Shown: positions 1-64,000 of the stretch, piece by piece | Numbering within the stretch: position 1 is the first letter of the stretch | Layout of the letters: each line of letters begins with the position of its first letter | Translations under genes and position numbers: made by a program | Notes under the pieces: generated by a model | Database searches by the model: none | What the model was told of the DNA's origin: nothing | Seen by the model: only the letters and a program-made list of their open reading frames with translations | Source of the DNA: Natrononativus amylolyticus | GTDB taxonomy: Archaea; Halobacteriota; Halobacteria; Halobacteriales; Natrialbaceae | NCBI RefSeq assembly: GCF_024362525.1 | Contig: NZ_CP101458.1 | Coordinates: forward strand, 2,232,001 to 2,296,000 | Reading direction: 5' to 3' | Length of the DNA: 64,000 nt

Positions 1-1314
1 GACGTTCCCGGTCCGCGCTCGCGGGAACTGCTCGAGACCCAGCGGGAGATCGACAGCAGCGCGGTCGCCTACCCCGAGGACATCCCGATCGCCTTCGAGG
101 AGGGAAAGGGAGCGACGGTTCGGGACGTCGACGGCAACACCTACATCGACATGTTCGCCGGCATCGGCGTGCTCAACGTCGGTCGCGCGAACCCCTACGT
201 GCTCGAGGCCGTCCACGAGCAGGCCGACAAGCTCGTCCACACGGTCGACTTCCCGACCGAAGCGCGCCTCGAGTTGATCGAGAAACTCGACGAGATCGCT
301 CCCGACGAGCTCCGGGGGAACCAGAAGGTCGTCTTCGGCGGCCCAACCGGCAGCGACGCCATCGAGGCGTCGATCAAACTCGCGAAGTACAACACTGGCG
401 GCGATGGCCTGATCGCGTTCCGCGGGGCGTACCACGGCGCGACCACCGGCGCGATGAGCCTGACCTCGAACAAGGGGTTCAAGGAACGCTACACGCCGCT
501 GCTCCCCGAAGTCGTCCACGCGCCCTACCCCGATCCGTTCCGCCAGGAGAAGGCGCCACAGGAGGCCGTCGATCACGCCTTAGAGGAGGTCCAGGCGATC
601 GTCGAGGACCCCTACGGCGGGCTCGCGAACCCGGCGGGCATCTTCGTCGAACCGATCCAGGGCGAAGGCGGCGTGATCACCCCGCCGGAGGGGTTCCTCC
701 AGGGACTACGCGACATCGCCGACGACAACGGCCTTCCGCTCGTGTTCGACGAGATCCAGAGCGGACTCGGCCGCACCGGCCAGTGGTGGGCCAACGACTG
801 GGAGGGCGTCACGCCCGACGTGATGACCTCGGCGAAGGCGCTGGGCGGCGTGGGCTTCCCGTTGTCGGCGACGATCTACCACGAGGATCTCGACACCTGG
901 GGATCGGGCGACCACGCCGGCACCTACCGCGGTCACGTCGTCGCGATGCGAGCCGGCACCCGCGCCATCGAGTACATCCAGGACCACGACCTGCTGGCTC
1001 ACGCCCGCGAACTGGGCGAGTACATCCGAGATCGGCTCGAGGAGATCGCCGACGACAACGAGTTCCTCGGGGACGTCCGCGGTCGGGGGCTGTTCATCGG
1101 CGCTGAGTTCGTCGACGGCGGCGAACCCGCCCGCGACCTCGTCGACGAGATCCAGCAGTACTGCTTCGAACACGGCGTCCTCGTCTGGACGGCCGGCCGG
1201 CACGGCAACGTCCTCCGGCTACTGCCGCCGCTCGTACTCACCCGCGACCTCGCGGAGACGGCGCTGGACGTGATCGCCGACGGGATCGAACACGCCACCG
1301 CCGACGCGCGGTAA
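1..1314 (+). CDS. Class III PLP aminotransferase (5' end outside window)
   Basis: Fold-type I, class III aminotransferase (4-aminobutyrate/diaminobutyrate type) that moves a terminal amino group to 2-oxoglutarate using PLP. The frame is open from base 1, and the first residues read [14 protein letters not shown], so only a short N-terminus is missing. Visible motifs are the cofactor-binding [10 protein letters not shown], the aspartate motif [13 protein letters not shown] and the Schiff-base lysine in TSAKALGG (codon 835-837). In the ectoine pathway a class III transaminase (DoeD) converts diaminobutyrate to aspartate semialdehyde. The neighbouring amidohydrolases, transporter and DoeA-like gene make that role plausible here, but GABA or another omega-amino acid is equally possible from sequence alone. 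Followed by an M20 gene on the same strand after 188 nt. Confidence 0.9.
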
Positions 1315-1502
1315 CCCACCCGTGCGCTCGAGTCGATCCGCGTCCGAAAATACGCCGAGTGCGCCCCTCCCGTAATCGGAGTCGGCGACGCGACATCGCC
1401 GCTCCGCGCTCGCGTTTTCGAACCGATGCGGACGGCGGTTTCGTCGGCCGTTCAGCGATGTCTGTGACATTAAGTAGTTCCGCTTCGTAGCCTCGGGAAA
1501 CC

Positions 1503-2783
1503 ATGTCTCGCGACGTACGATCCCGGCTGGCGGGGTTACGACGTGACTTCCACCGCCACCCCGAACCGGGCTGGTGTGAGTTCCGGACGACCGCCCGGAT
1601 CGTCGACGAACTCGAGCGGATCGGCGTCGACGAGCTGTACGTCGGCCGCGAGGCCCTCTCCTCGGCCCACCGGATGGCGGTTCCACCGGAGTCGGAGCTC
1701 GTACCGTGGCTCGATCGCGCCCGCGAGGCGGGCGTTCGCGCCGACGTACTCGAGCGAACCGCCGACGGCCACACGGGGGCGGTCGCCGTCCTCGAGCGCG
1801 GCGAGGGGCCGACGGTCGGCCTCCGTGTCGACATGGACGGCATCTCGCTCCGGGAGTCGACCGAGGCCGGCCACCGACCCGCAGACGAGGGGTTTCGCTC
1901 CGAACACGACGGGTACATGCACGCCTGCGGCCACGACGCCCACGCGACGATCGCGCTCGGCGTTCTGGAGGCGGTGAAAGAAGGCGAGTTCGCGGGCACG
2001 TTCAAGGCGTTCTTCCAGCCGGCCGAGGAGATGTCCGGGGGCGGGAAGCCGATGGCCGAGAGCGGCCACGTCGACGACGTCGACTACCTGTTCGCCGTAC
2101 ACCTCGGCCTCGAGAACCCGACCGGAACGGTCGTCGCGGGCGTCGAGAAGCCGCTGGCGATGGCCCACCTGACCGCGACGTTCGAGGAGGCGAGCGCCCA
2201 CGCCGGGAAGGCGCCCGACGGGGGCGCGAACGCGATGCAGGCGATGACGACCGCGGTCCAGAACGCCTACGCGATCCCCCGCCACAGCGAGGGGATGACC
2301 CGGGTGAACTTCGGGCGCGTCGAGGGCGGCACCGCGAGCAACGTCATCGCCGAGGAGATCACCCTCGAGGGCGAGGTTCGCGGGGAGACGACGGCGCTCA
2401 TGGAGTACACTCGGACGGAACTCGAGCGGGTGCTGTACGCCGCCGCGGAGATGCACGACTGCGACGTCACCCCCCGGGTCGTCAGCGAGTCGCCGCGAAC
2501 GGACAGCGACGCCCGCCTCCGCGATTTCGTCGGGGAGGTCGCGGCGACCGTTCCGGGCGTCGAGCGCGTCGTGCCAACCGCCGACTTCGGGGCGAGCGAG
2601 GACGCGACCTACCTGATGGAGCGCGTCCAGCGAAACGGTGGACTCGCGACGTACCTGCTCGTCGGCACCGACCACCCGACGAGCCACCACACGCCGACGT
2701 TCGATATCGACGACCGCAGCCTCGAGATCGGCGTCGACGTGCTGACTGACAGCGTCATCGCGCTCTCACAGCGCCGGCCGTAA
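1503..2783 (+). CDS. M20-family amidohydrolase, AbgA-like (paralogue 1)
   Basis: 426-aa cytosolic metallo-amidohydrolase. The family removes N-acyl or amide groups from amino-acid derivatives with two metal ions. It carries HACGHDAH (residues 140-147) and the general-base pair QPAEE (about 174-178). The N-terminus FHRHPEPGWCEF is typical of the AbgA/aminobenzoyl-glutamate hydrolase branch. Start chosen at ATG 1503, with an AT-rich box (acattaagtag, about 1475-1485) 27 nt before it, as expected for a leaderless haloarchaeal message. A close paralogue lies at 8898-10250. Given the DoeA-like gene nearby, N-acetyl-diaminobutyrate is my inferred substrate; the sequence itself supports only amidohydrolase. 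Confidence 0.9.
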   Translation: MSRDVRSRLAGLRRDFHRHPEPGWCEFRTTARIVDELERIGVDELYVGREALSSAHRMAVPPESELVPWLDRAREAGVRADVLERTADGHTGAVAVLERGEGPTVGLRVDMDGISLRESTEAGHRPADEGFRSEHDGYMHACGHDAHATIALGVLEAVKEGEFAGTFKAFFQPAEEMSGGGKPMAESGHVDDVDYLFAVHLGLENPTGTVVAGVEKPLAMAHLTATFEEASAHAGKAPDGGANAMQAMTTAVQNAYAIPRHSEGMTRVNFGRVEGGTASNVIAEEITLEGEVRGETTALMEYTRTELERVLYAAAEMHDCDVTPRVVSESPRTDSDARLRDFVGEVAATVPGVERVVPTADFGASEDATYLMERVQRNGGLATYLLVGTDHPTSHHTPTFDIDDRSLEIGVDVLTDSVIALSQRRP

Positions 2784-2799
2784 CCGGCGCGGACGAACA

Positions 2800-2812
2800 T
2801 ACAGTAACTGTA
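2800..2812. promoter_or_regulatory. Palindrome TACAG-TAA-CTGTA downstream of M20 gene
   Basis: Perfect 13-nt palindrome 17 nt after the M20 stop. The 12-mer AACTGTAGACGA that begins in its right arm is repeated about 37 nt downstream. It resembles, but does not match, the TACACA-ATC-TGTGTA boxes of the cluster. No function shown. Confidence 0.3.
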
Positions 2813-2925
2813 GACGACGCGAGCGAGCGGCGGGAAACGGAAACTGTAGACGAGCGCGGTGGACCTGCAAGGCGGTGAACGCCGTCCCGAACTCCGTATT
2901 CGAAACCGGCGGCGCGTACGCGGCG

Positions 2926-2952
2926 GCGGTGACCCGAAGTGTGGGTCACCGC
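2926..2952 (+). terminator. Strong stem-loop (10-bp stem, 7-nt loop)
   Basis: GCGGTGACCC at 2926-2935 is the exact reverse complement of GGGTCACCGC at 2943-2952. It lies between the M20 gene and the gene starting at 3023. Archaeal termination normally relies on T-tracts, and none follows, so this may instead be a 3'-end processing hairpin or a DNA operator. Confidence 0.4.
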
Positions 2953-3022
2953 CTCGAGTGGTCCCTCAATCGATCTCTCGGCGAACCCAAAGGTTAATTC
3001 GCTCAATAACCGTCTTTCGTGT

Positions 3023-3670
3023 ATGGAACAGGAGGACACGCCCGAATCACTTCGGATGGCCGCCGACTCGGATCGGCCCCGCGGAATCCTCACGCCCTCC
3101 GACCGCGACTTTCTGCTGGGTCGCAAAACCGACTACACGGAGCACTCGAAAAAGCAGAAGCGAAACCGCATTCGCCGGCGAGTGCGGAACGCGATCCTCG
3201 ACTTCAGCCTCCTCTTCGAGTATCTGGAAGAGCGCGACCGGAAGACGGTGTTCGACCCCGATACGGAGGACCGCGACGCCTACACCCAGGGAATCACGGA
3301 CATGCTCGCGTTCTTGCACCTCGGCACGATGGGGTATCACACGCCGTTCAAGGACATGCTCTCGGAGGGCGTCGGCAAGGCAGAACAGCGCCTGGCCGGC
3401 TCGAACTACCGGATGGTGACCGTCGAGTTCAACGTCGAGCCCGTCGGCCAGATCGACGTCGACGCGGTCATCGAAAAGCTCGAGAACGAGGAGTTCGCCC
3501 AGCTCACCGACGAGGAGCTTCGGGCGTACGTTCGGTTGTTGACGATGTCCGAGGCGTTCGCTCCGGAAGCGACCCGCGAGACGATCGAAGAGCGGGTCGA
3601 CGAGTTCGCAGACCAGGTGACCGAGAGCGCCGACGCCCGCGAGCGAAAGCTCGAGGAACTGACCAACTGA
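3023..3670 (+). CDS. Conserved haloarchaeal protein of unknown function
   Basis: 215-aa soluble, highly charged protein. The start at ATG 3023 is preferred over an in-frame upstream ATG at 2939 because an AT-rich TATA-like stretch (ggttaattcg, about 2992) lies about 30 nt before it and the upstream extension has no acidic haloarchaeal character. The N-terminal half has a basic segment (HSKKQKRNRIRRRVRNAI, about 44-61) followed by a helical FSLLFEYLEERD. The C-terminal half is acidic and probably coiled. No catalytic motif or membrane segment is seen. It sits between the M20 gene and the BCCT transporter with its own promoter, so it need not belong to the catabolic cluster. Confidence 0.75.
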   Translation: MEQEDTPESLRMAADSDRPRGILTPSDRDFLLGRKTDYTEHSKKQKRNRIRRRVRNAILDFSLLFEYLEERDRKTVFDPDTEDRDAYTQGITDMLAFLHLGTMGYHTPFKDMLSEGVGKAEQRLAGSNYRMVTVEFNVEPVGQIDVDAVIEKLENEEFAQLTDEELRAYVRLLTMSEAFAPEATRETIEERVDEFADQVTESADARERKLEELTN

Positions 3671-3973
3671 CCGATCGCGCCTCCGTCCGGTGCCCGACCG
3701 GCCTGGGTAATCCCACGTTTGCTCACCGATTCGGGAGTCAGTTTCGTCGTATTTCAGTAACTGACGGAAGTATTGAGAGATGCGCGTTCTGATGTGTTAC
3801 CGAGACGAAGCGAGTGAGTAAACGTAATCTGTGTATGGCGAGTACGAAAAGGAAATGTTTATGCGAGAGACTGACAACCGGTTCGGTATGCCATCGCGAC
3901 GCATGGCGATCGTGGAGCGGAGTAGGTGTCGACCACCGGCGAACCGCTGTCCGCCCACCGGGGGTGACACGCC
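3671..3973. other. Intergenic leader of the BCCT transporter gene
   Basis: 303 nt without a convincing gene. It holds the operator-like box at 3821-3835, a TATA-like sequence (atgtttatgcg, 3853-3863) and then about 110 nt up to the GTG start of the transporter, implying an untranslated leader. A reading frame opening with ATG at 3835 runs in a frame inconsistent with the transporter and looks non-coding. Confidence 0.6.
3821..3835. promoter_or_regulatory. Operator-like box upstream of BCCT gene
   Basis: The right half ATC-TGTGTA matches the boxes at 5694-5708 and 10284-10298. The 14-mer TAATCTGTGTATGG (3825-3838) is identical to that at 5698-5711. The left arm is degenerate (AACGTA). It lies just upstream of the TATA-like atgtttatgcg, a place suited to activation. 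Confidence 0.5.
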
Positions 3974-5644
3974 GTGACAGACGGGGGGGACGGGACGATC
4001 GGCAGGTTCCTCGAGGAACTGGACCTGGTCGTCTTCGCTTTCGGTGCGCTGTTGTCGGTTGGGGTGATCGTCGCGTTCTTCGTCGATCGGAGCTTCGTCG
4101 AGAGCAGGATCGACCTGATTCACGGCGAGATGCTCAGCTACCTGAGCTGGGCGCTGCTGGTGATCGTGTTCCTCGTCGTCGTCTTCCTGCTGTTTCTGAT
4201 CGTCGGGCCGTGGGGGAAGATCAGACTCGGCGAGGAGGAGCCCGAGTACAGCTTCTTCTCGTTTTTCGCGATGCTGTACTCCGCGGGGTTCGCCGCCGGC
4301 GTCGTCTTCTGGGGGCCGACGGAGGGGCTGTTCTACTACGACGATCCGAACCCCCTGTTCGGCGTCGAAGGCGGGACGAGCGAGGCCGTTCCACTGGCGA
4401 TCCAGCAGACGCTGTTCCACTGGGCGCTGCCCCAGCTGGCGGTGTTCACCATCATGGGGATCGCCATCGGCTACTTCGCGTACAACTACGAGGGGGTGCC
4501 CCTGCGCGTCTCCTCGGCGCTCACGCCGCTCATCGGAAAGGACAACCTCGACGGACCGTTCGCGAAGCTCATCGACATCCTCGCAGTGTTCGCGACGATC
4601 GGCGGCGTCGCGACCTCGCTCGGGTTCATCGGCAGCCAGTTCGTCACCGGCCTCGATTACCAGTGGGGTCTCGACTTCGGTGACACCGGAATCCTCCTCG
4701 TCGTGACGACGATGACGGTGCTGTTTACGATTTCGATGGTTCTGGGGATCGACCGCGGCATCCGGCGGCTCTCGAACTTCAACATGGGGCTGTTCGCCCT
4801 GCTCACGCTCGCGACGTTCATCGTCGGTCCGACGATGTTCCTCGTGCTGGTCGGCGCACAGGCGATGGGTGGGATGATCAGCGACTTCGTCGCGATGAGC
4901 CTCTACACCGGTGCTGGCGAGGGCGGCACCGGCTGGGTCGAAGACTGGACGGTCTTCTACTGGGCGTGGGCGCTCTCGTGGTCGCCGTTCGCCGGGCTGT
5001 TCATCGCCCGCATCTCCAAGGGCCGCACCGTCCGAGAGGTCGCCTTTACGGGCATCGTGGCGACGTCCGCCGCGACGATTCCGTGGTTCACGTTCGTCGG
5101 CGGCACCGCCGTCTGGGCACAGCACACCGGCGCCGCGGACTTCGGTGAGGTGCTGGCGGGCGACGCCGGAGCGGAGGTCTCCGGGTTCATCCTCTTCGAG
5201 GCGCTCACGTTTTCGATGGACCTCGGCGTGACCGAGATCACCGTGCCCGTCGGCTCGGCGTTGATCCTCGCATTCATGATCCTCGTGACGACGTTCTTCG
5301 TCACGTCGGCGGACTCCTCGACGCTCGCCGTTTCGATGATGACCACCGGCGGGAAGGCCCAGCCCTCGACGATCAACCGGCTCTTCTGGGGGATCGTCCT
5401 CGGGCTGACGGCCGCGATCCTGATGATCCTCGGCGGCGACGCCGGCGCCGGCGCCCTCGAGCAGGCGGTCGTCATCACCGGCGCGCCGTTCGCGTTCGTC
5501 TGCTTCCTCGCGCTGGTGTCGCTGATCAAAGACTTCAGCGGCAGTCAGGGTCGCCTGTTGCTCCAGGAGCGGACGGTGCTCTTCGGCTCGAGTTCGTCGA
5601 AATCCGACGACTCCACCGCGACGGCCGATCCGACAGACGACTAA
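3974..5644 (+). CDS. BCCT-family transporter (betaine/carnitine/choline/ectoine type)
   Basis: 556-aa integral membrane transporter with about 12 predicted transmembrane helices. The BCCT signature FYWAWALSWSPFAGLFIARIS is at about residues 327-347. Family members import zwitterionic compatible solutes such as glycine betaine, choline, carnitine or ectoine with Na+ or H+. The tail is short, acidic and serine-rich, without a long osmosensory extension. The start is GTG 3974, since no in-frame ATG precedes the first hydrophobic helix (DLVVFAFGALLSVGVIVAFFV). Its place inside a cluster with a DoeA-like hydrolase and a shared operator-like box suggests that ectoine or hydroxyectoine is imported as nutrient rather than as osmoprotectant. 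Confidence 0.92.
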   Translation: MTDGGDGTIGRFLEELDLVVFAFGALLSVGVIVAFFVDRSFVESRIDLIHGEMLSYLSWALLVIVFLVVVFLLFLIVGPWGKIRLGEEEPEYSFFSFFAMLYSAGFAAGVVFWGPTEGLFYYDDPNPLFGVEGGTSEAVPLAIQQTLFHWALPQLAVFTIMGIAIGYFAYNYEGVPLRVSSALTPLIGKDNLDGPFAKLIDILAVFATIGGVATSLGFIGSQFVTGLDYQWGLDFGDTGILLVVTTMTVLFTISMVLGIDRGIRRLSNFNMGLFALLTLATFIVGPTMFLVLVGAQAMGGMISDFVAMSLYTGAGEGGTGWVEDWTVFYWAWALSWSPFAGLFIARISKGRTVREVAFTGIVATSAATIPWFTFVGGTAVWAQHTGAADFGEVLAGDAGAEVSGFILFEALTFSMDLGVTEITVPVGSALILAFMILVTTFFVTSADSSTLAVSMMTTGGKAQPSTINRLFWGIVLGLTAAILMILGGDAGAGALEQAVVITGAPFAFVCFLALVSLIKDFSGSQGRLLLQERTVLFGSSSSKSDDSTATADPTDD

Positions 5645-5693
5645 CGACCGCGCATCGCACCGGAATTCATAACAACATTTAATGGACGGCGTA

Positions 5694-5708
5694 TACATAA
5701 TCTGTGTA
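5694..5708. promoter_or_regulatory. Operator-like palindrome overlapping the start of the second aminotransferase
   Basis: TACATA-ATC-TGTGTA, one mismatch from a perfect 6-3-6 palindrome. A TATA-like CATTTAATGG lies at 5676-5685, so transcription should start at about the ATG (5708). The box fills the space between TATA and start, as expected for repression by occlusion. Confidence 0.6.
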
Positions 5709-7069
5709 TGGACAGGGACACCGCCGAACCGGAGGTAGACGTGTTCCCCGGGCCGAACGCCCAGCGATGGGTCGAGTTCCACGGGTCGAACGCGGCCCCG
5801 AGCGAGTACTCCCACGAGTTCGTCTGGGACGTCACCCGCGAGGCCGACGGACCGTTCGTCACGGACGTCGACGGCAACGTTCTGCTCGACTTCACCTGCC
5901 ACATCGGGGCGGCGCCGCTCGGCTACAACAACGAGAAGCTCCTCGAGAAACTCGAGGCGTTCGACCTCGTCGAGCCGATGAAGATCGCCGGCCAGGACAT
6001 GTACTTCGGGGCCGGCCCCACCCCCGAGGAGTCGGCGGTGCCCGGCTCGAGTCACCTGATGGAGAAACTGGTCGAGGTCTCGAGTCAGTACGGGATGGAC
6101 ACCGTCTTCCTCTCGAACTCCGGCGCCGAGGCCGTCGAGAACGCGATGAAGATCACGAACGACTACCGCGCGCCAGCGAAGTACGGCGTCGCCTTCGCCG
6201 GCAGCTTCCACGGGCGCACCGTCGGCACCCTCTCGGTGACGAAGTCGAAGGAGATCTACACCCGCCACTACCCCCAGATCGACGGCATCGAGACGGTGCC
6301 CTTTTGTGCCGACCGGGGCTGTGACGCGGGCAGTTGCGACTGCGGCTTCTTCGCCGGCGGCGGTTCGCAGCTGCGGAACTCGCTGTCGCCAGAGGGCGGC
6401 CACCTCAACCCCGAGGAGATCGCCTTCCTGATCCTCGAGCCGATCCAGGGCGTCGGCGGCTACCGCTTCCCCAGCGAGGCGTTCATGCAGGAAGTGGCGG
6501 ACGTCACAAGCGAGTACGACATCCCGCTCGTCGTCGACGAGATCCAGTCGGGCATCGGCCGCACCGGCGAGATCTGGGCCTCGGACCACTACGCGATCGA
6601 ACCCGACGTCATCTCGGCCGCGAAGGCGCTGCGCGTCGGCGCGACCATCTCCCGGTCGGAGATCTTCCCGAGCGAGAAGAACCGGCTGGGCTCGACGTTC
6701 GGCGGCGGCGACCTGCTCGGCTCGATGATGGGCGCGCTCACCCTCGAGGCCATCGAGGAGTACGATTTGCTCGAAAACGCCACCGAGCGCGGCGAGCAGG
6801 CGAAGGAACTGCTCCGCGACGACACACCGGATCACGTCGTCGACGTCCGCGGGAAGGGTCTGATGCTCGCCGTCGAGTTCGACACGCCGGAGCGTCGAAA
6901 CGACGTCGTGAAGGAGTCGCTCGAGCGCGGCCTCCTGACGCTCGGCTGCGGCAAGAAGACGATCCGGCTGCTCCCGCCGCTGGACTCGAGCGAACGCGAG
7001 ATCGAGCTGGGCATCGGAATCTTCTGCAAGGCCGTCGAGGCGGTCGGCTCGAGCGCGAAAACGGCGTAA
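5708..7069 (+). CDS. Class III PLP aminotransferase with an unusual cysteine cluster
   Basis: 453-aa class III aminotransferase (GABA/diaminobutyrate-type). It has the substrate and cofactor motifs FLSNSGAEAVENAMK, LVVDEIQSGIGRTG and Schiff-base Lys306 (SAAKALRVG). Between the SFHGRT motif and the aspartate motif it carries Cys200, Cys205, Cys210 and Cys212 (C-x4-C-x4-C-x-C), which could bind zinc or an Fe-S cluster. Mammalian GABA transaminase is known to hold a [2Fe-2S] cluster, but at a different, simpler motif. Probably leaderless from ATG 5708. Only 63 nt separate it from the transporter, yet it has its own promoter and operator-like box. Likely role: transamination of diaminobutyrate or a related omega-amino acid from ectoine breakdown. 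Confidence 0.9.
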   Translation: MDRDTAEPEVDVFPGPNAQRWVEFHGSNAAPSEYSHEFVWDVTREADGPFVTDVDGNVLLDFTCHIGAAPLGYNNEKLLEKLEAFDLVEPMKIAGQDMYFGAGPTPEESAVPGSSHLMEKLVEVSSQYGMDTVFLSNSGAEAVENAMKITNDYRAPAKYGVAFAGSFHGRTVGTLSVTKSKEIYTRHYPQIDGIETVPFCADRGCDAGSCDCGFFAGGGSQLRNSLSPEGGHLNPEEIAFLILEPIQGVGGYRFPSEAFMQEVADVTSEYDIPLVVDEIQSGIGRTGEIWASDHYAIEPDVISAAKALRVGATISRSEIFPSEKNRLGSTFGGGDLLGSMMGALTLEAIEEYDLLENATERGEQAKELLRDDTPDHVVDVRGKGLMLAVEFDTPERRNDVVKESLERGLLTLGCGKKTIRLLPPLDSSEREIELGIGIFCKAVEAVGSSAKTA

Positions 7070-7078
7070 TCGAGAGTT

Positions 7079-7489
7079 CTACGCGGTGTCCTCGAGTTGA
7101 GCCATGAGCGTTCGTGAGTCGAAGTAGGCCCAGTTCTCCTGGATTTTCCCCTCCGAAATCACCGTTTTCGACATCCCTGCGAACGCCACTTCACGCCCGG
7201 TCGGCGGGATACCCTGCCACTCCCCCCTGTGTGTGCCCGTCACCGTCCACTCCCACATGACGATGTCGTCGTCAGCGAGCATATCGTCCACCGTTAATTC
7301 GAAGTCGGGGAACGCCGCCTCCTGTTCGCGCTGCATAGCTTCCGCTGCGTCGCGGCCACGGACTTCGTCGATCGGCAGATGAAACGTGAACGTATCGGAC
7401 AGCACGTCCAGCTTTGAAAGGTCCCCGTTCCGCAAGTCAACGTAGTCACTCATGAGTCGGTCCACATCCGGTGTCGTTGCTTCTGGCAT
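7079..7489 (-). CDS. SnoaL-like (NTF2-fold) protein
   Basis: 136-aa small protein of the SnoaL/ester-cyclase-like NTF2 superfamily. The pattern is an N-terminal helix, FHLPIDEVRGRDA, FELTVDDMLADDD, WEWTVTGTHRGEWQGIPPTGR, and a closing WAYFDS strand. The segment HRGEWQGIPPTGREV is characteristic of the SnoaL-like polyketide-cyclase group. No specific reaction can be assigned. It is convergent with the upstream aminotransferase (10 nt between stops) and its codon use is slightly less GC-biased than its neighbours. It may be a bystander in the ectoine cluster. Confidence 0.8.
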   Translation of the reverse strand: MPEATTPDVDRLMSDYVDLRNGDLSKLDVLSDTFTFHLPIDEVRGRDAAEAMQREQEAAFPDFELTVDDMLADDDIVMWEWTVTGTHRGEWQGIPPTGREVAFAGMSKTVISEGKIQENWAYFDSRTLMAQLEDTA

Positions 7490-7653
7490 GGCTGGTCACC
7501 TTCCTCATCGGTGAGCGTCTGTCGATACTGGCCCCGTTCGTCCGCGCTGGTACGCCGAAGGACGCTCACGGACGATACGCCATGAGGTGTGTTAGCTATT
7601 TTCATTCCCGAACGGGAGGGTTCCCTCCGACGGGACGCGAGGTGCGACCCGTT

Positions 7654-8897
<1,244 letters not shown>

Positions 8898-8901
<4 letters not shown>

Positions 8902-10250
8902 TCGTCGTCCTCTACCTGCGGTACCGGGTGACGGCGCTCGAGTTCCCGGATCGTCTCGACGAGGACGGCCACGCCGTGGTCCAGACTGCGCTCATCGACG
9001 TCGAACGTGGGCGTGTGATGGCTCGTCGGGTGGTCGGTGCCCACGATCAGGTACGTCGCGAGCCCGCCTTCCTCCTGCACCCGTTCCATCAGGTACGTCG
9101 CGTCCTCGCTCGCCCCGAAGTCCGCCGCCGGGAGCACCCGCTCGATCCCGTCGACCTCGCTCGCCACCTCGCTGACCAGCGCCTGCAGTTCGGGGTCGCT
9201 GTCGGCTCGCGGCGACTCGCTGACGACCTCGACGTCGGCCCGACAGCCGTGGATCGACGCCGCGCCCTCCACTGCCCGCTCGAGACGTCTCTTCATGTAC
9301 TCCATCAGCGCCGTCGTCTCCCCGCGGACCTCCGCCTCCATGCGAGCGCGTTCGGCGATCACGTTGCTCGTCGTTCCCGCCTTCGCCCGGCCGACGTTCA
9401 CCCGGGTCATCCCCCCGCTGTGGCGGGGAATACCGTATATGCTCTCGATCGCCGCACCCATGGCGTGCATCGCGTTGTCGCCCCGCTCCGGGGACTGTCC
9501 GGCGTGGGCGGAGTTTCCCTCGATCGTGACGTCGAGGTGGGCCATCGCCAGCGGCTTCTCGATTCCGGCGACGACCTCGCCGGTGGGGTGGTCGAGGCCG
9601 ACGTGAACCGCGAGCAGGTAGTCGAGATCCGCGGCGAACTCGCTTCTCGCCATCGGGCAGCCGCCGCCGCCGCTCTCCTCGGCCGGCTGGAAGAAGACGA
9701 CCAATCGCCCGGAAAAGTCACCGTCGGAACTCCGTTCCGACGAGGATCGCGATCCGTCGGATCGCTCACCGCTCTCGGCGATCGTCTCGAGCGCTGCCAG
9801 CCCCCAGGCCATGTGGACGTCGTGGCCGCAGGCGTGCATCGTCCCGTCGATATCGGAGCGAAAGCCCTCCGCGGCGGGGACGTGGTCGTCGTCGGTCGAC
9901 TCCTCGACGAACAGCCCGTCGATGTCGACGCGCAGCCCGATCGCGGGACCCTCGCCGCGCTCGAGGACGGCGACCGCGCCCGTGTTACCGCCGGCCATCC
10001 GCTCGAGGAGGTCCGGATCGGCGCCGCGCTCGCGGGCGCGCTCGAGCCAGGGCTCGAGTTCCCCGTCGGGAACGGCCATCCGGTCGGCGGGGTCGTAGGC
10101 GTCGGGTCCGACGGCGAGTTCGTCGACGTCGATGGTCCGAAGCTCCTCGACGACCCGGGCGGTCGTGTAGAATTCGCGCCACGCGGGTTCGGGGTGGCGG
10201 TGGAGGCTCCGTCTGAGGGAGACGAGGCGGTCCCGTATCGGCTCGTTCAT
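8898..10250 (-). CDS. M20-family amidohydrolase, AbgA-like (paralogue 2)
   Basis: 450-aa paralogue of the gene at 1503-2783, with the same N-terminal FHRHPEP-type motif, HACGHDVH (residues 139-146) and a QPAEESGGGG general-base segment. It has a serine/arginine-rich insertion of about 20 residues (around 158-178, GERSDGSRSSSERSSDG) that paralogue 1 lacks. Leaderless start at 10250, with TATA-like GTGTATAAC (minus strand, about 10279-10287) overlapping the operator at 10284-10298. First gene of an operon with the PLP lyase. Inferred substrate is an N-acyl diaminobutyrate or its hydroxy form; only amidohydrolase is certain. Confidence 0.9.
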
Positions 10251-10283
10251 GCGAGTTGCTGACGCGTCCCAGGGACTTAGTTA

Positions 10284-10313
10284 TACACAATCTGTGTGTA
10301 TGTCGGGTACACA
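10284..10313. promoter_or_regulatory. Divergent promoter/operator with three TACACA half-sites
   Basis: TACACA-ATC-TGTGTG (10284-10298, one mismatch from a perfect palindrome) overlaps TGTGTA-7nt-TACACA (10295-10313, perfect arms). The left part overlaps the TATA box of the leftward M20-lyase operon. The right part (tacacaaaaaggataag) precedes the rightward dehydrogenase gene. This is the best-formed member of the operator family in the cluster. Confidence 0.65.
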
Positions 10314-10380
10314 AAAAGGATAAGAGACGCGGTGACAATCGTACAACGACGAACAGCGTCTCCGCGACGCGGAATCCACA

Positions 10381-11352
10381 ATGAGCACTCAGCCAGACGT
10401 CGTCGTCCTCCGCGAGGGGACGGAAGGGTTATCGATGGAATCGTACGCAGACGCGCTCCGCGAGCGGCTGCCGGAGCACACCGTCGCGCTCGCGCGAACG
10501 CCCAGAGACGAGCGCGAACTCGTCCCGCAGGCGCGCCTCGTCACCGGCATCACGATCGAGGAGGCGCTCCTCGAGGAGGCGGATCGCCTCGAGCTGTTCG
10601 CCTGTACGTTCGCGGGCACCGACCACGTCCCGATGGACGCGCTGGCCGACCGCGGCGTGGCCGTGACGAACGCGGGCGGCATCCACGCCCCCGGCATCGC
10701 CGAGCAGTCGATCGCGAACATGCTCGTCTTCGCGCGGAACCTCCACGAGGGGTGGCGCCGCAAGCGAAACGGCGAGTGGCGCCACTTCCAGTCGTTCGAG
10801 TTCACCGACAGCACGGTCACGGTCGTCGGGCTCGGCTCGATCGGCCAGGAGATCGTGAACCGACTCGAAGGATTCGACGTCGAGACGATCGGCATCCGCT
10901 ACACGCCCGAGAAGGGGGGCCCGACGGACGAGGTCCTGAGTTTCGAGGCAGACGACGTCCACGAGGCCTTTTCGCGCAGCGATTACGTCGTCCTCGCCTG
11001 CCCGCTGAACGACCTCACCCGCGGGCTCGTCGACGCGGACGCGCTGGCGACGCTACCCCCGAACGCCGTGGTCGTCAACGCCGCCCGCGGCGGGATCGTC
11101 GACACCGACGCGCTCGTCTCCGCGCTCCAGTTCAACGGGATCCGGGGGGCCGCCCTCGACGTCACCGATCCCGAGCCCCTCCCAGGGGATCACCCGCTGT
11201 GGGACTTAGAGAACTGCCTCATCACGCCCCACACCGGCGGGCACACGCCCAAACACTGGGATCGGCTGGCCGGCATCGTCGCCCGCAACGTCCGCGCCCT
11301 CGAGGAGGGAGGCGACCTCGAGAACGCGGTCTACCGGCCGAACTCGAGCTGA
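10381..11352 (+). CDS. D-isomer-specific 2-hydroxyacid dehydrogenase
   Basis: 323-aa NAD(P)-dependent dehydrogenase of the D-2-hydroxyacid family, interconverting a 2-oxoacid and a D-2-hydroxyacid. It has the Rossmann motif VVGLGSIG (about 149-156), NAARGGIVD with the substrate arginine, TDPEPLP with the catalytic glutamate, and TPHTGGHTPKHW with the catalytic histidine. Length is normal for the family. It faces the M20 operon across a shared operator region and ends 3 nt before the FAD/Fe-S oxidoreductase gene, so the two are co-transcribed. The specific acid (lactate, glycerate, phosphoglycerate-like) cannot be told from sequence. Confidence 0.88.
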   Translation: MSTQPDVVVLREGTEGLSMESYADALRERLPEHTVALARTPRDERELVPQARLVTGITIEEALLEEADRLELFACTFAGTDHVPMDALADRGVAVTNAGGIHAPGIAEQSIANMLVFARNLHEGWRRKRNGEWRHFQSFEFTDSTVTVVGLGSIGQEIVNRLEGFDVETIGIRYTPEKGGPTDEVLSFEADDVHEAFSRSDYVVLACPLNDLTRGLVDADALATLPPNAVVVNAARGGIVDTDALVSALQFNGIRGAALDVTDPEPLPGDHPLWDLENCLITPHTGGHTPKHWDRLAGIVARNVRALEEGGDLENAVYRPNSS

Positions 11353-11355
11353 ACG

Positions 11356-14300
11356 ATGGCGGGCGATCACTCGCGTTCTCCGGCTGCCGGCCCGGACCGC
11401 GGTTCGACGACCGACCACAGCGACCAGACCGCGAGCCCCGACGAGACACGGCTGGGACCGCCGGCGGACCCGCGTGCGGGCGACCCCGCGGCGGATCCGC
11501 GGGCAGACTACGACTACGTCGGCGGCGACCGCGAGCGGCCGGCCCTCGTTTCGGAACTCGAGTCCCGCGTCGCGGGCGAGGTCCGCTTCGACGAGTACAC
11601 CCGGAGCCTGTACGCGACCGACGCCAGCGCCTACGAGGTGACGCCGATCGGCGTCGTCTGCCCGCGCTCGACGGCCGACGTCGCGCAGGTCGTTTCCTAC
11701 TGCGCCGAGGAGGGGATTCCGGTCCTCCCGCGCGGCGGCGGCACCAGCCTCGCGGGCCAGGCGGTCAACGAGGCCGTCGTCCTCGACTTCACGCCCCACA
11801 TGAACGGCCTGCTGTCGGTCGACCCCGAGAGCCGACGGGCGACGGTCCAGGCGGGAGCGGTGCTCGCCGACCTCAACGACGAGCTCTCGCCCCACGGGCT
11901 GAAGTTCGCCCCCGACCCCGCCGCCGGCAACCGCAGCACGGTCGGCGGCGCGATCGGGAACAACTCGACGGGAGCACACTCCCTGCAGTACGGCAAGACG
12001 GACGCCTACGTCGAGGAGTGCGAGGTGGTCCTCGCCGACGGCTCCGTCGAGCGCTTCGGCGAGTTGACCGTCGCGGAGTTGCGCGAGCGGGCCGACCCGG
12101 AGGGCGAGTTGCTCGAGCGGATCTACGACGCCCTCCGGCGAGTGATCGACGAGGAGGCGGACTCGATCCGCGAGGTGTTCCCGCAGCTGAAGCGCAACGT
12201 CTCGGGGTACAACCTCGACCGACTGGTCGCCGAAGCCTACGGCGATCCGGACGCGTTCGACGAGCGCGCCGGTGGCGCCCTCGAGGTCGAGGGCGTCGAA
12301 CCCGACCCCGGCGCGACGGTCAACCTCGCCCGCGCCTTCGCCGGCAGCGAGGGCACCCTGGGCGTGATCACCGAGGCGACGGTGGGCCTCGAGCCGGTGC
12401 CCGAGACGACGGCCGTCGCGCTGCTGACCTACCGCGATCTGCGGGCGGCGATGGCCGACGTCGACACCATCGTTCGCGGCCACGATCCGGCGGCCATCGA
12501 AGCCATCGACGACGTGCTGATCGACCTCGCCGAGCGGACCGAGGAGTTCGCCCCGGTCGCCGAACGGCTCCCGGCGGGAACCGAGTCGGCGCTGCTGGTC
12601 GAGTTCTACGCCGAGGATGCGGCGGACGGCCGTGAGCGGGTCGCGGCGCTGCTGGCCGATCGGTTGCCCGACGAGGCGGTGCCGGCGCCGGACAGCGCCG
12701 TCCCGGTGGGGGACACAGCGGAGCCCGTCCGCGCCTTCGACGCCCTCGAGGCCCACGCTCCCGACGAGCGGGCCGAACTCTGGAAGCTCAGGAAGAGCGC
12801 GGCGCCGATCCTCCTCTCGCGGACCTCGGACGCGAAACACATCTCGTTCATCGAGGATACGGCGGTGCCGACGGAACACCTCGCGGACTACGTGACGGAC
12901 TTCCAGGCGATGCTCGAGGAACACGACACCTTCGCGAGCTTCTACGCCCACGCGGGACCGGGCTGCATGCACATGCGGCCGCTGGTCGACACGAAAAGCG
13001 AGGCCGGACTCGCGGAGTTCGAGGCGATCTCGGACGCGGTGACGGACCTCGTCGTCGAGTACGGCGGCTCGGTGTCGGGCGAACACGGCGACGGCCGCGC
13101 CCGCACCCAGTGGAACCGCAAGCTCTACGGCGAGGACGTCTGGGCGCTGTTCCGGGAGCTGAAGACCGCCTTCGACCCCGACTGGCTGTTGAACCCCGGC
13201 ACCGTCTGTGGCGACCACGACATGACCGAGCACCTGCGGTTCGATCCCGACTACGAGTTCGAGGCGGGGCTCGAGCCCGCCCTCGAGTGGGAGAACGAGA
13301 ACGGCTTCCAGGGGATGGTCGAGCTCTGTCACGGCTGTGCGGGCTGTCGGGGCGCCCAGGAGACCACCGGCGGCGTGATGTGTCCGACGTTCCGCGCCGC
13401 CGAGGAGGAGAGCCTGAGCACCCGCGGGCGGGCGAACATGCTCCGCCGGGCGATGAGCGGCGACCTCGAGGCCGACGCGACGGATACGGAGTTCATGGCC
13501 GAAGTGATGGACCTCTGTATCGGCTGTAAGGGCTGTGCGCGGGACTGTCCCAGCGAGGTCGACATGGCGAAACTCAAAGCGGAAGTCGAGCACGCCCACC
13601 ACCAGGAGTACGGCTCGAGCCTCCGCGACCGCGTGTTCGCGAACGTCGACCGGCTGAACGCCGTCGGCTCCGCGCTCGCGCCGGTGTCGAACTGGGCGGC
13701 CTCCCTTCCGGGGTCCGGACTCGTCGCCGAGAAGGCGCTCGGCATCGCCCGCGAGCGCGACCTCCCGTCGTTCGCGGGCGAGAGCTTCGAGGACTGGTTC
13801 GACCGCCGTGGCTCGAGAATTCCGCTCGACGAGGCTACTCGACGGGTTCTGCTCGTCCCCGACACCTACACCAACTACAACCACCCCAGGGCGGGGAAGG
13901 CGACGGTGCAGGTGCTCGAGAACGCGGGCGTCCACGTCCGAATCCCGGAGGGGGTCACCGCGACGGGCCGGCCGGCGCACTCGAAGGGCTTTCTCGACGT
14001 CTCCCGCGAGCGCGCCCGGACGAACGTCGACGCCCTCGCGCCGTACGTCGAGAACGGCTGGGAGGTCGTGGTGGTCGAACCCTCCGACGCGGTGATGCTC
14101 CAGTCCGATTACCTGGATCTGCTGTCGGGGCCGGACGTCGAAGCCGTCGCGACGAGCACCTACGGGATCATGGAGTACCTCGATCGGTTCGATCTCGTCG
14201 ATCGCCTCCCGCTGTCGCCGCCCGGCGAGCGCCTGACTTACCACGGCCACTGCCACCAGAAGGCGACGAAGAAAGACGGCCACGCCGCGCGAGTGCTCGA

Positions 14301-14550
14301 GGCGACGGGTTACGAGGTCGACGCGCTCGACTCGGGCTGTTGCGGGATGGCCGGCAGCTTCGGCTACGAGGCCGAGCACTACTCGCTGAGCCGGGCGATC
14401 GGCGACGTCCTCGTCGATCAGGTCGAGGCGAGCGACGGCGAGACGGTCGTCGCGCCGGGGGCGTCGTGTCGCTCACAGCTCGCGTCCTACGAGGGACGCG
14501 AGGAGCCGCCGCACCCGATCGAGAAGGTTTCGGGCGCGCTCGGCCGGTGA
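11356..14550 (+). CDS. FAD-linked oxidase / Fe-S oxidoreductase fusion (GlcD-GlcF type)
   Basis: 1064-aa fusion. The N-terminal FAD-binding oxidase part (about 40-600) has the PCMH motif PRGGGTSLAGQAV and the C-terminal signature VSGEHGDGRARTQWN. Then come two cysteine clusters for [4Fe-4S] centres (CHGCAGCRG...MCPTF at about 657, CIGCKGCARDCP at about 721) and two CCG-type repeats (HGHCHQKA and DSGCCGMAGSFG). Such enzymes oxidise D-lactate, glycolate or D-2-hydroxyglutarate and pass electrons to the respiratory chain. It starts 3 nt after a D-2-hydroxyacid dehydrogenase, so the pair probably handles the same 2-hydroxy/2-oxo acid couple. A product of the ectoine/hydroxyectoine route is possible but unproven. 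Confidence 0.9.
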   Translation: MAGDHSRSPAAGPDRGSTTDHSDQTASPDETRLGPPADPRAGDPAADPRADYDYVGGDRERPALVSELESRVAGEVRFDEYTRSLYATDASAYEVTPIGVVCPRSTADVAQVVSYCAEEGIPVLPRGGGTSLAGQAVNEAVVLDFTPHMNGLLSVDPESRRATVQAGAVLADLNDELSPHGLKFAPDPAAGNRSTVGGAIGNNSTGAHSLQYGKTDAYVEECEVVLADGSVERFGELTVAELRERADPEGELLERIYDALRRVIDEEADSIREVFPQLKRNVSGYNLDRLVAEAYGDPDAFDERAGGALEVEGVEPDPGATVNLARAFAGSEGTLGVITEATVGLEPVPETTAVALLTYRDLRAAMADVDTIVRGHDPAAIEAIDDVLIDLAERTEEFAPVAERLPAGTESALLVEFYAEDAADGRERVAALLADRLPDEAVPAPDSAVPVGDTAEPVRAFDALEAHAPDERAELWKLRKSAAPILLSRTSDAKHISFIEDTAVPTEHLADYVTDFQAMLEEHDTFASFYAHAGPGCMHMRPLVDTKSEAGLAEFEAISDAVTDLVVEYGGSVSGEHGDGRARTQWNRKLYGEDVWALFRELKTAFDPDWLLNPGTVCGDHDMTEHLRFDPDYEFEAGLEPALEWENENGFQGMVELCHGCAGCRGAQETTGGVMCPTFRAAEEESLSTRGRANMLRRAMSGDLEADATDTEFMAEVMDLCIGCKGCARDCPSEVDMAKLKAEVEHAHHQEYGSSLRDRVFANVDRLNAVGSALAPVSNWAASLPGSGLVAEKALGIARERDLPSFAGESFEDWFDRRGSRIPLDEATRRVLLVPDTYTNYNHPRAGKATVQVLENAGVHVRIPEGVTATGRPAHSKGFLDVSRERARTNVDALAPYVENGWEVVVVEPSDAVMLQSDYLDLLSGPDVEAVATSTYGIMEYLDRFDLVDRLPLSPPGERLTYHGHCHQKATKKDGHAARVLEATGYEVDALDSGCCGMAGSFGYEAEHYSLSRAIGDVLVDQVEASDGETVVAPGASCRSQLASYEGREEPPHPIEKVSGALGR

Positions 14551-14639
14551 GCCGGCGAGCGGCCGGGTGATCGGTCACTCCACGAAGCCCTGTCTCGGTC
14601 CCGCCCGTGCGGCGAGGAGAAACGACCCTCGAACCCGCG

Positions 14640-15926
14640 CTACGGCCAGAGCCCGCGCATCGCCTTCGCCTCGGCGATCCGGGAGAGCGCCACCACGTAG
14701 GCGGCGTCGCGCCAGGTCAGCTCCTTCGCCTCGACCTCGCCGCGAACGTCGTCCCAGGCGTCGAGCATGTGTTCCTCGAGTTCCTCCTGAACCCGATCCA
14801 AGCTCCACTGGCGGCGGTTGATGTCCTGGAGCCACTCGAAGTAGCTCACCGTCACCCCGCCCGCGTTCGCGAGGATGTCCGGGATCACCGGCACGCCCCG
14901 TTCCTCGAGGATGCTGTCGGCGGCGAACGTCGTCGGGCCGTTGGCGCCCTCGACGACGATGTCGGCGGCGACGTCGCCCGCGTTCTCGGCGGAGATGACG
15001 TTGCCGACCGCGGCGGGGACGAGCACGTCGACGTCGAGTTCGAGGATCTCCTCGTTGGTAAGCGTCTCCGGGGCGTCCTGCTCTAGGACCGCCTCGGGCT
15101 CTTCCTCGTGCGTCGGAATCGACTCGATGTCGAGGCCGTCGGGGTCGTAGATCGCGCCGTTGACGTCGCTAACGGCGACGACGCTCGCCCCCCACTCGTC
15201 GAGCAGTCGGGCGGCGTTGGCGCCGACGCTGCCGAAGCCCTGCACCGCGACGGTGGCGCTCTCGAGGCCGATATCGTAGTGGTCGATCGCCTCGCGGGTG
15301 ACGATCGCGACGCTGCGGCCGGGGGCCTCCTGGCGACCGTAGGAGCCGCCGATGACCGGCGGCTTGCCGGTGACGACGCCGGGGGTCGTCTCGCCCTGTT
15401 GCATCGAGTAGGCGTCCATGAACCAGGCCATCGTCTGGGCGTCGGTCCCCATGTCCGGGGCGGGAACGTCCTTCGTCGGGCCGACGACGGCGCGCAGCTC
15501 CTCGGCGAACCGGCGGGTGAGCCGCTCGGTCTCGCCCTCGCTCAGCTCCTTCGGGTTGACGGCGATGCCACCCTTCCCCCCGCCGAAGGGGAGGTCCATC
15601 ACGGCGCACTTCCAGGTCATCCACATCGAGAGCCCGATGCACTCCTCCGTGTTCACTTCGGGGTGATAGCGCAGCCCGCCCTTGTAGGGACCGCGGACGT
15701 CGTCGTGCTGGGCGCGGTAGCCCGTGAAGACGTCGACGGAGCCGTCGTCGCGCTCGAGCGGGACCGAGACCTGCTCGACGCGGGTCGGGTGTTTCAGCCG
15801 CTCGATCACGCCCTCGTCGACGTCGACGTGGGCGGCGGCGCGCTCGAGCTGGCGCCGGGCGGTCACGAGCGCCGAGTCGATCTCGGGCGAGTCGGGTTCG
15901 GCTTCCTGGGTAGATTCCATACTCAT
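14640..15926 (-). CDS. Glutamate dehydrogenase
   Basis: 428-aa Glu/Leu/Phe/Val dehydrogenase, interconverting glutamate with 2-oxoglutarate and ammonia using NAD(P). Family motifs are the catalytic-lysine region [29 protein letters not shown] and the dinucleotide fold [10 protein letters not shown]. Of the clustered ATGs at 15962, 15926 and 15920, 15926 is preferred: it begins 1 nt after the stop of the upstream M24 gene, giving tight operon spacing. Being downstream of the DoeA-like gene, it fits the disposal of amino groups collected as glutamate by the cluster's transaminases. Confidence 0.93.
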
Positions 15927-15927
15927 C

Positions 15928-17106
15928 TCAAGCGGTGAACAGTCGTCGCGGGAACGCCGCAAGTGTTTCGACTCCGTCCGCGGTGACGACGAACGTCTCG
16001 CTGATCTCCATGCCGATCGCCTCCGTCCAGATGCCGGGGATCATGTGGAACGTCATGTTCTCCTCGAGCACCGTCTCGTCGCCCGGCCGGATGCTCGCGG
16101 TGTGCTCGCCCCAGTCCGGCGGGTAGCCCAGTCCCATCGAGTAGCCGATCCGATCCTCCTTCTCGATACCGTACTGCGCGATGGTCTCGCGCCAGGCCTC
16201 CTCGACGGCCTCGCAGGTGACGCCCGGTTCGGCCGTCTCGAGGGCCGCTTCGATCCCCTCGACGACGATGTCGGCGGCCTCCGCGAGCTCCGCGGGCGGG
16301 TCGCCGACGAACGTCGTCCGGGCCAGCGGGGAGTGGTACCGGTGGCGACAGCCCGAGAGTTCGATGATCACGGGGTCGCCCTCTTCGAACTCGCGGTCGG
16401 TCCAGGTGAGGTGTGGCGTGTCGGTGTGATCGCCCGAGGGCATCAGCGGGACGATCGAGGGGTAGTCGCCGCCGAACTCGTCGGTCCCCCGGATGAGGGC
16501 GTCGTAGATCTCCGCCGCGACCTCGTACTCGGGGACACCCTCGCCGATCGCGTCGATCCCCGCCTGCATCGCGTTCTCCGAAATCTGGGCGGCCTGGCGC
16601 ATGTACTCGAGTTCCTGCTCGGACTTCTCGATGCGGACCCAGCCGACGAGCAGCGTCGTGTCCTCGAACTCGGCCTCGGGGAGGTTCTGTTGCAGGCGCG
16701 TGTACGACTTCGCGGTGAAGTAGGCGGCGTCCATCTCGAGGCCGATCCGGCCGTCGGCGACGTCGCACTCCTCGAGCACGCCCGCGAGGTAGTCCATCGG
16801 GTGCAGGTCGTGCGGCGAGTGGACGTGATCGTCGCTGTAGGAGCGGATGTTCTCCTCGGCGAGCCAGGTCGTCGCCCGCGCGCCGCCGGCGTCCATCTCG
16901 CGGCCGACCCAGATCGGTTCCTCGCGCTCTCGCGTGAGCACGAGCGCCTGGTGGACGTAGAACGACCAGCCGTCGTACCCCGCGAGGTAGTTCATGTTCG
17001 CCGGATCGGAGACGACGATCGCGTCGAGGTCGGCCTCCGCCATCCGCTCTTTCGTCCGCTCGATGCGCCGTCGGTACTCGCCGTCGCTGAACACGTCGCC
17101 TGGCAT
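15928..17106 (-). CDS. doeA: Ectoine hydrolase-like M24-family protein (DoeA/EutD)
   Basis: 392-aa creatinase/aminopeptidase P-fold protein: N-terminal creatinase-N domain (about 10-150), C-terminal pita-bread domain (about 160-385). Two stretches match my memory of bacterial DoeA/EutD very well: [11 protein letters not shown] (43-53) and [10 protein letters not shown] (327-336). Length is also typical (about 400). DoeA/EutD opens the ectoine ring to N-acetyl-diaminobutyrates. The usual M24 metal ligands look replaced (for example IIELSG where aspartates are expected), consistent with the metal-independent branch. Start taken as ATG 17106; an in-frame ATG 33 nt upstream is less likely. First gene of an operon with glutamate dehydrogenase. 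Confidence 0.82.
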
Positions 17107-17135
17107 GCAGTCTATGCGACAATCACCCACGGGCG

Positions 17136-17176
17136 GCAAAAGTTTTTCGTGTACAATGAATACAGTTAGTGTATAC
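17136..17176 (-). promoter_or_regulatory. Promoter and operator-like region of the doeA-like operon
   Basis: On the minus strand an A/T-rich box (AAAACTTTTG, about 17138-17147) lies 32-42 nt before ATG 17106. Upstream of it is ATACA-GTTAG-TGTAT (17160-17174), a 5-5-5 palindrome, and GTACAC next to the A-tract. Arms and order resemble the 10284-10313 region, but the spacing differs, so membership in the same operator family is tentative. Confidence 0.45.
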
Positions 17177-17288
17177 GGTACCCCGTCCTCCGGAACCCAG
17201 ACCGGGGACCGCTACTGAGAGTCCTCGAACCGAAAGCCGCCGACGCGAACCACCCCCGGTTAAGTTACGGGCTGTCATCCGCTGTGAC

Positions 17289-17834
17289 ATGGCAGTACTC
17301 GAGACGGTCGTTATCGCGTTCTGGGCGATGTTGCCCGCCTACGTGCCGAACAACGCGGCGGTGCTCGCCGGCGGCGGCCGGCCGATCGACGGGGGGCGAA
17401 CCTGGAGCGGGTCGCGAATCCTCGGCGACGGCAAGAGCTGGCGGGGGACGTTCGCGGGTATCCTCGCCGGACTGCTCCTCGCCGGCGCGCTGACGCTCGT
17501 CGCCGACGACGTGAGCGCCGCGATCGGGTTCGAGGTGCCGGCGTTCACCCCGCTCGCGGCGGTCGGTCTCGCCGCCGGAGCGATGCTCGGCGACATCCTC
17601 GCCTCGTTCGTCAAGCGCCGCACGGGCCGCGAGCGCGGCGCGATGTTCCCAGGCGTCGACCAGCTCGACTTCGTCGTCGTCTCGCTCCCGCTCACCGCGT
17701 TGCTCGCCACCGAGTGGTTCTTCGAGTGGTTCACCTGGGGCGTCATCCTCGTCGTCGTCGTGCTCACGCCGATCCTGCACGTGACGACGAACGTGATCGC
17801 CTACAAACTCGGGCTGAAGAACGAGCCCTGGTAG
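17289..17834 (+). CDS. carS: CDP-archaeol synthase (CDP-2,3-bis-O-geranylgeranyl-sn-glycerol synthase)
   Basis: 181-aa polytopic membrane enzyme that activates digeranylgeranylglyceryl phosphate with CTP, the precursor step for archaeal polar lipids. It contains the CarS/DUF46 motif GDGKSWRG (46-53), YVPNNAAVLAGGG near the N-terminus, and about five hydrophobic helices. ATG 17289 is chosen because a TTAAG box (about 17261-17265) lies 27 nt before it, and because the upstream in-frame extension is proline/arginine-rich with no resemblance to the family. Monocistronic, and divergent from the doeA operon. Confidence 0.93.
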   Translation: MAVLETVVIAFWAMLPAYVPNNAAVLAGGGRPIDGGRTWSGSRILGDGKSWRGTFAGILAGLLLAGALTLVADDVSAAIGFEVPAFTPLAAVGLAAGAMLGDILASFVKRRTGRERGAMFPGVDQLDFVVVSLPLTALLATEWFFEWFTWGVILVVVVLTPILHVTTNVIAYKLGLKNEPW

Positions 17835-17889
17835 GCGGCCCTGGCAAACGAGCGGAATCGTTATTAGTCGTACTGACAGTTTTCGTGAC

Positions 17890-19131
17890 ATGTACGCGCC
17901 CTCCAGGCGATCGCTCCTCGCAACCGGCGGGGCGGTGTTCTCCGCGTCGCTCGCCGGCTGCCTCGAGTCCGAGGTGGCCTCCCTCGAAACTACCGCGCCC
18001 GAACCCGGTTCGTGGCCGCTCACCCACTACGACGCGGGAAATTCGAGCTACAACGAACACGCCGACCCGCCGGAGGGGGAACCCGACGTGCGCTGGCGCA
18101 TCGAGACGGACCAGGCGTTCACCGGCGTTCTCGTCGCGGACGGAACGGTCGTCGGCTACGGCGACGGCGGGCTTCACGCCGTGGATCTCGAGGACGGCGA
18201 CTCGAGGTGGAACCGAGACGGCGAGATCGGTACCGCAGGGATCGCGGACGGAACGGTCTACGCCGCCGGCGTCGCCGACGACGAAGACGACGAGGAAAGC
18301 GAGTTCGCCGCGTTCGAGCTCGCGGACGGCGAGACCGTCTGGACCGCGAGCAGCGATCCGCAGCGCTGGTTCGGCAGCCTCCTGGTCGCAGAGGAGGTCG
18401 TGATCACCGCCGGCGCAATGGCCGCCCCCGGCTACGACACGAGGACCGCCGCCCGCGACCGAACGGACGGGGAGATCGTCTGGACGCTCGAGTCGGGCAT
18501 AGTCGCCGGTCTCTCCGACTCGATGCTGTACACCAGAGCGCCCGGCGAGTTCTCGAGGTTCGATATGGCCGATACCACGTTCCCCTGGTCGGAGACGGAT
18601 CCCGAACCGGTCTGGCAGGTCGACATGCGCGAATCGCAAGCGACCCATCCGCCGGCGATCACCCACAGGGGGCTGTTCGCCGGTCGGGTGACCTCGGGGC
18701 CGCTCTACGGACGCGCCGCCGCCGCCCGGTACGAGCTCTCGAGCGGCCAGATGTGGTGGTCGACCGAACCGCGAGGAACCCGGGCGTCGACGCCGGCGCT
18801 CGTGGGCGGGGCGGGGTACGTCGCTCAGACCGATACCGGCTCAGACCGGGGCTACATTACCGAGATCGACGTCGACGACGGCGGCGAACAGTGGCACGTC
18901 GAGATCGACGGATGGGTGACCAAAACGCTCGTCGCCGGAGACGTGGTGCTCGCGTTCGGACAGACGGAACGAGACGGCGACGGACTGCTGTTCGCCTTCG
19001 ATCGCGAGGGATCGGACCTCTGGACCCTCGAGTTCGATTCGCCGCCCGGTTGGCGAGGGGTCGCCGCCGTCGAGGAGACGATCATCGTCGCGACGGAAGG
19101 CGGCGAGCTGCTCGCACTCGAGGCCCCGTAG
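17890..19131 (+). CDS. Secreted PQQ-type beta-propeller lipoprotein
   Basis: 413-aa protein with a Tat-type signal (RRSLLATGGAVFSASLAGC) and a lipobox cysteine at residue 24, so it should be lipid-anchored outside the cell. The mature part is built from repeated beta-propeller blades with W-x3-G and G-x-V-Y-A-type repeats (for example GIADGTVYAAGV, LIVAEEVVITAG-like segments), as in the PQQ-like/BamB family. Such proteins act as binding scaffolds or dehydrogenase domains; no catalytic residues can be assigned. Acidic, normal haloarchaeal composition. Single gene. Confidence 0.85.
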   Translation: MYAPSRRSLLATGGAVFSASLAGCLESEVASLETTAPEPGSWPLTHYDAGNSSYNEHADPPEGEPDVRWRIETDQAFTGVLVADGTVVGYGDGGLHAVDLEDGDSRWNRDGEIGTAGIADGTVYAAGVADDEDDEESEFAAFELADGETVWTASSDPQRWFGSLLVAEEVVITAGAMAAPGYDTRTAARDRTDGEIVWTLESGIVAGLSDSMLYTRAPGEFSRFDMADTTFPWSETDPEPVWQVDMRESQATHPPAITHRGLFAGRVTSGPLYGRAAAARYELSSGQMWWSTEPRGTRASTPALVGGAGYVAQTDTGSDRGYITEIDVDDGGEQWHVEIDGWVTKTLVAGDVVLAFGQTERDGDGLLFAFDREGSDLWTLEFDSPPGWRGVAAVEETIIVATEGGELLALEAP

Positions 19132-19209
19132 CGAACGCGACGACCGCACGGTCGACCCCGGCGCAGCGTTTCACACCGCTTATCTCGCTCCGGTGCGCCA
19201 CTCTCGGCA

Positions 19210-19737
19210 ATGGCGAACCAGGAGCTCATCGACGCGCTGCGGGCCGCAGACGCCGTCCAGTTCGGCGAGTTCGACCTCTCCCACGGCGGGACGAGCGAGT
19301 ACTACGTCGACAAGTACCTCTTCGAGACCGACCCCCGCTGTCTCGAGCTGATCGCCGAGGCGTTCGCCGAGCGCCTCGAGCCGGGGGCGAAGATCGCAGG
19401 CGTCGCCCTCGGGGCCGTCCCGCTGGCGGCGGCGACCAGCGTCGCCGCGGGCGTCCCCTACGTGATCGCGCGCAAGCAGCGAAAGGAGTACGGTACCGGG
19501 AATCTCGTCGAGGGACGACTCGAGGACGGCGAGGAGGTCGTGGTGCTCGAGGACATCGTCACTACCGGGACGAGCCTCGTGGAAGCGGTCGAGTCGCTGC
19601 GCGAGGCGGGCGCGACCGTCGAGCGAACGCTCGTCGTCGTCGACCGCGAGGAAGGCGGCCGCGAGACCGTCGAGGCGGCGGGCCTCGAGATGGAGTCGCT
19701 GGTGACTGCCAGCGACCTGCTCGCGGATCGGGACTGA
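19210..19737 (+). CDS. pyrE: Orotate phosphoribosyltransferase
   Basis: 175-aa type I phosphoribosyltransferase making orotidine 5'-phosphate from orotate and PRPP in pyrimidine synthesis. The PRPP loop [12 protein letters not shown] lies at about 111-122, and [19 protein letters not shown] is the N-terminal hood typical of PyrE. Length matches archaeal PyrE. Distinct from the regulatory homologue GfcR at 30554-31264, which has an extra DNA-binding domain. Confidence 0.93.
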
Positions 19738-19826
19738 CTCGCGTCCCGTCGCGCCCCCGATCCGGTTCACTTTCACTTTCGTTCCGCCTGGCAGACATCT
19801 TTGTGGGGACCTTCCCTGGGTCGAGT

Positions 19827-20969
19827 ATGGACGATCGAGTCAGGCGCCACGCCGAGATCCTCGTCGACTACTGCACCGAAATCCGGTCCGGAGACACCGT
19901 GCTCGTCCGCGCACCGAGGCCGGCCGAGGACCTCGTCGTCGCCCTCTACGAGCGGATCGGCGAGCGCGGCGCGCACCCGATGACCGAGTGGCTGAACCCG
20001 CGTGCCGGCCGCGCCTACGCCCGCGCGATGGACGCCGAAGACTTTGCGACGAAGGATCACGCGCTCGCGGCGATGCGGGAAACGGACGTCGTTATTCTGG
20101 TCAAGGCCTCGAGCAACGCCGCCGAAGGGAGCGACGTCGACTCGGCAAAGGGGCGGGCCTCGAGTCGCGCGAAGCAGCCGATTCTTCAGGAGCGCCTCGA
20201 GACCCGGTGGGTGATCACCCAGCACCCGACGCCCGCGGACGCCCAGCGAGCGGAGCTGAGTACCGAGGCGTGGGCCGACTACGTGTACGGCGCGATCGAT
20301 CGCGACTGGGACGGCCAGCGCGAGCGCCAGCAGCGGGTGGCGGACGCGCTCGACGATGCGGACGCGGTGCGACTCGTCTCGGGCGACGACACCGACCTTC
20401 GCCTCTCGATAGCCGGGATGACGACGATCAACGACGGCGGGAGGGAGAATATGCCCGGCGGCGAGGTGGCCACGTCGCCGGACCCCGGCTCCGTCGAGGG
20501 GGAGATCCGCTTCGACGTGCCGCTCTACCGACACGGGCGGGAGATTCGCGACGTGACCCTCGTCTTCGAGGAGGGCGTCGTCGTCGATCACGCCGCGAGC
20601 CACAACGAAGTGGCGCTGACGAGCCTGCTCGAGACCGACGAGGGGGCGCGCCGCGTCGGGGAACTCGGTATCGGAATGAACCGCGGCATCGATCAGATCA
20701 CGGACAACATCCTGTTCGACGAGAAGATGGGCCAGACCGTCCACCTCGCGCTCGGGTGCGCGATGGAGGAATGCGTCCCCGACGATCGACCGTTCAACGA
20801 GAGCGCCGTCCACGCGGACGTTCTCGCGGACGTGAGTCGCGACTCGTACATCGAGGTCGACGGGGAGGTGATCCAGCGAAACGGGGCCTTCTGGTTCGAA
20901 GACGAGTTCGACGAGACGCCCGAACCGGGTTTCGGATCGGCCACGGGCGTAACGGATTACTGCCCGTAG
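19827..20969 (+). CDS. M29-family aminopeptidase
   Basis: 380-aa metallo-aminopeptidase of the thermophilic AmpS/PepS (M29) family, removing N-terminal residues from peptides in the cytosol. Recognisable features are the N-terminal [25 protein letters not shown], the central [12 protein letters not shown] segment, and metal-site regions [21 protein letters not shown] and the [13 protein letters not shown] area. ATG 19827 is the family-typical start. Its 3' end overlaps the convergent aldolase gene by 13 nt. Confidence 0.88.
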
Positions 20970-21601
20970 GATTCGAACTGCTCGAGAACCGTCTCAAGCT
21001 GCGCGTCCGACAGCGTCTTCGGCTCGAGGCTGGCGGCCGTCGACTGCAGATACAATCGAGCCAGGCTCTCGACGTGGACGGTGTTCTCGAGTGCGGTCTC
21101 GAGGTTCGCGGCGGTCACCACGAGGCCGTGGTTCTCGATGAAGCAGGCGGTCGACTCCGCCTCGGCCATCGCCGTCACGATGTTCTCGGCGAGTTCGTCG
21201 GTCCCGTAGGGGGCGTACTCCGCGACGGGGACGCGCTTGCCGACGGCGACGATCATGTAGTGGATCGGCGGCAGCGAGTGGTGACAGACCGCCATCGCCG
21301 TCGACCACGGCGAGTGGGTGTGGACGATCGCACCGACGTCCTCCCGGCGGTAGATCGAGCTGTGCATCGGTACCTCGCTGCTGGGCGCCATCTCGCCGTC
21401 GCGGCGCTCGCCGTCGACGCCGACGACCGGCGTCTCTCGAACGTCGAAGCTGTCGTAGGGAACGCCCGTCGGCGTGATCGCGAAGGCGTCCGCGTCGTCG
21501 CCCGCCCCGCGGACGCTCAGGTTCCCCGTCCGGCCCGGGGTGAGCGAGGCCAGTTCCGATGCGTGCTCGACGACCTGTCTGCGCTCGTCTTCGAGAATCA
21601 C
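20957..21601 (-). CDS. Class II aldolase (fuculose-1-phosphate aldolase family)
   Basis: 214-aa zinc-dependent class II aldolase/adducin-domain protein, likely cleaving a sugar or deoxysugar phosphate to dihydroxyacetone phosphate plus an aldehyde. Zinc ligands are visible as H94 and H96 (IVHTHSPWS) and H158 (ENHG), with the catalytic glutamate E76 (SSEVPMH). It starts at GTG 21601, which overlaps the stop of the HAD gene by 4 nt, so the two are coupled. Substrate unknown; a HAD phosphatase partner suggests phosphosugar salvage or detoxification. Confidence 0.88.
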
Positions 21602-22299
21602 AGTACCACCTCGGTTAGCGCTTCGAACGCATCTATCCTGTGGTCCGGGGCGCGCTGGCCCTCGAGCGGGCCGTCGCCCTCCCAGTTCCACAGCACCGTC
21701 TCGAGTCCCAGGGCGTTCGCGCCGACGACGTCCGCGTCGACGTTGTCCCCGACCATCACCGCCCGCGAAACCCGGCAGTCGAGGCGAGCGAGTGGGAGGG
21801 TGAACATCACTGACGCCGGCTTCTCCTGACCGGTCTCCTCGGAGGTGACGAGCGCGTCGAGGTAGGGCTCGAGACCCACCGCCTCGAGTTTCCGGAGCTG
21901 GACGTGGGTCGTGAGGTTCGTCGTGACCCCGACGGCGATCCCGTTCTCGCGAAGGGTCTCGAGGGTCTCCTCGACGCCCGGAAACAACGCCATCGCCTCG
22001 ACGTAGGCCTCCCAGTAGGCCTCGCCCAGCGCCCGCGCGTCGCCGGGTTTCGGCGTTCCCGTCCGTCTCTCGAGGGCCCGTTTGAAGTAGAGGTAGCGCT
22101 CGTGGGAGGCCGCTCGCCCGGCGAGGTCGAGCTTGACGTCCCGGCGACCGGTTCGGTAGAACTCCTCGAACGCCTCGCGCTCGAGGTCGTAACCCCGCTC
22201 GCGGGCGACCCGGTGGGCGGCCCTCTTCCCCGCCTCGTTGCAGGGGGAGTAGGGGTACAGCGTGTCGTCGAAGTCGAAGAGGACGGCGTCGACGCTCAT
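21598..22299 (-). CDS. HAD-superfamily hydrolase
   Basis: 233-aa haloacid dehalogenase-type phosphatase. Motif I is DFDDTLYP (9-16), motif II includes TTNLTTH, and motif IV is [11 protein letters not shown] with catalytic aspartates. The alpha-helical cap lies between motifs I and II (about 20-95). Substrate not predictable; translational coupling to a class II aldolase suggests a sugar phosphate. Confidence 0.9.
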
Positions 22300-22345
22300 A
22301 GGACGCCCTCACCGGCGAGAGAAAAACGCGTATCGGTCTCGGTCG

Positions 22346-22555
22346 TCACTCGATCGGCATCGAGCGGTTCCGCAGTGCCGCGTCGCAGGTCGGGCAGGTG
22401 AGCGGGTGATCGTCCGCGACCACGACGAGACCGCAGTCGAGACACTCGTACTCGACCTCGCCCGCCGACTCGTAGCCGACGTCCCAGAGTCGGGAACGGG
22501 CGTCGTCGCTCGAGCGGTCGGCGCTGTCGTCTGGCACAGCGGATTGAGAGTCCAT
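22346..22555 (-). CDS. Small rubrerythrin-like zinc-ribbon protein
   Basis: 69-aa protein (72 aa if the ATG at 22564 is used) with an acidic N-terminal tail and a C-terminal rubredoxin-like knuckle pair: ECLDCG and LTCPTC, C-x2-C twice. This binds one zinc or iron. Such short proteins are common in haloarchaea and their role is unknown. 73 nt downstream of the Bat-like regulator gene, same strand. Confidence 0.8.
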   Translation of the reverse strand: MDSQSAVPDDSADRSSDDARSRLWDVGYESAGEVEYECLDCGLVVVADDHPLTCPTCDAALRNRSMPIE

Positions 22556-22637
22556 ACGCTGCAATTTTTGCCGAGCGGGGAAAGTGACTCCCGTTTACAG
22601 TTAAATGGGCGAGAGTGCAGGAGGGTTTAATAATAAA

Positions 22638-25385
22638 CTATGCTCCGGATCGACCGTCGAGCGCCGCGTCGAAGAGCTTGCGCTGTGCGGCGCGGATGTG
22701 CTCGTAGAAGGCCTGGGGCGAGATCTCGAGCGTATCGGCGACGGCTTCGCCCGTGTTCTCGCGCGGGGACGCGAAGTAGCCGGCGTGGTAGGCGGTCCTG
22801 ACGACCTCGGCCTGCCTGTCCGTCAGCCGGTCGATGAACGTCGATGGGACGGTCCGATCGGCGGGGGAACGCTCCCGCTGGGCGCGGAGTTCGGCGGTCG
22901 GGTACCGCTCGGTGAGGAGGTCGTCGACGGTGCGCGTCGCGACCGGGGGAGAGACGGCGACGACGAGTCGCAACTCGTCGGCGTCGGCGACGAGTTCGCG
23001 CAACTCGGCGCCGTGGTCGGCCAGCGCGGTCGCGACGAACGGCGGTCGGAGTCGCAGCTGAACGACGCCGCCGTTCTCGCCGTCGGTGACGGTCCGGGCG
23101 CCGAGGACGTCCGCGAAGCCGTCGGCCGCCTCGAGGAGGCGCGCCGGCGGCGCTCCCTCGACGGTGACGAACGCGAGCACCCGGTCCTCGCGGTGGATCA
23201 CGCCGTCGAGGGTGAGCGTCGTCCCCGTGCGTGCTGCGAGCCGGCCGAACAGGTCGTCGGGCCGGTCGACCCGGTACTCGAGTTCGGTTCCCGGGTCGCC
23301 GAGCAGCGCGTCCTTTCGCGCGACGGCGCTGATGGCCGAGCCGACGGTCTGGCCCAGTTCCCCGAGGACGCTGCGGGTGACGTCGTCGAAGGCGTCGGCG
23401 CGGGTCGCGTAGACGGTGAGCGTGCCGTGGCTCGCATCGTCGGCCAGCAGCGGGACGCTCACGACCGACTGGAAGCCGGCGGCGAGCGCGGCGGTTCGCC
23501 ACGGCGCGGCGCGGGGCGCGTCGGCCACGTTGTCGACGGCACAGGGCGCGTTCTCCGTCGCCGCCCGGACGGACGGCTCTCGCGGGTCGCCGCCGCTCTC
23601 GAACGCCCGGTCGAGGTAGCCCCGGTCCGCGCCGGCCCACGCCCGCGGGTGGACGACCTCCCCCGAACCCGCGTGTTCGCCGATCCACGCGAGGGCGAAG
23701 CGATCGGCGCCGACGAGACGCTGGCAGACGGCGTGTTCGATCTCCTCGCGGGTCTCCGCCCGGACGATCGCCCGGTCGACCTCCCGGATGAGGTCGTTGA
23801 TCCGGTTGGCCCGCTCGAGCTGGCGGTTCTGCTCGCTGAGTCGACGGTCGCGCTCGCGGAGTTCCTCCTCGCGAGCGAGGCGATCGAACGCGGCCTCGGC
23901 GGTCGTCGCGACGAGTTCGGCGACCTCGCGGGTGACGTCGTCGATCGCCTCGTCGCCGACGACGAACACGCCGTGGTCGCCAAGCGACACGCCCAGCGCG
24001 CGACCGCCGTCGACCTCGCTTCCGATCCGTGCGTCGGGGACGGGGTCGCCAGTCAGGAACGCCCGGCCCAGATCGGAGTCGCCGGGTTCGACGGGGTGAA
24101 GCGGACCGTACCGACGTTCCATCGACGGGCTGCGAGCGTCGGGCCGGAGCAGGTTCGTCGACTGGTCGTACCGGTACAGCGCCACCGCGTCCGTCGAGAG
24201 CACGTCCGTCGCGTCGTCGACGACGACCTGGCCGATCTCGCCGGCGGTTTCGGCGTACGAGAGGTCGTGGGCCGTGTCGTGCAGCGCCGACAGCGCTCGC
24301 TCCCGTTGCTTTCGCTTCGTGACGTCCCGGCAGCTGTACAGCGTCGTCCCCTCCTGGATCGAGACCTCCTTGACGTTGACCAGCAGCGTGTGCTCGTCGC
24401 CGGCCTTGTCGTGGGTGGTACACTCGAGGTTCGTGAGGACGCCCCGCTCGCGGAGTTCGTCCGGGTCGTACAGGTCCGAACCCAGGAGCTCGTCGATCGT
24501 CCCCATCGCCTCGATCTCGTCGACCGTGTAGCCGAAGATGAAGTGGACGTTCGGGCAGATGTAGGTGAACCGCCCCTCGTCGTCGGTGACGAGGACGGTG
24601 TCGGTCATGTTGTTGAGCGTCACCCGGTGGAGTTCCTCCGAGCGGCGCAGTCGCTCGGCGAGTGCAGCCCGCTCGCTGACGTCGATCGCCGTCGCGAGCA
24701 GGCGACCCTCGGTTGCGGGGCGAACGCTCACCTCGACCGTCGCTCGCGTATCGGGATCGACGAACGCCGTCGTCTCGAGGCTGGCTTCCTCGCCCGCCAG
24801 CGCCCGGCGCACCCGCGCCCGAAGCTCCTGGGTGTCGCCGGCCGTCCACCACGGGCCGTCCCACCACGGCTCCCCCGCGAACCACTCCACGTCGCCGTCG
24901 ACGGCCGCGGTTGCCGTCCGGTTCGCCCGGAGAACCGTCCCCTCGCGGTCGAGCACCCACCGGAGGTCGCCGTCGTCGAACGCGGCGTCGAACAGTCGCG
25001 CCCGCTCCGTGCGTTCGCGTTCGTCGGCGAGCGGTTCCCGCGCCGCCTCGAGAACGGTCCCGACCGACTCGAGTTCGTCGTTCGGGAGCGGCGTCACGTT
25101 CGCCCTCGCCGCCGTCGCACTCGCGAGGTCGCCGGAGAGCGCGTCGACGCAGACGACGACCGGCAGCGACGACTGCCGGTCGCCGAGGGTATCGAGCCAC
25201 TCGAGAGCCGCGCCGTCCGCGCCGTAGACGACGACTGCGCCGGCGCCGTCTATGTGCTCGAGCGACCCCGTTCCATCGCCGGCGGTCCGAACCGGTGCGG
25301 GCTCGAGGGCGGCGACGACGTCGCGGCGCCACTCCGGCGGGCCCACGACGAGGACGGGACCGTCGACCCCAGTTTCCGGTTCCAT
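22638..25385 (-). CDS. Bat-type multi-domain sensor with PAS, GAF and HTH-10 domains
   Basis: 915-aa one-component signalling protein. Order seen: an N-terminal receiver-like domain (VLVVGPPEWRRDVVAAL..., about 1-115), a degenerate PAS region (about 125-220), a clear PAS/PAC (LNNMTDTVLVTDDEGRFTYI to YSCRDVTKRK, about 240-360), a GAF-like domain (about 365-490), a short coiled coil (EEELRERDRRLSEQNRQLE), a second GAF (about 510-650), a bacterio-opsin-activator region, and a C-terminal HTH-10 (LTDRQAEVVRTAYHAGYF, about 857-905). Related proteins control opsin and stress genes in Halobacterium. Ligand and targets unknown. The adjacent zinc-ribbon gene may be co-transcribed. Confidence 0.9.
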   Translation of the reverse strand: MEPETGVDGPVLVVGPPEWRRDVVAALEPAPVRTAGDGTGSLEHIDGAGAVVVYGADGAALEWLDTLGDRQSSLPVVVCVDALSGDLASATAARANVTPLPNDELESVGTVLEAAREPLADERERTERARLFDAAFDDGDLRWVLDREGTVLRANRTATAAVDGDVEWFAGEPWWDGPWWTAGDTQELRARVRRALAGEEASLETTAFVDPDTRATVEVSVRPATEGRLLATAIDVSERAALAERLRRSEELHRVTLNNMTDTVLVTDDEGRFTYICPNVHFIFGYTVDEIEAMGTIDELLGSDLYDPDELRERGVLTNLECTTHDKAGDEHTLLVNVKEVSIQEGTTLYSCRDVTKRKQRERALSALHDTAHDLSYAETAGEIGQVVVDDATDVLSTDAVALYRYDQSTNLLRPDARSPSMERRYGPLHPVEPGDSDLGRAFLTGDPVPDARIGSEVDGGRALGVSLGDHGVFVVGDEAIDDVTREVAELVATTAEAAFDRLAREEELRERDRRLSEQNRQLERANRINDLIREVDRAIVRAETREEIEHAVCQRLVGADRFALAWIGEHAGSGEVVHPRAWAGADRGYLDRAFESGGDPREPSVRAATENAPCAVDNVADAPRAAPWRTAALAAGFQSVVSVPLLADDASHGTLTVYATRADAFDDVTRSVLGELGQTVGSAISAVARKDALLGDPGTELEYRVDRPDDLFGRLAARTGTTLTLDGVIHREDRVLAFVTVEGAPPARLLEAADGFADVLGARTVTDGENGGVVQLRLRPPFVATALADHGAELRELVADADELRLVVAVSPPVATRTVDDLLTERYPTAELRAQRERSPADRTVPSTFIDRLTDRQAEVVRTAYHAGYFASPRENTGEAVADTLEISPQAFYEHIRAAQRKLFDAALDGRSGA

Positions 25386-25699
25386 GCGCCCTCGGTAGCC
25401 AGTACTGACACATATCTCCCCCGGTCGGTTCAGCCACGGCGATCCGATCTCGCTCGGGGTCGAACCGCTCGCAGACCATCACAACGCTTTTATCTCGAAC
25501 CGGACTATCCGTAGCCACGATGGTAGGTGTCCGCTTTACAGGGGCTCTCGCCCGCTATTAACTCTCACCTACCCCGTGTTGTGTCGACCCGAACCGACCA
25601 GCCGGCGGTAGCGACGCCAGCCCGAGCGCTCCCGACAGCCCCGGTCGTTGCCGACTTTCCGGGCGCCAGACCAGCAGCTATCAACGCACACCCACAGCC
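25386..25699. promoter_or_regulatory. thrS promoter and long leader with mini-ORF and hairpin
   Basis: 314 nt between the divergent Bat-like gene and thrS. A clear TATA (cttttatc, 25487-25494) sits 26-33 nt before an ATG at 25520. That ATG opens a 13-codon mini-ORF (MVGVRFTGALARY, stop at 25559-25561) containing a GGGC-TCTC-GCCC hairpin (25542-25553). About 140 nt of untranslated leader then precede the thrS ATG at 25700. The rest shows nothing recognisable. Confidence 0.5.
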
Positions 25700-27646
25700 A
25701 TGTCAGAACCAGAATCACAGCGAGGAATAGCGGTCGTACTACCGGACGGCTCAGAACTCGAGGTCGCTCCCGACGCGACGGTCGCAGACTGCGCCTACGA
25801 GATCGGTCCCGGCCTCGGCCGGGACACGGTCGCCGGCAAACTCGACGGCGAACTCGTCGCCAAGGAGCAGCCAGTGTACGACGGCGCCCGCCTCGAAATC
25901 GTCACGAACCAGTCCGACGAGTATCTCGAGGTCATGCGCCACTCCGCCGCGCACTGTCTCGCCCAGGCGGTCGAACGCCAGTTCGGCGAGGACGTCAAAC
26001 TCGCGATCGGCCCGCCGACGGAGGAGGGCTTCTACTACGACTTCGACGACCTCGACGTCGACGAGTCCGACTTCGAGGCCCTCGAGCGCGAGATCGCAGA
26101 GATCATCGCCGCAGACTACGAGATCGAGCGCGAGGAACTCTCCGTCGCAGAGGCCGAAGAGCGCCTGGCCGACGAGCCCTACAAGCTCGAGTTACTGGAA
26201 GAACTCGCCGAGGAGGGCGAGCAGGTCACCTTCTACAGCCAGGGGGAGTGGGAGGACCTCTGTGCCGGCCCGCACGTCGCCTCGACGGGCGAGATCGGCG
26301 TCGTCAAACTGCTCGAGATCGCCGGCGCGTACTGGCGCGGCGACGAGGAGAACCCGATGCAGACGCGGATCTACGGGACGGCCTTCGAGGACGACGGGGA
26401 TCTCGAGGCGTTCTTGACCCGGATGGAGGAAGCCGAGGAGCGCGACCACCGCAAGATCGGCACCGAGATGGACCTGTTCTCGATCCAGGACGTAACGGGC
26501 CCCGGCCTCCCGCTGTACCACCCGCCGGGGAAGACGATCCTGCGGGAACTGGAGCGCTTCGTCGAGGAACTAAACGAGGAGGCGGGGTACGACTACGTCG
26601 AGACGCCCCACGTCTTCAAGACGGACCTCTGGCACCGCTCGGGCCACTACGAGAACTACGCCGACGACATGTTCATCTTCGACGTCGGCGACGACGAGTT
26701 CGGCCTGAAGCCGATGAACTGTCCGGGCCACGCCGCCATCTTCCAGGACCACTCCTGGTCCTACCGCGACCTGCCGATCCGCTACGCCGAGAACGGCAAA
26801 GTGTATCGGAAGGAACAGCGCGGCGAACTGTCGGGGCTCTCGCGGGTCTGGGCCTTTACGATCGACGACGGCCACCTGTTCATCAAACCCGACGGGATCG
26901 AACGCGAGGTCGAGGCGATCATCGACGTCATCGTCGAGGTCTTAGAGACGTTCGACCTCGAGTACGAGATGGCGCTGGCGACCCGGCCCGAGAAATCCGT
27001 CGGCAGCGACGAGATCTGGGAGCGCGCCGAGGAGCAACTCGAGGCCGTCCTCGAGAAGCGAAACTACGACTACGACCTCGAGAAAGGCGACGGCGCGTTC
27101 TACGGGCCGAAGATCGACTTCGCGTTCAAGGACGCCATCGGCCGGAGCTGGGACGGCCCGACGGTCCAGCTGGACTTCAACATGCCCGAACGCTTCGACC
27201 TCTCCTACGTCGGCGAGGACAACGAGGAGCACCGACCGGTGATGATCCACCGCGCGCTGTACGGCTCCTACGAGCGCTTCTTCATGATGCTCATCGAACA
27301 CTTCGAGGGCAAGTTCCCGCTCTGGCTCGCCCCCGAGCAGGTGCGGGTGCTGCCGATCTCCGACGACAACCTGGGCTACGCCCACCGGGTTAAAAACGAG
27401 TTCGACGCCTTCAGGATCGAGGTCGACGACCGCGACGCCACCCTAGAGCGGAAGATCCGGGCGGCCCACGACGACCGGGTCCCCTACCAGATCATCGTCG
27501 GCGACAACGAGGAGGAGGCCGGGAACATCTCGGTGCGCGATCGCTTCGAGGAGCAGGAGTACGACGTCGAAATTGATGAGTTCCGAAGCCATCTCGAGGC
27601 CGAACGCGACGAGAAGCGTCCGGAACCGGACTTCCTGTCCGATTGA
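25700..27646 (+). CDS. thrS: Threonyl-tRNA synthetase (bacterial-type architecture)
   Basis: 648-aa class II aminoacyl-tRNA synthetase charging tRNA-Thr. Full domain order: TGS-like N-terminus ([24 protein letters not shown]), editing domain with [12 protein letters not shown] and the later C-AGPHV segment, and catalytic core with motif 2-type [25 protein letters not shown] and motif 3 [13 protein letters not shown]. The anticodon-binding domain is at about 540-648. Having N2 editing rather than the D-aminoacyl-type archaeal editing domain makes it the bacterial form, as is usual in haloarchaea. Preceded by a 180-nt transcribed leader with a mini-ORF. Confidence 0.96.
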
Positions 27647-27768
27647 GACGGTTGGCTGTCGCGATTTTTCGTCGCAACCGCAACCGGTCTGTAGTGAATC
27701 TGTTGAAGCACATTATTATTGACATAAAGATGCGATCACCCCCGATCCTTTGAATAGCACCGTCTCGG

Positions 27769-28131
27769 CTACTGTGCTTTTTTGGCTTCTTCCGCCTTCT
27801 CTTCCAGAAGCTGGGTTATCTCTGTAGTTGGCACCGCTTGGTCGTATCTGATTTGTATGGTTTCTTTTCCGGTTTTGTACCCCTTTTCTTCGAGCATTTT
27901 TCGATCTTCACTCTGAAGTGTGCCGGCACCAATGCCGAATGTAGCGTGGTTCTTGGCTGCGCTAATTCCAACGTGAGTGCCATGAAACGTATAGAACGGC
28001 ACGTTGTAGCTGACTTCTTCCTCGGCTTCTGGAACAGTTGATTTGATTATCTCGCGGAGTTCTTCCAGTGTTGGACGGGCTTCTGTATCCGCATTGGCTA
28101 TGTATGAATCGACGTCTTTTGGCTTTGACAT
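27769..28131 (-). CDS. DUF1801 / YdhG-like small protein
   Basis: 120-aa protein with the DUF1801 (YdhG, iron-chaperone-like fold) pattern: N-terminal DVDSYIA, ARPTLEELREIIKSTVPEAEEEVSYNVPFY, HATFGIGAG and a C-terminal helix rich in Glu/Lys. The start at 28131 (MSKPKDVDSYI) matches the family; an upstream ATG at 28236 adds a cysteine/arginine-rich tail with no similarity. The gene is clearly lower in GC than its neighbours, suggesting recent transfer. Function unknown; family members have been linked to iron binding. Confidence 0.82.
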   Translation of the reverse strand: MSKPKDVDSYIANADTEARPTLEELREIIKSTVPEAEEEVSYNVPFYTFHGTHVGISAAKNHATFGIGAGTLQSEDRKMLEEKGYKTGKETIQIRYDQAVPTTEITQLLEEKAEEAKKAQ

Positions 28132-28356
28132 TCCACGGTCACCGTGGTCTCTATACGACCCGCTCTTTCTTATTGAAACCGACGAATGACAGAGCCTACA
28201 GTCATCCTCCAGAATAACGGATATCGACCATGTCACCCACGCTGAGGTTCAAATTAAAAGTCTAGCATGATGAGTTGCTGAACCCATCCTCTCTATTTAA
28301 CAGCCAGTTCCTGACAGTACGAGTGAGATCGATTGCTTCTCCGCTATCTTCCTACC

Positions 28357-28470
28357 CTGTACTGAGCGTCCGACCCTTCGCGCAGATCGCGCTCTACCGA
28401 GTGCCACATTCGCGCTATCTATTCAGCAGACACTGGATGAACTACCGAAGCACTGTCAGAAGAGCGTGCA
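28357..28470. repeat. Degenerate intergenic repeat, copy A
   Basis: About 75-110 nt that align with copy B (28914-29013), with a shared core GTGCCACATTCGCGCT at 28401-28416 followed by ATTCAGCA. Upstream both have CTGTA-TTGA/CTGA and CCCTTCG...AGATCG. No open reading frame or terminal inverted repeats seen. Probably a remnant of a non-autonomous mobile element. Confidence 0.55.
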
Positions 28471-28619
28471 AGATACAGAGGTTGTATGCAGTACGACGAC
28501 TCCACTTATTTCGCATGATTTCCTCTGAGTCACCCAGTTTAGAAACTGCAAACTGAACGACGGGAGACGACGTTCACCCAGTTAATCAAAACAGCAATAC
28601 TGTGTGAAAATATCGCGGG

Positions 28620-28626
28620 TATAAAT
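28620..28626 (+). promoter_or_regulatory. TATA box of the 59-aa protein gene
   Basis: TATAAAT at 28620-28626 lies about 29 nt before ATG 28652, which fixes the leaderless start. Confidence 0.6.
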
Positions 28627-28651
28627 GGACAGAGGCCGTGTTTTGATATGT

Positions 28652-28831
28652 ATGAATCAGATGAATGACAATACAAATACAACGAATGGACCGGCAGTCG
28701 AATTAGAGGGAGAGGAGGCTGAGAAACGGGATAATCGTGTTGAATATCATCTTTCAGAGGCACTTGAACGCAGTGAGAACGACGAAACGATGTACCACCT
28801 CCGAGAAGCACTCAGCTTGCTCCGTCTCTGA
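28652..28831 (+). CDS. Small acidic protein of unknown function
   Basis: 59-aa protein. The first half is disordered and rich in Asn/Thr/Glu (MNQMNDNTNTTNG...). The second half forms one or two amphipathic helices (NRVEYHLSEALERSENDETMYHLREALSLLRL) with an internal near-repeat YHLSEAL/YHLREAL. ATG 28652 is chosen from the TATA spacing. Such short proteins with a paired HLREAL helix are frequent in haloarchaea; role unknown. It lies between the two copies of the low-GC repeat. Confidence 0.65.
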   Translation: MNQMNDNTNTTNGPAVELEGEEAEKRDNRVEYHLSEALERSENDETMYHLREALSLLRL

Positions 28832-28913
28832 GTGCAGTATACTATCCTCCATCGCACGGATACGGCTCATTTTCCACACTAGTATCGACCGAATAGTGTG
28901 TTCCGTCTACAGA

Positions 28914-29013
28914 CTGTATTGACCGATCACTCCCCTTCGTAGATCGACTCTCAGCCCGTGCCACATTCGCGCTGTGCATTCAGCACAACTCCTGAAATGT
29001 ATCACTGTAGATG
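28914..29013. repeat. Degenerate intergenic repeat, copy B
   Basis: Second copy of the repeat described at 28357-28470; shared core GTGCCACATTCGCGCT at 28958-28973. The two copies flank the 59-aa gene in the same orientation, about 557 nt apart. Confidence 0.55.
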
Positions 29014-29071
29014 TGTTTCGACAGAGCCGCTGTGGTTGCACCGGTACCGACGTACAGTAGACAGTCTGTAC

Positions 29072-29698
29072 TCATGCGGGGCGCTCGCCTCGCGTTCCGA
29101 ACAACTCCCGAACAGTTCGTCGGCCGACGAACCGCGGCGTTCGCGCCGCGTACTCATCGTAGGCCGGCCCGTACTCCTCGAGCAGCCACGGCTCCTCGGC
29201 GAGCGGCAGGAGGAGCCACCAGAGGACGTACAGCGCGCAGAGCACCGCGACCAGTATCGAGTTCGCGAGCAGCGCGAAGCCGACGCTCGCAACGATGTAG
29301 CCGACGTACTGGGGGTTCCTCGAGTACCGGTACCAGCCCCCCGTTCGTAACTCGCCGGACAGTCCCGCCGTCTCCTCGGTGCCCAGGTCGAAGCCGGCGG
29401 CGAGGGCGACGGCGAACCCCGGAACGAACAGCGCCAGGCCGGCAGCGACCGTGAGGAGCCGCGGGAGTCCAAGCGAGCCCCAGTCAAGGTACGCAACGAC
29501 GAGCAACGCGACGGTAAACGTCTGGGCGAGCGTCCACTGGAGGTAAAACTGCCGGCCCCGTTCCCCGGGAGGCCAGTAGCTCGCGCGACCCGCCATCGTG
29601 GCGAGCACGCCGACGAAGTTCGCGAGCAGCGCACCGGCCCCGACGGCCGCGACCACGAGAGCGAGCGTCGAGGACTCGAGCGAGAGCCAGTCGAACAT
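29072..29698 (-). CDS. Membrane methyltransferase of the ICMT/phospholipid methyltransferase family
   Basis: 208-aa protein with about five transmembrane helices and the family C-terminal motif GWYRYSRNPQYVGYI ... EEPWLLEEYGPAYDEYAARTPRF. This motif binds S-adenosylmethionine and the substrate carboxylate or amine in isoprenylcysteine carboxyl methyltransferases and PEMT-like enzymes. ATG 29698 (MFDWLSLES) is preferred: the upstream in-frame ATG at 29743 adds an arginine-rich stretch unlike the family. Substrate unknown. Divergent from the HTH-10 regulator (92 nt between starts). Confidence 0.85.
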   Translation of the reverse strand: MFDWLSLESSTLALVVAAVGAGALLANFVGVLATMAGRASYWPPGERGRQFYLQWTLAQTFTVALLVVAYLDWGSLGLPRLLTVAAGLALFVPGFAVALAAGFDLGTEETAGLSGELRTGGWYRYSRNPQYVGYIVASVGFALLANSILVAVLCALYVLWWLLLPLAEEPWLLEEYGPAYDEYAARTPRFVGRRTVRELFGTRGERPA

Positions 29699-29751
29699 AG
29701 CCGTTCGTTGTCGCGCCCGAGCCCTCGGACTTCTTGCGGACACACTAGCGG

Positions 29752-29760
29752 TTTTATATA
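29752..29760 (+). promoter_or_regulatory. TATA box of the HTH-10 regulator gene
   Basis: TTTTATATA about 35 nt before ATG 29791 in the divergent promoter region. Confidence 0.5.
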
Positions 29761-29790
29761 CTCACGGCGGCTGTCTCGGGCCGAACCCCG

Positions 29791-30462
29791 ATGAAGTACC
29801 TCAGTATGTGGCTCTCCCAGCCGGACTGGATGCTCCACCCGATGCAGCGGTTCATCCGCGAGGAAGAGGCGGTCCGCTACGAGGAACTCCAGGCCTGGAA
29901 CGTCGATACACAGGCGCCCCGTCTCGAGTACGAACTGTTCTACGTTGAGGCCGACCGAGAGCCCTACGAGCGGGCGCTCGAGGCCGCGGACTCGATCCGG
30001 TGGTACGACCTGACGCCGATCGACGCCGACGCATTCTACCTCTACGTCTGCCAGGAAACCCGCGAGGAGGACCGAGCGTGGCGCGCGGGCCTCACCGCGC
30101 TCGACCTCGTCGTCGTACCGCCGATCGTCTACGACGAACGGGCGGATTTCTCGATGACGGTCGTCGGCACCGGCGAGAATTTACGGGCGCTGCTCGAGGG
30201 GCTCCCCGAGGAGATCGACGTCGCCGTCGAGGCAATCGGAGAGTACGACCGCAGACACGCACCCGTGGCGGACGCGCTCACCAACCGCCAGTTCGAGGCA
30301 CTCGAGGCCGGCCTCGCCGTCGGTTACTTCGAGATCCCCCGGGAAGGCGGCGTCGAGGCGGTCGCCGCCGAACTGGGCTGTGCCTCGAGTACGGCCGCCC
30401 TGTTGCTCCAGAAGGCCCAGGCGCGGCTGGTCCGGCGGTTGATCGGGCGCTATCGGCGGTAG
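29791..30462 (+). CDS. HTH-10 (Bat-like) transcriptional regulator
   Basis: 223-aa transcription factor without PAS or GAF sensor domains. The N-terminal bacterio-opsin-activator-like domain covers about 1-150, and the C-terminal HTH-10 reads LTNRQFEALEAGLAVGYFEIPREGGVEAVAAELGCASSTAALLLQKAQARLVRRLI (shown here only to mark about 165-220). Targets unknown; the divergent methyltransferase gene is an obvious candidate because both share one promoter region. Confidence 0.85.
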   Translation: MKYLSMWLSQPDWMLHPMQRFIREEEAVRYEELQAWNVDTQAPRLEYELFYVEADREPYERALEAADSIRWYDLTPIDADAFYLYVCQETREEDRAWRAGLTALDLVVVPPIVYDERADFSMTVVGTGENLRALLEGLPEEIDVAVEAIGEYDRRHAPVADALTNRQFEALEAGLAVGYFEIPREGGVEAVAAELGCASSTAALLLQKAQARLVRRLIGRYRR

Positions 30463-30553
30463 CGAACCGACCCGCCCGCCAGCCCACGTTCGTGGTGATC
30501 TCGTACGCCGTGATGATCGAAATAGCCATACTTGTGGAATCGTGCATATTCGT

Positions 30554-31264
30554 ATGAACCGAGCCGAGAAGGCCGCCCTGCAGCTGCGGGCGGTCGACGT
30601 CTTGCGAATGCTGAAGCAGACCCGGACGTACGACGAACTCGCCGCCGAGACGGGGCTGCCGGCGGGCGATCTCAACCGGTACGTCAACGGCCACGTGTTG
30701 CCGGGGACCGAACGCGCTCGAGAGGTCGTCGGGGAGGTCGGCTACGAGGCGCTCGCGGCCGAACTTGGCGAACGCATCCGGGTCGACGAGGAGGGGTACG
30801 TCGACAACTCCGGCGCGGTCTTCGACCAGTCGTTTCTCGACCTCGTCGCGCCCGTCGCGGCCGACGCCTTCGAGTTCGGCCGGCCGGATCTCGTCCTCAC
30901 CGCGGCGACCGACGGGATCACCCTCGCGGCCTCCCTCGCGAGCTACTACGGCACCCGCTGTGCCTATGCAAAGAAACGCAAGGAGACCGCCGTCGAGGAG
31001 TTTATCGAGGCCAGAGAGCGCCTCGAGTCCGGTATCGAGCTCACCTACTACCTCCCCGCCGCGGCGATCAGTGACGGCGACTCGGTGCTGGTCGTCGACG
31101 ACCTCATCCGCTCGGGGGAGACCCAGGAACTGCTGCTGGACATCGTCGAAACGGCGGAGGCCGACGTCGCGGGCGTCTTCGCGCTCATCGCGGCCGGCGA
31201 CGACGGGATCGAGCGCGCTCGAGAGCGAACCGACGCACCGGTGGGTGCGCTAACGACGGTCTGA
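30554..31264 (+). CDS. gfcR: GfcR, phosphoribosyltransferase-type transcription regulator of sugar metabolism
   Basis: 236-aa protein with an N-terminal helix-turn-helix (about 8-60, TYDELAAETGLPAGDLNRYVNG) joined to a type I phosphoribosyltransferase domain carrying the PRPP motif VLVVDDLIRSGET (178-190). This arrangement is GfcR (formerly annotated PyrE2), which in Haloferax controls genes of glycolysis and related steps. Haloarchaea keep a separate catalytic PyrE, here at 19210-19737. The start is ATG 30554 (MNRAEK); an ATG 12 nt upstream is possible. Confidence 0.88.
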   Translation: MNRAEKAALQLRAVDVLRMLKQTRTYDELAAETGLPAGDLNRYVNGHVLPGTERAREVVGEVGYEALAAELGERIRVDEEGYVDNSGAVFDQSFLDLVAPVAADAFEFGRPDLVLTAATDGITLAASLASYYGTRCAYAKKRKETAVEEFIEARERLESGIELTYYLPAAAISDGDSVLVVDDLIRSGETQELLLDIVETAEADVAGVFALIAAGDDGIERARERTDAPVGALTTV

Positions 31265-31312
31265 AGTCCCCGGAACCTCGCGTCGTCGCTATCGGAGGAA
31301 CCTACAGGGCCT

Positions 31313-31330
31313 CCTGCAATTTCGTGCAGG
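31313..31330. terminator. Hairpin between convergent gfcR and usp genes
   Basis: CCTGCA (31313-31318) and TGCAGG (31325-31330) with a 6-nt loop, located between two convergent genes. Possible bidirectional 3'-end structure; weak evidence. Confidence 0.3.
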
Positions 31331-31366
31331 AAATCCGTCTCGAGTGAGGAGGTCAGAACGGGTGGT

Positions 31367-31801
31367 TCACCGAACGATCGTCACCGGAACCGGTGAGCGG
31401 CGGGCGACGTTTTCGGCGACGCTCCCCAGCAGGATCCGGCTCGCACCGGTCCGACCGTGGCTGCCGATGACGATGTGATCGACGCCGTGTTCGTCGGCGT
31501 AGTCGACGATCGACCGCGAGACGCCGCCGATGACCTGGTCGGTTTCGATCTCGATCCCGTTGGCCTCGCCTCGCTCTCGAGCGGCCTCGAGCAGCTTCTC
31601 GGAGCGGTCCTCGTGGTTCTTGCGAATCTGGTCGTAGTTCGCCATCGCGCCGCCTTCGATCCCCGTCGCCGCGTAGAACTCGCCGGGGTCGATGACGTGT
31701 AACGCGGTGATCGTCGCGTCGGCGTGTTCCTCGAAGGCGAACTCGAGGGCCTGCGTTGCGCGGTCCGAGTCGTCGACTGGAACGAGAACGTGGTTCGCCA
31801 T
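31367..31801 (-). CDS. Universal stress protein (UspA family)
   Basis: 144-aa single-domain UspA. It begins VLVPVDDSDRATQALEFA and ends with the ATP-binding motif VIGSHGRTGASRILLGSVAENV (G-x2-G-x9-G-S type, about 112-131), so it belongs to the nucleotide-binding branch. Haloarchaea carry many copies; the specific stress is unknown. Upstream of and on the same strand as L15e, but separated by 111 nt. Confidence 0.93.
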   Translation of the reverse strand: MANHVLVPVDDSDRATQALEFAFEEHADATITALHVIDPGEFYAATGIEGGAMANYDQIRKNHEDRSEKLLEAARERGEANGIEIETDQVIGGVSRSIVDYADEHGVDHIVIGSHGRTGASRILLGSVAENVARRSPVPVTIVR

Positions 31802-31912
31802 ACCCGGTGGTACGCCGGCACTCGAAATAAGTGTCCGCCCGGCCCTCGAGTGTCGCCGCGCGGAACGTCGGCGCGGCGCTGCGGGACGAAACCGGTGAAA
31901 ATCGGCGCGGCG

Positions 31913-32503
31913 CTACTTCGCGCGACCCTGGCCGCCGTTGTTCGACGGGCGGACTTTCTCGGCGCCCTTGCCGCGAGTGTTGAGCCCGCGGTTCGCCTTG
32001 CCCGCGTTGGTGAGCCCGCGGAACGCGCGGTTGGTGTGGGCGTCGTCGCAGATCCAGTTGAGGTCGTCGTCGTTCTGGATCGCGGGGTGGTTCGGATCCA
32101 CGAGGATCACTTCGAACCACTTCTGGGAGCCGTCCTCGCCGACCCAGTAGCTGTTGAGCACCTCGAGGTTCGGATACTTCCGGGAGACGCGCTCCTCGCC
32201 GATGCGCTGGATGTTCTTGCGCCGACCGATGCGGCGGACGCCCTGGCGCTTCGAACGGCGACCGGCCTTGTGTCGCTGCTTTCGCGCGGTCCCCTTGCGG
32301 ACCGAGACGCGAGCGACGACGACGCCCTGCTTGGCCTTGTAGCCGAGCTCTCGAGCCTTGTCCAGGCGGGTCGGGCGGTCGATGCGTTCGATCGCGCCCT
32401 GCTTGCGCCACTCCTGCTTTCGCTGCCACTGCAGTTCTCCCAGCTTTCCGTCGCCGGGGTTCTTCCATGCCTCCTTGATGTGGGAGTAGAAGCTTCGTGC
32501 CAT
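31913..32503 (-). CDS. rpl15e: 50S ribosomal protein L15e
   Basis: 196-aa ribosomal protein of the large subunit, archaeal/eukaryotic L15e. The diagnostic start MARSFYSHIKEAWKNP and basic core KAKQGVVVARVSVRKGTARKQRHKAGRRSKRQGV-type stretch (about 56-90) leave little doubt. The arginine/lysine-rich composition stands out from the acidic neighbours, as expected for an RNA-binding protein. Preceded by a leader of about 120 nt with a palindrome; a TATA-like CTTATACTC (minus strand, about 32647-32655) fits a start near 32622. Confidence 0.96.
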   Translation of the reverse strand: MARSFYSHIKEAWKNPGDGKLGELQWQRKQEWRKQGAIERIDRPTRLDKARELGYKAKQGVVVARVSVRKGTARKQRHKAGRRSKRQGVRRIGRRKNIQRIGEERVSRKYPNLEVLNSYWVGEDGSQKWFEVILVDPNHPAIQNDDDLNWICDDAHTNRAFRGLTNAGKANRGLNTRGKGAEKVRPSNNGGQGRAK

Positions 32504-32538
32504 GTGTATTTCCGCGGGCGTTTCCTGGTTCAGAGCGG

Positions 32539-32557
32539 CGAGGATCGACGATCCTCG
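32539..32557 (-). promoter_or_regulatory. Perfect palindrome in the L15e leader
   Basis: CGAGGATCG-A-CGATCCTCG, 9-1-9 nt, located 36-54 nt before the L15e start. In RNA it can fold as an 8-bp stem with a 3-nt loop. It could be a site for feedback regulation or a DNA operator. Confidence 0.45.
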
Positions 32558-32681
32558 AGCGCCCCACATCCCGACCTGTGGCGGTGCCGTGCAGGTGCCC
32601 GCTGTCGCCCGCAGTCCAGCGAGTCGTCTGTGTCTATCCAACTGGCGAGTATAAGGGCTTCGAAGCGCGGGAGCCGGGTCG

Positions 32682-34367
32682 CTACATCCGGGGCGGGTTC
32701 TTCGGGACGTCGCCGATGGAGCGGTCGGTGTTCAACTCGACCCACGCCAGGAGGCCGATCGGGACCCCGACGACGATCAGGAAGAACACGAGCGGCGCGT
32801 ACTGGCTGCCGCTGATTCCGATCATGACGACTGCGAGCGCGAGCGTCCCGCCGACGGGAACCGCGACCGGATGCGTGAGCGCCGACCGGGCGAACCGGAC
32901 CAGCCGGCGCCACCGGAACCGCTCGCGGAGGCGCCCGGACCCCCGCCAGTCGCTGCCGAGGAGCGCGGCGGCGAACGCAACGACTGCCACGAGTGCGAGC
33001 GCGACCGGGACGACAGCCTGCCAGCGGTACGTCGGCGGCGCGACGGTGCCGATCCCGTACACCGCCCCGGCGGCGACCGCGACGCCGACGACGCCGACCA
33101 GCGCGCTCCCCATCGCGTGGACGAGTTCGGTCTGTCGGGAGTCGACGCCCGGACCCAACTCGCCGCGCATCGACAGCGCGTTCTCGCCGACGTCCCAGAC
33201 GAGGATCGACGCGGCGACGCCGACGAACACGAACAGGGCCTCGAGTCCCGCGAGCGCGGCCACGACCGTCGTCGCGAACAGGCCGAGCGCGCCGACCCCG
33301 AGCGTCCGCCGGCGCCAGTCGGCCCCGGCCACCCGCCGGGCGAGCAGTTCGACGGCGACGAACGCCGCGGCGAACACGCCGACCAGCAGCCAGAGCAGCG
33401 TCAGGTTGTCGCCAGCCGCCGTCGGACCGAGCGCGATTGCTGCGAGCGCTGCGAGTGCGACGGGGACGCCGCCGGCGGCGAACGCCAGCGTTCGCAGCGG
33501 GTAGGGCTCGAGCCAGAGCTGGGCGAACGGGGCGAACGCGGCGCCGAGACAGACGAGGACCGCCAGGAGGACGACGGCGCCGACCGCGGCGTGGAGCACG
33601 CCCGACGTGAGCGCGGTCGCAATCGCCGCGCCGACCGGGCCGAGCGAGACCAGCGTCGACTCGAAGACGACGGCGAACCCCGGAACGAACCAGAGCAGCA
33701 CCTGTCCCGCGTAGGCGTACTGGAGCGCCGTCGGGAGCTCGGCGGCGCTCTCGATTAGCGCCTCGACGTCCGGCAGGTCGGCCCGGTCGGGGACGGCCGA
33801 CTCGAGAACGGAGACGCTCGCCGCCCCGAAGAGCAGGGCGGCGATCGCCAGCACCTGCAGCGAGACGAACGCGATAAACGGCGTGGTCGTGATTCCGGCG
33901 TGCAGTCCCACCAGGAACAGGCCGACGTAGCCGCCGTTCCCCGAGAGAGCGAACAGTCCGGCGGCGACGACGACAGCGGCCGACACCGCCGACGCCCGGA
34001 GCGAACGACTGACCGGGCGTCGGAAGCTCGAACCCGGCGCGAGCGCGATCGTCGTCGCGCCCGTGGCGACGCCGGCGGTGATTGCGAACAGCCCCGCGTA
34101 GGCGACCGTCGGCGCCAGGAGCGCGAGCCCGGCGAGGAGCCCACAGCTCCCGAGGGTCTGTCGGGGGAGCGACGACGACTGCAGCAGCGTCAGGCTCGCG
34201 CCGACGGCGACGCCGGCGACCGCGGCGGCGATCGTCGCCGGGAGAAACGGTCCGGCGACGCCCGCGCCGATGCCGGCGCCCAGACCGATCGTCGCGACCG
34301 TCGCGAGGACGATCGTCGCTGTTCCGAGATCGCTGCTGCCCGTCGAATTCGGTTCTCGCGTGTTCAT
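32682..34367 (-). CDS. Polytopic membrane protein, last gene of DUF58 operon
   Basis: 561-aa membrane protein with many Ala/Val/Leu-rich helices (about 12-14). It is an uncharacterised haloarchaeal family regularly found behind DUF58 genes. The start ATG 34367 overlaps the stop of the DUF58 gene (4 nt). No catalytic motif recognised. The last of four coupled genes (36282-37358, 35614-36285, 34364-35617 and this one). Confidence 0.82.
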   Translation of the reverse strand: MNTREPNSTGSSDLGTATIVLATVATIGLGAGIGAGVAGPFLPATIAAAVAGVAVGASLTLLQSSSLPRQTLGSCGLLAGLALLAPTVAYAGLFAITAGVATGATTIALAPGSSFRRPVSRSLRASAVSAAVVVAAGLFALSGNGGYVGLFLVGLHAGITTTPFIAFVSLQVLAIAALLFGAASVSVLESAVPDRADLPDVEALIESAAELPTALQYAYAGQVLLWFVPGFAVVFESTLVSLGPVGAAIATALTSGVLHAAVGAVVLLAVLVCLGAAFAPFAQLWLEPYPLRTLAFAAGGVPVALAALAAIALGPTAAGDNLTLLWLLVGVFAAAFVAVELLARRVAGADWRRRTLGVGALGLFATTVVAALAGLEALFVFVGVAASILVWDVGENALSMRGELGPGVDSRQTELVHAMGSALVGVVGVAVAAGAVYGIGTVAPPTYRWQAVVPVALALVAVVAFAAALLGSDWRGSGRLRERFRWRRLVRFARSALTHPVAVPVGGTLALAVVMIGISGSQYAPLVFFLIVVGVPIGLLAWVELNTDRSIGDVPKNPPRM

Positions 34368-35617
34368 CGTGACCACCGTCGGTTGGCGCGTTCGGTCGCG
34401 ACGTGGAGCGACTCGTCGGGCGCCCACTCGAGGACGCGCACGCCGTGTTCTCTGAGCCCGCGCAAGCGGCGCTCGTGGGCGATTCGCTCGACCGGCCCGC
34501 CCGGCGAGTCGACGTCCGCGACCGTCGGGCAGACCACCGTCACCTGGTGGCCGTACGCGCGAAACCGCCGTGCCGACGCGAGCGGCGCCTCGTCGAGCGC
34601 CGGTGTGACGAAGACGAGCTGTTTGTCGTCCTCGAGGTGCCGACAGAAGCGGTCGACGTGGTCGTCGGCGGCGGCCAGCCACGCGGGGCGACCGAAGGAG
34701 CCGTCCCACTCGCCCTCGAGCAGTTTCGCGGCTCTGGCCCGCTGGTCGCGCCCGCTGCGCGCCAGCAGGTAGTCGCCGCTGGCGCCGTACAGCGCGAGCC
34801 CGACCCGGTTGTTCTCGCTCAGCAGCGCGTCGACGAGCCAACCCGCGGCGTGTTTCGACAGGGCGACGCCGTCGAGTTCGCCCGCCTCGCGGACGACCCG
34901 GTTCGCGCGTCTGACGTCGACGACGACCACGACGCTCGCCGCGCGCACCTCGCGGAACTCGACGGTCGTCAGGCTGCCGTCGCGGGCGAGGCGCTTCCAG
35001 TCGACCCGGTTCATCGGGTCCGTCGGCTGGTACTCCCGGAGCGAGTAGAACTCGGTGCCGGTTCCGCCGGCGTCGGTTTCGACCCGCCCGGGGTGTTGAA
35101 TCGTCTGGCCGGCGAGCGGCAGGCGCTCGAGGGCGTCGTCGACCTCGAGGCGGTCGTCTCCCTCGAACCGCTGGCGTTCGACGTCGCTCGCGCTCACGTT
35201 CCGGGCGACGACCGTGACGTCGCCGAATGCGTACTCGCCGCGGCGCGCGCGAAGCGTGTACGCGAGCGTCGCCGTCTCGCCGGGCTGGAGGGAGGCGACG
35301 CCGCGGATGTCGCCATCGACGACCGGTAGCGCCGCCGGCGGCTCGTCGGCGAACCTGAGATCGGCGACGGCCTCGTCGGCTTCGTTGGTGATCCGGACGA
35401 CCACCTCGAGGTCGTCGCCGGGCAGCGGCGACGCCGGCTCGAGGAGCCGCTCGACCGCGAACTCGGCCGGCGGCGGCCGGGTCGTGTAGCCGTAGGCGAC
35501 GTACGCGAGGCCGACGATCGACGAGAGAAAGACCGCGGCGCTGCCGGCGACGATGCCGATACCGCTCGCGAGGAGGGCGACGACGAGGCCGACCTCCCAG
35601 CGGCCGGTCGCGGTCAT
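34364..35617 (-). CDS. DUF58-domain protein (vWA-like, membrane-anchored)
   Basis: 417-aa protein. Two N-terminal helices (VGLVVALLASGIGIVAGSAAVFLSSIVGLAYVAYGYTT region, about 8-45), a beta-rich extracytoplasmic or cytosolic domain, then the DUF58 core YSLREYQPTDPMNRVDWKRLAR with VVVVDVRRANR and later YGASGDYLLARSGRDQ. DUF58 proteins usually pair with MoxR AAA+ ATPases in protein maturation or cell-envelope functions. The gene overlaps both neighbours by 4 nt. No MoxR gene lies in this operon. Confidence 0.88.
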   Translation of the reverse strand: MTATGRWEVGLVVALLASGIGIVAGSAAVFLSSIVGLAYVAYGYTTRPPPAEFAVERLLEPASPLPGDDLEVVVRITNEADEAVADLRFADEPPAALPVVDGDIRGVASLQPGETATLAYTLRARRGEYAFGDVTVVARNVSASDVERQRFEGDDRLEVDDALERLPLAGQTIQHPGRVETDAGGTGTEFYSLREYQPTDPMNRVDWKRLARDGSLTTVEFREVRAASVVVVVDVRRANRVVREAGELDGVALSKHAAGWLVDALLSENNRVGLALYGASGDYLLARSGRDQRARAAKLLEGEWDGSFGRPAWLAAADDHVDRFCRHLEDDKQLVFVTPALDEAPLASARRFRAYGHQVTVVCPTVADVDSPGGPVERIAHERRLRGLREHGVRVLEWAPDESLHVATERANRRWSR

Positions 35618-36285
35618 CGCTCGCCCTCCAGCTCGAGCTCCGACGCCGGCTCCGGCGCGGGTTCCGGGGAGTTCGCGGTCGGTGCGGGCGTCTCGTCGGC
35701 CGCGTTGCCCGCCGCGAGCGCGTCGACGGCGGCGATCGCCGCCTCGAGGCCGCGTTGACGGCGCGCACCGTGCGCCCAGTCCTCCAGACGCAGGCGGAGC
35801 GGAAGCGAGACCGCCGGGCTCGCGTAGGCCGCCGCTCGCGGATCGTCCGTCCACGAGCCGTCACGCAGGCGACGGTCGGCAGCCGCCTCCGAGACGCCGT
35901 GGCGCTCGACGAGCGTGAGCGTGACTGCGCGTTCGATCGCCGCCCTCGCCTGCCGGCGCTGGTAGGCGCGCCGGCCGGCTTCGGCGGTCGTCTCCTCGAG
36001 CTCCGGGCGGTCGAGCGACCGGTCGATCGGCTCGGTGACCCGGGCGTGCTCGCGGGTCGGTTCGGTCGCGCGCTCGGGAAGGGCCGCGGCGTCGGGCGAC
36101 CTGCCCACGCGAGCGAGACCGACGATCCCGAGGGTGAGGGCGCTACTCGCGACGGCGAAGACGACCCAGTCGGTGCCGACGAGCGCGAGCTGGGCGAACG
36201 ACGGCTCGAGCACCGCGACCGCGAGCGCGGCCAGCAGGGCGCCCCCGCCGAGCAGGCTTCCGGCGGCGACCAGCGAGCGGTTCAT
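35614..36285 (-). CDS. Membrane protein of DUF58 operon, unknown function
   Basis: 223-aa protein with two N-terminal transmembrane helices (SLVAAGSLLGGGALLAALAVAVL and WVVFAVASSALTLGIVGLA, about 4-60) and a charged helical cytosolic part ending in a Glu/Pro-rich tail. A conserved companion of DUF58 genes in haloarchaea. Coupled by 4-nt overlaps to the genes on both sides. Function unknown. Confidence 0.78.
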   Translation of the reverse strand: MNRSLVAAGSLLGGGALLAALAVAVLEPSFAQLALVGTDWVVFAVASSALTLGIVGLARVGRSPDAAALPERATEPTREHARVTEPIDRSLDRPELEETTAEAGRRAYQRRQARAAIERAVTLTLVERHGVSEAAADRRLRDGSWTDDPRAAAYASPAVSLPLRLRLEDWAHGARRQRGLEAAIAAVDALAAGNAADETPAPTANSPEPAPEPASELELEGER

Positions 36286-37358
36286 CGGTCGTCACCCTCG
36301 TCGTCACGTCCGTCCTCGAGTCGCTCGAAGGCCGTTCGCGCGCGCCGCGTTCGATCCGGTGACGGCGGAAAGTTCCCGTAGCGGACCTCCCGGAACGCCT
36401 CGGTGAGCTGAGAAACCGGCTCGGCCGGCAGACCGGCCTCGACCGCCGCTCGGGCGTACTCGCCCGGCGTCCGGACGGTTCGGCGGGAGACCGGAACGGC
36501 GGCGGCCATCTCCTCCCAGGCCTCCTCGATGGTGCGGGGACCGAACTCCGGCTCCTCCGGGGCGGACTCGTCGTCTTCGGCCGTCGGTCGCTCCGCCGGC
36601 GTCGACGACCGGGACCGCCGCGTCCGGTTTCGAACGCCGCCGAGCAGCGACGAGGCGCCGTCGGTGAGCGACAGCGAGAACAGCGAGCCGAACCCGCGCG
36701 AGGTGGCCGCGAGCGCCACCGGCACGGCGACGGCTGCGCCGGCGAGGCCGCGGCCGACGTCTCGCGCGACGGCGCCGACCCCGGCGCCGACGTCTCGAGT
36801 CGTGCTCGCGACGCCGTCGAGGAGGGCGGGAACGGCCCGCGAGGCGCCGATCGTCGCGACCATCGTCAGCTGGGGGATGCGCCGCAGTCGGAACTGGATC
36901 GTCGGGAGGACCCCCTCCGGAAGCTCGTGATCGGGGATCTCGCCCGTCTTCGGGTCGGTGAGCCGCCAGCAGACGACCAGACCGGCGACCCCGAAGCCGA
37001 CGAGAAACAGCCAGCCGATCGCGCCCTCGAACAGCGCGTTGCTCGAGGAGCCGTCCGAGCTGCCGGCCGGCGACTCGTCGTCGCTCTCGTTTTCGTCGTC
37101 CGATTCCTCGTCGCGTTCCGTATCCGTGTCGGTGCTGTCGTCCTCGTCGTCGGTCGCGGAGCCGTCGCGTTCGGGGGGAGTGAGGTCGATACCGAAGTCG
37201 AACTCGTTCTCCGTGTCGGCGTAGTAGTCGCTCTCGACGGCCTCCCGATCGGGGGCGTCGCCGTAGCCGGCGGCGGGGAAGAACGCGGCGGCGACGACGA
37301 CCGCGAGGACACAACAGGCGATCAGGGCAGCGAAGCGGAGGTTGTATCCCACACGCAT
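36282..37358 (-). CDS. DUF4129-type membrane protein, first gene of DUF58 operon
   Basis: 358-aa protein: N-terminal helix (FAALIACCVLAVVVAAAFFPAA), a very acidic Asp/Glu/Ser-rich stretch (about 60-115, DDEDDSTDTDTERDEESDDE-type), a second helix (AIGWLFLVGFGVAGLVVCW) and a C-terminal domain with GPRTIEEAWEEMAAAVPVSRRTVRTPGEYARAAVEAGLP, typical of DUF4129, which follows transglutaminase or DUF58 systems. Start ATG 37358 (MRVGYNLRF). An AT-rich region precedes it and is shared with the divergent M48 gene. Confidence 0.8.
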   Translation of the reverse strand: MRVGYNLRFAALIACCVLAVVVAAAFFPAAGYGDAPDREAVESDYYADTENEFDFGIDLTPPERDGSATDDEDDSTDTDTERDEESDDENESDDESPAGSSDGSSSNALFEGAIGWLFLVGFGVAGLVVCWRLTDPKTGEIPDHELPEGVLPTIQFRLRRIPQLTMVATIGASRAVPALLDGVASTTRDVGAGVGAVARDVGRGLAGAAVAVPVALAATSRGFGSLFSLSLTDGASSLLGGVRNRTRRSRSSTPAERPTAEDDESAPEEPEFGPRTIEEAWEEMAAAVPVSRRTVRTPGEYARAAVEAGLPAEPVSQLTEAFREVRYGNFPPSPDRTRRARTAFERLEDGRDDEGDDR

Positions 37359-37478
37359 AACTGCATACTGTCGGGATAAATGTGTTTCTCTCAAATCACG
37401 ATACGAACGACGGTCCGAACACACAGACTACTGCTGGCGAAACTGTTTTCGTCTAACACTTCGAACGTTGAGAGACGA

Positions 37479-38516
37479 ATGGGCAGAGACGACCTCACGG
37501 CACAGATGGGCGCCACCGTTGCGCTCGTCGTGCTGATCGACCTCGCGTTCGCGCTCGTCGTCGCCGCTCTCCTCGAGCCCTGGCTCGCCGGCGTGCTCGC
37601 CACCCTCGGCCTCGCGTCGACGGCCGCGCGCTACGCCGTGCTGGGCGGGTTCGTCCTCTGTGTGCTGCTCTGGGCGCAGCTACAGTACACGCGCCGGGAG
37701 CTGCTCGCCGAGGCCGACGCCGACCCGATCGACCCCGCCACCCACCCCGACCTCCACGCTCGCGTGACCCGCCTCGCCTCGCTGGCCGATATGCGCGTCC
37801 CCGCGGTCGCCATCGCCGACACCGACGTCCCGAACAGCTTCGCCGTCGGCGGCCTCCGCACCGGGACCGTCGTCGTCAGCGACGGACTCGTCGAGACCCT
37901 CTCGGGGGACGAACTCGACGCCGTCATCGCACACGAACTCGTCCACCTGAAGAACCGCGACGCGCTCGTGATGACGCTCGCCTCGTTCCTGCCGGCACTC
38001 GTCTCCGACGAGTACTCGCTGCTCGAAGAGACGGTTCCAGAACCCCAGCGGCCGGTCGTCTGGGGCGCCGCCCTGCTCGGCGGCTACCTCCTCAGTTCGG
38101 CGTTCATCGACGCGCCGCTGGGCTCGCTCACCGGGCTCGCACAGTTCGGCGTCGCCGTCGCGCTCACCGTCGTCGTCGGCGGCGTCCTCCTGGGACTGTT
38201 CGCGACGCTGATCGTCTTTCTCAGCCGTCGCCTCTCTCGGTCGCGCGAGTTCGTTGCCGACCGGGACGGCGCGCGCCTCACCGGCAACCCCGCAGCGCTC
38301 GTGAGCGCGCTGGCGACCCTCGACGAGACGATCACGACGCCGGAGCGGGACGCCCGGCGGGCCTACGCCGGGCTCGAGGGGATGTGCCTGCTCCCCCACG
38401 GCTTCGAACGCGGCGACGACGACGGGTTCCGCGTCGAGACCCGCTCGCACCCGCCGACCGAAGAACGGATCGCGAGGCTGCGCGAGGTGGCCGTAGAACT
38501 CGAGCGGGCGGTCTGA
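37479..38516 (+). CDS. M48-family membrane metalloprotease (HtpX-like)
   Basis: 345-aa zinc protease. Two N-terminal helices (about 12-70), the zinc motif HELVH at 152-156 (HEXXH), two more helices (about 190-250) and SREFVADRDGARL holding the third ligand. HtpX-type enzymes degrade misfolded membrane proteins. Start ATG 37479; earlier in-frame ATGs give a non-hydrophobic extension. Its stop TGA abuts the stop of the convergent small membrane-protein gene, together reading TGATCA. Confidence 0.9.
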   Translation: MGRDDLTAQMGATVALVVLIDLAFALVVAALLEPWLAGVLATLGLASTAARYAVLGGFVLCVLLWAQLQYTRRELLAEADADPIDPATHPDLHARVTRLASLADMRVPAVAIADTDVPNSFAVGGLRTGTVVVSDGLVETLSGDELDAVIAHELVHLKNRDALVMTLASFLPALVSDEYSLLEETVPEPQRPVVWGAALLGGYLLSSAFIDAPLGSLTGLAQFGVAVALTVVVGGVLLGLFATLIVFLSRRLSRSREFVADRDGARLTGNPAALVSALATLDETITTPERDARRAYAGLEGMCLLPHGFERGDDDGFRVETRSHPPTEERIARLREVAVELERAV

Positions 38517-38819
38517 TCAGTCGCTTCGAAACCGCTCGAGGAGACCGGGACGCCGCTCGGACTCAGACTCGGCCTGCTCGGCCTCCTCGTCGTCGGCTCT
38601 GCGCCGCTCGAGTCGGCGCGCTATCCACGCCCGGGGGCCGCCGATCCGACCGAGCAGCCACGTCGGGAAGTAGAGGGCGACGACTCCCAGCGCGAAAAAA
38701 CCGACGCCGCCGACGAGCTGGCCGTCGCGGGTGAACTCGAGGCCGATGATGAACATCGGACCCGCCATCGACAGCCCGGCGGCGGTCTGGAGCATCCAGA
38801 GGATCCCCGGTCCTTTCAT
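38517..38819 (-). CDS. Small two-helix membrane protein
   Basis: 100-aa protein with two hydrophobic helices (ILWMLQTAAGLSMAGPMFIIGLEF and VGGVGFFALGVVALYFPTWLL) and a charged cytosolic tail (RRLERRRADDEEAEQAESESERR). Conserved-hypothetical style haloarchaeal protein, no known function. Convergent with the M48 protease with no intergenic base. Confidence 0.75.
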   Translation of the reverse strand: MKGPGILWMLQTAAGLSMAGPMFIIGLEFTRDGQLVGGVGFFALGVVALYFPTWLLGRIGGPRAWIARRLERRRADDEEAEQAESESERRPGLLERFRSD

Positions 38820-38890
38820 CGAGGGTAGCTACGAACGCCGTGGTCTTAACCCCGATGAAGTGAGCGCTCGTCGCCGACCCCGCGTCGGAC

Positions 38891-40126
38891 TCAGTCGTCC
38901 GCGGCGGCGTTCGCCGCCTGTCGGGCCACCGCGTCGAAGCCGGACTCGAGGTCGGCGAGCAAGTCCTCGAGTCCCTCGACGCCGACGGATACCCGAATCA
39001 GCGTATCTGAGATGCCGAGCGCCGCGCGCTGCTCGGGAGCGAGGGGCTCGTGGGTCATTCCCGCCGGCAGTTCGATCAGGCTCTCGACGCCGCCGACCGA
39101 GACCGCGAGGGTGAACTCGGAGAGCGCCTCGAGGAAGCGTTTCGCGTCGTCGATGTCGCCCTCGAGTTCGAAGCTCAGGATGCCGCCGAAGCCGTCCATC
39201 TGCTCGCGGGCGAGGTCGTGCTGGGGGTGGCTCTCGAGGCCGGGGTAGTACACCCGCGAGACCTCCTCGCGGCCCTCGAGGAACTCGGCGACGGCGGTCG
39301 CGTTGCGCTCGTGTTCGCGCATCCGCATCGGGAGGGTCTTCAGCCCGCGAAGCAGGAGGTAGCTGTCGAAGGGGGCGAGCATGTCGCCGACGCCGACTTG
39401 CTGCTGGAACCGGAGTTCCTCGGCGAGGTCGTCGTCGTTCGTGACGACCGCGCCGCCGACGGAGTCGGAGTGGCCGTTGAGGTACTTCGTGGTGCTGTGA
39501 GCGACGACGTCGGCGCCGAGCTCGAGGGGGCGCTGGAAGTACGGGCTCGCGAACGTGTTGTCGACGCCGAACGTCGCGTCGTACTCGTCGGCGACCTCCG
39601 CGATCGCCGCGACGTCGCAGAGGGCGAGTGTGGGGTTCGTCGGCGTCTCCATCCAGACGAGTTCGGTTTCGGAGCGCATCGCGTCCTCGACGGCGGCCGT
39701 CTCGGTCGCGTCGACGAACGACACCTCGACGCCCAGGCGCGCCTCGAAGACGTCCTCGAGCATCCGGCGGGTGCCGGCGTAGAGGTCGTCGAAGGCGACG
39801 ACGTGGTCGCCGGGTTCGACACAGGAGAGGGCGGTCGTGAAGATCGCCGCGGTACCCGAGGAGAACGCCATCGCGTGCTCGCCACCTTCGAGGGCGGCGA
39901 GGCGGCTCTCGAGGGCGTGGCGCGTCGGGTTCGACAGCCGGGAGTAGACGAACTCGCCGGCGTCGGGGTCGACGTCCTCGAGGCTCATCTCGGTGTCCAG
40001 TCCAGGAAAGGCGTAGGTGGACGCGAGGTGGATCGGCGACGTGACGTCGCCGGCCTCGCTCCCCGTTTCGAACGGGTGTTCCCCCTCGGTGACGGCGAGC
40101 GTTTCGAACGTGCGGTCGCGGGCCAT
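38891..40126 (-). CDS. metB: Cystathionine gamma-synthase/lyase-type PLP enzyme
   Basis: 411-aa Cys/Met-metabolism PLP enzyme. Schiff-base Lys214 in HSTTKYLNGH, phosphate-binding SSGTAAIF, and YSRLSNPTRHALE at about 61-73. It makes or cleaves cystathionine in transsulfuration; synthase (MetB) and lyase are hard to separate by sequence. The start is taken at ATG 40126 because a TATA-like CGTATTAC lies 22-30 nt upstream; the in-frame ATG at 40165 would lie on the other side of that box. Confidence 0.88.
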   Translation of the reverse strand: MARDRTFETLAVTEGEHPFETGSEAGDVTSPIHLASTYAFPGLDTEMSLEDVDPDAGEFVYSRLSNPTRHALESRLAALEGGEHAMAFSSGTAAIFTTALSCVEPGDHVVAFDDLYAGTRRMLEDVFEARLGVEVSFVDATETAAVEDAMRSETELVWMETPTNPTLALCDVAAIAEVADEYDATFGVDNTFASPYFQRPLELGADVVAHSTTKYLNGHSDSVGGAVVTNDDDLAEELRFQQQVGVGDMLAPFDSYLLLRGLKTLPMRMREHERNATAVAEFLEGREEVSRVYYPGLESHPQHDLAREQMDGFGGILSFELEGDIDDAKRFLEALSEFTLAVSVGGVESLIELPAGMTHEPLAPEQRAALGISDTLIRVSVGVEGLEDLLADLESGFDAVARQAANAAADD

Positions 40127-40312
40127 GCCCGCACTCACGGCCACCGGGGAGTAATACGTTCCCATAATTCGGTAATATTATCCTCCATCTACTATTACTC
40201 GCAACTATTGCCTCGAAGTGGTGGCCGGTAGCCTGTTAGAAACGTTATAAAATCCATTCGAAATTTATGACCGAGTGTACAGTTAACAAGCACAGTTGGA
40301 TGACTTTGTCAA

Positions 40313-40325
40313 AATAATTTATTAG
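40313..40325 (+). promoter_or_regulatory. TATA region of the protease cluster
   Basis: ATAATTTATTAGC 28-40 nt before ATG 40353, in an AT-rich stretch (40166-40330) that contrasts with the flanking genes. Confidence 0.5.
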
Positions 40326-40352
40326 CAGGAAAGTCATACGTCAGCACGAGTC

Positions 40353-43088
40353 ATGACTGATACCGATGGCGAAGGGACGGAGCCGTCCACCGAGAACGTG
40401 ACGCGCCGCGGCGTATTGAAACTCGGCGCGGCGACGGGCGTCGGCCTGGTGGCGGGAACCGGGCTCTCGAGCGACTCGGCGGCGGCGCTATCCACCGGGG
40501 AGGGTGAGATAGATCCGCAGCACCTGAACGTCCGGGTTCGCGAGGCGAGACACGCCTGGAAGCGGGGGTATCGCGGTCGAAGCGACCGGCCGCTGGCGCT
40601 GACCGACAGCGGAACCGACTCGCGCCACCCCGATCTCGGTCCGTGGAGCGGCGCGACGATCTCGACCGAAGACGGCTTCGAGATCGACGGTAATCCGTTC
40701 GCGAACACCGGGGGGCGGGTCACCTCGAACACCACCAAACTCGTCGGCTGGCACAACGACATCGACCGCTACGGCGAGTACTCGCACCCGCGCGACTCGA
40801 ACGGCCACGGCACCCACGTCGCCTCGATCATGGCCGGCAGCGGCCGGGCGAGCGCCATCGACGCCGACAGGTATCAGGAAGACGAGCCGCGGGCGACCCT
40901 GCTGTTAGGCGACGTCCTCAGCTACGAGGTCGAGGCCGCCGCGGGAACCGGCGTCTTCGCCAGCGTCTACGGCGAACTGGTCGAGATCGCCATCGAGGGT
41001 CCCGACGGCGAGGAACTGACGACCTCGAGCGACCTCGTCGGAACGAGCCTCGAGGAGAACGTCGTCGCCCAGACGCCGACGGTCCACGACGACGGCGAGG
41101 CGACCTACACCGTCCACGTTCGCGCACTCGAGGGCGAACTCCTCACGACGGGCACCGTCGAGCGCGTCGCCGTCGGCGCGTTCCTCGATCCGACCGAAAC
41201 CGCGGGCGACCGAACCGCGGACGGCGACCGCTCGCTGCACGCCGGCATCGCTCCCAACGCGGGGATCGTGTCGCTGTCCGGTCTCGGCGAGCCGACTCTC
41301 GAGATGGGCGATCACGCCGAGGCGTTCGCTGCGGAACTCAACGTCCGCGCGGTGAACATGTCGTGGGGGTACGTCGGCGGCCTGCCTCTCGGCGCCCTCG
41401 GCGGGCGACTCGACGACGTTCCGGACGCGATCGGCGAGCTGGCCGACGACGGCATCCTCTCGGTCGCCGCGGCTGGCAACGACGCCACGCCCGCCAGCGG
41501 GAACGGCGCACCCGCCGTGGTCCGCGAGGCGATTTCGGTCGTCGCGACCGGCGCCCGGGACGGCATCTCCGCGTACTCCTCGGGCGGGATCGGCGGCATC
41601 GACGAGAACGACGAGCCGTACACGAAACCGGACGTCACGGCACCGGGCGGGACGCTCAACGTCCCCGACCTCGCCGCCCTCCAGGGCGACCCCGAGGAGG
41701 AGGTCACCGAAACCGAACCGGACGACGACCTCGCGACGGCGGAACTCGAGCCAGTCGAGGAGTTCGACGACCTCGACGACTCGGATCTCGAGCCGCGAAC
41801 GACGTTCGACCCCGAGATCACGGGGCCGGCGGAGTACGAGTTCGAACTCGCCGACTCCGTCCTCGACACGCTGTCGGACGTGAGCCTCGACCTCTCACTC
41901 GAGTCGCCGCTCTCGGGGGCGAACACCGACGGCGACGGCAGCGACGGCGTGCGCGACTACACGGGTAAAGCGGGAACGTCCATGGCCGCGCCCTCGGTAG
42001 CCGGAATCGCCGGGCTCGTCGCCGAGGCGATGGAGTTCGACGCGCCGGATGCGATCGCGCTGCCCGAACCCGCCGACACCGGTCGCGAGGACGTCCTCCG
42101 GCTGAAACAGGTGCTGCTGGCGACCGCGACCGAGTCCGCACTCACCGCCGCACCGTACCACCGGGCGAAGGCGCCCCGGTACACCTTCGGGAGCCGCGAC
42201 CAGTACGAGGGCTACGGTCGTGCGAACGTTGGCCCGGCGATCGACGCCGTCACGCGGGATCTCACCGACGACTCGGTGTCGGGAACCGTCGGCCTCGCCG
42301 TCCCCGAGGACGAGCGGGCCGTCGCGGGCCACGTCCGCGTCACCGATCCCGGCGAACTCGACGCCACCGTCGCGTTCAGCCACTACAGCGGGGGCAACTC
42401 GAGCGCCACGCGCGGCGACCCGCACGTCGACCTGTTCCTCTACGACGCCCAGAACCCCGACGGCCAGACGGGGGAGCCGACGGTCGTCGACAAGGACGCG
42501 GGCCTCGAGGGCGAGGCGGACGTCTCGACCAGCGTCTCGATCGACGACCTCGAGGCAAACGGCGGCGAGCGGGTCTTCTACGTCGTCGCGAAGCTGGTGA
42601 ACGTTCCGGGGCTGGTCAACGGCTTCGACTGCCGCGCCCACCTCGACCTCGAGACGGCGTTCAGTGAAGCCGGACTCGTCGTCGACGGAACCGCCGAAGC
42701 CGACGCCACCGTCTTCACCGGCGGTCAGACCAGCCGCTCCGAGATCGACGCCGATGTGCGCCACCCCGAGGGCGAGTCGGTCATCGTCCGCGACACGGTC
42801 CCCCAGGGGTGGGAGGTCGACGAGGATCACGGCGACGTCGAGGCGACGACGCCGGCGTTCGGCGGCGGCACGCACGTCTACTTCGGCGTGGACGATCCAC
42901 AGGAGGCCTACGAGGCGCTCACGCACTTCGCCCAGGCGCCCGACGACGTCGCGGATTCGGACCGCTACACCTTCGGGCCGGTCGCCGTCACCGCCGAGAC
43001 CGACGACGACGGGACGCTCACCGACCGCGAGTGGACGACCGTCTCGGGCACCGAGCGGAACGTGACCGTGATCGCCCAGGAGACGTAG
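40353..43088 (+). CDS. Tat-secreted subtilisin-like serine protease with C-terminal accessory domain
   Basis: 911-aa S8 peptidase. The Tat signal has TRRGVLKLGAATGVGLVAGTG (about 17-37). Catalytic triad: D85 (LTDSGTD), H152 (NGHGTHVAS) and S543 (GTSMAAPSV), with the oxyanion-type asparagine in VAAAGND. A large insertion (about 175-290) separates H152 from the rest of the core and forms a beta-rich region. After the core comes a pre-peptidase-C-like region, then a 125-residue domain (787-911) that recurs in the M14 enzyme of this cluster. Exported and active outside the cell in high salt. First of three tandem secreted hydrolases. Confidence 0.9.
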   Translation: MTDTDGEGTEPSTENVTRRGVLKLGAATGVGLVAGTGLSSDSAAALSTGEGEIDPQHLNVRVREARHAWKRGYRGRSDRPLALTDSGTDSRHPDLGPWSGATISTEDGFEIDGNPFANTGGRVTSNTTKLVGWHNDIDRYGEYSHPRDSNGHGTHVASIMAGSGRASAIDADRYQEDEPRATLLLGDVLSYEVEAAAGTGVFASVYGELVEIAIEGPDGEELTTSSDLVGTSLEENVVAQTPTVHDDGEATYTVHVRALEGELLTTGTVERVAVGAFLDPTETAGDRTADGDRSLHAGIAPNAGIVSLSGLGEPTLEMGDHAEAFAAELNVRAVNMSWGYVGGLPLGALGGRLDDVPDAIGELADDGILSVAAAGNDATPASGNGAPAVVREAISVVATGARDGISAYSSGGIGGIDENDEPYTKPDVTAPGGTLNVPDLAALQGDPEEEVTETEPDDDLATAELEPVEEFDDLDDSDLEPRTTFDPEITGPAEYEFELADSVLDTLSDVSLDLSLESPLSGANTDGDGSDGVRDYTGKAGTSMAAPSVAGIAGLVAEAMEFDAPDAIALPEPADTGREDVLRLKQVLLATATESALTAAPYHRAKAPRYTFGSRDQYEGYGRANVGPAIDAVTRDLTDDSVSGTVGLAVPEDERAVAGHVRVTDPGELDATVAFSHYSGGNSSATRGDPHVDLFLYDAQNPDGQTGEPTVVDKDAGLEGEADVSTSVSIDDLEANGGERVFYVVAKLVNVPGLVNGFDCRAHLDLETAFSEAGLVVDGTAEADATVFTGGQTSRSEIDADVRHPEGESVIVRDTVPQGWEVDEDHGDVEATTPAFGGGTHVYFGVDDPQEAYEALTHFAQAPDDVADSDRYTFGPVAVTAETDDDGTLTDREWTTVSGTERNVTVIAQET
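42711..43088 (+). repeat. Shared C-terminal domain, copy 1 (in S8 protease)
   Basis: Encodes 125 residues starting VFTGGQTSR. By hand count about 84 of 125 residues are identical to copy 2 without a gap, and the DNA is similar too, so one arose from the other by duplication or domain shuffling. Confidence 0.85.
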
Positions 43089-43189
43089 ACGCGGCGGTTT
43101 CGGACTTTTCGACGCGACGCCAACGACGCACCGCTCTCACGAACGCACCAGTCCGTGCGAACTGCCCACACCGACCACACACCGACACC

Positions 43190-44662
43190 ATGAACTCCGA
43201 CACACCCACGACGGCATCGAACAGACGACGGTTCCTGCGACTCGTCGGCGCCGCGGGCGCCGGCGCGGTCGCGCTCAGCGGAAGCGCCGCGGCGACGCTT
43301 GGCGACGGGCTCGACCTCGCTGTCGACGACCTCCAGGAGTCGCTGATCGTCTTCGACGACGATGCGGACGTCGACCGACTCGGCGAACTCGACCTCGCTG
43401 AGGGCTACTACGCCTTCGAGGCGCTTCCGATCGCCTACAGCCTGCTCGGCGGCGATCAGCTCTCGACGGTCGCCGGCTGGCCCGAGGTCCGGCGTCTCTC
43501 GCCGAACCGCGAACTCGAACTCGAGCACGACGACGCCCGCCCTGACACGCGTGCGAAGGACGTTCAGGCGGGCGAAGGACTCGAGACCGAGTACACCGGC
43601 GAGAACGCCCACGTCGCCGTCGTCGACACCGGAATCGACGGCGCCCACCCCGACCTCGAAGGGAACCTCGAGGCCAACTGGCAGTGGGTCGGCGACCCGC
43701 TCGCCGAGGAGGGCGACCTCTGGATCGACGCCGGGCTCGTCAACACCGACGACGTGGGTCACGGCACCCACTGCAGCGGAAGCGTCGGCGCCGACGGCTC
43801 GGCCAGCGACGGCGAGTACCGCGGGATGGCGCCCGACGTCACCCTGACATCGTACTCCGCGAACGCCTCGTTGACCGTGTTGAAGACGGTCTCGGCGTAC
43901 GATCACTTGCTCTCGAATCAGCGCTCCGGCGACCACGACATCCACGTCGCCTCGAACTCCTACGGCGCGGGGCCGGGCGACTACGACCCGTACGACCCGC
44001 TGAACGTCGCGATGTGGAAGTGCTTCGAGGAGGGCGTCCTCATCACGTTTTCGGCGGGCAACGACGGCCCCGACGACGACACGCTCGGCCAGCGAAAGCA
44101 GGCCCCCTACGCGTTGAGCGTCGCTGCGACCCACGCCGACCAGTCGATCACGGACTTCTCCTCGCGCGGTGCCGAGGACGGAAACCACGACCGGCGGGAG
44201 GCGCTGGAGAACCTCACCGATCTCTACCGCGGCGTTCCGGAGGGCGAACTCGGCACGCTCGAGTTGAACCGCCCGTCGGTGGCGGCCAAGGGTAACGACG
44301 TGATGAGCACGCTCAACCCGGCCCAGCCGCTGTGGGCGCTCGAGGACGACGACGAGCTCTACTACGGCCTCATGTCCGGGACGAGCATGGCGAACCCGGT
44401 CGCCGCCGGCTGCGCCGCCCTCGTCATCGACGCCTACTACGAGCGCCACGGCGAGTACCCCGATCCGATCGACGTGATCACCACCCTCGAGGCGACCGCC
44501 GACGCCGCGGCGGCCGACGGCCTCGAGGAGTCCGACGGAACGGCCGACTACACGGCCGCTAACGCGGGCGCGGGGTACGTCGACGCCCTCGCCGCGGTGG
44601 AGCGCGCCGAGGACGGCGAGCTGGCGACGTTCGACGAGGTCGACCTGGCGGACGAGGAGTAG
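43190..44662 (+). CDS. Tat-secreted subtilisin-like serine protease (halolysin-like core)
   Basis: 490-aa S8 peptidase. Tat signal NRRRFLRLVGAAGAGAVALSG, a propeptide-like segment (about 35-120), then the triad D146 (VVDTGIDG), H191 (VGHGTHCSG) and S399 (SGTSMANPV), with TFSAGNDGP carrying the asparagine. Unlike the upstream paralogue it ends soon after the core with an acidic tail and has no accessory C-terminal domain. It lies 101 nt after the first protease and 43 nt before the carboxypeptidase, same strand; probably transcribed with them. Confidence 0.9.
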   Translation: MNSDTPTTASNRRRFLRLVGAAGAGAVALSGSAAATLGDGLDLAVDDLQESLIVFDDDADVDRLGELDLAEGYYAFEALPIAYSLLGGDQLSTVAGWPEVRRLSPNRELELEHDDARPDTRAKDVQAGEGLETEYTGENAHVAVVDTGIDGAHPDLEGNLEANWQWVGDPLAEEGDLWIDAGLVNTDDVGHGTHCSGSVGADGSASDGEYRGMAPDVTLTSYSANASLTVLKTVSAYDHLLSNQRSGDHDIHVASNSYGAGPGDYDPYDPLNVAMWKCFEEGVLITFSAGNDGPDDDTLGQRKQAPYALSVAATHADQSITDFSSRGAEDGNHDRREALENLTDLYRGVPEGELGTLELNRPSVAAKGNDVMSTLNPAQPLWALEDDDELYYGLMSGTSMANPVAAGCAALVIDAYYERHGEYPDPIDVITTLEATADAAAADGLEESDGTADYTAANAGAGYVDALAAVERAEDGELATFDEVDLADEE

Positions 44663-44705
44663 CGACGGCTACCGACCGAGACACCCGACACCACGATTTC
44701 CCACC

Positions 44706-47700
44706 ATGAGCACACACGACCACGACTCACGAGAGGGCGAACCCGACCAGGAGCACAGTCACGAACACGGACACGGTCACGGACGCGACGTTCCCGACGA
44801 GAGCGCCTTCGAGGGCGTCTCGATCAGTCGCCGCCAGTTCGGCTCGCTGGCGGCGGCCGTCGGCGCTGCGCTCACCCTCCCCGGCGCGGCCTACGCCGAC
44901 CTCGAGGGCTCGGCGATGACCGACGAGTACGAGTACGTCGTCAACCACACGCCCGAGGACTACGAGGTCCCGACGCTGATCCGCCTCGACGACGAGTCGG
45001 GACTCGACGACCTGCTCGGCCTCGGTCTGGATCTCGAGGCGGCGACGGACGACGACCTCGTGCTCGAGGACCCGCCGGCGGTCTACGCGCGGTTGACGAC
45101 GGGCCAGGTCGAGGAGGTTATCGACCTCCCGACGGCGGAGGAGCTCTCCTACACCCCCGGCTCGAACCCCTTCTGGCGCCTCGGCGAGTATCCCCTCGGG
45201 GTCTTCCCGGCTCCCTACCGCGCCGTCGACTTCATCCACTACGAGCAGATGATCGACGGGATGGAACACCTCGAGGCCGAGCACCCCGAGATGCTCGACT
45301 TCTACGCGCTGGCGGATTCGGACAACCCTCACGACGTCACCTACACCCGAAGCCCGGGCCACGACAACAACCTCACCGACCGCCACGACCCGAAGGACCT
45401 CCACGTCGCCGAACTGACGAAACCGCCGGCGGAGTACGACAGTCTCGCCGAGTTCCGCGAGACCGACGAGTTCGCCGACCGCCAGAAGGTGATGTTCGAG
45501 GCGTCGATTCACGGCCTCGAGCGCGCGGGGCCGGAGGCCTGTTACCGGTTCGTCGAGCGCATCGTGACGGGCCGCGAGGCCGAGTACGAGCGGCTGCTCG
45601 ACGAGTGCGTCCTCATCATCCTCTCGGTGAACCCCGACGGCTGGGTCGCCCGCGATCCACAGTACGACAGCGGGTGGCAGGTTACGGGCGAGGGGCGCGA
45701 CGACGCGCGACTCCCCGCCTGGCCACAGTACGAGCGCGGAAATTCCCAGGTGTTCGACACCAACCGCCAGTACCCGTCCGTCGGCTGGATCGACCCCGCC
45801 CACCACCCCGGCGAGCCCGACGAGAGCCGCTGGGCGGAGGACAATCCACACGACATCATCGACATGGTCCCGGACGCGATGGGGGCTGTCGAACACTTCC
45901 GGCAGTACGAGAACCTCACCCACGGCGCGGACCTCCACGCGATGCTGTGGAACTCCGACTTCATCCTGGGCTTGATCAACCAGATCGAGTACACTCAGGA
46001 CGAGTTCCACGACCTCTACGAGATGAATCGCATCTTAGAGGAGAGTCTCGAGGAGAAACTCGACGAGTGGGAGGCGATCGCGGACATCCAGGAGGCGGCA
46101 ATCGGCGACTTCAACACCGACGCGATGGGCTTTCCCGTCCTGCCCGAGACCGCCTACGACTACTCGACCATCTGGGACACGATCGGCTACACCATCACCG
46201 GCGGCCTGATCGGCTTCATGGGCGCCTCGGAGGAACGGGGTGGACTCGACATGACGACGATGGCCTTCGAGATGGCCTACAGCCACATGGTCGGCGGGAA
46301 CAAGTACGAACCCGTTCTCGCAGAGATGTGGGTCGAGGGCTACATGGAGTCGATGCGGACGATGACCGAGTACGCGCTGCGTGACGTCGACAGCGAGGTC
46401 GCGACCGCCGACGGCGAGAGCGAAACCGTCGCCTACGTCACGACCGACGCTCTCACCCGGTCCTCCGAAGACCTCGAGTTCCTGCAGGACGATCCGGACA
46501 ACGAGGAGACGAACGCAGAGCTCTCGAGCGAACAGTACCAGGCCGAGGTCGATCCCGAGGAGACCGGTACCCTCACCTTCGACGTCGCGGAGGGACTGCA
46601 CACCCTCTCGGTCCACGCCCACGCCGAACAGGCGCTCGCCGACGTCGTCCTCTCCGACCCTGACGGCGAGGAGGTCCGCGCCTACCGCCCCTCCGAGACG
46701 GGCGGTGAGGCCCACCACGACTTCGAGCCGTTCGTCGTTCGCGAGCCCGACGCGGGCGAGTGGACGGTCGAGATCACGAGCCTGATGGCGAAGAACCCGG
46801 TCGCGATGGACGTCAACGTCGGCACGCTGCAGTCCGACTACGACCACCCTGATCCGCGCGACGCGCTCGGCTTCGAGCAGGAGGCGTACGAGGTGACGCC
46901 GTTCGTCTTCTTCGACGACTTCGAGGCGGAGAACGACCTGATCACGACGGAGGCGCTCACTCCCGACGAGGTCGCCGAAGAGGGCGTTGACGCCGACCAC
47001 CTCGTCGTCATCCACGACGACCGCGGCGACGACCCCGAGGGGTACGTCGCGGCCGTAGACGACTTCGTCCAGGACGACGGTAACCTCGTCGTGACCGACA
47101 CCGGCCTCCACTTGCTGGCCGACATGGAGACCGCACCCGGCGTCGGCGCCGACGACGTCACCGACGAGACGTTCGGCGTCAGCCACCTCGAGGACAAAGC
47201 GGAGGACCACCCGCTGCTCACCGACACGCGCCCGATCCAGCGGATGACATGGAAGGTGGCGCCGCTCGGCTATCCCTACGCCGAGGACGCGCCAATGACG
47301 CTGCTCGACGAGGCGGCGTTCGAGGAGTCGGGCGGCTCGGTCGCCGGCACGACCGACGACCTGGTGAGCTGTGGGTCGATCTTCACAGACGAGGAGGAGT
47401 GGCAGGGCATCCACGCGATCGGCGGGCTCTTGCCGCCGGCCAGCCAGGAAGAGCTCCACCCGTTCGGGCTCAAGAACTACGTGTTCGCCTACTTCGGACT
47501 CACGGTCTTGATCAACGCGCTCGGGATGGAACAGCGTCGGTTCGTCGACGGCGAACTCGTCCGAACCATCGGCGAGGCAGGACAGGAGCCCGCCTTCGTC
47601 GAGCCACCCGAGCCGGAGTTCGAGGCCGAGGGCGAGCGCGACGACTCCGGATCGGTGTTCACCGGCGGCCAGACGAACCGGACGGAACTCGACGTCGAGG

Positions 47701-48032
47701 TACTCGAGCCCGAAGACGAGACCGTGCTGGTTCGCGATACGGTCCCCGAGGGCTGGAACGTCGACGAGGATCACGGTGACGTCGAGGCGACGACGCCCGC
47801 GATGGACGGCGGGACCCACGTCTACTTCGGCGTTGACGACCCGCAGAGCGAGTACGAGGAGCTCACGCACTTCGCGGAGGCGCCCGACGACCTGCTCGAC
47901 AGCGGCACCGACGAGTTCGGCCCGATCGCCGTCTCGCACGACACCGACGGCGACGACACGCTGACCGACCGCGAGTGGGTCGAACTCGAGGGTACTGACA
48001 CCGAAGTAACCGTCCTCGCAGCGGACGTCTGA
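44706..48032 (+). CDS. Tat-secreted M14 zinc carboxypeptidase with His-rich N-terminus
   Basis: 1108-aa secreted metallocarboxypeptidase. Before the twin arginines (SRRQFGSLAAAVGAALTLPGAAYA) lies a His/Asp/Glu-rich stretch of about 30 residues (HSHEHGHGHGRD). Zinc ligands H269 and E272 (ASIHGLERAG) and H411 (GADLHAML), plus the substrate region NRQYPS. The C-terminal half has a pre-peptidase-C-like beta domain (about 630-710), a ThuA/glutamine-amidotransferase-like region (about 720-930) and the 125-residue domain (984-1108) shared with the first protease. Together with the two subtilases it would complete extracellular protein digestion. Confidence 0.85.
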   Translation: MSTHDHDSREGEPDQEHSHEHGHGHGRDVPDESAFEGVSISRRQFGSLAAAVGAALTLPGAAYADLEGSAMTDEYEYVVNHTPEDYEVPTLIRLDDESGLDDLLGLGLDLEAATDDDLVLEDPPAVYARLTTGQVEEVIDLPTAEELSYTPGSNPFWRLGEYPLGVFPAPYRAVDFIHYEQMIDGMEHLEAEHPEMLDFYALADSDNPHDVTYTRSPGHDNNLTDRHDPKDLHVAELTKPPAEYDSLAEFRETDEFADRQKVMFEASIHGLERAGPEACYRFVERIVTGREAEYERLLDECVLIILSVNPDGWVARDPQYDSGWQVTGEGRDDARLPAWPQYERGNSQVFDTNRQYPSVGWIDPAHHPGEPDESRWAEDNPHDIIDMVPDAMGAVEHFRQYENLTHGADLHAMLWNSDFILGLINQIEYTQDEFHDLYEMNRILEESLEEKLDEWEAIADIQEAAIGDFNTDAMGFPVLPETAYDYSTIWDTIGYTITGGLIGFMGASEERGGLDMTTMAFEMAYSHMVGGNKYEPVLAEMWVEGYMESMRTMTEYALRDVDSEVATADGESETVAYVTTDALTRSSEDLEFLQDDPDNEETNAELSSEQYQAEVDPEETGTLTFDVAEGLHTLSVHAHAEQALADVVLSDPDGEEVRAYRPSETGGEAHHDFEPFVVREPDAGEWTVEITSLMAKNPVAMDVNVGTLQSDYDHPDPRDALGFEQEAYEVTPFVFFDDFEAENDLITTEALTPDEVAEEGVDADHLVVIHDDRGDDPEGYVAAVDDFVQDDGNLVVTDTGLHLLADMETAPGVGADDVTDETFGVSHLEDKAEDHPLLTDTRPIQRMTWKVAPLGYPYAEDAPMTLLDEAAFEESGGSVAGTTDDLVSCGSIFTDEEEWQGIHAIGGLLPPASQEELHPFGLKNYVFAYFGLTVLINALGMEQRRFVDGELVRTIGEAGQEPAFVEPPEPEFEAEGERDDSGSVFTGGQTNRTELDVEVLEPEDETVLVRDTVPEGWNVDEDHGDVEATTPAMDGGTHVYFGVDDPQSEYEELTHFAEAPDDLLDSGTDEFGPIAVSHDTDGDDTLTDREWVELEGTDTEVTVLAADV
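47655..48032 (+). repeat. Shared C-terminal domain, copy 2 (in M14 carboxypeptidase)
   Basis: Encodes 125 residues starting VFTGGQTNR. The best conserved blocks are VRDTVP-GW-VDEDHGDVEA, GGTHVYFGVDDPQ and TLTDREW. Looks like an all-beta surface or binding domain; no known family recognised. Confidence 0.85.
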
Positions 48033-48276
48033 CCGTACGGACGACCCCACCACGGGGTGTACCCCGACCCGAGAGACCCTCACGACGCTCGAGGCGACCG
48101 CCGTCGAGGACGTCCACGAGTGCGACACCGCCCGTCGGCGCGACGCTACCGATCGTCGCTCGCGTACCGCGTGGCCGAGACATTGCTAAACATGGTCTAG
48201 CACAGTGATCCCAGTCGAATACTGCTACCACACTCGAAAGGGGTAGAGCGACTCGAAGACGCCAGACTGACGGTCG

Positions 48277-48756
48277 TTACGGGCTGCTGTCGACGTAGAC
48301 GACGGCTTCTTCGATGACCGGCGGCGACGACGGCACGTCCTCGCCGTCGGTCACGAGTCCCTCGACGCGAACCTCGTACCCCTCACCGAAGTCGTCGCGC
48401 TCCTCGTCGGGGTAGACCATCCGGACGCTCCCCGTCTCGTCCTCGAGGACGAACCGCTCGACGACGTCGCCGCCGACGACCTCCGTCACCGTCCCCTCGA
48501 GGCGGACCCACTCGCCGGTCCAGTCGCCCTCCTCGAGGTCGGCGGCCGTCAGCTCGTACGCGCCGTCGACCTGTTCGGGCTCGTCGGAGTCGTTCGCGTC
48601 TTCAGCGTCGTCGGTTTCGTCAGAATCGTTCGACGCCGGCTCGTCGTCGGTGTCGTCCGAGTCGTCCGAGTCGATACCGAGATCCGAGAGGCAACCGGCC
48701 GTAGAGAGGGTTAGAAGGCTCGTCACTCCTGCAAGGGTCGTTCGTCGAGTGGCCAT
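48277..48756 (-). CDS. Small lipoprotein with OB-fold-like domain
   Basis: 159-aa protein. Signal peptide with lipobox LSTAGC (Cys22), then an extremely acidic linker (SDDSDDTDDEPASNDSDETDD-type, about 30-65) and a C-terminal beta-rich domain (WVRLEGTVTEVVGGDVVERFVLEDETGSV...) resembling OB-fold tOB/nucleic-acid-binding or DUF4131-like modules. The start is ATG 48756, because the lipobox is then 22 residues in. Surface-anchored; function unknown. Confidence 0.78.
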   Translation of the reverse strand: MATRRTTLAGVTSLLTLSTAGCLSDLGIDSDDSDDTDDEPASNDSDETDDAEDANDSDEPEQVDGAYELTAADLEEGDWTGEWVRLEGTVTEVVGGDVVERFVLEDETGSVRMVYPDEERDDFGEGYEVRVEGLVTDGEDVPSSPPVIEEAVVYVDSSP

Positions 48757-48945
48757 AGCCCGGTGAATTACGAGCACGTAAGTTCCCGTTATGCTTCCGG
48801 CAAGTTCTGTGTACACCGGGAGAACGCCGAGGCGGGAGAGTCGAATTCGGTATATCATGATGTGGTGTATCGGTCGGGAGCAGGGCGCTTCGCGGGCGGA
48901 GAGGATCAGCGGCGCTAGCCGGGTTGTACACTCGAGAACGGGCCG

Positions 48946-49848
48946 TCAGCTGGCGATACGTTCGAATCCACCGCGTTCGATCTCCGCGGCGATGTCGTCG
49001 GCGCCGAGGTCGTCGGGGACGAGACGCGGATACTTCCGCCGGAAGTATCCCAACACGTTACGGACGTCCCGACGGAGGAACGCCGGGGCGTTCTCGTGGT
49101 CGGTGGCCACCGCCTGCGGCCAGTCGAAGATCGTTATCCCCGCCTCGCTGACGAAGACGTTGTACTCGCTCATGTCCGCGTGGACGTACCCCCGGTCGTA
49201 CGCGCGCGACATCTCCCGGAGCACCAACTCGAGCACCCCCAGTACCTGCTCGTCCTCGAGTTTCGTCCGGGAGAGTTCGACACCGTCCATCTTCTCCATG
49301 ACGATCGCGTGGCGGTTCTGGTCGATGGGGCGGGGAACCGCGACGTCGGGGTACAAGTCCTCGAGTCGCTCGTACTCGCGCTCGGCTGCCTTGCGTGCGG
49401 TGTACATCCAGGAGACGTGCCGGTTGTCGGCGGTGTAATCGCGCTCTTTGTTCACCTCGCGGAAGTTGGTGTACCCCTCGCGGTGGTACTTCAGCGCGAG
49501 CGGTTTGTACGACCGTACCTCGTAAACGTCGCTCTCCTTGCCGACGCCCAGCGGCGAGCCGAACTCGGCGATCGTATCGCGCTCGACGAGCGCCCGGAGT
49601 GCGAGGACGTCGTACCCCTCGAACTGCAGGGTGTACCCCTCGTACTGGATCGTCTTCTTCTCGAGTAAGCCGCGCTTGAGCGCGCGCTCGAGCCGGTAGT
49701 CGACCTCCTCGTCAGTGAGCCCGGAAAACTTCGAGAGCTTGTTTCGCTGGACCCACTCCGAGAAGCGCATGCCCTGTTCGACCCCCGAAAGCAGATAGAA
49801 GTCCTCCGTCTCGAGGTCCGCCAGCAACTCGGCGACGTTCCGCACCAT
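48946..49848 (-). CDS. rio2: RIO2-type serine protein kinase
   Basis: 300-aa atypical protein kinase needed for late small-ribosomal-subunit maturation in archaea and eukaryotes. N-terminal winged helix (about 1-85), glycine loop PLGVGKESDVYE (99-110), catalytic HADMSEYN (223-230) and the metal-binding FDWPQ (241-245). Full length for archaeal RIO2. Start ATG 49848. Divergent from the lipoate ligase gene. Confidence 0.93.
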   Translation of the reverse strand: MVRNVAELLADLETEDFYLLSGVEQGMRFSEWVQRNKLSKFSGLTDEEVDYRLERALKRGLLEKKTIQYEGYTLQFEGYDVLALRALVERDTIAEFGSPLGVGKESDVYEVRSYKPLALKYHREGYTNFREVNKERDYTADNRHVSWMYTARKAAEREYERLEDLYPDVAVPRPIDQNRHAIVMEKMDGVELSRTKLEDEQVLGVLELVLREMSRAYDRGYVHADMSEYNVFVSEAGITIFDWPQAVATDHENAPAFLRRDVRNVLGYFRRKYPRLVPDDLGADDIAAEIERGGFERIAS

Positions 49849-50010
49849 GACCCGTGGTAGCCGACGGATACGTAAAAACGTCGTGACGTAGACGTCGGCG
49901 GAGAGATGCGCCGGATGAACCACATGCGGCGATACGAAATCCGAGCGTACGATCAGCGACGGTCGAACGGCCCCGTAACCGCTTTCTCCCCGCCGGCCGA
50001 CTTCGCAGAC

Positions 50011-50838
50011 ATGACCGACCTCGCCGACAGGCACTGGCGGCTCATCAGCGACGAGCCGCGGGACGGGGCGACCCAGATGGCACTCGAGGAGATCGCCGCG
50101 AGGACGGCTCTCGAGGAGGACGTCCGTACCGTGCGCGTCTACGACTGGGAGCCGAGTACACTCTCGCTTGGCTACCACCAGGAGTCCGAGACCGTCGACT
50201 GGGAGTTCTGCGAACGCGAGGGGATCGACGTCACGCGCCGCCAGACGGGTGGCGGCGGGATCTATCACGACTCCGACGCCGACATCTCGTATACGATCGT
50301 CGCCCCGGCGTCCGAGGTTCCCGGGGATCTGATGGACTGTTACGCGCTGTTCTGCGAGCCGATCCTCGAGGCGTTCTCGCGGATGGGAGTCGACGCCGAC
50401 TTCGCCGGCGCGGAGCACGAGTCGATCCATCAGCCCTCGTGTTACCTGCGGGACATCCACCCGGCCCACGACGTGGTCGCTCCGGCGGGTGCCCGAGCGA
50501 AGAAGATCAGCGGAAACGCCCAGTACCGCCGGCGCGACGTCGTGATCCAGCACGGGTCGCTGAGCTTCGACCTCGAGCCCGAGCGCCACGTCGGCGTCTT
50601 CGCCGGGGAGGTCGACCCCGAGACGTTCACCGATCGGGTGACGAGCATCCGCTCGGAGGCCGGCATCGACCGCGAGACGGCCGTCGAAACGCTCGCGGCG
50701 GCCCTCGGCGAGTGGTGCGACGCCGAGGAAGGGTCCTGGAGCGCGGGCGAGCTGGAGGCCGCTCGCGACCTCGCAGCCCGGAAGTTCGGCGCGGAGGGCT
50801 GGGTCCGGAACCGCGAGGTGCTCGAGGCGGGCGACTGA
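50011..50838 (+). CDS. lplA: Lipoate-protein ligase A family protein
   Basis: 275-aa biotin/lipoate ligase-fold enzyme, attaching lipoate to the E2 subunits of 2-oxoacid dehydrogenases or the glycine-cleavage H protein. Motifs: RRQTGGGGIYHD (the R-R-x-S/T-G-G-G signature), KISGNAQ with the catalytic lysine, and VIQHGSLSFD. ATG 50011 (MTDLADRHWRL) matches the family; upstream in-frame ATGs add a non-conserved segment. The C-terminal accessory part is short. Confidence 0.88.
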   Translation: MTDLADRHWRLISDEPRDGATQMALEEIAARTALEEDVRTVRVYDWEPSTLSLGYHQESETVDWEFCEREGIDVTRRQTGGGGIYHDSDADISYTIVAPASEVPGDLMDCYALFCEPILEAFSRMGVDADFAGAEHESIHQPSCYLRDIHPAHDVVAPAGARAKKISGNAQYRRRDVVIQHGSLSFDLEPERHVGVFAGEVDPETFTDRVTSIRSEAGIDRETAVETLAAALGEWCDAEEGSWSAGELEAARDLAARKFGAEGWVRNREVLEAGD

Positions 50839-50966
50839 GACGGTCTACGGGGACGGTTGAGGGACACGACCGGAACGGTGCGCACCGGCGGAACTGATCT
50901 CCGGCAGTCCGTGCGGAGTTCGCCGACTCCGAAGTGTCTATCACGGACCGGTACTGACTTCCGTCC

Positions 50967-51854
50967 ATGAAAGTCGGCGCACACGTTTCGATCTCCGGTT
51001 CGCGCGTCTCCTCCGACGACGAAACGCCCCCCTACAGCGACATTCGCAACGCGGTTCACCGCCAGCTCGCCTTCGGCGGCAACTGCGGGCAGATCTTTAC
51101 GACCTCGCCGCAGGTCTGGGCCACCCCCGAGATCAGCGACGAGGCCGCCGCGGGCTTTCGCGAGGAGAGCGACGAACGTCTCGAGGGGCCGTGGGTGATT
51201 CACTCCGCGTACCTCGTCAACCTCTGTACGCCGAAAGAGGACCTTCGCCGAAAATCGAGGGAGAGCATGCAGGCCGAACTCGACGCCGCCGAGAAACTCG
51301 GCGTGCCGTACGTAAACGTCCATCTGGGAGCGCACACGGGCGCCGGCGTCGAGGGCGGTCTCGACAACGCCGCGGGCGTCATCGACGACCTCGACGTCCC
51401 CGACGGCGTGCAGATCCTCATCGAGTCCGACGCGGGCAGCGGAACGAAATTGGGTGGCGAGTTCTCCCACCTCGCAGGGATCGTCGACCGCACGGACGAG
51501 GAGATCGGTATCTGCATCGACACCGCCCACACGCTGGTCGCGGGCAACGACCTCACGACGCCCGAAGCCGTCGACGAGACGGTCGCCCGGTTCGACGACG
51601 AGGTCGGCCTCGAGCACCTCGAGTACATTCACCTCAACGACTCGAAACACGACGTCGGCAGTCGCAAGGACGAACACGCCCTCATCGGCGAGGGCTACAT
51701 CGGCGAGGACGGCATCCGCGCCATCATCAACCACCCCGACCTGCGGGAGCTGCCCTTCGCCCTCGAGACGCCCACCGAGGACGGCAAGGGCTTCGCCTGG
51801 AACATCGCGAAGGTCAAGGAACTGCGCGAGGCGGAAGCCGAGGTCGAGGCGTAA
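50967..51854 (+). CDS. nfo: Deoxyribonuclease IV (AP endonuclease)
   Basis: 295-aa TIM-barrel endonuclease IV that nicks abasic sites in base-excision repair. Starts [12 protein letters not shown]. Zinc-binding segments are [68 protein letters not shown] and [10 protein letters not shown]. All three-metal motifs are present; typical length. Confidence 0.95.
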
Positions 51855-51931
51855 GCCGCGACCGCCCCGCGGCGGCCGGTCGCGCCGCCGGGAACCGACC
51901 CGTTTTTCACTCGAGACGGCCAACTCGGCCC

Positions 51932-52723
51932 GTGCGCGAGTTCTCCGAGGAGTACCTGACGCGAACGCGCGAGGGGATGTGGGACGATTCCCTCGAGGCG
52001 CTTTCCCCTCTCCGCCTCGAGTCCCGAGAACGGATCCTCGACGTCGGCTGCGGAACCGGCGAGCTGAGTCGGGTTCTCGCCGCCGCGTCGACCGCCGAGG
52101 TCGTCGGCTGTGACGCCGACGCGGAGCTACTTGAGCGCGCCCGCGAGTCGGTTCCGGTCGTCGCGGGCGACGCCACCCGACTCCCGTTTTCCGACGACAG
52201 CTTCGACCTCGTGATCTGTCAGGCCCTGCTGATCAACCTTCCCGACCCGACCGCGGCCGTCGCGGCGTTCGCCCGCGTCTCGAGCGACCTCGTCGCGGCC
52301 GTCGAACCCGACAACGGCGCGGTGCGGATCGACTCGAGCGTCGACGGGGAGGCACGTCTCGAGTCCCGCGCCCGGCGAGCGTACCTCGAGGGCGTGGAAA
52401 CGGACGTCACCCTCGGCGCAGCGGCCAGCGAAGCGTTCGATGAGGCCGGTCTCGAGGTGATCGCGAGCCGCCGGTACGATCATACGAGAACGATCGAACC
52501 ACCGTACGACGACCACGCACTGCGGGTTGCAAAGCGCAAGGCGACGGGAGCGGGGCTGGCCGACGACCGGGCGACGATGCTCGAGAGCGACCTCACCGAC
52601 GAGGAGTACGACGACCTCAGGAGCGCCTGGCGCGAGATGGGCCGGAACGTCGTCGGCCAGATGCAGGCCGGCGACTACCGGCGCGAGGAGGTCGTGCCGT
52701 TCTACGTCACCGTCGGTCGGTGA
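51932..52723 (+). CDS. SAM-dependent methyltransferase
   Basis: 263-aa class I methyltransferase with motif I ILDVGCGTGELSRV (about 31-44), the acidic residue in VVGCDADAE and LPFSDDSFDLVICQALLINLPD as motif IV/post-I. Similar to UbiE/Methyltransf_11 enzymes; the substrate cannot be told. GTG 51932 is the likely start, as no ATG precedes the conserved region in frame after the nfo stop. Confidence 0.86.
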   Translation: MREFSEEYLTRTREGMWDDSLEALSPLRLESRERILDVGCGTGELSRVLAAASTAEVVGCDADAELLERARESVPVVAGDATRLPFSDDSFDLVICQALLINLPDPTAAVAAFARVSSDLVAAVEPDNGAVRIDSSVDGEARLESRARRAYLEGVETDVTLGAAASEAFDEAGLEVIASRRYDHTRTIEPPYDDHALRVAKRKATGAGLADDRATMLESDLTDEEYDDLRSAWREMGRNVVGQMQAGDYRREEVVPFYVTVGR

Positions 52724-52731
52724 GTGGCCGC

Positions 52732-52911
52732 CTACCGGGCGTAATACGCCACCGCAATGCCGGCGAAACCGAGGAGAACCATGATGACGCCGGAAACCGT
52801 GTCGACCACGCCGAGCAGGGCGAGCAGCGAGCCGGTGACGACGAGCCCGAGGTTCACGTACAGGGCCGTCCGCGGCGTAAACAATCGGTCCAGAACGGAC
52901 GTCGATGACAT
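52732..52911 (-). CDS. 59-aa small membrane protein
   Basis: Found in the space between the methyltransferase and the next minus-strand gene. It reads MSSTSVLDRLFTPRTALYVN followed by two hydrophobic segments (LGLVVTGSLLALLGVV and GVIMVLLGFAGIAVAYYA) and stops with TAG. Good codon bias (GC-rich third positions) and a sensible haloarchaeal membrane hairpin support a real gene. Function unknown. Its stop lies 8 nt beyond the stop of the convergent methyltransferase. Confidence 0.7.
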   Translation of the reverse strand: MSSTSVLDRLFTPRTALYVNLGLVVTGSLLALLGVVDTVSGVIMVLLGFAGIAVAYYAR

Positions 52912-52963
52912 ACCGGGGAGAGGACCGATCCCAGAAAGTAGTTTGTGGTCCCCGGAGCCCGCG

Positions 52964-53617
52964 TCAGACGATGTCCCCGCGAACCGTCACGCCGTCCTGG
53001 TCGGCTCGCCAGGCGTGAACCGCCCGTGCGGCCTCCTCGGCGTCCGCCTCCTCGAGTCCGAGCATCTCGAGGGCCGCAGAGAGCGTCGGCATCGCGAAGG
53101 CGCTCTCGCGAAGTTTGCGAAACGCCTCCTCGCTCCTCGTGCCGTCGACCCAGAGACAGACGCCGCGGGGGTCGAGCAGCTGGGTGTAGTCCTCGCGCAG
53201 TTTCGCCCCGCGCAGGCGCTGGGTGACGTTGTCCTCGAAGGAGGCGTTACAGACCTCGAGGTGAATCGGCTCGTCCGCGGAGAGCAGGTGGGCGGCGAGA
53301 CACTTCTCCGGGGCGGCGTGGCCGTTCGCGTTCGCCCGGAGACAGTCGGGGTGCTCGGCGGCCCAGTCGGCCCGGACGGACTTGCCGACGCCGCGGACGC
53401 CGTGGGACTCGCGGAACGCGGCCTCCCCGTCGGAGTCGTCGCGCATCAGAATGTCCTTGGTCAGGTAGACGTCGAGGCGCTCGACGGGGTCGAGGCCGAG
53501 GACGACGTCGCCGTACACCCACACCTCGCGAACGGGGACGGGCATCCGCTCGCGCTCGACGGTGTCGACGAGTTCCTCGAGGCGGTCGACCGCGGCGTCT
53601 CGGTCCAGTCCACTCAT
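52964..53617 (-). CDS. Conserved haloarchaeal protein of unknown function
   Basis: 217-aa soluble acidic protein with no recognised domain. Starts MSGLDRDAAVDRLEELVDTVERERMPVPVREVWVYGDVVLGLDPVERLDVYLTKD (about 1-55), then an internal part with scattered Cys/His (C91, H100, C105, H109, C122 region: HPDCLRANANGHAAPEKCLAAHL) that might bind a metal. It has its own start with no overlap to neighbours. Confidence 0.75.
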   Translation of the reverse strand: MSGLDRDAAVDRLEELVDTVERERMPVPVREVWVYGDVVLGLDPVERLDVYLTKDILMRDDSDGEAAFRESHGVRGVGKSVRADWAAEHPDCLRANANGHAAPEKCLAAHLLSADEPIHLEVCNASFEDNVTQRLRGAKLREDYTQLLDPRGVCLWVDGTRSEEAFRKLRESAFAMPTLSAALEMLGLEEADAEEAARAVHAWRADQDGVTVRGDIV

Positions 53618-53662
53618 CGGGAGACCGTTGGGGGTCGAGCCCCAAAGCGGTTTCTCAGTCGA

Positions 53663-54214
53663 TCAGGCGCGCGTTCCCTGATCGGTCGTCACGTACACCG
53701 TCTTACGAACCGTCGCGTGGACGACTCCCTCGGCGTCGACCAGGTCGACGGTGTAGACGCGGTCGACCGACTCACTGGTCTCCAGTTCGGCGCGGATCGC
53801 CGCGAGTTCCTCGTCGGTTATCGTAAACGTCGCGTACAGCGTCTCCCGGCCGGGTTTCTTGAACCGGATCTCGGCTTCCTTGTCCCAGACGACGTAGCCG
53901 TCGCCGAGGGACTTGAGCAGCATCATCATGTAGAACGGGTCGACCGCGCCGTAGATGCTACCGCCGAAGATGGTCCCGACGTAGTTGCGCGTCCGCCAGG
54001 ACAGCGGCAGTTTCACCCGTACCTCCTGCCAGTCCGGTGCGACGTACGTGACGCGGCCGCCCGTCCCGCGGTAGGCGGGAAAGAGGTTGAACCCGATCCG
54101 GTAGAGCCGACTCGAGAGCGAGGAGAACACACCCCCTTTTCGACCGAACGGACGAAAGGCGTTCCCAAACGGTGCCGGACCGAAGGGTCCAGATCGGAGC
54201 CGGCGTGTGAGCAC
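53663..54214 (-). CDS. DUF4442 hotdog-fold protein (thioesterase-like)
   Basis: 183-aa hotdog-fold protein. The conserved core YRIGFNLFPAYRGTGGRVTYVAPDWQEVRVKLPLSWRTRNYVGTIFGGS and VDPFYMMMLLKSLG fits DUF4442/PaaI-like thioesterases. The N-terminal 28 residues (MLTRRLRSGPFGPAPFGNAF...) are unlike the family, so the true start may be GTG at 54130, giving 155 aa. No catalytic role demonstrated. Confidence 0.82.
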   Translation of the reverse strand: MLTRRLRSGPFGPAPFGNAFRPFGRKGGVFSSLSSRLYRIGFNLFPAYRGTGGRVTYVAPDWQEVRVKLPLSWRTRNYVGTIFGGSIYGAVDPFYMMMLLKSLGDGYVVWDKEAEIRFKKPGRETLYATFTITDEELAAIRAELETSESVDRVYTVDLVDAEGVVHATVRKTVYVTTDQGTRA

Positions 54215-54260
54215 TTGTCAATCGGCTACATTTTTGTGGCTTCCGAACGAACGCAACGAT

Positions 54261-54983
54261 ATGAGAGATCGGATCTTCAACGAGGAGGGCGAGAAGGACC
54301 TCGTCTTCGTCATGGGCTGGGGCAACCGCTGGACCCACGAGAACGTCAGCTGGCTCATCGGAACCCTGGCGAACGCCGGCTACCGAGTCCACGCGTTCGA
54401 ACTCCCCACCAACATCGACGACTTCAAAGCCGACTGGCTCGAGCCGATCGCCGAGTACGTCGTCGATCTCGACGGGTATCAGCTGCTCGGCCACAGCGCC
54501 GGCGCGCTGATCGGCCAGGCCTTAGACGGGGCGGAGAACCACGTCTACCTCAGCCCCTGGTGGGGGTACAGCGACGCCTACCCCGCCCCTGCGCTCGACC
54601 TCCTGGGGGAAATCCCGACCGCGTTCCCGTTCGTCCCCTTCGGCGGCTTCGAGCGCGAGGACCTCGGACGGCGGGCGACGGACCACCAGCTCGCGACCAT
54701 GCCCCGGTGGGTATCGCCCGCCTTCGTCCGCGAAACTCGCCACGCCCAGCGGGAGTTGCTGACGATCGACCACGACGCCGTCGTCTTCTGCTCGCTGCGC
54801 GATCCGGTGATCAGCCACCGTTCGATCGGCGAGCGCGTTCCCGCCGAACACGTCGTCCTCTACGACGGCGGCCACGAGCTGTTCTCCTCGCGCGCCCGCG
54901 ACCGCTACGTCGACCTGCTGCTCGAGTCCCTCGAGGACGGCGCCGACGCCGTCGAGGAGCGGGAGACGGTTCCGGCCCGGTAG
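54261..54983 (+). CDS. Alpha/beta hydrolase
   Basis: 240-aa alpha/beta-hydrolase-fold protein. Nucleophile elbow GHSAG (serine at about residue 96), then LRDPVISH carrying the acid and YDGGHELF the catalytic histidine, all in normal order. The insertion around GYSDAYPAPALDLLGEIPTAFPFVPFGGF forms the lid. Substrate unknown. ATG 54261 preferred over an in-frame ATG at 54207, which adds a cysteine-containing non-conserved stretch. Confidence 0.85.
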   Translation: MRDRIFNEEGEKDLVFVMGWGNRWTHENVSWLIGTLANAGYRVHAFELPTNIDDFKADWLEPIAEYVVDLDGYQLLGHSAGALIGQALDGAENHVYLSPWWGYSDAYPAPALDLLGEIPTAFPFVPFGGFEREDLGRRATDHQLATMPRWVSPAFVRETRHAQRELLTIDHDAVVFCSLRDPVISHRSIGERVPAEHVVLYDGGHELFSSRARDRYVDLLLESLEDGADAVEERETVPAR

Positions 54984-55058
54984 CCGGCTCCGGGCGACCG
55001 GGCCGCCCACCGCGGCGGAGCGAAACCGGTTTCCCCGCGAGTTGACTACCTCGAGTCG

Positions 55059-56027
55059 ATGGACTGCAACCGGTGTGACGACGCGGCGGTGATGCACGCC
55101 GCCTACTCGGGGGCACACCTCTGTGAACACCACTTCCGCGAGTCGGTCGAAAAGCGGGTACGCCGGCGCGTGCGGCGGGACGATCTCGTCCCGAAGGACG
55201 CCTCGCCGGAGAACCCCCAGACCTGGGTGATCGGCCTCTCGGGGGGGAAGGACAGCGTCGTCCTCACCCAGATCCTCCACGAGACGTTCGCCGAAGACCC
55301 GCGGATCGAACTCGTCGGGCTGACGATCCACGAGGGGATCGAAGGCTACCGCGACAGGAGCCTCGAGGCCTGCGTCGACCTCGCGGCGGCCCTCGAGATC
55401 CGCCACGAGGTCGTGTCTTACGAGGAGGAGTTCGACATCCGAATGGACGAGGTGGTCGAGGAGGACCCCGAGAACATGGCCGCCTGCGCCTACTGCGGCG
55501 TTTTCCGGCGGGACCTGCTCTCGAACTACGCCGAACAGCTGGGCGCCGACCTCATGCTCACGGGCCACAACCTGGACGACGAGGCCCAGACGGCGCTGAT
55601 GAACGTCCTCGAGGGCGACGTCTCGCAGGTCGCCAAACACTTCGACGCGAGCCTGGGTCCCCTTTCGGAACGCGAGGAACAGGACGAGTTCGTCCCGCGC
55701 GCGAAACCGCTGCGAGATATTCCCGAGAAGGAAGTCGCCCTCTACGCTCACCTCCGGGACCTGCCCGCTCACATCACGGAGTGTCCCCACTCGAGCGAGG
55801 CCTACCGCGGCGAGATTCAACAACTACTGTACGGCCTCGAGGAGAACCACCCCGGAACGCGACACTCGATCCTCTCGGGCTACGAGGAGCTGGCGGGGAT
55901 CGTCGCCGAGCGCTACCGCGGCGACGAGGACGGGGTAGAACTCCGCGAGTGCGTCGAGTGTGGCTCGACGACCACCCGCGAAACGTGTCGCAAGTGCTCG
56001 CTGCTCGAGTCGATCCGCGCCGTCTGA
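55059..56027 (+). CDS. ncsA: tRNA 2-thiolation protein NcsA (TIGR00269 / Ncs6-TtuA family)
   Basis: 322-aa PP-loop ATPase. N-terminal and C-terminal zinc fingers (MDCNRCDDAA...LCEHHF and ECVECGSTTTRETCRKC), the ATP motif SGGKDS (61-66), and catalytic cysteines in CAYCG (about 146-150) and CPHSSEAYRG. It thiolates the wobble uridine of tRNAs, in haloarchaea with the ubiquitin-like sulfur carrier SAMP2. Single gene. Confidence 0.92.
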   Translation: MDCNRCDDAAVMHAAYSGAHLCEHHFRESVEKRVRRRVRRDDLVPKDASPENPQTWVIGLSGGKDSVVLTQILHETFAEDPRIELVGLTIHEGIEGYRDRSLEACVDLAAALEIRHEVVSYEEEFDIRMDEVVEEDPENMAACAYCGVFRRDLLSNYAEQLGADLMLTGHNLDDEAQTALMNVLEGDVSQVAKHFDASLGPLSEREEQDEFVPRAKPLRDIPEKEVALYAHLRDLPAHITECPHSSEAYRGEIQQLLYGLEENHPGTRHSILSGYEELAGIVAERYRGDEDGVELRECVECGSTTTRETCRKCSLLESIRAV

Positions 56028-56061
56028 GTCCGGATCCGACGTAAACGTCCGTTTCGCCCCG

Positions 56062-56790
56062 TTACGCGCCCCTGAAGTGTTCCCGTGCTCGCTCGAGATC
56101 CGCCGGCGTGTTGACGTTCAGGTGCCAGCCCGGCGATTCGACGCCGACGTACCGCTTCCCGTCGTCGACGAGCGACTGTAGCGCGTCGGCGAGTTCGTAC
56201 TCGCCGCTCTCGCCGCGATCAATCTCGCGGCAGGCGTCGATCAACTCGGAACCGTGCGTTTGCGCGCCGGCCGCGATGTAGGCGGTTTCGGGCGGGTCGG
56301 CGGTCGTCGACTCGAGTTTGCGGATCGTCCCGTCGGGTGCGAGGTCACAGACGGCGGCCGTCTCGGCCTCGTTTCTCGAGACCCGATCGAGCAAGACGGT
56401 GCCGTCGACGCCCGGGTCGCGGTGGGTCTCGACGAGCGGCAACAGGTCGCAGTCGAAGACGTTGTCGCCGTTTACGGTCAGCACCGACTCGAGGGAGTCT
56501 GCTCCGAGGGTGTCGACACCGCGAAGCACCGCGTGTGCGAGCCCCTCGCGGTCGCGCTGGTGAGCGTAGACGATCGGCACCCCCTCGAAAGCGTCGCCGA
56601 ACTCGTCGACGATCAGTTCGCTGCGGTAGCCGACCACGAGTCCGATGCGCTCGACACCGGCGTCGACGACGGCGCGTAAACAGTGTGCTACCAGCGGTTC
56701 GCCGCCGACCTCGAGCAGCGGTTTCGGCGTCTCGTCGGTGTGTGGACGTAAGCGCGTGCCACGACCGGCGGCGAAGACGAGCGCGTCCAT
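56062..56790 (-). CDS. Sugar-phosphate nucleotidyltransferase
   Basis: 242-aa NTP-transferase (RmlA/GlmU-like) making a nucleotide sugar. Signature FAAGRGTRLRPHTDETPKPLLEVGG at about 6-30 and the metal site VNGDNVFDCD. No left-handed beta-helix domain, so a nucleotidyltransferase only. Such enzymes feed protein N-glycosylation (Agl pathway) in haloarchaea; the sugar is unknown. TATA-like GTAATAC on the minus strand at 56828-56834. Confidence 0.87.
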   Translation of the reverse strand: MDALVFAAGRGTRLRPHTDETPKPLLEVGGEPLVAHCLRAVVDAGVERIGLVVGYRSELIVDEFGDAFEGVPIVYAHQRDREGLAHAVLRGVDTLGADSLESVLTVNGDNVFDCDLLPLVETHRDPGVDGTVLLDRVSRNEAETAAVCDLAPDGTIRKLESTTADPPETAYIAAGAQTHGSELIDACREIDRGESGEYELADALQSLVDDGKRYVGVESPGWHLNVNTPADLERAREHFRGA

Positions 56791-56848
56791 CGTCGGACAC
56801 CGAGGACGCCCGTTCCCAAAGGAGTTCGTATTACGACCGGCCCCACGT

Positions 56849-56868
56849 CGACCAGCGTCCGCTGGTCG
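56849..56868. repeat. Hairpin CGACCAGC-GTCC-GCTGGTCG
   Basis: Perfect 8-4-8 inverted repeat in the intergenic region between the nucleotidyltransferase and ftsZ2. With the repeat at 56898-56935 and the tandem duplication it forms a structured 3' region of the ftsZ2 transcript. Confidence 0.5.
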
Positions 56869-56897
56869 GTTGTGAAGCGAAGATCGCGAAAAGTGGT

Positions 56898-56935
56898 GTC
56901 CGCGACGTGGTGTGTGGTGTGTCAGTGTCGCGGAC
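56898..56935. repeat. Inverted repeat GTCCGCGAC ... GTCGCGGAC
   Basis: Perfect 9-nt arms (56898-56906 and 56927-56935) around a 20-nt GTGGTGTGTGG-type loop, downstream of ftsZ2. Candidate transcript 3'-end structure. Confidence 0.5.
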
Positions 56936-56956
56936 GGTGTGTCAGTCGCGATCTCT

Positions 56957-57020
56957 GGTGTGTCGGGTGCGAATTCGCGGTGGTGTGTGGTGTGTCGGGT
57001 GCGAATTCGCGGTGGTGTGT
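56957..57020. repeat. Perfect tandem duplication of a 32-nt unit
   Basis: Units at 56957-56988 and 56989-57020 are identical. Each contains the 10-nt palindrome GCGAATTCGC and GGTGTGT motifs. The array ends 1 nt before the ftsZ2 stop codon. Looser GGTGTGTC copies continue to about 56910. Could be slippage-prone satellite, a transcript 3'-end element or a protein-binding array. Confidence 0.8.
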
Positions 57021-57021
57021 C

Positions 57022-58206
57022 TTACCGGATGACGTCGACGCCGTTCTGGCGCTCGAGTTCGTCGCGGCCGCCGTCGCTCTGTGCGCCGTAGGCCGTCTGT
57101 GACTGTACGTTCTGGCTGGCGTCGAAGTCCGCGTCGCTCAGCCCCTCGAGGCTGGCGCGGGATTTGTCGGCCTGCTTCTGGGTCGAGGGGCCGAGCACCT
57201 GTGCGCTCTGGACGCCGGTCATGATCGCCATGACCCGGACCTTCCCCTTGTAGTTCTCCTGGATGCGGGCACCCCAGATGACGTTCGCGCTGGCCTCGAG
57301 TCGTTCCGTGATGTTGTCCGCGATCCCCTCGGCCTCTTTGAGCGTGAGGTCGGGACCGCCGGTGATGTGGACCAGTCCGCCGCTCGCGCCGCGGTAGTCG
57401 ACGTCGAGCAACGGGTGGTTCATCGCGTCCCGGACGACCTCCTCGGTCTTGTTCTTGTCCTGGGTCTCCCCGACGAGCATCACCGCGACGCCGCCCTGGT
57501 TCATGATCGTGGACATGTCCGCGTAGTCCAGGTTGATCAGCGAGGGCTGGGTAATCGTCTCGGAGATCCCCTTGACGGTTTCGGCGATGATCTGGTCCAT
57601 CACCGAGAACGCCTTGCCAATCGGTAGGTTCGGGACGTAATCCAGCAACCGGTTGTTGTCCAGCACGATGATCGAGTCGGCCTGCTCGCGCAGTTTCTCT
57701 AAGCCCTCCTCGGCTTTCACCGTGCGGGCGCGCTCGACGTTGAACGGCGTCGAGACCATGCCGACCACGATCGCACCCTGTTCTTTCGCGATCTTGGCGG
57801 CGACGGGAGCCGCACCGGTGCCGGTGCCGCCGCCCATGCCCGCAGTCACGAAGACGAGGTCGGCTTCGCCGAGGACCTCCTTGATCGTGCTCTGGGCCAT
57901 CTCGGTCGCGCGCTCGCCCATCGACGGATCGCCGCCGGCACCCAGACCGTTCGTGAGCGACTTGCCCACGAGGATCTTCGTGTCGGCCTCGATCATCTTG
58001 AGGTGTTGCTTGTCGGTGTTGATCGCGATCGTGTCGGCGCCGTCAACGCCGATGTTGTACAGCCGATTGATCGTGTTGTTTCCGGCGCCGCCGGCACCGA
58101 TGATGACGATCCGGGGGTCCCCGAACTCGTCGCCGTCCATCGATGCATCCATCTCGCGGGCCTCCTCTTCGGCGTTTTCGAGGGCCTCCTGTACGATATC
58201 CTGCAT
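57022..58206 (-). CDS. ftsZ2: Cell division protein FtsZ2
   Basis: 394-aa tubulin-fold GTPase that forms the division ring. Nucleotide motifs [15 protein letters not shown] and the signature [13 protein letters not shown]7 loop NLDYADM, and the C-terminal peptide GVDVIR. Assigned to the FtsZ2 group rather than FtsZ1 because of the [14 protein letters not shown]-terminus, the DVIR end and the gene order with cdrS directly upstream (2 nt between cdrS stop and ftsZ2 ATG), as described for Halobacterium and Haloferax. Confidence 0.93.
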
Positions 58207-58208
58207 TA

Positions 58209-58385
58209 TTACACCTTCGCCCAGGTCCGTTTACCGGCCTGATCGTGGCGGGTGTCCTGTTCGTTGATCATCTCTCGAACGGCCGATCGAATCGCCTCGC
58301 TCCGGTTTGGGTACTCGCCGGTTTCGACCAGCTGTTCGACCTCCTCGATCTGCTGTTTCGGAATTCGCAGTGTCACACGCTCCAT
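58209..58385 (-). CDS. cdrS: CdrS, ribbon-helix-helix cell-division regulator
   Basis: 58-aa RHH transcription factor ([20 protein letters not shown]..., with [17 protein letters not shown] as the helix pair). CdrS is encoded directly ahead of ftsZ2 and controls its expression in Halobacterium and Haloferax. Here the stop TAA is followed after 2 nt by the ftsZ2 ATG. The start at 58385 is the only ATG upstream of the beta-strand. Upstream lies an array of GTCTTAC inverted repeats (58404-58511). Confidence 0.9.
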
Positions 58386-58403
58386 TATTGTATTCCCCGT
58401 GGA

Positions 58404-58511
58404 GTAAGACGGTGCGCGCCCCTGTCAGACGCGGTGCGTCTTACACCCAAATCCCGCTTACGTAAGCGGGTTTTCCGGTTCAATCCGGCGGGTGTAAGAC
58501 AACCGTCTTAC
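58404..58511. promoter_or_regulatory. Nested inverted repeats (GTAAGAC/GTCTTAC array) before cdrS-ftsZ2
   Basis: Outer pair GTAAGACGGT (58404-58413) with ACCGTCTTAC (58502-58511); inner pair GTCTTACACCC (58438-58448) with GGGTGTAAGAC (58490-58500). Inside are the perfect 18-nt palindrome CCCGCTTACGTAAGCGGG (58453-58470) and CCGG-TTCAAT-CCGG (58475-58488). A further GTCTTAC is at 58569-58575. A TATA-like CTATATC (minus strand, about 58514-58520) would place transcription start within the array. Likely operator of an RHH regulator, CdrL and/or CdrS. Confidence 0.7.
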
Positions 58512-58597
58512 GCGATATAGCCAACTTTGTCATACATAATAAAGGTTTCGTCGGACGCGAGTATCCGTGTCTTACGACAGTCTCGAGACCTGAACAA

Positions 58598-59170
58598 TCA
58601 TCGACGGTCGGACTCGAGGACGTCGGCTGCAGGGGTTCGGCGGCCGCAGCTGGGACAGAACGCCCAGTCGGACCGGACCTCGTCCCCGCAGTCACAGAAC
58701 AGTCGCCGGGACGCTTTCTCACCGCAGTTCGGACAGTACACGTGATCGTCGTCGACGTGTTCGCCACACTGACCGCACGCCGACTCCGGTCGAGCCGTCG
58801 GCTCGTCGGGTTCCGTCGGGTCGCGGTCGGCCTCGGCGCGTGGCTGGCCGCGTCGCTCGGGCGACGGCGTCGTAGCCTGTCCGTCGACGCCCTCGAGCGA
58901 CACGGTCACGTTGACGTCCTGTGGACCGTGTCGCGGCCGATCGACGGCGTGACGCTCCGCGAGCACCGCATCGACGCGCTCGCGAACGAGGTCGTCGATG
59001 CTTCGAGAGCCGACCGGCCGACGGTCGCCCGTCGACGGGCGACGCGTCGGGTCGCGGTGACTCTCGAGGTACGTGCGGAGCGCCTCGCGCATCACCTCGC
59101 TCTTCGAGGCGTCGAACGCCTCGAGTTCGGCGACGAGGTCGTCGTCCGCACGGAACGTTATTTTGCTCAT
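58598..59170 (-). CDS. cdrL: CdrL, ribbon-helix-helix plus zinc-ribbon regulator
   Basis: 190-aa protein: N-terminal RHH domain (MSKITFRADDDLVAELEAFDASKSEVMREALRTYL, 1-36), a disordered charged middle, and two C-terminal zinc ribbons (CGQCGEHVDDDHVYCPNCG and CDCGDEVRSDWAFCPSCG). Domain order and position just upstream of cdrS-ftsZ2 match CdrL, which regulates the cdrS promoter. ATG 59170 is the family start; an in-frame ATG at 59218 adds a non-RHH extension. Confidence 0.88.
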   Translation of the reverse strand: MSKITFRADDDLVAELEAFDASKSEVMREALRTYLESHRDPTRRPSTGDRRPVGSRSIDDLVRERVDAVLAERHAVDRPRHGPQDVNVTVSLEGVDGQATTPSPERRGQPRAEADRDPTEPDEPTARPESACGQCGEHVDDDHVYCPNCGEKASRRLFCDCGDEVRSDWAFCPSCGRRTPAADVLESDRR

Positions 59171-59230
59171 GGTCGTCTCGCTCACGTGCGTGGTTAACAC
59201 GCATCCTATATCAATCATTCCATCATGTAT

Positions 59231-59251
59231 GACAGTCGTCGCACGACTGTC
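59231..59251. promoter_or_regulatory. Perfect palindrome upstream of cdrL
   Basis: GACAGTCGT-CGC-ACGACTGTC, 9-3-9 nt, 61-81 nt before the cdrL start and upstream of a TATA-like GATATAGG (minus strand, about 59207-59214). GACAGTC also occurs next to GTCTTAC at 58576-58582 as CGACAGTC. Candidate operator for autoregulation of cdrL or a site shared with the tRNA promoter. Confidence 0.55.
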
Positions 59252-59306
59252 GGCGACAACGGGAATAATAACCCTTATGTCGGCTTCGTCTGCTACGTAG
59301 AAGTGA

Positions 59307-59380
59307 CCGCCCTTAGCTCAGCCTGGTAGAGCAGTCGACTGTAGATCGACTTGTCCCCCGTTCAAATCGGGGAGGGCGGA
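59307..59380 (+). tRNA. tRNA-Tyr (anticodon GTA)
   Basis: Complete cloverleaf of 74 nt: acceptor stem CCGCCCT with AGGGCGG, D-arm GCTC...GAGC, anticodon stem GTCGA with TCGAC and anticodon GTA at 59341-59343, T-arm CCCCG-TTCAAAT-CGGGG, discriminator A. No intron. A TATA-like CCTTATG lies about 30-35 nt upstream. The adjacent downstream DNA has element-like gene content, and tRNA 3' ends are common integration sites. Confidence 0.95.
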
Positions 59381-59546
59381 CTTGGTTTTCAGCCGAAGCG
59401 TGGCAGTATCGGAAAGCTACGTTTTCGCCTGTTTCGTGCCCCGTATCGACTGATCTGCGATCCCCCAAACCACCCGAAAATGGTGAAGGGAACGGGACTC
59501 CGGTTGCACCCCCGCCACGTCTGCCGGATTTCGTAGCTGAAACGGG

Positions 59547-59798
59547 GTGGTCCGCGTGAACCTCGAGCAGTTGCTCGAGACGATCGACGTCGACGAACTC
59601 GAGCGGCGAATCCGCTCGCGCCCACAGCCCACGACGTCGCGAGAGTTCCGCTGTCCGATCTGCAACAGTCGTTGTACACGTCTTACAGACGGTCGATCAG
59701 AAGCCGGTCACTGGCGCGACTGTCCGCGTCGGCTGCGGCGCACGGGGACGTATCGGGCCGCGCCCATGCTCACTGATGGGGGTGAGGTGGACCAATGA
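59547..59798 (+). CDS. Small zinc-finger protein, first of an overlapping gene chain
   Basis: 83-aa protein. N-terminal helix (MVRVNLEQLLETIDVDELERRIRSR), then a putative zinc site CPICNSRC...GHWRDC. Starts at GTG 59547 or the in-frame GTG at 59556. The stop overlaps the next ATG by 4 nt (ATGA). Typical of small genes in haloarchaeal plasmids and integrated elements; function unknown. Confidence 0.65.
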   Translation: MVRVNLEQLLETIDVDELERRIRSRPQPTTSREFRCPICNSRCTRLTDGRSEAGHWRDCPRRLRRTGTYRAAPMLTDGGEVDQ

Positions 59799-60142
59799 GC
59801 GTTCGTGCTCGTTACAGCACAGAGCGACAATTATTGACCGAGAGGAGTTCCTTCACGGGGGATCACCAAGTTCTTCAGATTCCCATTGAGCGGCGAGCGC
59901 CTCAGCGAGTTCAGGAGGTCTGTGTTCGCTTAACAGATGCTGCTCGAGGCTTTTGTGAGGCTCTATCGGTTCCTGGCACAGTTCACAATAGATCGGGGAC
60001 TTGGTTGCCATATCCGAAATATGCCTTTAAACCAAAAAAGGATCTCGCCAGATTGAGTCTTCTCCGGTGCGTAACCGATGTTCTCACGACCAGCGGTGAG
60101 TGGTTGACGGGCGGGAGAATCGACCACGAGGTGGACCGATGA
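59795..60142 (+). CDS. Possible ORF of unknown function in the coupled chain
   Basis: 115 codons. It overlaps the preceding gene (ATGA) and the following one (ATGA), as expected for a real link in the chain. However, its middle is lower in GC with poor haloarchaeal codon bias, and it lies antisense to the C2H2 zinc-finger gene at 59853-60011. One reading is that a small gene has been inserted into, or has overprinted, this frame. No domain seen. Confidence 0.35.
   Translation: MSVRARYSTERQLLTERSSFTGDHQVLQIPIERRAPQRVQEVCVRLTDAARGFCEALSVPGTVHNRSGTWLPYPKYAFKPKKDLARLSLLRCVTDVLTTSGEWLTGGRIDHEVDR
59853..60011 (-). CDS. Small C2H2 zinc-finger protein
   Basis: 52-aa protein (MATKSPIYCELCQEPIEPHK...) with a classic finger pattern: Cys9, Cys12, then His25 and His30 (C-x2-C-x12-H-x4-H) in YCELCQEPIEPHKSLEQHLLSEH-type spacing (shown as positions). 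The rest is an acidic helix. An AT-rich promoter stretch with TTTAAA (60026-60031 on the plus strand) lies upstream. Such single-finger proteins are frequent in haloarchaea and their viruses; probably DNA- or protein-binding. Confidence 0.68.
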   Translation of the reverse strand: MATKSPIYCELCQEPIEPHKSLEQHLLSEHRPPELAEALAAQWESEELGDPP

Positions 60143-60276
60143 CGCGCGAGTTCGTCCGCGCGAGTCGGCTGTACCACGTTCCGAGTCGGACGCCCATCGC
60201 CCACCCGGCGACGCAGGCCGACGATGACGACGTTCGCCGTGCGCTCGAGGTCGTCTCGGGAGGTGAGTCGGCGTGA
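60139..60276 (+). CDS. 45-aa small protein
   Basis: MTREFVRASRLYHVPSRTPI... to VVSGGESA, 45 residues, rich in Asp near the end. Overlaps the upstream frame (ATGA) and the downstream GTG (GTGA), with good codon bias. No motif recognised. Confidence 0.5.
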   Translation: MTREFVRASRLYHVPSRTPIAHPATQADDDDVRRALEVVSGGESA

Positions 60277-60395
60277 GGCAGTGTCCGGTCTGCGACGACC
60301 ACAGCTCGCAGGTCTACCGCTGTAGCGAGTGCGGCGCTGATCTCGTCGGTCGCGGAAACGAGGACACCACTCCCGAATCGGGAGGCTCCCGATGA
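60273..60395 (+). CDS. 40-aa zinc-ribbon micro-protein
   Basis: MRQCPVCDDHSSQVYRCSECG..., two C-x2-C knuckles (Cys4/Cys7 and Cys17/Cys20) forming one zinc ribbon, followed by a flexible tail. GTG start overlapping the preceding stop; its TGA overlaps the ATG of the 539-aa gene. Too short for routine gene callers. Confidence 0.6.
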   Translation: MRQCPVCDDHSSQVYRCSECGADLVGRGNEDTTPESGGSR

Positions 60396-62011
60396 GTCAG
60401 CCGGAAACCACGCCCCACGAGGTCGAAGGCCGCTGGAAGTGGCCGAACTGGGGTCGCGGACCCTACGACGCACTCTCGTCGGTGATGCTCGGCGCGCCGT
60501 TCGAGGGTCATCTGGAGCTGAGTACCGACGTCGACGGCGAACCCTGGGTGTTCGAGGTCCGGTACAGCAAATCCGGTATCGCCCCGCGGCTGTCCGACGG
60601 GATCGACGCCGAACGGCTGTACGAGTGGGACATAGTGGGTCGCGGTCGCGGCCAGAAGAAAGCGTCCTACAACATCTCGCCGCGATTCGCCGGGATGCGT
60701 CACTACGAAACCGGCGACCCGCTACGGCTCCCGTGGGAGAACCAGGTGGGCGAGGTCGACGGCGTGGACGTCGAATACCACCTGAGTAACATCGAACCCG
60801 ATCGCGGCCTCAAGCTGCTGCCCGAGTTCTTCGTCGCGATCTTCGAACACGCGGGCGAGCGGATCAATTCGAACTACTTCCGCGAGGAACCCCACGAGGC
60901 GAGCGTGATGTGGGCGTACGAGCGGTACGTCCGGATGCTTCGGGAATGGGCGCGGAAGCTGTCGTCGTCGGGGGTACTCCACAAGGTGATGTTGTATCTC
61001 GCCGAGGAGGAGGGAGTGAAAGCGGAGCTGAAGATCGACAACGAGGAGGAGATCAACCACCAGAACCGGCTGGTTCTCAATCCCGAGTCGGCCTCGAGGC
61101 TCCTGCCCGGCCACACCTACGGCCGCAAACTCGAAGTGTATCTGCTGGCCGATCCGAACGCCGTGAGCAAGGATCATCCCTCGTACCACCCGAAGGTGGA
61201 GGTGCTGGTGAACAAGAAGATGAACGGCGGCGAGTCGTGGGCGTGGGCCGATCGCCACGAAGTCACCCGGCAGATCGAGGAGACGATCATGAACGCGCTG
61301 CACTGGGAGGACATTCCACTGTCGCCCGATGGCAGCGGCGTGTACGTTCCGGACGATCACTTCGATGCAGTGTCTCGAGACGACCCGGTCGAACTGTACG
61401 AGGACCCGACGCCGCGCCTCGAGGCGAAAGCCGACCACCTGCTGTTGACGACGCTGCGCGATATGGGCGAGACAGCGTGGGACGTCACCGAGACGGTCGC
61501 GACCGATGGCGGCGCCACCGTCGACGGCCTCGCCGAGCAGCTGGGGAAGCACCCGGCGACGATCTACCGGGCGATCTCCGACCTGGGCGAGATTTTCGAC
61601 CTCGAGGACGGCCAGCTATCGTTCCGGGTTCGGAAGTACCAGGAGGAACTTCGCGCGCTCGTCGAGTCGGCGGAGTACGCGATCGAGAGCTACGCCGATC
61701 GGATTCAGCACGTGATGGGCCTCGCCGATCACGTCGCGGAGTCGTCGCCGTTCCAGAAGTGGTTAGCGGAGAACGGGGCGGAGCTCGAGTTCGACCAGGA
61801 GGGGAACCCGAAGCGGTTGCGAATCGACACCATCCTGTCGATGCTGAAGGGCAACAGCTACGAGAGCGCCCGGAGAGTCGCCCAGGAAGCGATCGACGCC
61901 TGGCGACACTCGGGGAACGACGTGCTGCACTTCAGTGACGTGCAGATGGTCTGGCGGCAGCCTGGTGGCGGTCACGATAGCCGTCGGGTCGGGAAGCTGG
62001 CCACCTGGTAG
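60392..62011 (+). CDS. 539-aa winged-helix protein of an integrated element
   Basis: Soluble protein of an uncharacterised haloarchaeal family that I associate with integrated elements. The N-terminal 300 residues are beta/alpha without recognised motifs (WGRGPYDALSSVMLGAPFEGHLEL..., RINSNYFREEPHEASVMWAYERYVRM...). At about 370-415 lies a winged helix-turn-helix (TVDGLAEQLGKHPATIYRAISDLGE), then helices to the end. Might be the element's replication or regulatory protein; evidence is context only. Last of five coupled genes; a T-rich stretch (62036-62056) follows. Confidence 0.72.
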   Translation: MSQPETTPHEVEGRWKWPNWGRGPYDALSSVMLGAPFEGHLELSTDVDGEPWVFEVRYSKSGIAPRLSDGIDAERLYEWDIVGRGRGQKKASYNISPRFAGMRHYETGDPLRLPWENQVGEVDGVDVEYHLSNIEPDRGLKLLPEFFVAIFEHAGERINSNYFREEPHEASVMWAYERYVRMLREWARKLSSSGVLHKVMLYLAEEEGVKAELKIDNEEEINHQNRLVLNPESASRLLPGHTYGRKLEVYLLADPNAVSKDHPSYHPKVEVLVNKKMNGGESWAWADRHEVTRQIEETIMNALHWEDIPLSPDGSGVYVPDDHFDAVSRDDPVELYEDPTPRLEAKADHLLLTTLRDMGETAWDVTETVATDGGATVDGLAEQLGKHPATIYRAISDLGEIFDLEDGQLSFRVRKYQEELRALVESAEYAIESYADRIQHVMGLADHVAESSPFQKWLAENGAELEFDQEGNPKRLRIDTILSMLKGNSYESARRVAQEAIDAWRHSGNDVLHFSDVQMVWRQPGGGHDSRRVGKLATW

Positions 62012-62312
62012 GACGGCCCTCGTGAGTGGCAACGCTCTTTTCACCCTTTCTTTCAGAAAATAAGATTGTACTATAGCGGCGAGTGTACAACCAGGGTTGT
62101 TTTCGGTCGGGCTCGAGGTCGGCTGCGCGCCGATCGCACCGCGGCGCCTGCGGGTCGGATTCGCGCTGCGCGCGAACCGCCCCTTGGCGGGTGTCCCCAA
62201 GGGGACTAGCCCAAAAAATTACACCGCCCCACCCCCACCTTCGCTCAGTAGAACTCCAGTTGATGCACACGAAATAGAGGGGCAAAGAGGATTTAGATCC
62301 AGCTCTCGTTGA
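62012..62312. other. Gene-free region with inverted repeat
   Basis: 301 nt between two genes that converge here. It contains a T-rich tract just after the 539-aa gene (62036-62056, ctcttttcaccctttctttc), the palindrome GTCCCCAAGGGGAC (62190-62203) and an A/C-rich stretch (aaaaaattacaccgcccc). Frames through it have no coding character. It could hold terminators for both convergent genes. Confidence 0.5.
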
Positions 62313-63086
62313 CTATTGATATAGATGAAATGAAATCCGTTTCCAAACTATTGTTAAAAACCACCTAGCCGATTTGATTAATATATACAACCCTGATCCA
62401 AAGGCTAACAAGCCAAATGAGCCCCCCGTGAAAATAACAAACACGTGTATTAGTGTGAAATAGAATTGTTCTGGAAGGGCGTTCGCTTGTGCGAGATCAA
62501 GACTCATCACATTATAATTTGTCAACAGTGCTTGATTCAGAAAAGCAAACATATAGAAAAGTATCACTGAGTAGGTGAAAATGAAGACAGAGGATGACAG
62601 GCGGAAATATTTATTCACCCCCAGTTCTTCTGCTTTAATAGCTAGCGCTATTGGTATAATCACTCCACCGAACATTGCTGCCATAATTAATAGCACTCCG
62701 AAAACGTTCTGATATTCAGTTAATAATCCAAATATTACCGATATAAACCAAGTGAACAATAATCCGAAGCAGACAAATAGGATGTTTTCAAATTTTAAAA
62801 CAGTCTCATTCATCGAGATAGTTCTGTAGCCAATTTTATAGATAATAACACCACAAAGGAGGAAAGAGATACCCAAACCAGAGAACATTGTTATATCTGT
62901 TATCGGGATCTCATTAGCTGGTTGTTCGACATCTATGTTCGATAAATATACTGAAACGCTCCCAAAGACCCCAATCAATACAAATATGTGTTGGTTGTTC
63001 TTCAGGAAGTCATCAAATTCTTTTACCGAGTCGGGGTAGTCGTTATTCTGTGAACTTGGTTTTGTGTCACCATCTGTGTTGGACAT
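62313..63086 (-). CDS. Low-GC multi-pass membrane protein of unknown function
   Basis: 257-aa protein with about six transmembrane helices after a charged N-terminal tail (MSNTDGDTKPSSQNNDYPDSVKEFDDFLKNN). Helices include FVLIGVFGSVSVYLSNI, MFSGLGISFLLCGVIIYKIG, ILFVCFGLLFTWFISVIFGLL and FGVLLIMAAMFGGVIIPIALAI. AT-rich codons, unlike the rest of the window, point to transfer. Divergent from the HEPN-like gene across a 301-nt AT-rich region. It could be the membrane effector or sensor of a two-gene system. Confidence 0.72.
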   Translation of the reverse strand: MSNTDGDTKPSSQNNDYPDSVKEFDDFLKNNQHIFVLIGVFGSVSVYLSNIDVEQPANEIPITDITMFSGLGISFLLCGVIIYKIGYRTISMNETVLKFENILFVCFGLLFTWFISVIFGLLTEYQNVFGVLLIMAAMFGGVIIPIALAIKAEELGVNKYFRLSSSVFIFTYSVILFYMFAFLNQALLTNYNVMSLDLAQANALPEQFYFTLIHVFVIFTGGSFGLLAFGSGLYILIKSARWFLTIVWKRISFHLYQ

Positions 63087-63387
63087 GTATGATATGTTAA
63101 TATAATATTTTTCTAATGATGCATATACCCTTTGCTATCCCAATGATTTAATGATATTTATTAGTCGAACTAACTATCTATTTTCAATTGACTGGACTAA
63201 CATAGCCAATTCCCGTAGAATACGGTTTAAACACATCTCCTATTGAGAATCTAGAGTCAGTTCCAGAACCAGTCATAATATCATCTATCCGGCCAATTTA
63301 GCGCACCAACGGTAATACTCCTTGATCTGTTGTTCCCCTCACGAGATGCACCCATTATTTATACTAGACTATATTATGACGGTAATT
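63087..63387. other. AT-rich divergent promoter region of the cargo pair
   Basis: 301 nt of low GC between the membrane-protein gene and the HEPN-like gene. It contains TTTATACT (63358-63365), 23-30 nt before ATG 63388, fixing a leaderless start. No gene seen in it. Confidence 0.55.
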
Positions 63388-63981
63388 ATGAGCGAAGATT
63401 CCCTAAAGACGAATTATTGGAATGCTGTAAATCTAAAATCTGTTACTAAAGATGGCTTTTCAAGGCTGACATCACATTCCCACCGTGGAGAGTTGACCAA
63501 ATTAAGAGACGAAATATTAGATGAACTAGACGACCTTGATTTGAATACTACTGAGTACTTTTGTGCCAAAGATGAACATAAGGAACCCGAACACCCTGAT
63601 TCACCGGATCTAAGCCTTATCCCTCGAGATCTTTCGCACAAGATCATTGCCTTGTTTTCACTATCCACCGGAATCATGGAAAAACAGACCGAGATGATCC
63701 TTAGATCAGAGGTGATATCCGATGAATACAAAAACACAAAGATTGCTGACTCACTTCTTAACACGAATTTAAAAACCCGACTAGATTTGGTCAAGAAATT
63801 GCCAGTGGCGGCCCAGTTTGAGCTGTCTCATGCACATGATGTGAGGAAAACAAGGAATTCTCTGGTCCATAATCCTAAGAAACGACTCCAGATTGATGAC
63901 CTAGCAAATTTCAAAGGAAGAATAAAGAAAACCATCCGTGCACCAGAAGAATTGCACAAATTGCAAGCCGAATTGGATTGA
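63388..63981 (+). CDS. Low-GC protein with HEPN-like R-x4-H motif
   Basis: 197-aa soluble, mostly helical protein. Near the C-terminus it carries KTRNSLVHNPKK, in which R-N-S-L-V-H fits the R-x4-6-H active-site motif of HEPN ribonucleases and abortive-infection proteins. The central segment LSHKIIALFSLSTGIMEKQTEMILRSEVIS resembles the first HEPN helix. No nucleotidyltransferase or ATPase domain in the chain. ATG 63388 fits the TATA spacing; ATG 63376 is an alternative. Low GC and position in an island beside tRNA-Tyr suggest defence or toxin function, by inference only. Confidence 0.65.
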   Translation: MSEDSLKTNYWNAVNLKSVTKDGFSRLTSHSHRGELTKLRDEILDELDDLDLNTTEYFCAKDEHKEPEHPDSPDLSLIPRDLSHKIIALFSLSTGIMEKQTEMILRSEVISDEYKNTKIADSLLNTNLKTRLDLVKKLPVAAQFELSHAHDVRKTRNSLVHNPKKRLQIDDLANFKGRIKKTIRAPEELHKLQAELD

Positions 63982-64000
63982 ATGTGGACTTGTTCATGTC

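Follow-up and report, generated by a model that had tools for sequence, protein, structure and literature searches.

A heptad array upstream of cdrS-ftsZ2 in haloarchaea as a probable CdrL operator and source of the stems of a predicted folded leader RNA

The window analysed here, a stretch of 64,000 nucleotides of the Natrononativus amylolyticus genome (contig NZ_CP101458.1, positions 2,232,001 to 2,296,000), contains the genes cdrL, cdrS and ftsZ2 and, in the intergenic region between cdrL and cdrS, 5' of the cdrS-ftsZ2 operon, an array of the heptads GTAAGAC and GTCTTAC. This operon includes essential cell-division control. The genes and their order are those of the haloarchaeal cdrL-cdrS-ftsZ2 locus described previously, for which the available published text reports that CdrL binds only upstream of cdrS-ftsZ2 and that CdrS regulates division genes (PMC7439475, PMC8406309). 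The features of the locus are listed below.

57022-58206, (-): ftsZ2, from Pfam/NCBIfam profile matches
58209-58385, (-): cdrS, RHH regulator (NCBIfam TransRegCdrSHalo, 120.5 bits, cut-off 100)
58386-58513, (-): predicted structured 5' leader of the cdrS-ftsZ2 mRNA, a three-way junction of P1, P2 and P3, from folding
58404-58410, (-): heptad D, GTCTTAC, 25 nt 5' of the cdrS start codon; P1 3' strand (58404-58413 with 58502-58511)
58415-58433, (-): predicted RNA stem-loop P3, between C and D, from folding
58438-58444, (-): heptad C, GTAAGAC; P2 3' strand, extended pairing 58438-58448 with 58490-58500
58454-58471, (-): 18-nt palindrome CCCGCTTACGTAAGCGGG, apical hairpin within P2 in N. amylolyticus, elsewhere variable hairpins
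58494-58500, (-): heptad B, GTCTTAC; with A forms the genome-unique 18-bp dyad GTAAGAC-N4-GTCTTAC; P2 5' strand
58505-58511, (-): heptad A, GTAAGAC, on the predicted start site; P1 5' strand
58513, (-): predicted transcription start, G, from the pyrimidine-purine initiator at A-3/A-2
58537-58543, (-): predicted TATA box TTTATTA of the cdrS-ftsZ2 promoter, from the TATA-like spacing to heptad A
58569-58575, (-): upstream heptad, GTAAGAC in the sense of cdrS, 64 nt upstream of heptad A and outside the predicted transcript
58598-59170, (-): cdrL, with RHH, CdrL_M and double zinc ribbon, from Pfam/NCBIfam profile matches

The five exact heptads stand at 58404 (-), 58438 (+), 58494 (-), 58505 (+) and 58569 (+), and are named here in the sense of cdrS: A (58511-58505), B (58500-58494), C (58444-58438), D (58410-58404) and the upstream heptad (58575-58569). 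A preliminary description of this DNA had reported these five sites, two nested perfect inverted repeats of 11 nt (58438-58448 and 58490-58500) and 10 nt (58404-58413 and 58502-58511), and the 18-nt palindrome, and all were confirmed. In 200 first-order Markov simulations of the window, an equal span never held more than two heptads. The palindrome, which had been taken as the centre of the array, proved to be species-specific, a perfect palindrome of at least 14 nt occurring at this place in just three of 183 leaders.

Conservation of the array and its uniqueness per genome were computed across haloarchaea. The same heptad order precedes cdrS in 50 relatives. A set of 183 distinct sequences from upstream of cdrS contains an exact heptad A in 182 cases, B in 180, D in 175 and C in 118; the comparison of relatives proposed in the preliminary description thus found the half-sites kept in essentially all haloarchaea. 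In the first 118 sequences the gap between heptads A and B is 4 nt in 97 cases and 5 nt in 18. Two loci, of which one belongs to Haloquadratum walsbyi J07HQW1, combine exact A and D with a degenerate half-site B (GTATGAC). Of 116 haloarchaeal genomes searched by pattern, 114 have exactly one copy of the dyad GTAAGAC-N2-6-GTCTTAC, which lies at cdrS in every case where its location could be checked, and the remaining two genomes retain degenerate forms. The reversed pattern, used as a control, matched in one of the same 116 genomes, and the dyad itself occurred in one of 124 genomes sampled outside the class. The next best N4-dyad matches in the N. amylolyticus genome carry two mismatches.

In 157 of 180 loci heptad A is preceded by TTTAT or TTTAA, starting 32 or 33 nt upstream of it, and positions A-3/A-2 are pyrimidine-purine in nearly all loci. 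Because of this TATA-like spacing and initiator, transcription is predicted to start at A-2, which would place the dyad at about +3 to +20 and give the leader a median length of 122 nt. For cdrS of H. volcanii the transcription start has been mapped according to the available text, which also reports a TATA box and, giving no length, a 5' UTR (PMC8406309). An extra exact heptad is found upstream of the promoter, within A-100 to A-28, in 146/183 loci, compared with 0/366 control windows; it lies at A-52 in the (-) orientation in 84 loci and at A-65 in the (+) orientation in 25. Variants at A-52 differ at the middle base (GTCATAC, GTCGTAC), which would suit a protein site whose centre tolerates change. 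The upstream heptad is exact in 145 of 176 loci with CdrL, versus one of seven loci without it (Fisher 0.0003, uncorrected for kinship).

In proteins of the RHH family the ribbon contacts the bases, and RHH operators, such as those of CopG, Arc, MetJ, the omega repressor and NikR, are built from short repeated half-sites. The present locus resembles them in that an RHH protein is encoded beside repeated short half-sites with dyad centres about one helical turn apart, and differs in that the operator would cover the start site and fall within the leader, its half-sites doubling as RNA stems. CdrL ChIP-seq in H. salinarum gave, according to the available text, a sole reproducible site upstream of cdrS-ftsZ2 (PMC7439475, data GEO GSE148065), which parallels the single dyad of nearly every haloarchaeal genome. 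The operator reading of the heptads for CdrL is well supported, and CdrL would be the protein that reads them. The heptads are thus proposed here as a candidate CdrL recognition sequence; neither such a sequence nor a structured leader was found in the available text of the published accounts of the locus (PMC7439475, PMC8406309). The published cdrL deletion strain had second-site mutations and was excluded from further analysis there. CdrL lies next to cdrS in 176 of 183 loci; it was not found by sequence search in six well-covered genomes, nor beside cdrS in one further genome. At these seven loci A and D are exact in all and B in six, and CdrL therefore cannot be the sole reason for which the heptads are maintained.

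The preliminary description had offered the heptads as a strong candidate for the CdrL/CdrS motif and for a possible role in autoregulated timing of division; as to the motif, CdrL agrees with the single published ChIP site and the single dyad per genome, and CdrS fits less well. CdrS ChIP-seq in H. volcanii yielded 18 sites, and the list in the available text lacks the cdrS promoter (PMC8406309). Two published CdrS targets, ftsZ1 and hisB, carry GTCNGAC-type dyads and not GTAAGAC-N4-GTCTTAC: the sequence GTCAGAC-N4-GTCTGAC is present at ftsZ1 in Haloferax relatives and one Natrialbaceae genome, and also in the Haloferax hisB intergenic region. With up to three mismatches, a GTCNGAC-N4-GTCNGAC-like dyad occurs 63-76 nt before ftsZ1, upstream of the promoter, in 26 of 28 haloarchaeal genomes, and shuffled sequences almost never match; the ftsZ1 dyad is absent from the genome of N. 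amylolyticus and from one other, and the dacZ promoters of Haloferax contain no clear full dyad. From these occurrences, GTCNGAC-N4-GTCNGAC is probably the CdrS motif. It and the dyad of the cdrS promoter are sisters, with the same N4 spacing and one base per half-site different; the ribbons of CdrL and CdrS likewise resemble one another, which is in keeping with CdrL as the reader of the cdrS dyad. CdrS is less likely to be the reader of the heptads because its ftsZ1 target bears the sister dyad. CdrS-type GTCNGAC half-sites were also sought within the cdrS array itself, where their frequency (12/183) was not above that in control windows (84/915), and this candidate was dropped.

As RNA, the predicted leader of the window folds with a minimum free energy of -62.2 kcal/mol (z -5.9), and none of 200 shuffled sequences was equally stable. 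The junction consists of P1, formed by A:D, P2, formed by B:C with variable extensions, and P3, which lies between C and D. Pairing probabilities averaged over 177 leaders were 0.92 for A:D, 0.87 for B with downstream sequence and 0.06 for A:B. When, in a subset of 39 leaders, the heptads were kept and the sequence between them shuffled, the probability of A:D fell from 0.93 to 0.18 and that of B with downstream sequence from 0.94 to 0.25, and that of A:B rose from 0.05 to 0.68; the junction is thus not forced by the heptads, since shuffling between them switches the fold to an A:B hairpin. The bases beside B and C, which flank P2, pair better with their own partners than with partners swapped between genomes (0/2000), a comparison which, like the shuffle and Fisher values given here, is not an independent test since sequences of the same genus are related. 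RNAalifold, applied to four lineages separately, returned the same junction with 5, 13, 13 and 12 pairs changed on both sides, and covariation within the heptads was nil. In a split-half test restricted to variable pairs, held-out sequences were 68-81 % paired versus at most 47-60 % with slid partners; all of 300 shuffles were beaten in three lineages, and in the Natrialbaceae the result was weak, 9/300 reaching the observed value. A conserved fold with compensatory changes is therefore present, more weakly so on held-out data in this one lineage. Cross-family alignment by MAFFT followed by RNAalifold gave the A:B hairpin only, because the variable stems are unalignable between families, and was rejected. 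A search of Rfam gave no match to the leader, the tRNA alone matching at E<=1.

The idea, touched on only briefly in the preliminary description, that the segment could form a three-way junction as RNA is supported by the fold, the shuffling and the covariation within lineages, and seems as real as the operator. The nested inverted repeats are more readily accounted for by stems P1 and P2 of a conserved leader RNA. Literature searched for haloarchaeal leader structure contained none on the cdrS-ftsZ2 leader. Post-transcriptional control of the cdrS-ftsZ2 operon has been inferred in H. salinarum from mRNA and ribosome data (PMC8303175), which suggests a plausible job for the leader. Structured leaders were judged not typical of haloarchaea in work on H. 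volcanii, where 72 % of transcripts lack a leader (PMC4983044); a conserved folded leader is predicted here in archaea thought to be sparing of them. Riboswitch-like 5' leaders are likewise long and folded and stand in front of operons with apparent post-transcriptional control, but here there is no Rfam match, no ligand domain is known and the host group is mostly leaderless.

Our working hypothesis, which we consider reasonably probable, is that the array is a dual-coded element in which the same heptads serve as a CdrL operator in DNA and as the stems of the folded leader in RNA. On DNA, CdrL would occupy one site next to the BRE/TATA element and the 18-bp inverted dyad, with half-site centres 11 bp apart, over the start; thus straddling the core promoter, bound CdrL would set transcription of cdrS-ftsZ2. 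Binding at the start-site dyad would suggest repression and binding at the upstream site activation, and both are possible. In the transcript, A:D, B:C and the third stem would give the leader the shape of the three-way junction. This junction would stop about 18 nt short of the start codon, with the GGGGA-AUG segment still open, and the leader would most likely tune mRNA stability or translation.

Other arrangements of the same parts must be weighed against this. Were the heptads CdrL sites in DNA only, their complementarity in RNA would be a by-product of inverted half-sites, and the almost invariant heptad sequence, the heptad upstream of the promoter and the single ChIP site of CdrL would all be as expected. 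We nevertheless regard this as unlikely, as selection for the junction acts on the sequence lying between the heptads, which when shuffled yields the A:B fold, pairing runs past the heptads with compensatory changes, and among 36 leaders without the C heptad B still pairs downstream in 27 and A:D is retained in 30. A variant of the dual-coded reading, less likely again, has a two-state leader made by the four mutually complementary heptads: the 5' A:B hairpin would arise early in transcription and then give way to A:D and B:C, and on the DNA the heptads would be bound by CdrL, either by itself or as a heterodimer with CdrS. Such a heterodimer would explain the asymmetric half-site GTC-N-TAC, with its CdrS-like GTC half and different GTA half. 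Operator occupancy and leader folding would in this variant be evolutionarily locked, which would explain heptads frozen across the class.

Conversely, the heptads could be an RNA element only, the stems being needed by an RNA-binding factor or the ribosome and CdrL binding elsewhere in the intergenic region. The strong leader fold and the persistence of A, B and D where CdrL is not detectable would fit, yet a heptad that lies upstream of the TATA box and cannot be transcribed is kept in most loci, preferentially with CdrL, and the dyad has the spacing of the CdrS-type dyad, which at ftsZ1 is upstream of the promoter; we find this explanation decidedly unlikely. Least probable of all, in our estimation, is autoregulation by CdrS, with CdrS in place of CdrL as the reader of the dyad in front of its operon. 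CdrS is present in every locus, even those without CdrL; the ribbons of the two proteins are nearly identical (R-V-T-L-R in CdrS, where 182 of 183 N-termini are identical, and mostly K-I/V-T-F-R, that is K-x-T-x-R, in CdrL), the sister dyads differ by one base per half-site, and deletion of cdrS in H. salinarum is reported in the available text to lower ftsZ2 1.3-2.2 fold (PMC7439475). Against this stand the cdrS promoter missing from the CdrS sites listed for H. volcanii in the available text (PMC8406309), one GTAAGAC dyad per genome versus 18 CdrS sites, and the GTCNGAC dyads of ftsZ1 and hisB.

The dual-coded reading, with its candidate operator, its likely sister motif for CdrS and its predicted leader, makes the control of FtsZ2 levels in haloarchaea directly testable. 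RHH proteins act likewise in archaeal division or segregation in the Sulfolobales, where the cell-cycle proteins aCcr1 and SegB are known; in the available text, leader RNA is not described for either, and the SegB motif TCTAGASTCTAGA is unrelated in sequence to the heptads (PMC12284271). The match of CdrL to the aCcr1 model is weak (23.8 bits, below the cut-off of 60).

A tRNA-Tyr gene is located at 59307-59381 of the window, immediately upstream of cdrL, and beyond it (59547-62011) are small ORFs and a DUF7845 protein (60392-62011), possibly a tRNA-integrated element. In the six genomes in which the sequence search did not find CdrL, cdrS-ftsZ2 is kept, and tRNA-Tyr is nearby in the four scanned. 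One other locus has an additional RHH gene immediately upstream of cdrL. Haloferacaceae archaeon XH8 (CP132292.1) has two near-identical cdrS loci, small indels apart, near both ends of the chromosome record, and this duplicate is probably an assembly overlap of contig ends.
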